Positions 1 to 33,473 of a DNA stretch of 33,473 bases are shown here, piece by piece. Below the pieces are notes generated by a model. It was not told the DNA's origin, searched no databases, and was given only the letters and a program-made list of their open reading frames with translations. Position 1 is the stretch's first letter, and each line of letters begins with the position of its first letter. This stretch comes from Nostoc sp. 106C (lineage in GTDB: Bacteria > Cyanobacteriota > Cyanobacteriia > Cyanobacteriales > Nostocaceae). Location of the stretch: contig NZ_MTAW01000200.1 of NCBI RefSeq assembly GCF_002154725.1, positions 1 through 33,473 of the forward strand, given 5' to 3'. A program made the position numbers and the translations under genes.

Positions 1-5
1 GGAAC

Positions 6-105
6 GAAACCCAACATCCTTAAACCTTGATCTAGTTGGGTTTCACTGCGTTCAAACGCCACTTCACTCAAGTCGGGAAACCCGCCCAGAGTGGCTCCCC
101 AACCT
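6..105. repeat. Interspersed Nostoc-type repeat at window start
   Basis: Two pieces of repeat-like sequence. An inverted repeat pairs GAAACCCAAC (6-15) with GTTGGGTTTC (35-44). It is followed (about 55-105) by a GCCACTTCACTCAAG...GGGAAACCCG...GTGGCTCCCC unit that resembles sequence at 26283-26385 and 26666-26733. I see no gene in 1-289. Confidence 0.5.
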
Positions 106-289
106 ACATTTATTTTCTCTCCCCAAAGTGACGGAAGAGCGTTAACTTGACATCAACTCATGCAAAATTTTAGGGTATAGAGTCTGAATAGCGATGACTT
201 AGCGTTAGGGATATGATCCTCTCAAATGTCTGGTCTGTTATTCCAGTGATTTCAGCAATACAAGCAGGTCTTACAAAGACTTTTTTACC

Positions 290-1252
290 TTGTTGGGCAT
301 CCTGACAGTTCTTCTATCCTCCTTTTTCTTGTCATTTCACAACGTTACTGTCCGAGTTTTATTCTCAGAACATCTCGTACTGAGTTTGTTTTTACTCGGT
401 GGCTACGTTAAACCAGATTTTCAGAATTCATTCTTGCTGATGTTTATGCGAATGCTATTAGTAGTTCCACTTATGGCTGCTGTAGCATTCAAATTATATC
501 CATCTGCTCCTAAAGAATTTAAAAGCTTATTCCGAAGGGATCGCCGAAATGTGATGCTCCAAGCCTTTGGCTGTGGAGTACTAATGTTTGTGTATATTAC
601 ATCACTCTACATTGCTATTGGCTTGATCCCCACAGGAATTGCCCTCACCCTCTTTTTTACCTATCCCGTATTTACAGCCCTACTGTCTTGGAAGTTTTTT
701 GGTGATGCCCCCACATCCTTCAGTTGGCTAGTGATGGGTATTATTCTAGTGGGCAGCGTTCTCACTGTTCCTCAATCTTCTGCTACTGACAGCAGTAATA
801 CCATTGCGATCGGCATTTGCGCCAGCGTTATTGCTGGGATATTTAACGCCTGCTATAACGTCCTCGCCCAAAAATGTTTAGAACAATTCCATCCAATTCC
901 TTTTACCTGGATTAGTTTTGCCTCAACTCTACTGCTCTCTGGTGTTAGCTTACTGTTCTTTTCGCCTCCCAGTGCCCAACTTGATTGGACACCTATGTGG
1001 ATTGGCAGTATTTTTTCGGGTTTAGTGAGTTTTCTCGGACACACTCTCAACAATTTAGGAATTCGCACAATTGGCGCAACTACCGCCTCTATTATTGGTG
1101 CTAGCAGTCCAGCTATGACAGCCTTAGTTGCATGGGCAACAATTAGCGAAACGTTAAACGTAATTCAATGTGTGGGGATTGGTATCGTCACATTGGGGAT
1201 CGCTTTGTTGAGTCGAGAAAAATTTATGCGTAAACGTAGTTCGTCGAATTAG
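290..1252 (+). CDS. EamA/DMT-family membrane transporter
   Basis: A drug/metabolite transporter superfamily protein of 320 aa, close to the usual ~300 aa length, with about ten hydrophobic segments in two halves (two EamA domains). Supporting stretches are the N-terminal helix LTVLLSSFFLSFHN, GIALTLFFTYPVFTALLSW near the end of the first half, and LGIRTIGATTASIIGASSPA in the second half. Such proteins sit in the inner membrane and export metabolites or amino acids; the substrate cannot be read from the sequence. The start is TTG at 290. The frame is open back to a stop at 206-208, with no ATG, GTG or TTG codon between, so this alternative start is the best available. There is no convincing Shine-Dalgarno. 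It precedes the HAD gene on the same strand, with a repeat-rich gap between. Confidence 0.85.
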   Translation: MLGILTVLLSSFFLSFHNVTVRVLFSEHLVLSLFLLGGYVKPDFQNSFLLMFMRMLLVVPLMAAVAFKLYPSAPKEFKSLFRRDRRNVMLQAFGCGVLMFVYITSLYIAIGLIPTGIALTLFFTYPVFTALLSWKFFGDAPTSFSWLVMGIILVGSVLTVPQSSATDSSNTIAIGICASVIAGIFNACYNVLAQKCLEQFHPIPFTWISFASTLLLSGVSLLFFSPPSAQLDWTPMWIGSIFSGLVSFLGHTLNNLGIRTIGATTASIIGASSPAMTALVAWATISETLNVIQCVGIGIVTLGIALLSREKFMRKRSSSN

Positions 1253-1254
1253 GA

Positions 1255-1405
1255 GATGTGCTTCGACTCCGCGGTAGTTGAGCGTAGTCGAAACTCACCA
1301 ACCGGGAGATGAGGGGGACAAGGGAGACAAGGAGAGAAGTCTCTTGCGAGGCTTCCTCCGTACACCGAAGGGGTTGCCGCAGGCATCAGAACTTCGGAGG
1401 GACAA
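1255..1405. repeat. Intergenic interspersed repeats (G-rich tract plus GC-rich palindromic unit)
   Basis: The gap between the DMT and HAD genes is filled with three repeat-like pieces. First is a CTTCGACT...AGTCGAA inverted unit. Second is a purine-rich tract of GGGAGATGAGGGGGACAAGG type, similar to tracts at 6368-6412 and 23175-23220. Third is a GC-rich unit containing GGTTGCCGCAGGCA, which recurs as GTTGCCGCAGGCTAGCG inside the kinase gene near 5210. The short open frame across this region is repeat text rather than a gene. Confidence 0.55.
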
Positions 1406-1435
1406 GGAAGATAATGCGAGAATAGCAACTACACA

Positions 1436-2083
1436 ATGCCCAATATCCTGTTTGATCTAGATGGAACATTGACAGATGCCAAGCCTAGTATTACTCGTAG
1501 TATTCAGTATGCTCTGTTGAAACTTGGTTACACACCGCCAGATGCTGATGAATTGGGTTGGTATATTGGCCCGCCAATTCAAGAGACTTTTTCCCTGCTA
1601 CTGAAAACTTCAGATGAGACGTTGCTGGCACAGGCTATTTCACTGTATCGCGATCGCTTTTCCACGATTGGATTATTTGAAAATCTTCTTTATCCCCAAA
1701 TTCCAGCAACCCTCAAAATCCTGCGCGCTGATGGTTATAAAACCTTTGTGGCAACTTCCAAACCCTATATTTATACCATCCGCATTATTGAACATTTTGG
1801 CTTAACGTCGCTGTTTGATGGTATTTACGGTAGTGAACTAGATGGAACCCGCAGTGCTAAAGGTGACTTGATTGGTCATATTTTACTGACAGAGAAGCTT
1901 TCACCCTCTACCGTGTTCATGGTAGGCGATCGCAAATACGACATGATCGGAGCTAAACGCCATCAAGTTGCAGCAATTGGCGTCACCTATGGCTACGGAA
2001 CTGAGAAGGAATTGATAACTCACGGTGCTGACTGGATTGCTCATTCTCCAGAAGATATTCCCAAATTGCTTGTTCGTGGCTGA
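1436..2083 (+). CDS. HAD-family phosphatase (phosphoglycolate phosphatase-like)
   Basis: A haloacid dehalogenase-superfamily hydrolase of 215 aa. Motif I is FDLDGTLTD near residues 6-14, with the nucleophilic Asp followed two residues later by the acid/base Asp. Motif II is the Thr/Ser in VATSKP near 100, and motifs III/IV lie in VFMVGDRKYDMIGAKRH near 160. A helical cap follows motif I (subfamily I, C1 cap), as in Gph/phosphoglycolate phosphatase and pyrophosphatase PpaX. The exact phosphorylated substrate is not predictable. Catalysis is cytoplasmic and Mg-dependent. The ATG start immediately precedes the motif I strand, the normal spacing for this family. The GNAT gene begins 5 bp after the stop, so the two are probably co-transcribed. 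Confidence 0.88.
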   Translation: MPNILFDLDGTLTDAKPSITRSIQYALLKLGYTPPDADELGWYIGPPIQETFSLLLKTSDETLLAQAISLYRDRFSTIGLFENLLYPQIPATLKILRADGYKTFVATSKPYIYTIRIIEHFGLTSLFDGIYGSELDGTRSAKGDLIGHILLTEKLSPSTVFMVGDRKYDMIGAKRHQVAAIGVTYGYGTEKELITHGADWIAHSPEDIPKLLVRG

Positions 2084-2088
2084 GAACA

Positions 2089-2598
2089 ATGAATTTCACG
2101 ATTAGAAAAGCAAAAGAATCAGATGCACACGCGATGTCTAACGACAAGCTGCTTCGCATCTACGCTCAAATTATCCGAGAATTGGGTTGGTTTGCATGGG
2201 TTAATTCCACCTCCTCCGAAGATGCAATCAAGCAAATCCAGCAGCACATTGCTAGTTGTCATGCAAATGACAGTCACTCAATTTATGTGGCTGGAAATAG
2301 GGAAAGTCATGTAATTGGATACGTTGCAGTTCATTGGCTACCTTGTCTGTTTCTTCCCAAACTGCAAGGTTATATCTCCGAGTTATTCATCCAAGAGGCT
2401 GTTCGTGGTCAGGGTATCGGTAAAACTCTACTAGCAACCGTCATCTCTGAGGCTGAAAGCCGAGGATATTCAGTGCTGATGTTGCTGAACCACAAAGAGC
2501 GAGAATCCTATCAACGGGAATTTTATCGCAAACAGGGCTGGATCGAACGTGAAACTGTTGCCAACTTTATCTACCCGTGCAATGAGCGATCGCCATAA
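2089..2598 (+). CDS. GNAT-family N-acetyltransferase
   Basis: A 169-aa protein of the Gcn5-related acetyltransferase fold. It opens with an FTIRKAKESDA strand, the normal GNAT start. The acetyl-CoA pyrophosphate-binding loop (motif A) is VRGQGIGKTLL near residues 103-113, preceded by the strand ISELFIQEAV. A C-terminal FYRKQGWIERE segment corresponds to motif B (the usual F-Y-x-x-x-G-F/W). The acetyl acceptor is unknown. It starts 5 bp downstream of the HAD gene and is followed after about 51 bp by the TauE-like permease, so the three form a plausible transcription unit. Confidence 0.85.
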   Translation: MNFTIRKAKESDAHAMSNDKLLRIYAQIIRELGWFAWVNSTSSEDAIKQIQQHIASCHANDSHSIYVAGNRESHVIGYVAVHWLPCLFLPKLQGYISELFIQEAVRGQGIGKTLLATVISEAESRGYSVLMLLNHKERESYQREFYRKQGWIERETVANFIYPCNERSP

Positions 2599-2649
2599 TC
2601 TGACCTTGAGTTTTGATTTAGCTTGCTCAAACATCCTCTGTATTTGAAC

Positions 2650-3432
2650 ATGATTGATCCTCAAAATTTACCTTTACTCCATAGCTTACTTCTATTCACT
2701 ACTGCTTTCATTGCTGGCGGACTGAATGCTGTAGCAGGTGGAGGGAGTTTTATCACGTTTCCGGCGCTGATTTTTACAGGTGTACCGCCAATTATTGCAA
2801 ATGCTACAAATAATACCGCAATTTGGGTGGCTGCTCTGGCTACTGCTGGAGCCTACCGTAAAGATTTGGGGATTAAACGGCAAGTTTTTTTACTGTTATG
2901 TGGCATAAGCTTCTTAGGTGGAATTATTGGCTCTTTAGCTTTACTCTATACATCGGCAGATGTGTTTAAAAAGCTTATTCCCTATCTATTACTGTCAGCA
3001 ACCCTAATATTTACCTTTGGCGACGCTATCAGAGGATGGTTTCAGCTTCAGAGTCAGAAGTCAAAGCCGGAGTCTGTACCTATAGTTAATTTGGCTTTAG
3101 CGCAATTAGCGATCGCAATTTACGGTGGTTTTTTCGGTGCAGGTTTAGGAATTTTAATGCTAGCAACTCTATCATTTTTAGGTATCAAAAGTATTCATAC
3201 AATGAATGCCTTTAAAGCGTTTTTAGGAAGCTGCGTTAATGGAATTGCAATTATCCCGTTTATTTTTGCAGGCGTAATTGCTTGGCAACAGGCGATTTTA
3301 ATGGCAGTGGGTGGTTCTTTGGGTGGATATTTAAGCGCCCATTATGCACGTAAATTTAAACCCCAATTAATTCGGAAATTTGTCATATTTGTTGCCTTCA
3401 GTATGACTATCTACTTTTTTGTTCACGGCTAG
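2650..3432 (+). CDS. TauE/SafE-family permease (putative sulfite/organosulfonate exporter)
   Basis: An integral membrane protein of the TauE/SafE (DUF81) family, about 260 aa with roughly eight hydrophobic helices. The two family-typical repeat signatures are visible: AGGLNAVAGGGSFITFPAL near the N-terminus and YGGFFGAGLGILMLATLSFLG in the second half. Family members export sulfite, sulfoacetate or related anions; the precise substrate is not fixed here. I chose the ATG at 2650 rather than the in-frame TTG at 2623, because the upstream nine residues are not part of the family N-terminus. The MFS gene starts 9 bp after its stop. With the binding proteins and TauD enzymes elsewhere in the window, a role in disposing of sulfite from sulfonate cleavage is a reasonable inference. 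Confidence 0.85.
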   Translation: MIDPQNLPLLHSLLLFTTAFIAGGLNAVAGGGSFITFPALIFTGVPPIIANATNNTAIWVAALATAGAYRKDLGIKRQVFLLLCGISFLGGIIGSLALLYTSADVFKKLIPYLLLSATLIFTFGDAIRGWFQLQSQKSKPESVPIVNLALAQLAIAIYGGFFGAGLGILMLATLSFLGIKSIHTMNAFKAFLGSCVNGIAIIPFIFAGVIAWQQAILMAVGGSLGGYLSAHYARKFKPQLIRKFVIFVAFSMTIYFFVHG

Positions 3433-3441
3433 GGGTGATGT

Positions 3442-4680
3442 ATGGCGACAGACAGCAAACAATCCATGCTCAGTGCTTTTCGTTCCAGAAATTTTAGCCT
3501 GTTCTATGCAGGTCAGGCTATTTCTCTGATTGGTACGTCTATGACGCAAGTGGCTACTAGCTGGCTGGTGTATCGCCTCACCGAGTCCGCTTGGTTGCTG
3601 GGTGTAGTGGGCTTTGCTAGTCAAATTCCTACACTAGTTTTGATTCCTCTAGGTGGTATTGTCGCCGATCGCTGGAATCGTCACCGCATTTTGCTAGTTA
3701 CTCAAATTTTGGGGATGCTTCAATCTTGTGCTTTGACGTGGTTAGCGCTCTTCGGTATTATTAACGTTTGGCAGATTGCCTTGCTTGGTATGCTACAAGG
3801 AAGCATCAACACCTTTGAAATTCCCACCCGCCAGGCATTTTTACCAGAAACGGTAGGTAAGGAAAATCTTGGTAATGCTATAGCTTTGTATTCTTCTCTT
3901 GTCAGTGTTTCTGTAATGGTAGGGCCTGCGATCGCAGGTATGTTGATTGCGGCGGTGGGATCGGGTCTGTGTTTTTTAATTGATAGTATCAGTTATATCG
4001 CCGTAATTCTTGCTCTTTTGGCAATGCGGCTGACATCCAAAAAAGCCGTTATCTCCCTACGCAAACCTTTAGAAGAACTGAAAGCGAGTTTTAGCTATAC
4101 CTTCAGTTTTCTACCAATCCGGTCAGTTGTAATTGGTGCATCTCTAGTCTGCTGTATTTGGGGATTTTATTTAGCATTGGGGCCTATCTTTGCCAAAGAA
4201 GTCTTACACGGTGGTCCTAACACCTTTGGTTTTTTAATGACAGCTTCCAGTTTAGGAACATTAATTGGTGGTATCTACTTGAGTAGGCATAAGAACGCAG
4301 TGGAGTTGGGAAAAGTCTTAGTATTCGGGACAGCGATTATGGGGGTAAGCTTGTTCGGCTTCGCTTTGTCTCAGTTTTTATGGCTGTCGCTATTCTCAAT
4401 ATTCGTAGCTGGTTTCGGCTTTATTTTACAAATTATTGCTGGTCGTACAATACTTCAGTTGCTAGTAACCGATGAGAATCGCGGACAAATCACAGGGCTT
4501 TATGTCATGGCATCTACAGGAGGCGCATTACCCATAGGCAACTTAGTGGCTGGTACACTGGCAAGTAGCATTGGTGCTGCTAATACTATGATTCTTGGTG
4601 CTAGTCTCTGTATCGTAGGATCGCTGTTCTTTATGCGGCAAATATCCGCTTTGCGTGAGCAAATAATTCGGAGTTCGTAA
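3442..4680 (+). CDS. MFS transporter (EntS/MFS_3-like exporter)
   Basis: A 412-aa major facilitator protein with about twelve hydrophobic helices. FYAGQAISLIGTSMTQVATSWLVYRLT at the N-terminus and the loop GGIVADRWNRHRILLVTQ (the MFS motif A equivalent between helices 2 and 3) place it with the enterobactin-exporter-like (EntS) MFS_3 group. That group exports siderophores, macrolides and other small molecules. The ATG at 3442 is preceded by AGGGGTGATGT, a good Shine-Dalgarno. It starts 9 bp after the TauE-like gene and is probably co-transcribed. The substrate cannot be inferred. The gene converges on the kinase gene across a 270-bp spacer. Confidence 0.88.
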   Translation: MATDSKQSMLSAFRSRNFSLFYAGQAISLIGTSMTQVATSWLVYRLTESAWLLGVVGFASQIPTLVLIPLGGIVADRWNRHRILLVTQILGMLQSCALTWLALFGIINVWQIALLGMLQGSINTFEIPTRQAFLPETVGKENLGNAIALYSSLVSVSVMVGPAIAGMLIAAVGSGLCFLIDSISYIAVILALLAMRLTSKKAVISLRKPLEELKASFSYTFSFLPIRSVVIGASLVCCIWGFYLALGPIFAKEVLHGGPNTFGFLMTASSLGTLIGGIYLSRHKNAVELGKVLVFGTAIMGVSLFGFALSQFLWLSLFSIFVAGFGFILQIIAGRTILQLLVTDENRGQITGLYVMASTGGALPIGNLVAGTLASSIGAANTMILGASLCIVGSLFFMRQISALREQIIRSS

Positions 4681-4949
4681 CTAGGTAACAACAATGACTA
4701 CAGTAAATGACTTAATTATCTGTCTCGCATTCTTTACTTCCGCAATATTAGACCTGAATCCTTACTTGATTTAGAAACATTTCACCCCATTTTAAAATAT
4801 TAAAAGCTATATACTGATTAAGACTAATTTGGATGGGTTCGCCTTGCTAGATAAATCTGACTGCTATACATGGAGTTTGCATAATATATAAGAAGGACGT
4901 GTATGGCAAATTATACTTAGTATGATGACCTAGTTAGGGTTTCCAAATA
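4681..4949. other. Convergent intergenic spacer, nothing recognised
   Basis: A 269-bp A+T-rich stretch between the converging MFS and kinase genes. I found no ORF with a recognisable family, no strong terminator hairpin with a T-run, and no repeat shared with the rest of the window. Confidence 0.5.
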
Positions 4950-6362
4950 TTAATGCTGCAAAGGAAGCTTGACTGTAAAGGTACTGCCTTTGTTGAGCTG
5001 ACTTTGTACTTGAATACTACCTCTATGCGCTCTGGCGATCGCACAAGCAAGAGCTAATCCTAATCCAGATCCTCCAGAAGCACGAGAACGGTCTCGATCG
5101 ATACGGTAGAAGCGACCAAAAATGCTACTTTGATGCTCTGGAGCAATACCAATTCCTGTGTCTTGTACAATAATGAAGGCGTAGCGTAGGCGCGTTCGCC
5201 CTTGGCGTTGCCGCAGGCTAGCGACTTGTCGTGAGACATCGCCTCTTTGTAGAGTCACTGTAACTTGTCCACCATTGGGTGTAGCTTGAATGCCATTAAT
5301 AATCAAGTTAGAAAATAAGCGATAAAGTTGTTCTTCATTGCCTAGAATGCAAAGTTTTTTCGGTGTTTGCACTTGTTGTACTAGCTTGACTTGAGCTTCA
5401 ATCGCTAGAAATGCCAATTCTTCTACTAAATCACTAATTAAATCATTCAGACAACATAAGCAGTATTCTCCTGCCAACTGATGCTGATCTAGCCTCGCCA
5501 ACAGCAATAAATCTCCTACCAATTTGGATAGCCTAGCATTCTGCCGCTTAATCACTTGCAAAGTTTTACTTATTGGCTCAGACAACAAATCTGAACCTGA
5601 TTGTCCATGCAATTTAAAAGCAGCATCAATAGTAGCGTGCATTGCTGCTAAGGGAGTACGAAATTCATGAGCAGCATCGCCTGTAAACTGTTCCATTTGT
5701 TGATAAGAGCGATAAACAGGCTGCATTGCATTACTAGCTAAATACCAACTGCAAATAGCAATGATAATCATGGTTACAGGCCAACCCAACAATAAAGCCA
5801 ATCTCAAGGTAGCAAGATGCTGATCTAGGTCTTTCAAGCTTCGCCCTACTTGCATGTAGCCTGTAAACTGAGATTGGGTACGTAGTCTTAAACTAATTTG
5901 ACGGTATCGTATGCCCGATGTGTCTATTAGCGTTTGCCGACGTATTTCTGCGGAAGCGATGGGTAATTGTTCAAGTTGCACTCCTGCTACAGTAAGTGGT
6001 CTTTGTGACTGATCTAATAAACGCAGATAGTAATTAACCGGATCTGCCACATTGCTAAGTGATTGTTGGATTCCTGTTGTTTGAGATAACAGACAATCAG
6101 CTTGAGTTAAGCAAACATCTAAAGAAAGTTGTTTAGCAAGTTGCTTTAATTGTTTGGGTTTTCCCCAAACAGGTTCAATACTTTTATGCAGTGCCTTGGC
6201 TACTGACTCTAAACCTTGGTCTATGGTTTCATGATAAGCATGAGCAACAATTTGATAAACTCCTAGACCAGACACACCCAAAATACAGCCCATCACCAGC
6301 GCATACCAAGCTGCCAACCGAAGGCGAGTCAGATAGAAGAGTTCGTTACGTTCCACGCGCAA
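4950..6362 (-). CDS. rppB: Sensor histidine kinase, RppB/NrsS-like
   Basis: A membrane histidine kinase of 470 aa: TM helix at about 16-38, periplasmic sensor domain about 40-184, second TM about 185-207, HisKA with the phospho-accepting His at about 232 in AAHEFRTPLAAMHA, then HATPase_c. In the latter, the N box is SNLIINGIQA (Asn at about 352), G1 is DTGIGI at about 401-406, and G2 is GGSGLGLAL. It lies 110 bp downstream of an OmpR-type regulator, the arrangement of cyanobacterial RppA/RppB and NrsR/NrsS pairs, and is presumably its cognate kinase. The start is TTG at 6362 or GTG at 6356; neither has a clear Shine-Dalgarno. Oddity: residues about 374-395 (Arg/Gln-rich) between the N box and G1 are encoded by an interspersed repeat of 66 bp inserted in frame. 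The signal is unknown; redox and nickel are known for the named relatives. Confidence 0.85.
   Translation of the reverse strand: MRVERNELFYLTRLRLAAWYALVMGCILGVSGLGVYQIVAHAYHETIDQGLESVAKALHKSIEPVWGKPKQLKQLAKQLSLDVCLTQADCLLSQTTGIQQSLSNVADPVNYYLRLLDQSQRPLTVAGVQLEQLPIASAEIRRQTLIDTSGIRYRQISLRLRTQSQFTGYMQVGRSLKDLDQHLATLRLALLLGWPVTMIIIAICSWYLASNAMQPVYRSYQQMEQFTGDAAHEFRTPLAAMHATIDAAFKLHGQSGSDLLSEPISKTLQVIKRQNARLSKLVGDLLLLARLDQHQLAGEYCLCCLNDLISDLVEELAFLAIEAQVKLVQQVQTPKKLCILGNEEQLYRLFSNLIINGIQATPNGGQVTVTLQRGDVSRQVASLRQRQGRTRLRYAFIIVQDTGIGIAPEHQSSIFGRFYRIDRDRSRASGGSGLGLALACAIARAHRGSIQVQSQLNKGSTFTVKLPLQH
5178..5243. repeat. Interspersed repeat inserted in frame in the kinase gene
   Basis: A GC-rich block starting GGCGTAGCGTAGGCGCG and ending GTGAGACATCGCC, containing GTTGCCGCAGGCTAGCG. 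On the minus strand it begins GGCGATGTCTCACGAC, the text of a repeat common in Nostoc intergenic regions. It is 66 bp (22 codons) and keeps the reading frame. The encoded segment is Arg/Gln-rich and does not resemble HATPase sequence. Confidence 0.6.
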
Positions 6363-6472
6363 AGATTAGGAATTGGGGACTGGGGAAGAAGCAGAGGGGC
6401 AGAGGAGACACGGTGACAATATGACATAGAGAATTTTTCCCCGCGTCACCCTTCCAATAGCCCTATGCTCTT

Positions 6473-7162
6473 TCAAACCTTAAGGCGATATCCTACACCA
6501 TAAATGGTTTCAATTAAAGACTCACTGTTATCTTCTCCGAGTTTGCGTCTAAGTAAGCGAATTTGTGCTGCTACTACGTTACTCATGGGTTCTGCACCAA
6601 TTTCCCAAAGCTGATTTATGAGTTGGTTTCGAGTGACAATCTGGTTTGGATGTTTCATTAAATGTTCCAGCAATTGAAATTCTTTGATAGTCAATGAGTT
6701 TACTAACTTATTACCATTAGGATACTGGCGAGTCACTTCATGGGTGCTGTAGTTAAGGGTAATGGCACCTAATTGCAAGTGGCGAGATTGAATTTGAGGA
6801 CATCGCCGCCGTAATGCCCGCAATCTTGCTAGCAATTCTGGCATATCAAAAGGCTTCACCAAATAGTCATCGGCACCGCTATCTAGGCCGATAATCTTTT
6901 CTTCCATCCGATCTTTTGCGGTCAGCATTAACACAGGCAAAGGATTGTTTTGCGATCGCAGTTTCTTACACAAATCTAACCCAGAAATTCCCGGTAGCAT
7001 CCAATCAAAAATCGCTAATTTGTACTGAGTCCATCCACTTGTTAAGTATTGCCATGCTTGATCCCCATCTAGAAACCAGTCAACTACGTATGCCTCATGA
7101 CCTAGCACTTCTTTGACTGCTGTGCCTAAATCTGGTTCATCTTCGACTAAAATAAGCCGCAT
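6473..7162 (-). CDS. rppA: OmpR/PhoB-family response regulator, RppA-like
   Basis: A cytoplasmic two-component transcription regulator of 229 aa. The receiver domain covers about 1-115: the acidic pair E7/D8 in LVEDEPD, phospho-acceptor D53 in AIFDWMLPG, T81 in LMLTAKD and K103 in LVKPFD. The winged-helix DNA-binding domain (about 125-228) ends in the standard IETIYGVGYRLKV. Overall wording and the partner kinase match cyanobacterial RppA (also close to NrsR). The ATG at 7162 puts the first beta strand at residue 2. The kinase gene follows 110 bp downstream. The SsuA-like gene lies only 50 bp upstream on the same strand, so read-through from it is possible. Target genes are unknown; a link to the adjacent binding proteins is speculation. 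Confidence 0.9.
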   Translation of the reverse strand: MRLILVEDEPDLGTAVKEVLGHEAYVVDWFLDGDQAWQYLTSGWTQYKLAIFDWMLPGISGLDLCKKLRSQNNPLPVLMLTAKDRMEEKIIGLDSGADDYLVKPFDMPELLARLRALRRRCPQIQSRHLQLGAITLNYSTHEVTRQYPNGNKLVNSLTIKEFQLLEHLMKHPNQIVTRNQLINQLWEIGAEPMSNVVAAQIRLLRRKLGEDNSESLIETIYGVGYRLKV

Positions 7163-7212
7163 AACTAATTCAAAATTGAAAATAGCCTACAAAAAGCACC
7201 CAATTATTCATG

Positions 7213-8265
7213 TTATCGCTGACTAACAACAGAGGCTGGTGTTATTGCTGCATATTGTTCAGAAGTCAGTAATACTTCTTTAATATCTAGAGGTTTGGGT
7301 AACAACCCTTCTTTATAAAAGTAATCAATAACTCGCTGTTGTGTCTTAATGCGCTCAGAATCTATGGGACTGAGTTGAAAAGATGAACGGCTATTCACCT
7401 TTTCTTGGATGTCCAAGTCAAGTTTTGTTTCAGGTACAAGCAGCTTTGCTACCTCTTTGGGATGCTCATCTGCCCACTTACCAATCTTTTGGATTTCTTC
7501 AATGACAATCCTTAACAACTGTGGATTTTCTTCGGAAAACTTCCGAGCGCCGATATAATATCCACCTGGAAGATCGAACCCTTCAGAATCTCGCAATATC
7601 CGAACTTTATTCTGTTTCTCGGCAATACTCAAAGCTGGATCGTAACCAACCCAGACAGGAATTTTACCTTGGATAAATGCACTAGCAGCTTCCACGTTAG
7701 GGATGCTGACAGGTTGAATGTCACTGTATTTCAGACCTGCTTCTTCTAAAGCTCGAAGCACAAAATAATGAGTGCCAGATCCTTTCTGAAAAACTACCTT
7801 TTGACCTTTAATCTCCTTAAAGTCTTTAATTGGCGAAGAGGGAGGCACTGCAAACGCATAGAATCTTCCAACTGGAGGTACGCGACCCACAAGATAAACA
7901 ATATCGGCTCCTGCTGCTTGAGCGAATATTGGTGGAGTATTCCCAACCGATCCTAAATCGACTCTACCAACGTTCATCCCTTCCATTAGTTGTGGCCCTT
8001 GAGTAAATTGCAGCCACTGTACTTTGACTCCCAAAGGTTCTAGGCGTTTTTCTAAAACACCAGATACTCTGACTAAATCACCTGCTTGTTGATAGCCTAC
8101 TCGCAACACATTGATCTTAATCCCACTGGCAGACGTACTTATTGTAGAAGTACCAGATGTTTGTTTTGTAGTACAACTACCCAGAGCAAATGAAGTAGAT
8201 AACCCTAACAAGCTTGCTGTACTAACCTGGAGAAAGCGCCGACGAGTGTTAAATAGTCTATTCAT
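7213..8265 (-). CDS. Sulfonate-type ABC substrate-binding lipoprotein (SsuA-like)
   Basis: A periplasmic-binding protein of the SsuA/TauA/NMT1 family, 350 aa, that would capture aliphatic sulfonates or similar anions for an ABC importer. The N-terminus has a twin-arginine-like motif RRRFLQ (residues 8-13) and a lipobox ALGSC, with C31 as the lipidated Cys, so it is probably anchored in the outer leaflet of the inner membrane. Family landmarks are VLEKRLEPLGVKVQW, the binding segment GSVGNTPPIFAQAAGADIVY, the hinge GQKVVFQKGSGTHYFVLRALEEAGL and VWVGYDP. The C-terminus carries PKPLDIKEVLLTSEQYAAIT, shared with its paralogues. No permease or ATPase gene is adjacent. The ATG at 8265 gives a complete signal peptide. 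The true ligand is unknown. Confidence 0.88.
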   Translation of the reverse strand: MNRLFNTRRRFLQVSTASLLGLSTSFALGSCTTKQTSGTSTISTSASGIKINVLRVGYQQAGDLVRVSGVLEKRLEPLGVKVQWLQFTQGPQLMEGMNVGRVDLGSVGNTPPIFAQAAGADIVYLVGRVPPVGRFYAFAVPPSSPIKDFKEIKGQKVVFQKGSGTHYFVLRALEEAGLKYSDIQPVSIPNVEAASAFIQGKIPVWVGYDPALSIAEKQNKVRILRDSEGFDLPGGYYIGARKFSEENPQLLRIVIEEIQKIGKWADEHPKEVAKLLVPETKLDLDIQEKVNSRSSFQLSPIDSERIKTQQRVIDYFYKEGLLPKPLDIKEVLLTSEQYAAITPASVVSQR

Positions 8266-8474
8266 AGTGGCAAAAATTGAAAATTATTTACAAAAAAAGG
8301 GCAGAGAGCAGAAATTAAAAAGTGTATCAAAATATAAATAAAAACTTTAGTTATAGGTTTAGAGCAACAGTTTAAACCAATAATTATACTGAGACTGCTT
8401 GCAGCGAAGTATAAAACATCTACTTTTCAATCCCACACTTTTAAAGGTGGATTACCTTCTGCCTTCTGAAAGGT

Positions 8475-8660
8475 TTATGGTTTAGCTATCACAGTTTTTG
8501 GTGTAACTTTGGCATAGTATTCTGGTGACAAAACTACTTTGCTAGGGTCAATCTTTTTAGGCAACAAACCTAAGTCGTAATACATATCAGCAACTTTTTG
8601 CTGAGTAGCAATAACTTCGTTTGTAATTGGACGCAGACTATACTTTTGCCGACTAGCATA
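8475..8660 (-). pseudogene. C-terminal remnant of an SsuA-like binding protein
   Basis: The minus strand reads about 60 codons without interruption to TAA at 8475-8477: YSLRPITNEVIATQQ, then VADMYYDLGLLPKKID, then VVLSPEYYAKVTPK. This matches the C-terminus of the neighbouring binding protein ending at 8967 (PITNEIVAKQQ, IADMYYDLKLLPKKID, VILSPEEYAKIT). No start codon or N-terminal domain exists, and the similarity stops exactly where the MITE-like element begins (about 8661). It is a decayed third copy of the tandem, cut by insertion and/or deletion. Confidence 0.8.
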
Positions 8661-8662
8661 TT

Positions 8663-8865
8663 CCCCCTTTTTAAGGGCAGGGCTGTTTCATTCCCTAAAA
8701 GGTTCGCAAACGCAAGGGTTCAGGAGATAAAAAACAAGCAAGGCATTCCATTTTAAGTATCAAAATGGTCACCAATTTATGACTTTTGCCCTGATATTTA
8801 TCGCCAATCATATTGACAAAATACATATCATTACGAATGAAACGGCCCTGCTTTTTAAGGGGGGG
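8663..8865. mobile_element. MITE-like element with ~30-bp terminal inverted repeats
   Basis: An approximately 200-bp non-coding block. The left end has a C-run followed by GCAGGGCTGTTTCATTC. The right end, read on the minus strand, has a C-run followed by GCAGGGCCGTTTCATTC, so the core matches 16 of 17 bases. Inside is a small hairpin (CCATTTT at 8748-8754 with AAAATGG at 8762-8768). There is no transposase ORF, so it would need to be mobilised in trans. It sits at the truncation point of the binding-protein remnant. Exact borders and any target-site duplication could not be fixed by eye. Confidence 0.6.
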
Positions 8866-8966
8866 TTAGGGGGATCGATAAGTGCCAAAAATAACAGCCA
8901 CCAACTTTTCAAACAACCTCTTAATCTAACTAATCCGCAAACTGTTAAAATAATCTGCTCATAAGT

Positions 8967-10010
8967 TTACTGTTTAGATGTCAATTGTTGAGGTGTAATT
9001 TTGGCATATTCTTCTGGTGATAAAATCACTTCTTTAATATCAATTTTTTTAGGTAAAAGTTTCAAATCATAGTACATATCAGCAATTTGTTGTTGTTTTG
9101 CAACTATTTCATTTGTAATTGGCAACAGACCATAGTCGAGACGAGTATGAACTTTTTCTAAAGTATTTACATCTATGCCTACTTCTTTGGACAATAACTG
9201 TGCTAACTCACGAGGATTATTTTTTGACCATTTTTCAGCCTTTTGTACTTACTCTAAAAATGCTTTGATAATTTCAGGATGCTCTTTGGCGAAATGGCGT
9301 GTTGTAGAGTAAAAACCACCAATATCTCTAAGACCTGTGCCATCTCTGAGAATCCGACCAATACCTTTTTCTTCTACACGAGTTATGTACGGTTCCCAAG
9401 TAATCCAAGCATCAACTTTGGCTTGACTAAAAGCAACATTAGCATCAGGTGGGGGTAAATAAATAGGAGTAACATCGCTCAATTTTAAACCCACTTCTTT
9501 TAATGCCTGAATTATTATATATTGAGCTACAGAAGCTTTTTGCAAAGCAATTTTTTTACCTTTAAGATCGACAACACTTTTAATAGAGGAATTTTTGGGT
9601 ACAACGAAAGCAACACCTTTAGGACTCGGTTGTGTTGTAGATATATAAACTAAAGGTGTTCCTGCTGCTTGAGCAAAGATAACAGGAGACTCTGCGGTTG
9701 AAGTAATATCAAGACTATTGGCATTTAATGCTTCTAATGATTGAGGCCCAGCAGCAAATTCATGCCAAGTTACAGAATCTCCCTCTGCTTTTAGGCGTTT
9801 TTCTAAAGTTCCTTGTTTTCTGACTACAGCAAGAGGGCCAAGCTTAGAGTAAACTATACGAACTGTTGTTGGCTTTTTCTCACTTGTGGTTGAAGCTTTT
9901 TGACTAGTTTGAGGTTGTGGATTACAACCAACCAATGTAATTAGTAGCGATCCTAAACTTAAAGTGATAAATAAAGACACATTTCGTCTCGCGCTATATG
10001 AAATAAGCAT
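8967..10010 (-). pseudogene. SsuA-like binding lipoprotein interrupted by one in-frame stop
   Basis: The frame from ATG at 10010 to TAA at 8967-8969 is 348 codons, the full length of the family, with a single internal TAA at 9249-9251 (GAG TAA GTA, between KAFLE and VQKAEKWSKNNP). Paralogues have Glu-rich sequence at this place, so one G-to-T change in a GAA codon explains it. The N-terminal part has a lipobox TLVGC (C29), LEKRLKAEGDSVTWHEF, AESPVIFAQAAGTPLVY and DAWITWEPY. The C-terminal part has the LLPITNEIVAKQQQ and ILSPEEYAKIT landmarks. The 253-residue product lacks the last ~90 residues, including part of the second lobe, and is probably non-functional. A sequencing error is the alternative explanation. 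The rest of the gene shows no decay, so loss would be recent. Confidence 0.85.
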
Positions 10011-10368
10011 AACTAATCAGTCAGTAAGTTGATACATATAGTTTTTTCCCTAAAAATGAAAAAGACATGAAATTTTTATACCTCTAAAGATAGATGTATA
10101 TATAAAAAAATATGCTTATGAGTTTTTGGCGTTGCTGAATCTGAAATGATTCAGCCTAATTTGTACACTTTGGTAGCTCCGCCAGATCCACCTCAATCCT
10201 GTTAATAATTATTTTAAAACTTGACTAAATACGTGTATTTATCGGAGAATAAATATTGCTTATACTAATGGGGAGATCGACCCTTGAGTAATGCAAACTT
10301 GGCACTCAAGAAAATCACCACCGAAGATTAGTTGAACAGTTTTCTTTTTGCCTTACTTTTGAGTCTTT
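10011..10368. other. Divergent intergenic region
   Basis: A 358-bp A+T-rich spacer between the interrupted binding protein (-) and the HpxZ-like gene (+). It contains an imperfect hairpin, GAATCTGAAATGATTC (10137-10152), beside GGCGTTGCTGAAT, text often seen at cyanobacterial insertion-sequence ends. At 10228-10254 there is a weak relative of the TACGGTA/TATC operator motif (TACGTGTATTTATCGGA). No ORF of interest. Confidence 0.4.
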
Positions 10369-10779
10369 ATGCCAAAACTGGATGTTCCCAATGACCCTGC
10401 TGTTGTAGCTGAAGTAACTGCTTTATACCTCAAGTACGAAGAAGCTTTAACTAACAACAATTTAGAGGTGATGGATAGTTTATTTTGGGATGCACCAGAC
10501 GTAGTGCGCTTTGGTATAGCAGAAAACCTTTATGGTAGTGAAGAGATTCGCAATTTTCGCGCCTCTCGACCTAACCCAAAAATTGAGCGAGAAATTTCCA
10601 ATCTCAAAGTTGTGGCCTTTGGAAAAGATACAGCAACTGTAACTCTAGAATTTCGTCGCATTATAAATGGTGTAGAACGTTTTGGGAGACAAAGCCAAAC
10701 ATGGTACAGATTTCCTCAAGGATGGAAGGTAGTTTCTGCCCATGTTTCGTTGTTACCCGTGGGAGCAGCACAACCATGA
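10369..10779 (+). CDS. HpxZ/AtzH-like NTF2-fold protein
   Basis: A 136-aa protein matching the AtzH-like/DUF3225 family, whose named member HpxZ is encoded in the oxalurate-utilisation operon of Klebsiella. The family look is clear: [49 protein letters not shown], and the C-terminal [24 protein letters not shown]. The fold is a small alpha+beta cone (SnoaL/NTF2-like); the reaction is not established. No amidase or hydantoin gene lies nearby, so a role in purine breakdown here is doubtful. Its TGA overlaps the ATG of the next gene (ATGA at 10776-10779), showing translational coupling. The start ATG at 10369 fits the family N-terminus. Confidence 0.85.
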
Positions 10780-11510
10780 CTAACATTACCGAAATTGCTC
10801 CGGATATCTATCGCATCTCCACCTATGTGGCACAAATAGATATGCAATTCATCCAGTTTTTGGTTAAGGATGAAGAACCATTATTGTTTCATACGGGTTT
10901 GAAGGGGATGTTTCCTCTGGTACAGGATGCGGTAGCAAAGATTATCGATCCCTCACAGATTCGTTGGATTAGCTTTAGCCATTTTGAAGCAGATGAATGT
11001 GGATCGCTCAATGAATGGCTAACTATTGCACCAAATGCTCAGACAGTTTGTAGTGCGATCGCAGCTTTTGTTAGTGTAGATGATTTTGCCATCCGTCCGT
11101 CCAAAACTTTGGCACACAATCAAGTTTTAAACACTGGAAAATATAACTTTCAATTTCAACAGACACCACAAGTACCACACGGTTGGGACGCAGGATTGTT
11201 ATTTGAAACCACCCATAAGACGCTGTTGTGTTCAGATTTATTTCATCAGTTTGGAGATGTAGAGCCAGTAACGGAGTCTGATGTAATTGGGCGTTTTCGT
11301 CAAACCATTGTTAATTACGAAGCAAGTCCCTTTCCTAATTACATCCCTTACACAACATATAGCGATTCCATTCTCCAAGATTTAGCTGCACTCAAGCCAC
11401 GAACCCTAGCGACAATGCACGGTTCAACCTTTGTGGGGGATGGCGAACGTGCATTGCAAGATTTAGCTGTGACGCTGCATGAAGTATTGGTGTTGAAGGA
11501 GAAGAGATGA
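10776..11510 (+). CDS. Metallo-beta-lactamase-fold protein, oxygen-binding di-iron (ODP) type
   Basis: A 244-aa protein resembling the N-terminal diiron domain of flavodiiron proteins without the flavodoxin part. Candidate metal ligands occur in the expected order: H69, E71 and D73 in [10 protein letters not shown]135 in VPHGWDAG, D154 in CSDLFHQ and H215 in ATMHGSTF. In canonical flavodiiron enzymes the first motif is HxExDH; here the last position is Glu, which could alter the metal site. It would be a cytoplasmic redox or hydrolytic enzyme using O2, NO or another substrate; this is not settled. The ATG at 10776 is chosen because it overlaps the previous stop (ATGA) and starts with the family-typical [11 protein letters not shown]. 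It also overlaps the next gene by ATGA, so the three form one operon. Confidence 0.8.
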
Positions 11511-12082
11511 CAGATGAAAGCACCTCTATTCCATTATTAGTGCAAAAAGCGCAATCGCTGGCTACACAAATCGAGTTTACCCAATCCTCGCTCCCAGAAG
11601 TGGGTCGTTTGTTGCACGTCCTCACCAGCCACATCAGACAAGGTAGAATTGGTGAAATTGGTACTGGATGCGGCGTTGGTACAGCGTGGATTGTTAGTGC
11701 TTTACATCCAGATACTACATGTATTACGATTGAAATTGATTCTCAGCTTGCCACACTTGCACAACAGCTATTTGCAGACAATTCAAATGTCCGCGTACTT
11801 CAAGGAGACTGGCACGATTTACTTACCGATGCACCTTTTGATTTATTATTTGCCGATGGTGGAAAAGCAAAACTCACTGAACCCCAAACATTGATAAATG
11901 CTCTCAAGTTTGGAGGTTTGATAGTACTAGACGATCTCACACCTGAAGAGTACTGGCCCCCAGAATGGCAAGGACGAACAGATCCCATAAGAGAATTTTG
12001 GTTGAAAGATCCTCGCATTGCTGCTATTGAGATTCGTGTTACAGCAAAAAATGCCGTAATTCTAGCCACGCGCATTCAATAG
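11507..12082 (+). CDS. Class I SAM-dependent methyltransferase (O-methyltransferase-like)
   Basis: A 191-aa Rossmann-fold methyltransferase. Motif I is [15 protein letters not shown] (residues about 48-61), the acidic end of strand 2 is TIEIDSQLA, motif IV is FDLLFADGG and motif V is [19 protein letters not shown]. The layout with LFADGG...GGLIVLDD resembles the small O-methyltransferase (YrrM/methyltransferase-24) group. The acceptor is unknown. It overlaps the ODP-domain gene by four bases (ATGA at 11507-11510) and ends the HpxZ/ODP/methyltransferase operon. A palindromic repeat follows directly after the stop and may end transcription. Confidence 0.85.
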
Positions 12083-12159
12083 ACTTCTTGCAAAAGTCAT
12101 AATTTTCGCGTTCTCCTTTGCGCCTTTGCGTGAGTCAAAAAAATATTTATGCAAGAGGT
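12083..12159. repeat. Palindromic intergenic repeat, possible terminator
   Basis: Ends ACTTCTTGCA (12083-12092) and TGCAAGAGGT (12150-12159) are inverted copies with one mismatch. They enclose TTTGCGCCTTTGCGTGAG, phrasing frequently seen in Nostocales intergenic DNA. It directly follows the methyltransferase stop, so it could also work as a weak transcription terminator. Confidence 0.45.
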
Positions 12160-12199
12160 TTAATGAATTACAAATAAAAGAAAAAGAGGTTGAAGTATA

Positions 12200-12760
12200 G
12201 TGAATTCATTTGATTGGAAGCTTTTAAAGTCTAGGTATCTAGTAAAAGATAAATGGCTTTCGCTCCGTGCTGACACTTACCAAATGCCTGATGGAAAAAT
12301 AGTAGAGCCTTTTTATGTTTTTGAATATTCAACATGGGTAAATGTCGTCGCTTTAACCAAGAATCAAGAAGTTGTGTTAGTTGAACAATATCGCCACGGT
12401 ATTCAAAAGACAGTTTTAGAATTACCTGGTGGTTGTATGGAACCAGAAGATAGCTCCCCACTTGAAGCTGCAAAACGTGAGTTATGGGAAGAGTCAGGAT
12501 ATACAAGCAACAATTTTTTTGAGACGGGAAGAATATCGCCTAATCCAGCAACTCACAATAATTTTATTCATTGTTTTTTAGCAACAGATGTAGAGCTTGT
12601 AGGCAATTTAAAGTTAGACTCAACAGAAATAATAAATGTAACCCTATTGCCATTAGATAATTTAATTCAAAATTTTGATAACGGTATTTTCTTGCAATCA
12701 TTTCATGTTAGTTCATTATTTTTTGCTCTAAAAAAGCTGGGTAAAGTGCAATTTTATTAG
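12200..12760 (+). CDS. NUDIX hydrolase
   Basis: A 186-aa Nudix protein. The Nudix box is at about residues 76-100: LELPGGCMEPEDSS followed by PLEAAKRELWEESGY, with the metal-binding REL-EE-G core intact. The spacing between the first Gly-Glu and REL is a residue or two longer than the textbook GX5EX7REUXEEXGU. An N-terminal VVLVEQYRHG strand is typical of the ADP-ribose/NDP-sugar pyrophosphatase group, so a nucleoside-diphosphate-linked substrate is likely. The start is GTG at 12200, after AGAGGTTGAAGTATA; no ATG lies nearby in frame. It stands between the HpxZ operon and the Tam-like gene on the same strand. Confidence 0.88.
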   Translation: MNSFDWKLLKSRYLVKDKWLSLRADTYQMPDGKIVEPFYVFEYSTWVNVVALTKNQEVVLVEQYRHGIQKTVLELPGGCMEPEDSSPLEAAKRELWEESGYTSNNFFETGRISPNPATHNNFIHCFLATDVELVGNLKLDSTEIINVTLLPLDNLIQNFDNGIFLQSFHVSSLFFALKKLGKVQFY

Positions 12761-12823
12761 TCTATATTCATTTTAAATTATTTGTCACCCTTTACTTTCA
12801 ACATCAAAAAATAGGGTATCACA

Positions 12824-13591
12824 ATGCCGGATAAATGGAATCCAGAACTATACGAACGATTTCAAGCAGAAAGAAGTCGTCCATTTTATGACTTAGTAGA
12901 TTTGGTACAACACCAAAAAAACTTACGAGTTTTAGATTTGGGATGTGGAACGGGCAAGTTAACCAAATATCTGCATGAGACATTAAAAGCTAAGGAAACT
13001 TTGGGAGTTGATGCTTCCGAAAAAATGCTATATGTAGCGCATCAATTTGCAGGAAATGGATTGCGGTTTGAGCAAGGACGGATTGAAGATAACCCAGGAG
13101 AAGGTAAGTTTGATGTCGTGTTTTCTAATGCTGCTTTACAATGGGTGACGGGACATGAAGCATTATTCGCTAAATTACGAGAAAAGCTGCAACCCGGTGG
13201 ACAGTTAGCTATACAAATACCAGCGATGTATGATGAGCCAGTGCATCAGTTAGCAGTGGAGACAGCAAAAGAGTTTAGTCAAGAGCTAGGCGGATATGTG
13301 CGGCGTTTGGAAGTACTTTCTCCAGTAGATTATGCCACACTGCTTTATAAATTGGGATTTGTTAAGCAACAAGTGAAGTTGCAAATTTATGGGCATTTGT
13401 TACCATCAAGAGAAGCTGTGGTGGAATGGTATCGAGGGACATTGTTAACAGCTTATGAAACGCAATTAAATAGCCAAAATTATGAAAGCTTTCTAGAACT
13501 ATATCAGCAAAAATTATTTGAGATTTTACCAGATGAGCGTCCATTCTTTTTCCCCTACAAGCGTATCTTAATTTGGGGAAGTATTTCTTAA
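12824..13591 (+). CDS. tam: Trans-aconitate 2-methyltransferase-like SAM methyltransferase
   Basis: A 255-aa class I methyltransferase that reads like the Tam family. It opens with WNPELYERFQAERSRPFYDL, then motif I RVLDLGCGTGKLT (about 35-47), GVDASEKML, FDVVFSNAALQWV (motif IV region) and LQPGGQLAIQIPA. The C-terminal half has the Tam-type YRGTLLTAYETQL and LFPYKRILIWG-like ending (FFFPYKRILIWG). Tam methylates trans-aconitate, a spontaneous isomer of the TCA intermediate that inhibits aconitase. The exact acceptor here is inferred only from resemblance. The ATG at 12824 fits the family start. The gene is followed by a second methyltransferase 44 bp downstream. Confidence 0.82.
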   Translation: MPDKWNPELYERFQAERSRPFYDLVDLVQHQKNLRVLDLGCGTGKLTKYLHETLKAKETLGVDASEKMLYVAHQFAGNGLRFEQGRIEDNPGEGKFDVVFSNAALQWVTGHEALFAKLREKLQPGGQLAIQIPAMYDEPVHQLAVETAKEFSQELGGYVRRLEVLSPVDYATLLYKLGFVKQQVKLQIYGHLLPSREAVVEWYRGTLLTAYETQLNSQNYESFLELYQQKLFEILPDERPFFFPYKRILIWGSIS

Positions 13592-13635
13592 TTGATACTA
13601 CTACAAATGTTTTTACATATCTTAAGGAAGAATAT

Positions 13636-14451
13636 ATGACTACGATTGTTTCATTCGATCGAGTTTCTAATATTTACGATGCTACAAGAGGATTTCCGCC
13701 AGGAATTTCTGAGCAAGTAACAGATGTTATACTCAATTTAGTTTCGCCAACAGCAGATACCAAGTTTTATGAAACAGGTATTGGTACTGGCAGAATTGCT
13801 GTACCAATTGCCAAAAGAGGCTATTCTTACACTGGTATAGATATCTCAGAAAAGATGTTAGCTGAACTGCACCAAAAACTAGAAGGTGTGTCTCACAAAC
13901 TAACAGCAATTAAAGGAGATGCTACTGCTTTACCCTTTGATGACAACTCCTTCGATGTGGCGTTGGTTGTTCACGTTTTTCACCTAATTTCTGCTTGGAA
14001 ACAGGCGCTAGCAGAAATTCGTCGCGTCCTGAAACCTGGTGGCATTTTGCTCTACACTCACGGATACGCTAACTCTGTTAATGCTGGTTCAGAGGTGAAT
14101 GCACAGAGGTGGGAATTTACTGAGCATTGGAAAGCAATTTTACAAGGCTATGGTCATCCTTTACCGCGTTATGGTGCGACAGAAGAAGAAGTTTTAGCAG
14201 AGTTGGAACAACAAGGTGCAACATTAGAAACCGAAATTGCAGCTCAATGGCGAGTTGAAGATACTGTTGGTAAATTGATAGAAAACCAAGAAAATAAAAT
14301 CCAAAGTGCAGCTTGGAGTATTCCTGATGATATCTTTCCTCATGCTATTCAAGATTTGCGAAACTGGGCTTTAGAACGCTACAGTTCGCTGGATTATATT
14401 TTGCCTCAACAACGTGAATTCAAGATTGTTGTAGTACGCAATTGGGCTTAA
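13636..14451 (+). CDS. Class I SAM-dependent methyltransferase
   Basis: A 271-aa methyltransferase (methyltransferase-11/25 type). SFDRVSNIYDATRGFPPG precedes motif I YETGIGTGRIAVPIA (about 46-60), followed by YTGIDISEKML, GDATALPFDDNSFDVALVVHVFHL and VLKPGGILLYTHG. The IGTGR variant of motif I is shared with a group of uncharacterised cyanobacterial and actinobacterial enzymes. The acceptor is unknown. I chose the ATG at 13636, which follows AAGGAAGAATAT, over the upstream in-frame TTG at 13573 lying inside the preceding gene. It probably shares a transcript with the Tam-like gene. Confidence 0.85.
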   Translation: MTTIVSFDRVSNIYDATRGFPPGISEQVTDVILNLVSPTADTKFYETGIGTGRIAVPIAKRGYSYTGIDISEKMLAELHQKLEGVSHKLTAIKGDATALPFDDNSFDVALVVHVFHLISAWKQALAEIRRVLKPGGILLYTHGYANSVNAGSEVNAQRWEFTEHWKAILQGYGHPLPRYGATEEEVLAELEQQGATLETEIAAQWRVEDTVGKLIENQENKIQSAAWSIPDDIFPHAIQDLRNWALERYSSLDYILPQQREFKIVVVRNWA

Positions 14452-14474
14452 ATCGAAAATTTTTGTAGGGGGCA

Positions 14475-15206
14475 ATGCCACCTGCGATAATTGAAAATAA
14501 AGAAGTTATGAATTCTAGAGAAAATCATCCTTCTATATCAATAGGAATCGTACTGTTCCCTAATGTGACGCAGTTAGATTTCACAGGCCCATACGAGGTA
14601 TTTACCAAGTTACCAAACACGCATTTACATCTGCTAGCAGAGACTCTAGAACCTATCCGAAGCGATCGCGGTCTCACTTTTTTACCTGACACCACTTTTG
14701 CTCAATCCCCACCTCTAGATGTGTTGTTTGTCCCTGGAGGGCCGGGTATTGATGCAAAGCTGGAAGATCGGGAGTTTCTCGATTTTCTGAAAACGCAAGG
14801 AGAAAAAGCCCGCTACGTGACATCTGTTTGCACGGGTTCTTTGCTACTGGCTGCGGCTGGTTTACTCCAAGGCTATCGTGCTACTACTCACTGGCTATCT
14901 CTGGATTTGTTGGAGTTGTTTGGAGTTAAGGTAGTAGAACAGCGAGTTGTGATCGATCGCGATCGCATTACAGGCGGTGGTGTTACATCGGGGATTGACT
15001 TTGGATTAGTTATCGCTGCGGAATTATTTGGAGAAGCGATCGCCCAATCAATTCAACTAGGAATAGAATACAATCCCCAACCTCCATTTAACAGTGGTTC
15101 TCCCCACACTGCACCGGATGCGGTAATCAACAACGTCAAGGCTGCTAGCCAAAATCGTCATGATACACGTCAGAAAATCATCCAAAAGATAGTTGCCCAA
15201 TTGTAA
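14475..15206 (+). CDS. DJ-1/PfpI-family protein, isonitrile hydratase (InhA)-like
   Basis: A 243-aa DJ-1/PfpI superfamily protein. The nucleophile-elbow Cys is C119 in VTSVCTGSLLLAAAGLL, followed by ATTHW, and the acidic residue of TQLDFTGPYEVF is about D35. VLFVPGGPG and GGGVTSGIDFGL are also present. These positions match cyclohexyl-isocyanide hydratase InhA (catalytic Asp and Cys), which turns isonitriles into N-substituted formamides. It lacks the C-terminal AraC DNA-binding domain of GlxA-type relatives. The annotated start is ATG at 14475 with a G-run upstream; ATG at 14508 (MNSREN) is an equally possible start. Function as an isonitrile hydratase is inferred from motif pattern only. 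It sits downstream of two methyltransferases. Confidence 0.82.
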   Translation: MPPAIIENKEVMNSRENHPSISIGIVLFPNVTQLDFTGPYEVFTKLPNTHLHLLAETLEPIRSDRGLTFLPDTTFAQSPPLDVLFVPGGPGIDAKLEDREFLDFLKTQGEKARYVTSVCTGSLLLAAAGLLQGYRATTHWLSLDLLELFGVKVVEQRVVIDRDRITGGGVTSGIDFGLVIAAELFGEAIAQSIQLGIEYNPQPPFNSGSPHTAPDAVINNVKAASQNRHDTRQKIIQKIVAQL

Positions 15207-15340
15207 ACTTTTTAATTTTGAATTAGTCAATTATTTCACAATTTTGTAAAAAATTAAATTCAAAAAAATTGTGTTTGCAAACACATTATTCTCAGCTTGA
15301 TTACCAACTTTTTTGTTACCAAAATTATCGCTTTCTTACT

Positions 15341-15371
15341 AAAAATATTGGTATAAATTGTTGGTATTTTT
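15341..15371. promoter_or_regulatory. Dyad with internal direct repeats upstream of the second TauE gene
   Basis: AAAAATA (15341-15347) and TATTTTT (15365-15371) form inverted arms around two direct TTGGTAT copies (15348-15354 and 15361-15367). It lies 77-107 bp upstream of the GTG start of the TauE/SafE gene. It could be a regulator site or promoter region; no known motif is matched. Confidence 0.3.
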
Positions 15372-15447
15372 AAGAATTTATAACTAAGCAAATAATTAAT
15401 AAATCAAATCATAGAATACTAATTATCAGCCTTTTAAAGATAAAAAT

Positions 15448-16251
15448 GTGGATATTTGGCAGATAATTATTCTGGCTGGGATATTTTTTTTAGCCAGCAT
15501 TGTTAGCGTGATTGCCGGTAGCACATCTCTGATTACTGTGCCTGTAATGCTGGAATTTGGTATAGAACCGCGGACTGCGATCGCTACCAATATGTTTGCA
15601 TTGACTTTAATGAGTATTGGGGGAACATTACCTTTTATTGGCAAAAAAGTAATTAACCCTAAACGCTTACCATTACTAACTTTATTAACTATAGTAGGGT
15701 CATTTTTAGGAGCATTACTGGTACTGATTTTGCCATCTAAATCAATGCCATTGATAATTTCTATTTCCATGATAGTAGTAGCTATATTATCAGCGTTCAA
15801 TCGTCATGCTGGAGTAGCCCCATCTCAATTTATCCCACCATGTATTGCAGAAATTGCAGGCTATATAGTGACGTTTATCCTTGGTATTTATGGGGGTTTT
15901 TTTAGTGGTGGTTATGTAACACTACTCACAGCAGCTTATGTCATGCTATTTCGGATGACATTTGTGGAAGCGATCGCAACTACTAAATTTATCAATATAT
16001 TTTCTTCCTTGATAGCCACCATAATTTTTTTGCAGCAAGGAATAGTAGATTTCGACTTAGGAATCATCCTTGGTACTACAATGTTTATAGGTGGAATAAT
16101 TGGCGGACGTTTAACACTCAAATTGAGTAATGTCTGGTTACAACGTATTTATTTAACAGTAGTTGCTATCTTAGCATTTATCACACTGCGGAAATCTCAG
16201 GCGCAAAATCAGCCAGCGAGTACAATTGATTTGTTAACACCTTCAGCTTAA
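15448..16251 (+). CDS. TauE/SafE-family permease (second copy)
   Basis: A 267-aa integral membrane protein of the TauE/SafE family with about eight hydrophobic segments. Signatures are ASIVSVIAGSTSLITVPVML near the start and YGGFFSGGYVTLLTAAYVML in the middle, the two internal-repeat motifs. It is clearly different in sequence from the copy at 2650, so not a recent duplicate. The presumed function is export of sulfite or a related organic anion. The start is GTG at 15448; the frame holds no ATG between the preceding stop and this codon. The upstream 240 bp is A+T-rich and contains a dyad (15341-15371). The GNAT gene follows on the same strand. Confidence 0.83.
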   Translation: MDIWQIIILAGIFFLASIVSVIAGSTSLITVPVMLEFGIEPRTAIATNMFALTLMSIGGTLPFIGKKVINPKRLPLLTLLTIVGSFLGALLVLILPSKSMPLIISISMIVVAILSAFNRHAGVAPSQFIPPCIAEIAGYIVTFILGIYGGFFSGGYVTLLTAAYVMLFRMTFVEAIATTKFINIFSSLIATIIFLQQGIVDFDLGIILGTTMFIGGIIGGRLTLKLSNVWLQRIYLTVVAILAFITLRKSQAQNQPASTIDLLTPSA

Positions 16252-16382
16252 AACAAACTTGATTTAATAAGTTCAAAAAAATGTATGGTGTTTTGTCGCC
16301 AAGCGTCTCACCGCGAAAAATTCAAGGTGCGTTAGCCTACGGAATAACAAACTACCTCAATTTAATTACGAATTCTCAATTT

Positions 16383-16889
16383 ATGTCTATAGCTAAACCG
16401 CAAGTAATTAACATTGCTAATTTACCAAATACAACCATCACCCTTCGTTTAATTACACGCGATAAACTTCCACCACTTCTGAGCCTATATCAACATTTAA
16501 ATCCAACGGATGCGCCTTTACCTGCTAATAATATTTTGCAATCAATATGGGATGAAATTCTATGCAATCCAAGTCTTTTTTATATTGTGGCGGAAATTGC
16601 TGGTAAGTTAGTATCGACGTGTAATTTAGCGATCATTTCTAACCTGACACGCGGTGCACGTCCATACGGCATTATTGAAAATGTTGTTACTCATGCTAAT
16701 TATCGGCAACAGGGATTGGGTACACATGTGCTACGTTATGCTTTAAATATTGCATGGCAGCAAAAGTGTTATAAAGTAATGCTTTTAACTAGTTCAAAAC
16801 GCGAGGAAACTTTGCGCTTTTATGAGCAAGCAGGATTCAAACAAGGCGTGAAAACTGGATTCATCGCCTTACCACCAGAGGGATTATAA
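16383..16889 (+). CDS. GNAT-family N-acetyltransferase
   Basis: A 168-aa acetyltransferase. TTITLRLITRDKLPPLLSLY forms the N-terminal strand-helix. IENVVTHANYRQQGLGTHVLRYAL is motif A, with the acetyl-CoA loop RQQGLG, and FYEQAGFKQGVKTGF is motif B. The length is typical. I prefer ATG at 16383 (MSIAKPQ) to the in-frame ATG at 16281, because the first 34 codons run through repeat-like intergenic text (GGTGCGTTAGCCTACGG) and carry no GNAT features. The acetyl acceptor is unknown. It converges on the HEAT-repeat gene with a 13-bp gap. Confidence 0.83.
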   Translation: MSIAKPQVINIANLPNTTITLRLITRDKLPPLLSLYQHLNPTDAPLPANNILQSIWDEILCNPSLFYIVAEIAGKLVSTCNLAIISNLTRGARPYGIIENVVTHANYRQQGLGTHVLRYALNIAWQQKCYKVMLLTSSKREETLRFYEQAGFKQGVKTGFIALPPEGL

Positions 16890-16902
16890 GGCTTTGTCAG
16901 TA

Positions 16903-17865
16903 TTATGTTTTCGTTTGCTCTCTTATTTTTTGAATTGCTTTTTGTGCGTAGATACTAACCTCGCGATCGGGATCGTCTAGTGCTTGTTGAAGGGCGTTTA
17001 GAGCTTCAATTTTACTTAAATTTCCAAGAGCGATCGCAGCTTCTTTTCTCACATCTGAATATTCATCTGTTAGCGCTTCAATTAGTGCAGGTAAAGACTG
17101 GATATCGGGGATTTTCTGTAATATTTGAATGGCAAATTTTCTCACCTGCCAATGTTCATCTTTCAATGAAATTAGTATAGTAGGAATAATTTTGGCATCA
17201 GCATGAAGTGCGAGAGACTTAGCAGCATTGCGGCGTACTTGCCAGTCTGTATCGTTTATTAAAGTATTATTCAGTAGATTTACGATATCTGCATCTGCAA
17301 AATGCCCTAAAGTCAAAGCAGCCGCACGACGCACGCTATCATCGCGATCGCTAACTAAAGGTAAGGCAGGTGGGCATATCTGCACTTGATTAAGATAGCT
17401 AAGAGTAGTAACAGCCGCTTCCCTTAGTTGAGGATGTTCCGAGTCAAAGAAGGATAGTACCGCAGGAAGAGACTGGGCATCATGTATCTTTCGCAACAGA
17501 ATTAACACATTCAGTTGGAGGTTGATATCTTCTTGCTGTAACGCATCAAGCAAAAGCAGCAAATGTTCTGAAGTTACCAACTCACCCAAAGCTGACAGCG
17601 CCTCACTACGAATTTCTACATCTGATGAAGCCAGACAGGGTAATAAAGCCGGAACAGCGATGGGATTGGCAAGTTCCCATAATGCAGTCACAGCAATTTT
17701 TTGCACGGCGGTGCTTTCATCTTGCAAAGCTACAATTAGACCATCAATAGCCGCCTCTTCGCCCAAGTGTTGCAGAGTTTTGACTGCAACTAAGCGATCG
17801 CTTACATCAGGCGATCGCAACATTTCTAACCATTCATTTAATTCAGAATCTATATTTACAGACAT
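16903..17865 (-). CDS. HEAT-repeat (PBS-lyase-like) protein
   Basis: A 320-aa protein built almost entirely of about nine or ten helical HEAT repeats of ~31 residues. Units such as SDVEIRSEALSALGELV, DDSVRRAAALTLGHFAD, DWQVRRNAAKSLALHAD, EHWQVRKFAIQILQKIP and YSDVRKEAAIALGNLS show the spaced D-x-x-V-R-x-x-A pattern. Cyanobacterial relatives include phycobilin lyase subunits (CpcE/NblB type) and general scaffolds. No lyase partner is nearby, so protein-protein interaction is all that can be claimed. It is the last gene on the minus strand of the flavoprotein/ferredoxin/ArgJ array but is separated from argJ by 438 bp of decayed sequence, so it may have its own promoter. Confidence 0.85.
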   Translation of the reverse strand: MSVNIDSELNEWLEMLRSPDVSDRLVAVKTLQHLGEEAAIDGLIVALQDESTAVQKIAVTALWELANPIAVPALLPCLASSDVEIRSEALSALGELVTSEHLLLLLDALQQEDINLQLNVLILLRKIHDAQSLPAVLSFFDSEHPQLREAAVTTLSYLNQVQICPPALPLVSDRDDSVRRAAALTLGHFADADIVNLLNNTLINDTDWQVRRNAAKSLALHADAKIIPTILISLKDEHWQVRKFAIQILQKIPDIQSLPALIEALTDEYSDVRKEAAIALGNLSKIEALNALQQALDDPDREVSIYAQKAIQKIREQTKT

Positions 17866-17939
17866 TTTGCATCCCGATCAAACTGGTTAATCTTTTATCC
17901 CTGCCTTGTAGTAGGAGTAATTTCAAACAATTAATTCGC

Positions 17940-18273
17940 TTGCCTAAAACAAATATACTAAATCAAGAAGCAATCAAAAAATTTGCTGATCATCGGCATG
18001 ATGTTCTCAAGCAGGTAAAAGGAGTAATTCGTCATAATGCTTATAAATATTCAATTTACTGACCTATAACAATTGTTTTTAAAAATAGGGTTTACGAAAG
18101 TACCAATAGCTGGGTCTCAACAAGTATATCAATCTTCATCTTCAGGAGCTTTGATAATATTACCAGCTTAAGAACAGCAAGAGTATGTTCAGTCTGTGCA
18201 TTTGGTCGCTGTACGTCGAGTATTGCTAGAAAATGGTTTAATCAACTCGAATACTTTCGACAGTTTTTTATAA
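17940..18273 (+). pseudogene. Decayed coding sequence of unknown origin
   Basis: The 438-bp spacer between argJ and the HEAT gene has no intact gene but shows two open stretches on the plus strand in different frames. One of 40 codons (17940-18062) includes NQEAIKKFADHRHDVLKQV. The other (18088-18273) includes VYQSSSSGALIILPA, then a stop, then EQQEYVQSVHLVAVRRVL. Their amino-acid composition looks coding, but I recognise no family, and they need not come from one gene. Both lie opposite in direction to their neighbours. Confidence 0.3.
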
Positions 18274-18303
18274 AAGGTTGCAAGCTAAAGTGGCAAAACT
18301 TAA

Positions 18304-19467
18304 TTAAGTTGAGTATTTACCGTTAATTTCTACATAACCTTCTGAAAGGTCACAACCCCATACAGTTGCAACAGCTTCGCCAATATTGAGGCTAACATGA
18401 ATATTCACCTTATCCTTAGACATTACTTGTCGTAACTCTTCTAAATTTTCCTCATTTAAAATATTCGGATATGCTTTAATATTATCAAACCTAATCACAA
18501 CATTTTCTGGATTTATTGCTAGCTCATTTTCGCATTTGCCGATAGCCATTGCTATTCGTCCCCAATTCGGATCGGCACCATAGATAGCAGTTTTTACTAA
18601 AGGTGAATTAACTATTGCTTTAGCAACTGTTTTAGCTTGTGCATAATTAAGAGCCGAATCTACAGTTACTTCAATAATTTTAGTAGCACCTTCGCCATCT
18701 CCTGCTATTTTCAAAACTAATTCATGGGCGATTTCTTGCAGCGCGCGAGCAAATTCCTGTTCTGAAACTTCACCTGCTAAACCATTAGCTAAAATGATAG
18801 CAGTATCGCTAGTAGAAGTATCTGTATCGATACTTAGGCAATTAAACGTTTTATCTACAATAGGGCGAAAAATTGAACGCAACACATTGGCAGAAATCGC
18901 CGCATCGGTAAAAAAGAAAGCTAGCAATGTCGCCATATTTGGCTCAATCATGCCCACACCTTTGGCAATTCCTACCAGCTTGGCATTTCCAATTTGTCGC
19001 GCTGCTAACTTTGGTACAGTGTCGGTTGTCATAATACCGCGTGCTGCCAAATTGAAATCAGCCGCAGTTAATTTCTTACCAATTCCTAACAATCCGGTTC
19101 GGATTTTTTTTATGGGGTAACGTCTACCAATTACGCCTGTAGAAGCTATCAAAATATTATGTGGAGAAATTCCAGTTTCATTTGCTACAAGTTGAATTAT
19201 TTCTTCTGCATCGGCAATACCTACACTACCATTAGCTACATTTGCATTTTTAGATATAACGACAATTCCCTGCGCTTGATTATCTTTTAAGTTGCGGCGG
19301 CTAATAGTCACACTTGGCCCGACGAAAAGACTTTGTGTAAATACTCCATCAACAGCACAGGAAACATCCGATTTAATTAATACAAAATCATCAGTAGTAT
19401 CCTTTATGCCTAGATTAGTAATAAACGTACTAAATCCTTGAGGAGTTGAAGATGAACCTAATGACAT
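18304..19467 (-). CDS. argJ: ArgJ-family ornithine acetyltransferase / N-acetylglutamate synthase paralogue
   Basis: A 387-aa ArgJ-family (Ntn-fold, self-cleaving) protein. The autoproteolysis site is in GVGMIEPNMATLLAFF, with Thr at about 180 as the N-terminal nucleophile of the beta chain. ASTGVIGRRYPIKKI, SKNANVANG, DTSTSDT, GDGEGATKIIEV and GADPNWGRIAMAIGK are also family landmarks. ArgJ transfers the acetyl group of N-acetylornithine to glutamate (and may use acetyl-CoA) in cyclic arginine biosynthesis. The N-terminal ~60 residues differ from the usual APKGF opening (here STPQGFSTFITNLGIKD). Because it sits in a sulfur-related array rather than with arginine genes, it could be a second, specialised copy; this cannot be decided from one window. 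The ATG at 19467 follows an AGAGGAG about 14 nt upstream. Confidence 0.82.
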   Translation of the reverse strand: MSLGSSSTPQGFSTFITNLGIKDTTDDFVLIKSDVSCAVDGVFTQSLFVGPSVTISRRNLKDNQAQGIVVISKNANVANGSVGIADAEEIIQLVANETGISPHNILIASTGVIGRRYPIKKIRTGLLGIGKKLTAADFNLAARGIMTTDTVPKLAARQIGNAKLVGIAKGVGMIEPNMATLLAFFFTDAAISANVLRSIFRPIVDKTFNCLSIDTDTSTSDTAIILANGLAGEVSEQEFARALQEIAHELVLKIAGDGEGATKIIEVTVDSALNYAQAKTVAKAIVNSPLVKTAIYGADPNWGRIAMAIGKCENELAINPENVVIRFDNIKAYPNILNEENLEELRQVMSKDKVNIHVSLNIGEAVATVWGCDLSEGYVEINGKYST

Positions 19468-19613
19468 TTGTTATATAAAACTCCTCTAATTGTGTGGTTT
19501 GATGATAGTGGTAGTTTAACGATCGCCTTTTTAGGCATCTCATTTTTTGTGGGTTTTTATTCGTCAAAACTATTCAAACTGAAGGGTAGGCATTACTATG
19601 AAAAATTCTCTCT

Positions 19614-19641
19614 TTAGCCCCAAAATTTAGCCTGGGGCTAG
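19614..19641 (-). terminator. Stem-loop after the ferredoxin gene
   Basis: On the minus strand, directly after the ferredoxin stop, CTAGCCCC pairs with GGGGCTA(A) around a 12-nt A+T-rich loop. The following run is A/G-rich and then T-rich rather than a clean T tract, so it may be a weak terminator or mRNA 3' stabiliser separating the ferredoxin from the ArgJ paralogue. Confidence 0.45.
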
Positions 19642-19642
19642 A

Positions 19643-19870
19643 TTAACGTAACAAAAAAGGAATTTGTACCTTAATTGCATTTGTGGGACATTCTTTTTCG
19701 CAAGGAAGACAGAACCAGCATTCGTCATATTTCATATATGCTTTGCCAGTTTCGGGATTTTTGGCTAGTACATCAAGCGGACAAACTTCAATACAAACCC
19801 TACATTTTTCTAAACATTTAGACTCGTCTACAATAACAGGAACATCTACTCTTTGATTAATTAAAGCCAT
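19643..19870 (-). CDS. Two-[4Fe-4S] ferredoxin, AprB-like
   Basis: A 75-aa ferredoxin with eight cysteines in two clusters. CLEKCRVCIEVCPLDVL is the first (with one Cys more distant than in the classic CxxCxxCxxxCP) and CWFCLPCEKECPTNAI the second. The DECWFCLPCEKECP wording is typical of AprB-type (adenylylsulfate reductase beta-like) ferredoxins that partner AprA-like flavoproteins. It would pass electrons to or from the FAD of the flavoprotein encoded at 21457-23166. The ATG at 19870 follows AGAGGTG. It is separated from the flavoprotein by a GNAT and a methyltransferase, unlike the usual adjacent AprBA order. The short C-terminus (IQIPFLLR-like) lacks the longer tail of true dissimilatory AprB. 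Confidence 0.88.
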   Translation of the reverse strand: MALINQRVDVPVIVDESKCLEKCRVCIEVCPLDVLAKNPETGKAYMKYDECWFCLPCEKECPTNAIKVQIPFLLR

Positions 19871-19966
19871 CTGACACCTCTGTACATTGTTAGTATTTTT
19901 GTCATGTAAGCAATGCCTACCCTACAGAAAGATTAATATTTCACGAATGATTTAAGTGTAATACTT

Positions 19967-20749
19967 TTAATTGGCAATTGCTGCTTTAAAAAAACGATAA
20001 CCCACATCAATTTCTGTTAACTGACGAATGTCTCCATACTTTGCATCCCATTCACCACTACTTAAATCTGCTGCGAGAGATTTGACACCAGATTCAATAA
20101 AATTGCGATTCCCCAACGCAAAGGAAGATATTCCTGCACGCACTTCTGGCTGAAGATACAATTCAGGTCGCCTCCAAGCTGCTGCGGCAAATAAATCAGA
20201 TAAATCGTAGGGTAACATCAAAGGTATTACTTCAATAACCCTTTGAGTATTCTGCTCAATTAAACTTGTAATTTCATGCAGTGGCAGAAATTTTAGTGCG
20301 TCTTCCCACAGCCAAGGAAAGTAATCATATAACCAGATTTTTTGAGCAAATCTGATATCAAAGCTTAATAATATAACTGGCCCATTTCTTATAATTCGGT
20401 GCATCTCTTGAAAAGATTTTGCTAAATCAGAAAAATGATGAATTGTCAGAATACTAATTACCGCATCAACAGATTGATCGGGTAAAGGTAAAGCTTCTGC
20501 ATATCCAGTAAACCATTTAACTTTTGGATGTTCTGATGCTTGTGTACGCATTATCGATGATGGTTCAACAGCATAAACAGAAAATCCTTGATTAGCTAGC
20601 GCTTTTGAGTAACCACCAGTACCCGCCCCAATATCAGCAATAATCCTACCTTTTGGCAAATCGAGTAAGTTGATTATAGTCTTGACAATTCGCGGATCGG
20701 GAACGCGAGTTTTTGTATATTGTTTACCGATTGAATCATAAAGAGGCAT
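19967..20749 (-). CDS. Class I SAM-dependent methyltransferase
   Basis: A 260-aa methyltransferase (methyltransferase-11 type). LYDSIGKQYTKTRVPDPRIV leads to motif I IADIGAGTGGYSKALA (about 37-52), then YAVEPSSIM, WFTGYAEALPLPDQSVDAV and ILTIHHFSDLAKSFQEMHRI. In place of the common LKPGG it has NGPVILLSFDIRFAQKIW, seen in a subgroup of cyanobacterial enzymes. The acceptor is unknown. It lies between the GNAT and ferredoxin genes of the AprA-like array, about 96-115 bp from each. Those spacers contain GTAGGGTGGGCATTGC-type repeats, so co-transcription is likely but not certain. Confidence 0.85.
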   Translation of the reverse strand: MPLYDSIGKQYTKTRVPDPRIVKTIINLLDLPKGRIIADIGAGTGGYSKALANQGFSVYAVEPSSIMRTQASEHPKVKWFTGYAEALPLPDQSVDAVISILTIHHFSDLAKSFQEMHRIIRNGPVILLSFDIRFAQKIWLYDYFPWLWEDALKFLPLHEITSLIEQNTQRVIEVIPLMLPYDLSDLFAAAAWRRPELYLQPEVRAGISSFALGNRNFIESGVKSLAADLSSGEWDAKYGDIRQLTEIDVGYRFFKAAIAN

Positions 20750-20864
20750 TTGTAAAACCCCAGATTTTTATATAGATAGCATACAAGTAATGTTCTGTAG
20801 GGTGGGCATTGCTCACCTTATAAAGCTTTCACAAATCAAATAAGACTTCGATACTCAGCATAAA

Positions 20865-21317
20865 TTACTTGTAACCAATTTTCTTATAAAACGTCATTGA
20901 CTGTTTGGTATTGGTGTAACCAATTTTTTCATAAAAAATGTGAGCCTCTGTGCGTTTAATGTTAGAACGTACAATAATTCCTTCACATCCAGCTGAAGAA
21001 GCCCACTGCTCAATATACTGCATTAATGTACGTCCAATTCCTGCATGACGATAATCTTCATCCACCACTAACCCAAGAAGTAATGCTTGATTTGGAATAA
21101 TTATCAAATCACAAGTATGAGCGTGTGCCCAACCAATAACGTCATCATTTGCTAATGTAGCAACATAAACAACGTGACTGTTATTATCTTGAATTTGCAC
21201 AAGGCGTTGCTCTATCTGTTGCGATGTAGCAGAATATCCAAGCTGAACGCAAAGCAGTGCAATTTTCTCTGCATCTTTACCCTGGGCCAATCTAATTTTT
21301 ATTTGCTTATTATTCAT
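20865..21317 (-). CDS. GNAT-family N-acetyltransferase
   Basis: A 150-aa acetyltransferase close to the single-domain minimum. IKIRLAQGKDAEKIALLC is the first strand-helix, LLLGLVVDEDYRHAGIGRTLMQYIEQ is motif A with the acetyl-CoA loop RHAGIG, and AHIFYEKIGYTNTKQSMTFYKKI is motif B. I start at ATG 21317 (MNNKQIKIR), three codons inside the longer TTG-initiated frame. The substrate is unknown; relatives acetylate aminoglycosides, amines or protein N-termini. It lies 139 bp downstream of the AprA-like flavoprotein, across a spacer with GGTGCGTTGCGCTGCGGGAC-type repeat text. Confidence 0.85.
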   Translation of the reverse strand: MNNKQIKIRLAQGKDAEKIALLCVQLGYSATSQQIEQRLVQIQDNNSHVVYVATLANDDVIGWAHAHTCDLIIIPNQALLLGLVVDEDYRHAGIGRTLMQYIEQWASSAGCEGIIVRSNIKRTEAHIFYEKIGYTNTKQSMTFYKKIGYK

Positions 21318-21456
21318 TAACAACAAATTTCTTATCTCTCTGCACCCCTCTACGTTTAAAAATTGTTAACGGTGCGTTGCGCTGCGGGACAACACACCCT
21401 ACCATCAATTTCTTAACATAGTTTTAAATATTAGCGCTGATTTACTTGTCTTGAGT

Positions 21457-23166
21457 TTATCTCACTGCTACATCATAGACTTCTCTTCCTAAATCCACAT
21501 CCACAATATAAGGTTCAACAGGACGCTTAAATAACACCATTTCCTCTCTTGGATTCTTCTTCAAATTCACATGACAAAACCACTCTTGATTATTCTTCTC
21601 TGGAAAATCTAAGTGATAGTGATAAAGTCCCCAGCGACTTTCTCGGCGATATATTGATGCTCGTGCAGCCATCTCTGCACAATCTCTAATAAAATGTACT
21701 TCCATACAGCGCATGAGTTCGTGAGGATCGTGCGCTCCCATTTGTGCCAACGTGTCATGATAGCGGACAAAATTATTCAGCCCAATTTCCATTTTGTAAT
21801 TTGATTTTGGCGGTTGTAAGTAATCGTTTACTAACCGCCGCAACTTATATTCAACCTGGGTATGGGGAATTCCATTCGGCTGATTTAAAGGTGCATAAAT
21901 CCTTGCTTTTTCTGCTGCCAAAAAGTCAGGATCGGGTTCCAAAAGATCCAAATCTTGGATGTACTCAATAGCATGAGTTCCTGCTAAACGTCCATATACA
22001 AATGCCCCAATCATATAGTTATGGGGAACACTTGCCATATCTCCGGCTGCATACAATCCTGGTACTGTGGTTTCTGCTTTTTCATTTACCCAAACACCAG
22101 AAGCACTATGCCCACTACATAATCCAATTTCAGAGATATTCATCTCAATACCGTGGGTGCGGTAGTCTTCACCTCTACCTTCATGGAAGCGTCCTCGACT
22201 TGGTCGTTCGTTTGACCATAAAATAGACTCAATTTCGGAAATAGTGTCTTCATCTAAATGAGTCATTTTCAATTGAATTGGCCCTTTACCAGAGTTTAAT
22301 TCTTTCCAAATCTCTAGCATCATTTGACCACTCCAATAATCACAATTAATGAAGCGGTGTCCTTCAGCGTTGGCGGTATATGCGCCAAAAGGCCCAGCAA
22401 CATAAGCACAAGCTGGGCCGTTGTAGTCTTTGATCAAGGGATTGATTTGGAAGCATTCGATGTTACTCAGTTCTGCACCTGCGTGGTAAGCCATTGAGTA
22501 ACCATCACCAGCATTAGTTGGGTTTTCATAAGTACCGTAGAGGTAGCCAGATGCAGGTAATCCTAAGCGTCCGCAAGCACCTGTGCAGAGAATGACGGCT
22601 TTGGCTTGGATGACAACAAAATCCCCGCCACGCACATCAAACCCAACCGCACCGATCGCTCTTCCTTGGTTTACCAAAACCCGTGTCGCCATGACGCGGT
22701 TAGTAACATTGACTTTATGGCGCTTTACCTGTCGGGTAAGAATAGTCTTCAGGTCTTTACCTTCTGGCATTGGCAATACATATTTGCCTACCCGATGCAC
22801 TTGCTTAACATCATAATTTCCTTGGGGGTCTTTTTGGAACTTAACACCCCAACTTTCTAATTCTTGAATGGTTTCGTAACCTAGCTTTGCGGTTTGGTAG
22901 ACAGCTTTTTGATGGAGAATACCATCGTTGGCAATAGTGACTTCGCGCAGATACTGTTCTGGTGTAGAGTATCCGGGGATGACTGCGGTATTGACGCCAT
23001 CCATACCCATTGCGATCGCACCACTCCGACGAATATTCGCCTTCTCCAAAATCAGCACTTGTGCCGCTGGATTAGCCTGTTTCGCCTTAATTCCCGCCAT
23101 TGTCCCTGCCGTACCGCCGCCAATCACTAACACATCGGTTTTTATCCATTGGGTAGTTGTTTCCAT
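21457..23166 (-). CDS. AprA-like FAD-dependent oxidoreductase (fumarate reductase/APS reductase flavoprotein family)
   Basis: A 569-aa flavoprotein of the succinate dehydrogenase/fumarate reductase/AprA family. The FAD-binding dinucleotide motif is DVLVIGGGTAGTMAG (residues about 11-25). VILCTGACGRLG, NAGDGYSMAYHAGAEL and VPGLYAAGDMASVPHNYMIGAFVYGRLAG are FAD and capping-domain landmarks, and WGLYHYHLDFPEKN with CHVNLKKN near the C-terminus is AprA-like. Real AprA reduces APS to sulfite with AprB. Here the neighbourhood (sulfonate-type binding protein upstream, ferredoxin downstream) suggests a role in assimilating organic sulfur; the reaction is unknown. I start at ATG 23166 because it follows AGGTGATTAT (Shine-Dalgarno). 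The extra 25 codons of the longer frame come from a purine-rich spacer repeat and encode a Ser/Pro run. The binding protein ends 86 bp upstream, probably in the same operon. Confidence 0.85.
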   Translation of the reverse strand: METTTQWIKTDVLVIGGGTAGTMAGIKAKQANPAAQVLILEKANIRRSGAIAMGMDGVNTAVIPGYSTPEQYLREVTIANDGILHQKAVYQTAKLGYETIQELESWGVKFQKDPQGNYDVKQVHRVGKYVLPMPEGKDLKTILTRQVKRHKVNVTNRVMATRVLVNQGRAIGAVGFDVRGGDFVVIQAKAVILCTGACGRLGLPASGYLYGTYENPTNAGDGYSMAYHAGAELSNIECFQINPLIKDYNGPACAYVAGPFGAYTANAEGHRFINCDYWSGQMMLEIWKELNSGKGPIQLKMTHLDEDTISEIESILWSNERPSRGRFHEGRGEDYRTHGIEMNISEIGLCSGHSASGVWVNEKAETTVPGLYAAGDMASVPHNYMIGAFVYGRLAGTHAIEYIQDLDLLEPDPDFLAAEKARIYAPLNQPNGIPHTQVEYKLRRLVNDYLQPPKSNYKMEIGLNNFVRYHDTLAQMGAHDPHELMRCMEVHFIRDCAEMAARASIYRRESRWGLYHYHLDFPEKNNQEWFCHVNLKKNPREEMVLFKRPVEPYIVDVDLGREVYDVAVR

Positions 23167-23252
23167 ATAATCACCTGAGGGAAAGGGGGATGAGGGAGAT
23201 GAGGAAGCAGTAGAAGCAGAGGAGAAATAACTATTGCCCAATACCTCATGCC

Positions 23253-24326
23253 CTAATTACGCCAAACTATGTCCTTGACGCTAATTTGTTTCGGTACAAG
23301 TTTAATTTTGTAGAAAGCATCGGCTACCTGTTGCTGTCCAGCAATCACTTCATCAGTAATAGGAAGTACACCATAATCACGCCGCTTTTCTGCTAGTTCT
23401 AAAACCTCAGCATCAATACCTAATGCAGGCGAGAGAAATTTAGCCACTTCAGCAGGATTATTCTTTGCCCAATCGCTAACTTTTTTCACTTCATCTAGAA
23501 CTGTTTTTAAAGTATCTGCATGGGCTTCGCTAAAAGACTTAGCAGCCAGATAGTAACCACGATTAGGCGCTAATCCTGTTGCGTCGATGAGAGTGCGTGC
23601 GCCTGTTGCTTTCTCTGCTAAAGCTAAGTACGGGTCCCAAATTGCCCAAGCATCAACGTTCTTACCTTCAAAAGCAGCACGCGCATCAGCAGGCTGGAGA
23701 GGAGTTACTTGGATGTCGCTATATTGTAGTCCTGCTTTTTCTAGTGCTTTCACTACCAAGTAGTTAGTGTTGGAACCTTTAGCGAAAGCAACTTTTTTGC
23801 CCTTGAGGTCGGCCACTGTTTTAATAGGTGAATCTTTGTGAACTACGATCGCTTCCCCTTTAGGACTCCAGGGATCGTAGGCAACATACACTAAAGGCGT
23901 ACCTGCGGCTTGGGCAAATATCGGTGGTGATTCTCCGGTGTAACCAAAGTCAATACTCCCGGCGTTGATAGCTTCTAACATTGGCGGGCCTGATGGAAAT
24001 TCAGTCCAAGTAACAGAAGCACCAGAGGAAGCCAAAGCTTTTTCTAAGTCGCCTTTTGCTTTCAATGCACTTAAAATAGTTCCCGCTTTCTGAAAGCCAA
24101 TACGAACCGCAGTGCTGCTGGCGGCTGCACTCTGATTAGGTGTAGCTGTTACCTGTGTTGTGGCTACGCGATCGCTGGTGTTTGAAGAACAAGCCGAAAC
24201 AAATAAAACCAAGCCGAGTCCGGCTGCAAACAGTAGAAAAAAAATACGGATTCTTTGTAGCTTAAACCTTTGGAGAAAGCCGAGCAAAATGTTTAATAGT
24301 CGAGATTGAAAAAACTTGGACAACAT
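23253..24326 (-). CDS. Sulfonate-type ABC substrate-binding lipoprotein (SsuA-like)
   Basis: A 357-aa SsuA/NMT1-family periplasmic binding protein with an unusually long basic N-region. The membrane segment IRIFFLLFAAGLGLVLF is followed by lipobox FVSAC (C46), then a Thr/Ser/Ala-rich linker. Landmarks are VRIGFQKAGTILSALKAKG, TGESPPIFAQAAGTPLVYV, GKKVAFAKGSNTNYLVVKAL, ADARAAFEGKNVDAWAIWDP and YYLAAKSF. The C-terminus ends shortly after PKQISVKDIV and lacks the SPEEYA tail of the other copies. It opens the AprA-like array. The ATG at 24326 is followed by a clear signal sequence. The divergent spacer to the next methyltransferase holds operator-like site A. No permease or ATPase gene is present. 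Confidence 0.88.
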   Translation of the reverse strand: MLSKFFQSRLLNILLGFLQRFKLQRIRIFFLLFAAGLGLVLFVSACSSNTSDRVATTQVTATPNQSAAASSTAVRIGFQKAGTILSALKAKGDLEKALASSGASVTWTEFPSGPPMLEAINAGSIDFGYTGESPPIFAQAAGTPLVYVAYDPWSPKGEAIVVHKDSPIKTVADLKGKKVAFAKGSNTNYLVVKALEKAGLQYSDIQVTPLQPADARAAFEGKNVDAWAIWDPYLALAEKATGARTLIDATGLAPNRGYYLAAKSFSEAHADTLKTVLDEVKKVSDWAKNNPAEVAKFLSPALGIDAEVLELAEKRRDYGVLPITDEVIAGQQQVADAFYKIKLVPKQISVKDIVWRN

Positions 24327-24500
24327 AAATACTCTGCTTTTAATGGTAAATACTTATGAAACACCCAGAAAATTTTTAGTTAACTTTAGGTAGATGAGTG
24401 ATAAAAATATCACACAAAAATAATTTGTTTCTTAGGCATTGCCTAGAAAACGAAATAAATATTGCAGTATCAGAGCAAGTTATGAAACTATTTCAGATAA

Positions 24501-24530
24501 TACTACGGTATACTTATCAAATTACAGTAG
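24501..24530 (+). promoter_or_regulatory. Operator-like dyad, site A
   Basis: The site lies in the 229-bp spacer shared by the AprA-array binding protein (-) and a methyltransferase (+). Core TACGGTATACTTATCAAATT starts at 24504. Flanks CTACGGTA and TACAGTAG form inverted arms (7 of 8 paired). The same core occurs at 27857 with one change and, on the minus strand, in diverged form at 33321-33353. The bound regulator is unknown. Confidence 0.5.
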
Positions 24531-24555
24531 ATAAAGTAAAATTTATCAGGAATTG

Positions 24556-25299
24556 ATGAGATCTGATGAGAAGCTGACAATGAGCGATTCTCGTTCCGAG
24601 ACTCTTCGTGAACGCATTTTGCAACAACAAATTGCCTACTATAGTGCTAGAGCTAATGAATATGATGAATGGTTCTATCGCCTTGGTCGTTACGATCGCG
24701 GTGACGAACTAAACCAGCGTTGGTTTGCAGAAATTGATATTGTCAAACAGGCTTTACAACAAATTGGACATACCGAGGAAATCTTAGAATTAGCTTGTGG
24801 AACGGGAATTTGGACACAGGAGCTTTTAAAAATAGCCAAGAAAATAATTGCAATTGATGCTTCAGCAGAAGTAATTGAAATTAATCGCAGTAAGTTAAAT
24901 TCACCGAAGATAAAATATCAGCAAGTTGATTTGTTTGCCTGGGAACCTGATACTGAATATGATTTAGTATTTTTCTCTTTCTGGTTATCTCATGTGCCGC
25001 CAGAATTACTTGAATCTTTTATGTCAAAAGTCTATAAATCTGTGCGTGTTGGTGGACAAGTATTTATTGTTGACTCACGCTTTGAACCAACATCTACAGC
25101 TAATAACCATCTTCTTAATGATGACGGCAGTATATACAAAATCCGTAAGTTAAACGATGGGCAAGAATTTCAGATTGTGAAAATTTTTTATCAGCCAGAT
25201 GAACTGCAAAATAAACTTACACAAGTCGGTTTTATAGCTGATGTCAAAGTGACAGATCATTATTTTATTTATGCTAATGCTACGAAGTTTGAGAATTAA
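24556..25299 (+). CDS. Class I SAM-dependent methyltransferase
   Basis: A 247-aa methyltransferase. The N-terminal QIAYYSARANEYDEWFYRLGRYDRG is a signature of a cyanobacterial/proteobacterial group of SAM enzymes. It precedes motif I ILELACGTGIWTQELL (about 76-91), IIAIDASAEVI, VDLFAWEPDTEYDLVFFSFWLSHV and VGGQVFIVDSRFEP. The acceptor is unknown. Possible starts are TTG 24553, ATG 24556 and ATG 24580 (MSDSRSET); I give the first ATG, but 24580 is plausible because homologous-looking sequence starts there. It is transcribed away from the SsuA-like gene and may be regulated through the shared site A. The folE gene follows 69 bp downstream on the same strand. Confidence 0.85.
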   Translation: MRSDEKLTMSDSRSETLRERILQQQIAYYSARANEYDEWFYRLGRYDRGDELNQRWFAEIDIVKQALQQIGHTEEILELACGTGIWTQELLKIAKKIIAIDASAEVIEINRSKLNSPKIKYQQVDLFAWEPDTEYDLVFFSFWLSHVPPELLESFMSKVYKSVRVGGQVFIVDSRFEPTSTANNHLLNDDGSIYKIRKLNDGQEFQIVKIFYQPDELQNKLTQVGFIADVKVTDHYFIYANATKFEN

Positions 25300-25368
25300 T
25301 TTGTTGTTAACAGATTATCAAGAAATAGCGCTCGCTACCTCGCAAAATTTTCTCTAATTTAATCACGA

Positions 25369-26013
25369 ATGACTACTGAACTTGATTATTATTTCGACAG
25401 CGACACATACAAAGCCGAGAATTCACCAGCACCTCTAGAGAGACTTAACGACCCAATTATTGATTCCGTGCGAACATTATTGCTCGGTGTTGGTGAAAAT
25501 CCTGAACGTGAAGGACTGCTGAAAACAGATAAGCGAGTCGCACAGGCCATGCGGTTTCTCACTAGTGGTTATCACCAATCTTTAGAAGCAATTGTCAATG
25601 GAGCAATCTTTGATGAAGGTCACAACGAGATGGTATTAGTTCGAGATATTGATGTTTTTAGCTTGTGCGAACACCATATATTGCCGTTTATGGGTAAAGT
25701 ACATGTTGCTTATATCCCCAACCAAAAGGTTGTCGGACTGAGTAAACTGGCTCGGATTGTGGAAATGTATTCTCGTCGCTTGCAAGTACAGGAAAGGCTA
25801 ACTAAACAAATAGCTGAAGCTATTCAAACCATACTTCAACCTCAGGGTGTTGCTGTTGTTATTGAAGCTATTCATATGTGTATGGTAATGCGGGGTGTAC
25901 AAAAACCTGGTTCTTGGACTGTCACCAGCGCTTTGTTAGGAGTGTTTCAAGAAAAGCAAAAAACTCGTGAAGAATTATTTAATTTAAATGGTCATAAGGC
26001 TGAGTTATTTTAG
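25369..26013 (+). CDS. folE: GTP cyclohydrolase I
   Basis: A 214-aa enzyme that converts GTP to 7,8-dihydroneopterin triphosphate, the first step of folate and pterin synthesis. All zinc ligands are visible: C100 and H103 in [19 protein letters not shown], and C171 in [64 protein letters not shown] and [12 protein letters not shown] complete the family signatures. The length (214 aa) is normal, with a short variable N-terminal extension. It could be one of several FolE copies, as in many cyanobacteria; the neighbourhood contains no other folate gene. The ATG at 25369 is the only start before the conserved core. A long gene-poor region follows. Confidence 0.93.
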
Positions 26014-26249
26014 CTTACTCAAATTTGAGGCTGAAGTCACCTCAGTGCGATCGCGATTTGATGGAAACGTGATAATTACTGGGGCGAGTCAGTGAAATTT
26101 GATGCAATTATTGAGGATTTAAGTATGCTTCCTGCAATCATCCAAAGCTTTGAATAAGAGAAATGAACAACTCAATAATCTGATTTTTAACCCTCTCCCC
26201 TAAGCCTACGCTGTACATACAAGCCGGAAAATCTAACGAACAGAAAATC
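26014..26249. other. Gene-free spacer after folE
   Basis: No gene recognised. A short in-frame stretch around 26091-26157 (VKFDAIIEDLSMLPAIIQSF, then stop) looks coding and could be the tail of a lost gene, but no family is recognised. The whole interval 26014-26795 contains only this, two interspersed repeat units and A+T-rich sequence. Confidence 0.35.
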
Positions 26250-26385
26250 ATTGATGGTGCTTTGCGCTGGGCGACAACACAACGCCAGTTTGCTCAAGTC
26301 AAGCCAGCCGCTTGCGGGAGTTCCCCTCGTTGTGCGGACTGGCGTGGGAAACCCGTCCATGCAACTGGCTCCCTACTGGCGCTAC
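26250..26385. repeat. Interspersed repeat unit (copy 2)
   Basis: Begins with TGGTGCTTTGCGCTGGGCG-type text, then a GCCAGTTTGCTCAAG...GGGAAACCCG...AACTGGCTCCC block. The same skeleton is seen near 55-105 and 26666-26733. The open reading frame that crosses it is repeat sequence. Confidence 0.55.
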
Positions 26386-26665
26386 TTTGAGTCAGCAAGA
26401 TTTTTAACCTCTCCCTTGCAAAAGTATGAGAGTGCATCGCGCTGATCGGAAAACATCTTTCTTTATCTAGTAGGCTATTTCTAGCTCATTAAATCGGCAG
26501 AGTTTTAAACTACCTATACCCCCAAGGAAATAAATAGGCCTAATTTCTATTCTTGATCGGTAATCCACCAAATAAAAAAGAACGAAATTAATAAAATTAT
26601 TAATGAGATGATTTCACGAATCATTTTCATTTGTTATTGGTCAGTTATCCTCTCTTACAAAGTTC

Positions 26666-26733
26666 TGAGCGGAGGTTTCCTTCGCTCAACGCCAGTCGCC
26701 TGCGACGAGAAACTCGTCTACAGCGCTGGCTCG
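26666..26733. repeat. Interspersed repeat unit (copy 3)
   Basis: GAGCGGAGGTTTCCTTCGCTC followed by AACGCCAGTCGCC, GACGAGAAACTCGTC and AGCGCTGGCTC: a GC-rich imperfect palindrome of the same family as 26250-26385, with GCCAG...CTGGC as outer arms. Confidence 0.55.
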
Positions 26734-26795
26734 ACTTTGTGCTTTATCGTTTATTATTTCTCCATCTCCTCTTGCTTCTCCAATTCTTAATATAC

Positions 26796-27632
26796 TTAGT
26801 CATGTAATTCAAGGCGAACATAAGTGCGATCGTCAAATGACTCTCTACCTGGTGCAAGCCCTCTTTGTCCTAAATAAAGGTCATAAAATAAAGGGTCTTT
26901 AGCGATAATTTCTCTTAGAATTGTCTCGCTTTCTTTAAGAGTTGTTCTTAAATCTGGATAACCATCACTGGCAAGAATAACTGACTTAACTTGCTCTGGA
27001 ATCTTGACAACTTCAATATATTTCTCAGGGACTCGCTCGCCATTAATTACACCGTAACCAAAAGGTTCTGTCGGAGAATTACACAAGGCTGATTGCAAGC
27101 TATATATAGATACAAGAAAATTTTGGCTGGGATCGTTTTGCAGTAATTCTGTAATTGTTTTACCCTGAGCCAGGTAGGAATGCACAATTAAAGAACGTAA
27201 CTGAGTTGTAACTTCATCTACTTTGCTGAGTGGATTGTGACCTTTCCCATCTAATAAATATTGACAATCCCCCACCCGCCAAATTTCTCGTCGCGTATTA
27301 GAGAATAGTATGATTGCAAAACAAGGCGCAAAAATTGGAGTTTTATCTGATTTAACTTTTAGCAAAGATTTTCTTACTGCTTGAGTTAAATGTTCAATGG
27401 CTTCTGTAGCATTACTATCAGGAGCAAGACTTTCTAAAGCTTGAGCGCCTATTTCTGCTACAAATCTACCAGGAGAAAGTCCGTCATAACTAGCACCAGA
27501 TGAATCCGTAGCACCATCCAGAACAGCTACAAAGTCCTGGTTGACGACAAGGCGATCGTCACCTTGCGTCGGATCTCCATACTTCGATCGGCTCAATGAC
27601 TCAACTACTGTGAAGCTTGGGTTTGAATTCAT
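26796..27632 (-). CDS. PP2C-like protein phosphatase domain protein
   Basis: A 278-aa PP2C-like (PPM-fold) protein. The metal-binding motifs occur in order: GDDRLVVNQDFVAVLDGATDSSG (acidic pair and the DG of motif II, residues about 24-46), WRVGDCQYLLDGKG, VILASDGYPDL (SDG motif) and FDDRTYVRLEL (final DD motif). Such proteins dephosphorylate Ser/Thr residues with Mn/Mg. The sequence is more divergent than PphA-type cyanobacterial PP2C, so activity is probable but unproven. Start ATG 27632 (MNSNPSF). It is divergent from the MFS gene across 528 bp that contain several symmetric elements. No kinase partner is adjacent. Confidence 0.78.
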   Translation of the reverse strand: MNSNPSFTVVESLSRSKYGDPTQGDDRLVVNQDFVAVLDGATDSSGASYDGLSPGRFVAEIGAQALESLAPDSNATEAIEHLTQAVRKSLLKVKSDKTPIFAPCFAIILFSNTRREIWRVGDCQYLLDGKGHNPLSKVDEVTTQLRSLIVHSYLAQGKTITELLQNDPSQNFLVSIYSLQSALCNSPTEPFGYGVINGERVPEKYIEVVKIPEQVKSVILASDGYPDLRTTLKESETILREIIAKDPLFYDLYLGQRGLAPGRESFDDRTYVRLELHD

Positions 27633-27664
27633 CTTCAGTATCTTACCTCACAGCTACATCTATT

Positions 27665-27723
27665 AGATATTAAATCGTTACTAAAATAAGTAACGATTTA
27701 TTTACTAAACTTATTTAATATCT
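27665..27723. repeat. Nested inverted repeats upstream of the PP2C-like gene
   Basis: TAAATCGTTAC (27671-27681) and GTAACGATTTA (27690-27700) are perfect 11-bp inverted arms with an 8-bp spacer. Overlapping them, AGATATTAAAT (27665-27675) pairs perfectly with ATTTAATATCT (27713-27723). It lies 33-91 bp upstream of the PP2C-like start codon. It could be an operator, a leader hairpin or a remnant of a small palindromic element. Confidence 0.45.
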
Positions 27724-27774
27724 GTATCAGTAGCTCATGACATAGAATACTTTCATAATCAACTTAAATGTAAG

Positions 27775-27806
27775 GTTTTTAATAGCAAATATTTGCTATT
27801 AAAAAC
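27775..27806. repeat. Perfect 32-bp palindrome
   Basis: GTTTTTAATAGCAAAT (27775-27790) is followed immediately by its exact reverse complement (27791-27806), with no spacer. It sits in the PP2C/MFS divergent spacer. It could be a regulator site, a bidirectional terminator-like structure or a short mobile palindrome. Confidence 0.5.
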
Positions 27807-27850
27807 TTGCTGTTATGAAGCTTTTGTGTAAATATTCTATATAGTTATTA

Positions 27851-27888
27851 GTAAAATACGGTAAACTTATCAAATTAGAGTATTTTAC
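27851..27888 (+). promoter_or_regulatory. Operator-like dyad, site B
   Basis: GTAAAATAC (27851-27859) and GTATTTTAC (27880-27888) are perfect inverted arms 20 bp apart. Between and across them runs TACGGTAAACTTATCAAATT (27857-27876), which differs from site A at one base. Upstream of the small ORF at 27944 and of the MFS gene at 28161. Confidence 0.5.
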
Positions 27889-27943
27889 ATGATATTTGTG
27901 CAGTTTTTAAATTTTTTCGTAATTTTTCTATTTGAGGTTTTAA

Positions 27944-28048
27944 ATGAACCTAACCCATCATCAGCGGGTTATGCTAGGCAATGTTGGCACTAAATATAAG
28001 TTTTTTAATAAAGTTTTGACTATGCCTATAGTTATTAGTCATAGCTGA
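27944..28048 (+). CDS. Possible 34-aa leader peptide
   Basis: A small ORF (starts MNLTHHQRVM, ends VISHS, TGA at 28046-28048) preceded by GAGG seven bases before its ATG. It lies between operator-like site B and the MFS gene, where a regulatory leader peptide would be. It also overlaps a small AACCC/GGGTT hairpin. It has no family resemblance that I recognise and could be a chance ORF. Confidence 0.25.
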   Translation: MNLTHHQRVMLGNVGTKYKFFNKVLTMPIVISHS

Positions 28049-28160
28049 AAATTTGTAGCGCCAAAACAATGATGTATACAGCTTATTTCTGATGTTAGTT
28101 GGGAAAATCTCTGCTATATTCCGCAACTTAGCGATAACCCAAAACATTAATTAGATATTT

Positions 28161-29366
28161 ATGAATTCTCAAGAGCAGTCTGATCTCACCGATACAACTG
28201 CATTTAGCAATCTGCTAGCGAATCGGACGACTATTTTCATCTTAGCGATCGCCTGTGGATTAGCAATAGCAAATGTGTATTACAATCAACCTCTATTAGC
28301 AGATATGGGCAGAAGCTTTCATATCTCTGTAAAGCAGGTAGGATTTATCCCGACGCTTACCCAAGTAGGCTATGCAACAGGCTTACTATTGTTAGTTCCT
28401 TTAGGCGATCGCTTAGAACGACGACAGCTAATTATCAAGATGTTCGGCTTGCTTACCTGTACCTTAGTAGGAGTCGCCATCTCTCCCAATGTAATTTGGT
28501 TAAGCGTAGCTAGTTTTTTGCTTGGTTTTACTAGCATTGTCGCCCATCTGATTCTTCCCTTCGTTGCCCAAATCACCCCGCCCAACCACCGAGGTAAGGT
28601 GATTGGTACATTGATGAGTGGACTGATTATCAGTGTCCTCTTGGCTCGTTCTGTGAGTGGGTTTGTAGGTAAAATGTTTGGCTGGCAAGCGATTTATTGG
28701 ATTGCTGCTGTTGTCATGATTTTTCTCGCTTTGGTAATTCGCAAACAGCTACCTGCCAATCGCTCCTCATCGCAGATGTCTTATCCGCAACTGATGCAAA
28801 GCCTTGCCCATCTTACCTATCAACAGCCTGTTCTTCGGGAAGCTGCATTCAATATTGCTTTAGTATTTGCCGCTTTTAATGTCTTTTGGGTAACACTGGT
28901 TTTCCTGCTAGAATCGCCTCCCTATAACTATGACAGTCAAGTTGCAGGATTATTTGGCTTAGTAGGTATAGCCGGAGCTGGTACAAGTTCCCTGGTCGGT
29001 AGATTAGTAGACAAGTGGGGTGCAAGGAGCGTTGTAAGTGTAGCTCTTTCTCTTGCTTTATCCGGCTTTACGATTCTCTGGCTAGCAGGAAATCATTTAA
29101 TGGGTCTGATTTTGGGGGTAATAATTTTAGAATTAGGAATGCATAGCGCCTACCTTTCTAATCAAATCCGCGTTTATAATCTTGTTCCTAATGCTGAGAG
29201 CCGATTGAACACTGTGTATATGGTAATCAACTACACTGGAGGGGCACTTGGTTCCTTACTTGGTAGCTATAGCTGGGCAATCTGGCAGTGGAACGGGGTT
29301 TGCGCTTTGGGGTTTTTCCTGTTAATCCTAGCGTCAATTTTGCACTTTGGAGGACGTGGTGGATAG
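28161..29366 (+). CDS. MFS transporter (AraJ/YgaY-like)
   Basis: A 401-aa, twelve-helix major facilitator protein. LAIACGLAIANVYYNQPLLADMGRSF at the first helix (the NVYYNQPLL signature of a multidrug/sugar-efflux-like MFS_1 group), LGDRLERRQLIIKMF (motif A loop), ITPPNHRGKVIGTLMSGLI and LVGRLVDKWGARSV (motif A repeat in the second half) support the call. The substrate is unknown. It is unlike the MFS_3 protein at 3442. The start is ATG at 28161. The upstream 528 bp carries operator-like site B and a perfect palindrome, implying regulated expression. It is followed by a truncated SDR remnant in the opposite direction. Confidence 0.88.
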   Translation: MNSQEQSDLTDTTAFSNLLANRTTIFILAIACGLAIANVYYNQPLLADMGRSFHISVKQVGFIPTLTQVGYATGLLLLVPLGDRLERRQLIIKMFGLLTCTLVGVAISPNVIWLSVASFLLGFTSIVAHLILPFVAQITPPNHRGKVIGTLMSGLIISVLLARSVSGFVGKMFGWQAIYWIAAVVMIFLALVIRKQLPANRSSSQMSYPQLMQSLAHLTYQQPVLREAAFNIALVFAAFNVFWVTLVFLLESPPYNYDSQVAGLFGLVGIAGAGTSSLVGRLVDKWGARSVVSVALSLALSGFTILWLAGNHLMGLILGVIILELGMHSAYLSNQIRVYNLVPNAESRLNTVYMVINYTGGALGSLLGSYSWAIWQWNGVCALGFFLLILASILHFGGRGG

Positions 29367-29397
29367 ACTCTACGCGAGATCGCTGTTTCTGAAGAGT

Positions 29398-29526
29398 TTA
29401 CCAATCTTCCAGGCTTGGTCGAATGAGAATCTCATTTACGTTGACATGTGGCGGTTGTGTCACCGCGTAAACGATCGCGGCCGCAATGTCTTCACTTTTG
29501 AGTTCGTTTAAGCTAAAGATCCAAAT
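29398..29526 (-). pseudogene. C-terminal remnant of an SDR oxidoreductase
   Basis: The minus strand reads [37 protein letters not shown] and stop (29398-29400). This is the standard C-terminus of YdfG-type short-chain dehydrogenases (L-x-x-E-D-I-A-x-A-I-x-Y-A, then P-x-x-V-x-x-N-E-I-L-I-R-P-T). A stop codon in the same frame at 29527-29529 and the absence of the Rossmann and catalytic YxxxK parts show it is a fragment. The rest of the spacer 29530-29771 has no gene. Confidence 0.75.
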
Positions 29527-29583
29527 TTACCTTTAACCAGCGACCAAATACTGTAGCTTGTTTCTGGGAAGGTTCCAGATTCA

Positions 29584-29616
29584 AACTGCGATAATTTGGT
29601 CGATAAACCGTATTTT
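29584..29616 (-). promoter_or_regulatory. Weak operator-like site (site E)
   Basis: On the minus strand AATACGGT, eight bases, then CAAATTA (29592-29614) reproduce the two conserved ends of sites A/B with identical spacing, but the central TTATC is displaced. On this strand it faces the SDR remnant, so it may be a relic of that gene's promoter. Confidence 0.22.
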
Positions 29617-29771
29617 TTTAGATAAAAATCCCGTAGTTAGGGAAAAAAAGCAATAGCTGTCAGTAAAAGAAGATATCAGCTATATAGTATAAGTTATCCC
29701 GCTTTTTCCTCAGCCTATTATCTTCTAACGCATCCTAATTTATTTTCGTCTAGCTCAGTACAATCACTAAG

Positions 29772-30860
29772 TCATGCCTTATTTTTGATACTATCCGGTA
29801 TGATAGCTGCATACTGCTGAGAAGTTAAAGTAGCTTGCCGGACATCAACTTGTTTTGGCACGATTTGTAACTGGTATAAGATATCGGCTACTTGCTGTTG
29901 ATCTCGCAGCACTTGCTCATTAATAGGATGCATATCGTACTTTCTCCTCTTAAGGATGATTTCCATCGTTGGTACATCAACATTTAAGTTTGGCGCAAGA
30001 ATTTCAGCCGCAGCCCGCCTGTTTTGATTTGCCCACTCTCCAACTTGGTAGTACTCTTCTAGAATTGCTTTGAAGAGTTCAAGGTTATTGCTAGCAAACT
30101 CCCTCGCAGCTAAGTAGAAAGAGCCTGGTGTTTTAATTCCCTGAGCATCCCGCAGAACTCGGATCGTTCCCTCCTGTTGAAACTTGATCAGTGTCGGGTC
30201 GATCGCTACATAAGCATCAACAGTTTTGTTCAAAAATGCTGCTCGTCCATCAGCAACAGTCAAATTCACACCTTGAACATCGTTAAACTTTAACCCAACT
30301 TCTTCCAGTGCTTTCGCCAAAAAATAGGTCAGAGCAGTTCCTCTAGCATAAGCAACCTTCTTACCTTTAAGATCCGCCACCTTCTTAATGGGAGAATCTT
30401 TCGGCACAATAATTCCATAGCTTTCCCCCGTACCCGCCGGGATATTCACTAGGTAAACCAGATTGTTGCCAGCAGCCTGGGCAAAGATAGGCGGCGTTTC
30501 CCCGACTGATCCCCCATCAATGCTACCCACACTTAAGGCTTCCAGTAGGGGTGGGCCGGAGATGAATTTCGTCCAGCTCACATCTATTCCCAAAGGAGCT
30601 AAACGCTTTTCAATAACACCTTTTTCCTTTGTTAAATCGCCAAATGATGTGAAGCCAAGGCGAATAAGTTTAGGCTTGCTATTACTAGTGTTGCTATTAC
30701 TCGCAATAATGTTGTTGTTATTGTTACTGATCGTATTTTTGTCACCACTACCAGCATTTGCTCCACAGCCTACCAATGTAGCGAAAGAGGTAAACCCATA
30801 TAAGGTGTAAAGCAAATCTCGTCGGGAAATTAATCGTTTCCTGACATAAGGTTTAATCAT
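29772..30860 (-). CDS. Sulfonate-type ABC substrate-binding lipoprotein (SsuA-like)
   Basis: A 362-aa SsuA/NMT1-family binding protein. The N-terminus has a twin-arginine-like SRRDLLY (residues about 12-18) and lipobox TLVGC (C32). An Asn/Ser-rich spacer encoded by a low-complexity run follows. Landmarks are IRLGFTSFGDLTKEKGVIEKR, GSVGETPPIFAQAAGNNLVY, GKKVAYARGTALTYFLAKAL, ADGRAAFLNKTVDAYVAIDP and YLAAREFA; the tail is PKQVDVRQATLTSQQYAAI. I use ATG 30860; TTG 30869 is the other option. It lies downstream of two TauD-type dioxygenase genes on the same strand, the context of a taurine/sulfonate utilisation operon, but TauB/TauC-type transporter genes are missing in this window. A strong hairpin separates it from the dioxygenase gene. 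Confidence 0.88.
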   Translation of the reverse strand: MIKPYVRKRLISRRDLLYTLYGFTSFATLVGCGANAGSGDKNTISNNNNNIIASNSNTSNSKPKLIRLGFTSFGDLTKEKGVIEKRLAPLGIDVSWTKFISGPPLLEALSVGSIDGGSVGETPPIFAQAAGNNLVYLVNIPAGTGESYGIIVPKDSPIKKVADLKGKKVAYARGTALTYFLAKALEEVGLKFNDVQGVNLTVADGRAAFLNKTVDAYVAIDPTLIKFQQEGTIRVLRDAQGIKTPGSFYLAAREFASNNLELFKAILEEYYQVGEWANQNRRAAAEILAPNLNVDVPTMEIILKRRKYDMHPINEQVLRDQQQVADILYQLQIVPKQVDVRQATLTSQQYAAIIPDSIKNKA

Positions 30861-30885
30861 GACTGTCAATCCTGTCTTGTTTACT

Positions 30886-30919
30886 GTTGACTGTTAACCG
30901 TTGACAATTAACAGTCAAC
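30886..30919. repeat. Perfect 12-bp inverted repeat between tauD-like and ssuA-like genes
   Basis: GTTGACTGTTAA (30886-30897) and TTAACAGTCAAC (30908-30919) are exact inverted arms around a 10-nt loop. It could attenuate transcription, stabilise the 5' end of the binding-protein mRNA or be a Nostocales intergenic repeat. It has no T-run typical of an intrinsic terminator. Confidence 0.5.
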
Positions 30920-30963
30920 GATCAACACCATATTTTGTTCTATATCCTTAGACTGCTAAACCT

Positions 30964-31848
30964 TTAGAACGGACGGCTACCCCGGAGGCTGACTCGTTTG
31001 AGAATACGGGTAGCATTGGCATCAAATTCAGGACGGTAGTGAGCTGTTGCTTGGTTATCCCAATAAAGTAGGTCGCCCTTGCTCCACTGGTGGCGATAGG
31101 CAAACCGGGGTTGTTTGATATGCTCTTGCAACTTTGCAACTAGTTTTGCTCCTTCTACATGGTCATAATCCACGATGTCTACATCGCTAGCTGCATTGAA
31201 GAAGAGGATCTTTTTGCCTGTATCTGGATGCGTGCGAACCAGAGGATGAATTGCTACTCTTTCGCCTGGTTCAGGAGCGCGACCAGCTGCATATTTAGGA
31301 TTACCATACTCATCCCGATCCCTACTGCCATAGAAATTGAAGTAGCGAACTTGCAAGCCAGCAATTTGCTGTTTGGTGGCATCATCTAGCTCATCGTAGG
31401 CCTGAGCTAAATTCACCCAATAAGTATTGGGGCCATTCTCAGGTACTTCTACTGCATATAGGAAAGAGCCGCTAGATGGCACAGGGAGCCAGTAATGATC
31501 GATGTGAGGTAAAAGTTCTTGATAGTTCGGTCTGATATTGACTGAACTATCCTCAGGAGCAGCATTTGCGAGAGTAAGTACTAGGGGTGGCAGGTATTCT
31601 TCTGTTTCTCCTTTGCGGACATAAGCAGGCTGCTGGAGAATATCGCCAAAGTAATTGGCAAAGGCTAACAACTGATCGTCAGTTAATATTTGGTTTTTGA
31701 AGATGAGAAGATGGCGATCGCGCCATATCTGCTTCAGTTGTAAAATCACTTCTGGTTCTACAGAACGACTGACATCAATTCCGGTAATTACCGCACCTAG
31801 AGCCGCGTCTGTGGGTGTAATCTCAATCCTACTAGCCGTGAGTGCCAT
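30964..31848 (-). CDS. TauD/TfdA-family Fe(II)/2-oxoglutarate dioxygenase
   Basis: A 294-aa dioxygenase of the taurine dioxygenase family. The iron facial triad is H115 and D117 in LLPHIDHYW plus H270 in NQATAHYRPEF. R281 or R285 in ATRILKRVSLRG would hold 2-oxoglutarate. It opens with IEITPTDAALGAVITGIDVS, the normal TauD start. TauD members hydroxylate the carbon next to a sulfonate (or related group), releasing sulfite. The ATG at 31848 follows TAAGGAG, a strong Shine-Dalgarno. The upstream gene is a second, quite different TauD protein (gap 145 bp). Substrate differences between the two cannot be read from the sequence; relatives also act on sulfate esters, phenoxyacetates and others. Confidence 0.88.
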   Translation of the reverse strand: MALTASRIEITPTDAALGAVITGIDVSRSVEPEVILQLKQIWRDRHLLIFKNQILTDDQLLAFANYFGDILQQPAYVRKGETEEYLPPLVLTLANAAPEDSSVNIRPNYQELLPHIDHYWLPVPSSGSFLYAVEVPENGPNTYWVNLAQAYDELDDATKQQIAGLQVRYFNFYGSRDRDEYGNPKYAAGRAPEPGERVAIHPLVRTHPDTGKKILFFNAASDVDIVDYDHVEGAKLVAKLQEHIKQPRFAYRHQWSKGDLLYWDNQATAHYRPEFDANATRILKRVSLRGSRPF

Positions 31849-31993
31849 GATCTGGTCTCCTTAAGATTTAGGACTATACGATCAACTGGTCATGCAAAAA
31901 TTACCCTTGTAGAGCAACAAGGGGTTAATGTCTGCGTTCATAAGTACTGAGTAGTTTTTAATTTACTCAGCACTCATGATTTATAACTCAGCT

Positions 31994-32956
31994 TTACGAA
32001 AGGACTGGTTGTGCTTCCTTAGACTCAGCTTTCTGCTTGAAGACGCTTGGTACTTCACCACTGAAGGCTTCACCGTGAACCACTTCGGAACGGGAACCAT
32101 CAACCCCTACTGGAACATCGCCTGTGATGGTGGTGCGATAGAGGAGACGTTCGACATCCAAATGATCCAAATCTTGCGGAGCTAAATGTACTGTGGCGCG
32201 GTTGTCCCAGAAGGCAATATCACCGTTGTTCCAACGAAAGCGGGTGGTGTAGGCAGGTTTAGTGACTTGGTTAAAGAACAACTCTAGCAATAGTCTGCTC
32301 TCTTCTGGTGACACATTCACAATTCGGGAGACGAAGCCAGGGTTGACGAACAAAGCACGTTCACCAGTTTCCGGATGAACTCTGACGACTGGGTGAATAG
32401 AAACCAGGGGATTAACAGCAATGCGATCGTCGAATTTGCCGTTGCGGGGTTGATAACCGCCTCCATTGAAGCGATGTTCCGCTTTCAATGTATCTGCTAG
32501 GGCGCGCAAGGGTGCTGAGAGTCCCTCATAAGCGGCAACAAGGTTACTCCACTGGGTATCACCACCAAAACTGGGGACATTAACGGCGCGTAAAATTGAC
32601 GCGGCTGGTGGGTTAATGGCCGCAGTTACATCTGTGTGCCAGGGGCCGCCAGTACGAAAACCATACTGCCGTTCATAAAGCTTACGGTCTACAGGTTTAA
32701 TCTGAGGAAATCCGGGAACTGGTTCAGGCTCTCCCAGAGGATGGGCGAAAGTTACTTCGCCAAAACGAGATGTGAACTCGACCTGGGCAGCATGATCGAT
32801 GTTTTGATTACGAAAGAATACAACTTTCCACTTTAATAGCGCTTTGCGAATTTCTTGGACTTGCTCGTCAGAAAGAGGGCGGGAAAGGTCTACACTACCA
32901 ATTTCGGCACCGATAAAACCAGCAACTGGTTTAACTTCTATATGTTTGTAGCCCAT
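31994..32956 (-). CDS. TauD/TfdA-family Fe(II)/2-oxoglutarate dioxygenase
   Basis: A 320-aa TauD-family dioxygenase, closer to the taurine dioxygenase core. The iron ligands are H107 and D109 in GGPWHTDVTAA, and H257 in NRATVHLAPQDL. The 2-oxoglutarate Arg is R270 or R274 in DVERLLYRTTITG. It has a C-terminal tail of about 40 residues beyond the usual end. I choose ATG 32956 (MGYKHIEVKPV), preceded by GGAGATATCTAC, over the longer frame starting at 32998 that would add 14 non-family residues. It is the first gene of the minus-strand dioxygenase/dioxygenase/binding-protein group. Operator-like site C lies about 365 bp upstream, beyond a GC-rich repeat. Confidence 0.88.
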   Translation of the reverse strand: MGYKHIEVKPVAGFIGAEIGSVDLSRPLSDEQVQEIRKALLKWKVVFFRNQNIDHAAQVEFTSRFGEVTFAHPLGEPEPVPGFPQIKPVDRKLYERQYGFRTGGPWHTDVTAAINPPAASILRAVNVPSFGGDTQWSNLVAAYEGLSAPLRALADTLKAEHRFNGGGYQPRNGKFDDRIAVNPLVSIHPVVRVHPETGERALFVNPGFVSRIVNVSPEESRLLLELFFNQVTKPAYTTRFRWNNGDIAFWDNRATVHLAPQDLDHLDVERLLYRTTITGDVPVGVDGSRSEVVHGEAFSGEVPSVFKQKAESKEAQPVLS

Positions 32957-33042
32957 GTAGATATCTCCAGAGTTTGATCTGTAGGATGGTGTTCGCACTC
33001 ATTGGTGTCAACTTAAGCTCAACGCTTATCCCACATACGTTT

Positions 33043-33162
33043 TACCCCACCCCTTAATCCCCTCCCCCGAAGTTTGCTCAACGGGGGGGAACCCCCGCAC
33101 GCAACTTCTCTCCGCAGGCGGGGAGGGGAAGTTTTGGCTTTAGACAAAACTGGGGTGGGGTG
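33043..33162. repeat. GC-rich element with inverted C/G-run ends
   Basis: TACCCCACCCC (33043-33053) and GGGGTGGGGTG (33152-33162) form inverted ends around CCCCTCCCC and GGGAGGGGAAG sub-arms, a MITE-like block of about 120 bp. The open frame across it is repeat text. It separates the TauD operon from operator-like site C. Confidence 0.55.
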
Positions 33163-33320
33163 ACGAGGATCGTAATGGTAGGTGAGTGAATACAAAATCA
33201 CCTTATAACAAGGGTTTCACGTTAAGTTGACACGTATGGTTCGCACTCGCCAGTTTCCTTCGGAATTTTGCCAATATTCTGATAGCAATATTCCTGTGCT
33301 GGGAGTAGAACTGAAAACAT

Positions 33321-33353
33321 CATACTATATTCCGATAGATTTACCGTAGTATG
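33321..33353 (-). promoter_or_regulatory. Operator-like dyad, site C
   Basis: CATACTA (33321-33327) and TAGTATG (33347-33353) are perfect inverted arms. Read on the minus strand, the site begins CATACTACGGTAAATCTATC. It shares TACTACGGTA with site A and the TATC and AGTA positions with sites A and B. It is oriented toward the TauD operon. Confidence 0.45.
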
Positions 33354-33419
33354 TATTGCTATTTAACAATTTCCTGTGTTTTTGCAGCTAGAGTACTCCA
33401 AGTAAAAAAATGCCCAATT

Positions 33420-33473
33420 GTCATTGCGAGCGAAACGGAGTGTAGCGAAGCAATCTCAAACTCTGCGATTGCT
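33420..33473. repeat. GTCATTGCGAGCGAA-type repeat, running off the window
   Basis: GTCATTGCGAGCGAA and GCGAAGCAATC form the well-known bacterial intergenic palindromic repeat, in which TTGCGAGCG...GCGAAGCAA occurs in many cyanobacterial and other genomes. It continues to the last base, so its far end is not seen. The remaining 32957-33320 spacer contains no gene that I recognise. Confidence 0.6.

Follow-up and report, generated by a model that had tools for sequence, protein, structure and literature searches.

Which reaction might be carried out by an APS reductase-like flavoprotein and ferredoxin in a cyanobacterium, and which of their neighbours belong with them? This question is raised by an array of genes in Nostoc sp. 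106C, located in the window analysed here (the whole stretch of 33,473 nucleotides on contig NZ_MTAW01000200.1). The first-pass annotation had described seven same-strand genes and suggested that they release or store sulfur from an imported organic compound, using an N-acetylation or methylation step.

Gene array and conserved core

The seven open reading frames (ORFs) were present in the order given by that annotation, all on the minus strand, and their families were checked by HMM searches:

23253..24326, minus strand: SsuA-like substrate-binding protein; core, commonest upstream neighbour (TIGR01728, 260 bits vs cut-off 163.5; PRK11553, 303.5 vs 299)
21457..23166 (ORF up to 23241), minus strand: FAD flavoprotein, NCBIfam NF006131/PRK08275; core (1008.9 bits vs cut-off 587)
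20865..21326, minus strand: GNAT N-acetyltransferase; cargo (PF13508/PF00583)
19967..20749, minus strand: class I SAM methyltransferase; cargo (PF08241)
19643..19870, minus strand: 2[4Fe-4S] ferredoxin, beta-subunit-like partner; core (75 aa, 8 Cys, conserved CWxC motif)
18304..19467, minus strand: second ArgJ-family protein; cargo (PRK05388, 418 bits vs 351; TIGR00120, 353 vs 298)
16903..17865, minus strand: HEAT-repeat protein; core (matches positions 610-896 of PRK13800)

For the flavoprotein, the ATG at 23166 is a more likely start than the ORF end at 23241, because alignments with its relatives begin at 23166. The genome encodes another ArgJ at C152, with 40% identity to the ArgJ-like protein of the array, which makes the latter a second copy. 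Promoter- and terminator-like sites were no more frequent in the array than in shuffled sequences, and operon structure is therefore not shown. Two TauD-family genes were also observed within the window.

The order and strand of flavoprotein, ferredoxin and HEAT genes were kept in all 80 distinct cyanobacterial loci that have a same-strand HEAT gene after the flavoprotein. For this count, six of 86 loci (L042, L058, L100, L116, L118 and L123) were set aside, as no HEAT gene was detected behind the flavoprotein; L067 was dropped as a duplicate from the order and neighbour counts, and one locus lacking an upstream ORF was left out of the latter (n = 85). The locus collection step covered the best 80 of 165 loci. 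ORFs were called with a simple script and families were taken from BLAST clusters, so that all these tallies may miss, merge or split genes. The core gene order is conserved widely, and neither of the two outcomes that would have spoken against the annotation, a gene order conserved nowhere or an ordinary APS reductase, was obtained. In 48 of 85 loci, the gene directly upstream of the flavoprotein on the same strand encodes a binding protein.

The annotation had regarded the interleaving with acetyl- and methyltransferases as the unusual part of the array. The data support neither a special meaning of this interleaving nor N-acetylation or methylation as a step of the pathway: in 31 of the 80 cyanobacterial loci no same-strand ORF of at least 90 aa lies between flavoprotein, ferredoxin and HEAT (opposite-strand ORFs are present there at some loci), and the nine proteobacterial loci that were read have none between flavoprotein and ferredoxin. 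Clusters of GNAT and of methyltransferase genes were each found between flavoprotein and HEAT in 29/80 loci, and the ArgJ cluster occurred in 7/80 (8 of 87 loci compared when BLAST matches were used). GNAT, methyltransferase and ArgJ are optional and probably lineage-specific cargo, and the unit consists of binding protein, flavoprotein, ferredoxin and HEAT protein.

The module is found in cyanobacteria and proteobacteria, including soil bacteria, and in the actinobacterium Tsukamurella (L126) the HEAT part is fused to the flavoprotein; positions 610-896 of PRK13800 represent this HEAT part of the fusion. A scan of viral contigs gave no relatives. A gene for an Mrp-type Fe-S carrier lies downstream in many relatives, and in this window it is not beside the HEAT gene. 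Neither of these conserved partners, HEAT protein and Mrp-type carrier, had been stressed in the annotation.

Relatives of the flavoprotein and the ferredoxin

The flavoprotein is a clear member of NF006131 (match over 27-584, well above the curated cut-off). Both this family, labelled by NCBIfam as fumarate reductase/succinate dehydrogenase flavoprotein, and its HEAT-fused form NF010374/PRK13800 carry generic fumarate-reductase names only. Outside PRK08275 and PRK13800 the nearest model is that of APS reductase (310 bits; TfrA reaches 157 and SdhA 145). The curated cut-offs were reached neither for AprA (TIGR02061, 185.1 bits vs 641.75) nor for SdhA/FrdA (TIGR01812, 145 bits vs 567.3). The best solved relatives are the alpha subunit of PAPS reductase (8a8o_A) and AprA (2fja_A). 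In the tree the family joins these two, apart from SdhA and AsfA-like proteins, with moderate support (86/89) at a place where long branches meet and with an incomplete AprA row; the window-type and the AsfA-like rows each form one group (100/100). A structure prediction of the flavoprotein, based on 25 aligned close relatives, reached a mean pLDDT of only 47. In the open-access papers searched, no function for NF006131 or NF010374 and no description of the module was found, and a term search in the main text of a Rhodococcus IGTS8 proteomics study was without result. The flavoprotein family is AprA-related but distinct, and it occurs widely; it has its own ferredoxin and HEAT protein as partners and is associated with genes for uptake of the sulfonate type and for desulfonation.

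AprA works through an N5-adduct mechanism (PMC2211403, PMC10322725) with Asn74, Trp234 and Arg265 in its active site, and Arg265 contacts sulfate through a water molecule, as described in PMC2211403. When five family members were aligned, the Asn74 column was kept, whereas Leu was found in the Arg265 column and Tyr in the Trp234 column. Tyr95 and Gly274 of AprA are replaced by Glu and Cys, respectively, and the His446 column is kept. The column of PAPS-reductase His346 also has His in the window protein, in an alignment whose AprA row lacked the part with the active-site residue His398. The Lys120-Arg121-Ser122 segment, with which PAPS reductase recognises PAPS, had no match in alignments where the loop is of unequal length and is placed differently by different methods. 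Judged by these columns, the family appears to be without part of the AprA substrate-binding site, and AprA chemistry itself may have been lost because of the exchanges of Arg265 for Leu and of Trp234 for Tyr.

The closest solved relative of the flavoprotein by profile (277 bits) is the PAPS reductase of Methanothermococcus thermolithotrophicus (8a8o), an AprAB-type enzyme in assimilatory use (PMC10322725). Similarities between the two systems include the small 2[4Fe-4S] beta subunit, the position of the Trp42 relay and the Asn and His columns. They differ in the Leu and Tyr exchanges, in the length of the substrate loop, and in the HEAT partner and the organosulfur rather than sulfate-activation neighbourhood of the window family. 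With dissimilatory AprAB the pair shares the combination of FAD flavoprotein and ferredoxin as well as the Asn74 and His446 columns, but several APS-contact residues are replaced, the flavoprotein scores below the AprA cut-off and AprB chains have 150-166 aa compared to 75 aa in the window ferredoxin.

Trp52 of the ferredoxin, part of its CWxC motif, is invariant in 13/13 family members aligned. It falls on Trp42 of the PAPS reductase beta subunit (equal-length match of 5-28 to 36-59), an electron-transfer residue according to PMC10322725; this equivalence depends on the alignment to the PAPS reductase subunit, and Trp48 of AprB is reached only by way of Trp42. The retained Asn, His and Trp columns belong to residues that deal with the sulfite group and with electrons in AprAB and PAPS reductase.

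AsfAB, encoded by asfRABC and involved in arylsulfonate desulfonation, likewise combines a flavoprotein of the fumarate reductase superfamily with a 2[4Fe-4S] ferredoxin in sulfonate clusters. However, AsfA-like proteins form a separate clade with about 22-32% identity to the window protein over aligned stretches, and AsfB-like ferredoxins have a C-terminal extension and the motif CQTC (7/7) vs CWxC in the window type (13/13). AsfA of C. metallidurans is encoded on CHR2, where the only two matches of the window protein are at 28-29%. Identity of the pair with AsfAB was therefore rejected on the grounds of clade, best matches and motif. Our AsfA-like rows can be tied to AsfA by position, since gene numbers and distance suggest that the pair at 928 kb in C. 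metallidurans is Rmet_4334/5. The neighbours scanned there were genes for a TctC-type receptor, a rhodanese, an amidohydrolase, an Rrf2 regulator and a fatty acid desaturase, and no LysR gene (asfR) was seen among them, which speaks against this tie. That the window protein is distinct from AsfA holds without this anchor, since its best matches anywhere on the replicon reach 28-29%. In Sinorhizobium americanum an AsfAB-like pair adjoins a window-type module.

Organosulfur setting and proposed function

An SsuA-type binding protein, a LysR-SsuA fusion or a larger SsuA/NMT1-related binding protein was encoded within -5 to +9 genes in 72/85 loci, and none of the three types was nearby in the other 13. 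Within the 85 loci, neighbour families included TauE (5), YeiH (8), MetX (6) and MetY (6), and a TauD-family gene lay within the same range in seven. In addition, SsuD was found in 15 of 17 module genomes compared to 31 of 386 cyanobacterial genomes sampled, and an AsfA-like protein in 11/17 compared to 21/386; two module genomes thus lack SsuD and six lack the AsfA-like protein. The Fisher test for co-occurrence ignores phylogeny, and copy numbers from the phylum searches (thresholds E 1e-150, 1e-120 and 1e-80), in which no more than three to five candidates were scored per genome, are lower bounds. SsuD was located within 50 kb on the same contig in only five of the 17 genomes, a count limited by draft contigs. 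The binding-protein and SsuD counts support the earlier placement of this AprA/AprB-like pair in an organosulfur setting. A role of the module in organosulfur metabolism is quite likely, and it probably helps to extract sulfur from an organic compound.

We tentatively propose, at somewhat less than even chances, that the core is an organosulfur-acquisition module in which a ferredoxin-driven FAD enzyme acts on an imported organosulfur compound and sets sulfite free. The binding protein would help to bring in a sulfonate or a sulfate-ester-like anion. The ferredoxin would dock on the flavoprotein in the manner of AprB, and electrons would reach FAD from the cluster by way of the Trp. In the next step the retained Asn and His would hold an SO3 group whose sulfur is attacked by the reduced FAD, so that a flavin-sulfite adduct forms and sulfite is then released; an organic leaving group would take the place of AMP. 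The HEAT protein might serve as a scaffold or help in assembly, and Fe-S clusters might come from Mrp-type carriers, while sulfite would go to the ordinary sulfite reductase and any excess to exporters of the TauE/YeiH type. In most sulfonates the leaving group is poor, and the proposed attack would therefore need an activated substrate. Direct reductive release of sulfite by the flavoprotein itself is a possibility that we hold with slightly more reserve.

Alternative readings and significance

The pair might instead supply electrons in an Asf-like way to a separate oxygenase of the SsuD/LLM or TauD type that performs the desulfonation. The Asf reductase and ferredoxin are described as such a supply in PMC4267179, and the co-occurrence with SsuD, the two TauD-family genes in the window and those near other loci are consistent with it. 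Nevertheless, the conserved core is without any oxygenase, SsuD is seldom close by (as far as draft contigs allow), and the pair, which is distinct from AsfAB, retains residues for handling SO3 for which a simple electron carrier would have no use, which together makes this explanation unlikely, though one to be taken seriously. Still less probable is a fumarate-reductase-like transfer of hydride or electrons to another imported anion, such as an organic acid, a thiamine-precursor-like or an arsenic compound, with incidental sulfur neighbours. The NCBIfam name, an Arg/His-rich segment that is invariant in the family (columns 320-335 of alignment A2) and the NMT1/THI5-like binding proteins (a Pfam name), which are not sulfonate-specific, fit this idea; APS reductase as the nearest outside model, a small 2[4Fe-4S] ferredoxin in place of an SdhB-type subunit and the strong organosulfur association argue against it.

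A true APS reductase (AprAB) or PAPS reductase, working reductively or oxidising sulfite, would explain the fold family, the ferredoxin partner with its Trp relay and the retained Asn74, but it is contradicted by the TIGR02061 score (185 bits vs cut-off 642) and the four replaced AprA residues, and is highly improbable. Also against it, ATP sulfurylase and CysH-family genes are present elsewhere in the genome, and the search for a dissimilatory context found no DsrA above cut-off. The view of the annotation that this is not an ordinary APS reductase is supported by the score, the Leu and Tyr columns and the DsrA search. Chance co-orientation of unrelated genes holds for the cargo, since GNAT, methyltransferase and ArgJ vary across genomes, and the promoter and terminator counts agree with it; for the core, with its order kept over cyanobacteria and proteobacteria and its fusion in an actinobacterium, we regard it as scarcely credible.

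In its most specific form our proposal of sulfite release is speculative and rather unlikely. Within the AprAB superfamily, the family would form a third branch, with the AMP site rebuilt for an organic leaving group. Its members would be oxygen-independent, ferredoxin-driven reductases that convert an organosulfur compound through a flavin-sulfite adduct to sulfite for assimilation, and oxygenic phototrophs as well as aerobic soil bacteria would use them in addition to the oxygen-dependent SsuD and TauD. Organic sulfur is reported to make up >95% of soil sulfur (PMC4267179), and colonisation of moss is reported to need a sulfonate monooxygenase of Nostoc (PMC7784912). If true, an oxygen-free reductive route would explain the extra module in organisms that already have SsuD, and AprAB chemistry would reach beyond sulfate activation to organic sulfur. 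The module is conserved, occurs widely and has no name other than fumarate reductase, so that a single knock-out could give a whole family a function.

The array and its conserved core

Seven ORFs were found in the order given by the first-pass annotation, and each family was confirmed by HMM:

16903-24326, minus strand: SsuA-like binding protein, flavoprotein, GNAT, methyltransferase, 75-aa ferredoxin, ArgJ-like protein, HEAT protein

The flavoprotein scored 1008.9 bits against NF006131 (NCBIfam; cut-off 587). Its ORF begins at a TTG at 23241, and the alignment of its relatives begins at an ATG at 23166. The family is present in a single copy in the genome, where the remaining matches were much weaker, and another ArgJ, which shares 40% identity with the ArgJ-like protein of the window, is encoded elsewhere.

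A scan of genome contigs confirmed 165 loci, from which the best 80, all cyanobacterial, were kept; with seven further stretches these gave 87 loci, or 86 without one duplicate. A same-strand HEAT gene lay downstream of the flavoprotein gene in 80 of the 86 loci compared and was not found after it in the other six. Wherever it was present, the order was flavoprotein, ferredoxin, HEAT (80/80). The interval between flavoprotein and HEAT was free of same-strand ORFs of at least 90 aa in 31 of these 80 loci, and one to six such ORFs were inserted between the core genes in 49, with opposite-strand ORFs, present there at some loci, left out of the counts. At least one insertion preceded the ferredoxin in 47 of the 49 loci, and at least one followed it in five. 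The inserted families included the GNAT (29 loci) and methyltransferase (29) of the window, HAD hydrolase (15), ArgJ (7), MetX (6) and MetY (6). Interleaving with the GNAT and methyltransferase genes had been regarded as the notable part of the array; since the inserted families differ between loci (29/80 for each of these two) and the core order is constant, interleaving is instead the variable part, and the acyl- and methyltransferases are cargo. The flavoprotein-ferredoxin interval is a recurrent insertion site for varied small same-strand enzymes (47/80 cyanobacterial loci).

Within three ORFs downstream of HEAT, a Mrp/NUBPL-type Fe-S carrier (Pfam PF10609) was found in 62 of the 80 HEAT-bearing loci; none adjoins the HEAT gene of the window. 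An SsuA-like gene lies directly upstream of the flavoprotein gene on the same strand in 48/85 loci, and a divergent fusion of a LysR regulator with an SsuA-like domain in 15/85. This fusion, noted at L040:6133-8133 and at 15 further loci, may directly sense the transported ligand. Any of three binding-protein types (SsuA-type, LysR-SsuA fusion or larger SsuA/NMT1-related) occurred at −5 to +9 genes in 72/85 loci.

The module is not confined to cyanobacteria. A search of plasmid records with the flavoprotein (E ≤ 1e-60) returned 51 records, 46 of them with a match at 60-80% identity, from hosts including Paraburkholderia, rhizobia, Acinetobacter, Methylocystis, Acidithiobacillus, Tsukamurella and Nonomuraea. 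We read ten as annotated stretches and an eleventh, unannotated, through our own ORF search; ten of these loci were non-cyanobacterial and one cyanobacterial (Nostoc edaphicum). The ferredoxin was directly downstream of the flavoprotein in nine of the ten non-cyanobacterial loci (Cupriavidus, Acinetobacter, Methylocystis, Mesorhizobium, Acidithiobacillus, Aquabacterium, Methylobacterium, Bradyrhizobium and Sinorhizobium), with HEAT either next or past an ABC transporter. Tsukamurella encodes a flavoprotein-HEAT fusion of 893 aa (PRK13800, 1568 bits vs 1196) with the ferredoxin upstream, and the HEAT protein of the window matches positions 610-896 of PRK13800, the HEAT part of this fusion model. 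In N. edaphicum the cargo consists of HAD, methyltransferase, GNAT and VOC genes; on its plasmid pNe_5 (L131, L135) the module occurs together with an AsfAB-like pair, SsuD and MetX/MetY. Near the module on a Methylobacterium radiotolerans plasmid (L132), FdxA and ferredoxin-NADP reductase are a possible electron source.

Relationship to APS, PAPS and arylsulfonate reductases

The module is a real, conserved variant of the AprAB/PAPSR kind, PAPSR being the assimilatory PAPS reductase of M. thermolithotrophicus (PDB 8a8o). Beyond PRK08275 and PRK13800, the closest model was APS reductase alpha (PRK06854, 310 bits, cut-off 557); TfrA (157 bits) and SdhA (145 bits) were weaker. Among solved structures, profile comparison placed PAPSR alpha best (277 bits), followed by AprA (203) and SdhA (134). 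A maximum-likelihood tree of 21 rows, which carries a long-branch warning and an AprA row lacking its middle, gave the window family as one clade (99/99), next to AprA plus PAPSR (86/89), with AsfA-like proteins apart (100/100) and SdhA-type proteins as a third group.

According to PMC2211403, the sulfate group in AprA is ringed by Asn74, Trp234, Arg265 and His398, the APS channel is lined or contacted by Tyr95, Val273, Gly274, Leu278 and others, and AprB Trp48 conducts electrons to FAD. Five aligned members of the window family keep Asn74 and replace Trp234 by Tyr, Arg265 by Leu, Tyr95 by Glu, Val273 by Ala and Gly274 by Cys. PAPSR, unlike the window family, keeps Trp, Arg and Tyr at columns 234, 265 and 95; both have Asn at 74. 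The column of PAPSR His346 is His in all three members covering that stretch, and alignment of the 141-145 loop depended on the method. CWxC is present in 13/13 window-type ferredoxins aligned, and residues 5-28 of the window ferredoxin match 36-59 of 8a8o_C, placing its Trp on PAPSR Trp42 (a comparison with PAPSR, not AprB). Judged from these residues, the pair appears to retain the route for electrons and some of the SO3 site.

An identity as APS reductase was rejected, given these five replacements and model scores under cut-off (for AprA, TIGR02061, 185 bits vs 642). ATP sulfurylase and CysH-family genes occur at other loci of the genome, and no DsrA scored above cut-off in it. AsfA was the other candidate. 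Published work describes asfRABC as arylsulfonate genes whose products include a reductase and a ferredoxin (PMC4267179) and places C. metallidurans AsfA/AsfB at Rmet_4334/5 on CHR2 (PMC2864759). Against the whole of CHR2 the flavoprotein had just two matches (28% and 29% identity), which excludes it as AsfA irrespective of which gene AsfA is; the separate position of AsfA-like proteins in the tree led to the same rejection. One match, at 928 kb, has an adjoining ferredoxin gene. A NuoF gene (Rmet_4300 in PMC2864759) is at 894 kb, and because 34 kb agrees with the 34 gene numbers from Rmet_4300 to 4334, we took the 928-kb pair as AsfAB; that no LysR gene fit for asfR was seen nearby counts against this assignment. 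AsfB-like ferredoxins have CQTC, not CWxC, in 7/7.

The genome of the window has three intact-looking AsfA-like genes, in AsfAB-like pairs on contigs C93, C143 and C230 (L147, L148, L149), and a fourth divided between two frames; the pairs on C143 and C230 have binding-protein genes nearby. In Sinorhizobium americanum a window-type module comes immediately after an AsfAB-like pair, which indicates that the two systems are able to travel together.

Organosulfur association and a proposed mechanism

Among 386 evenly drawn cyanobacterial genomes, 17 had the module family, 31 SsuD (TIGR03565) and 21 AsfA-like genes. SsuD was present in 15 of the 17 module genomes and AsfA-like genes in 11 (one-sided Fisher 1e-16 and 6e-12, respectively, kinship ignored); two (G149, G223) had neither. 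In five genomes SsuD shared a contig with the flavoprotein at a distance below 50 kb (2.6 to 45 kb), and in two others the distance was 0.8 and 3 Mb; AsfA-like genes were at most 17 kb away in four and 0.8 to 4.3 Mb away in three more. In the remaining module genomes they were on different contigs or absent.

The window also carries two TauD-family and two TauE-family genes, as well as three additional SsuA-like genes, of which one is broken. This one (9249-10010, minus strand, extending downstream to about 8270) is truncated by an in-frame stop beyond which its reading frame remains open, includes a further binding-protein C-terminal remnant, and is probably a pseudogene. Near the module, TauE-family genes were found in 5/85 loci and YeiH-family genes in 8/85 (221 bits against the YeiH model, slightly under its cut-off of 233); such neighbours would be expected if sulfite were produced, and are suggestive at most.

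We propose that a substrate would be imported, that the ferredoxin would dock on the flavoprotein, and that attack by flavin N5 would release sulfite. The giving up of AMP-holding residues, with Asn, His and the Trp relay kept, argues for this mechanism; its weak point is the loss of Arg265, which also contacts sulfate. Usable leaving groups would make aryl sulfates, sulfamates, S-sulfonates and activated sulfonates the candidate substrates.
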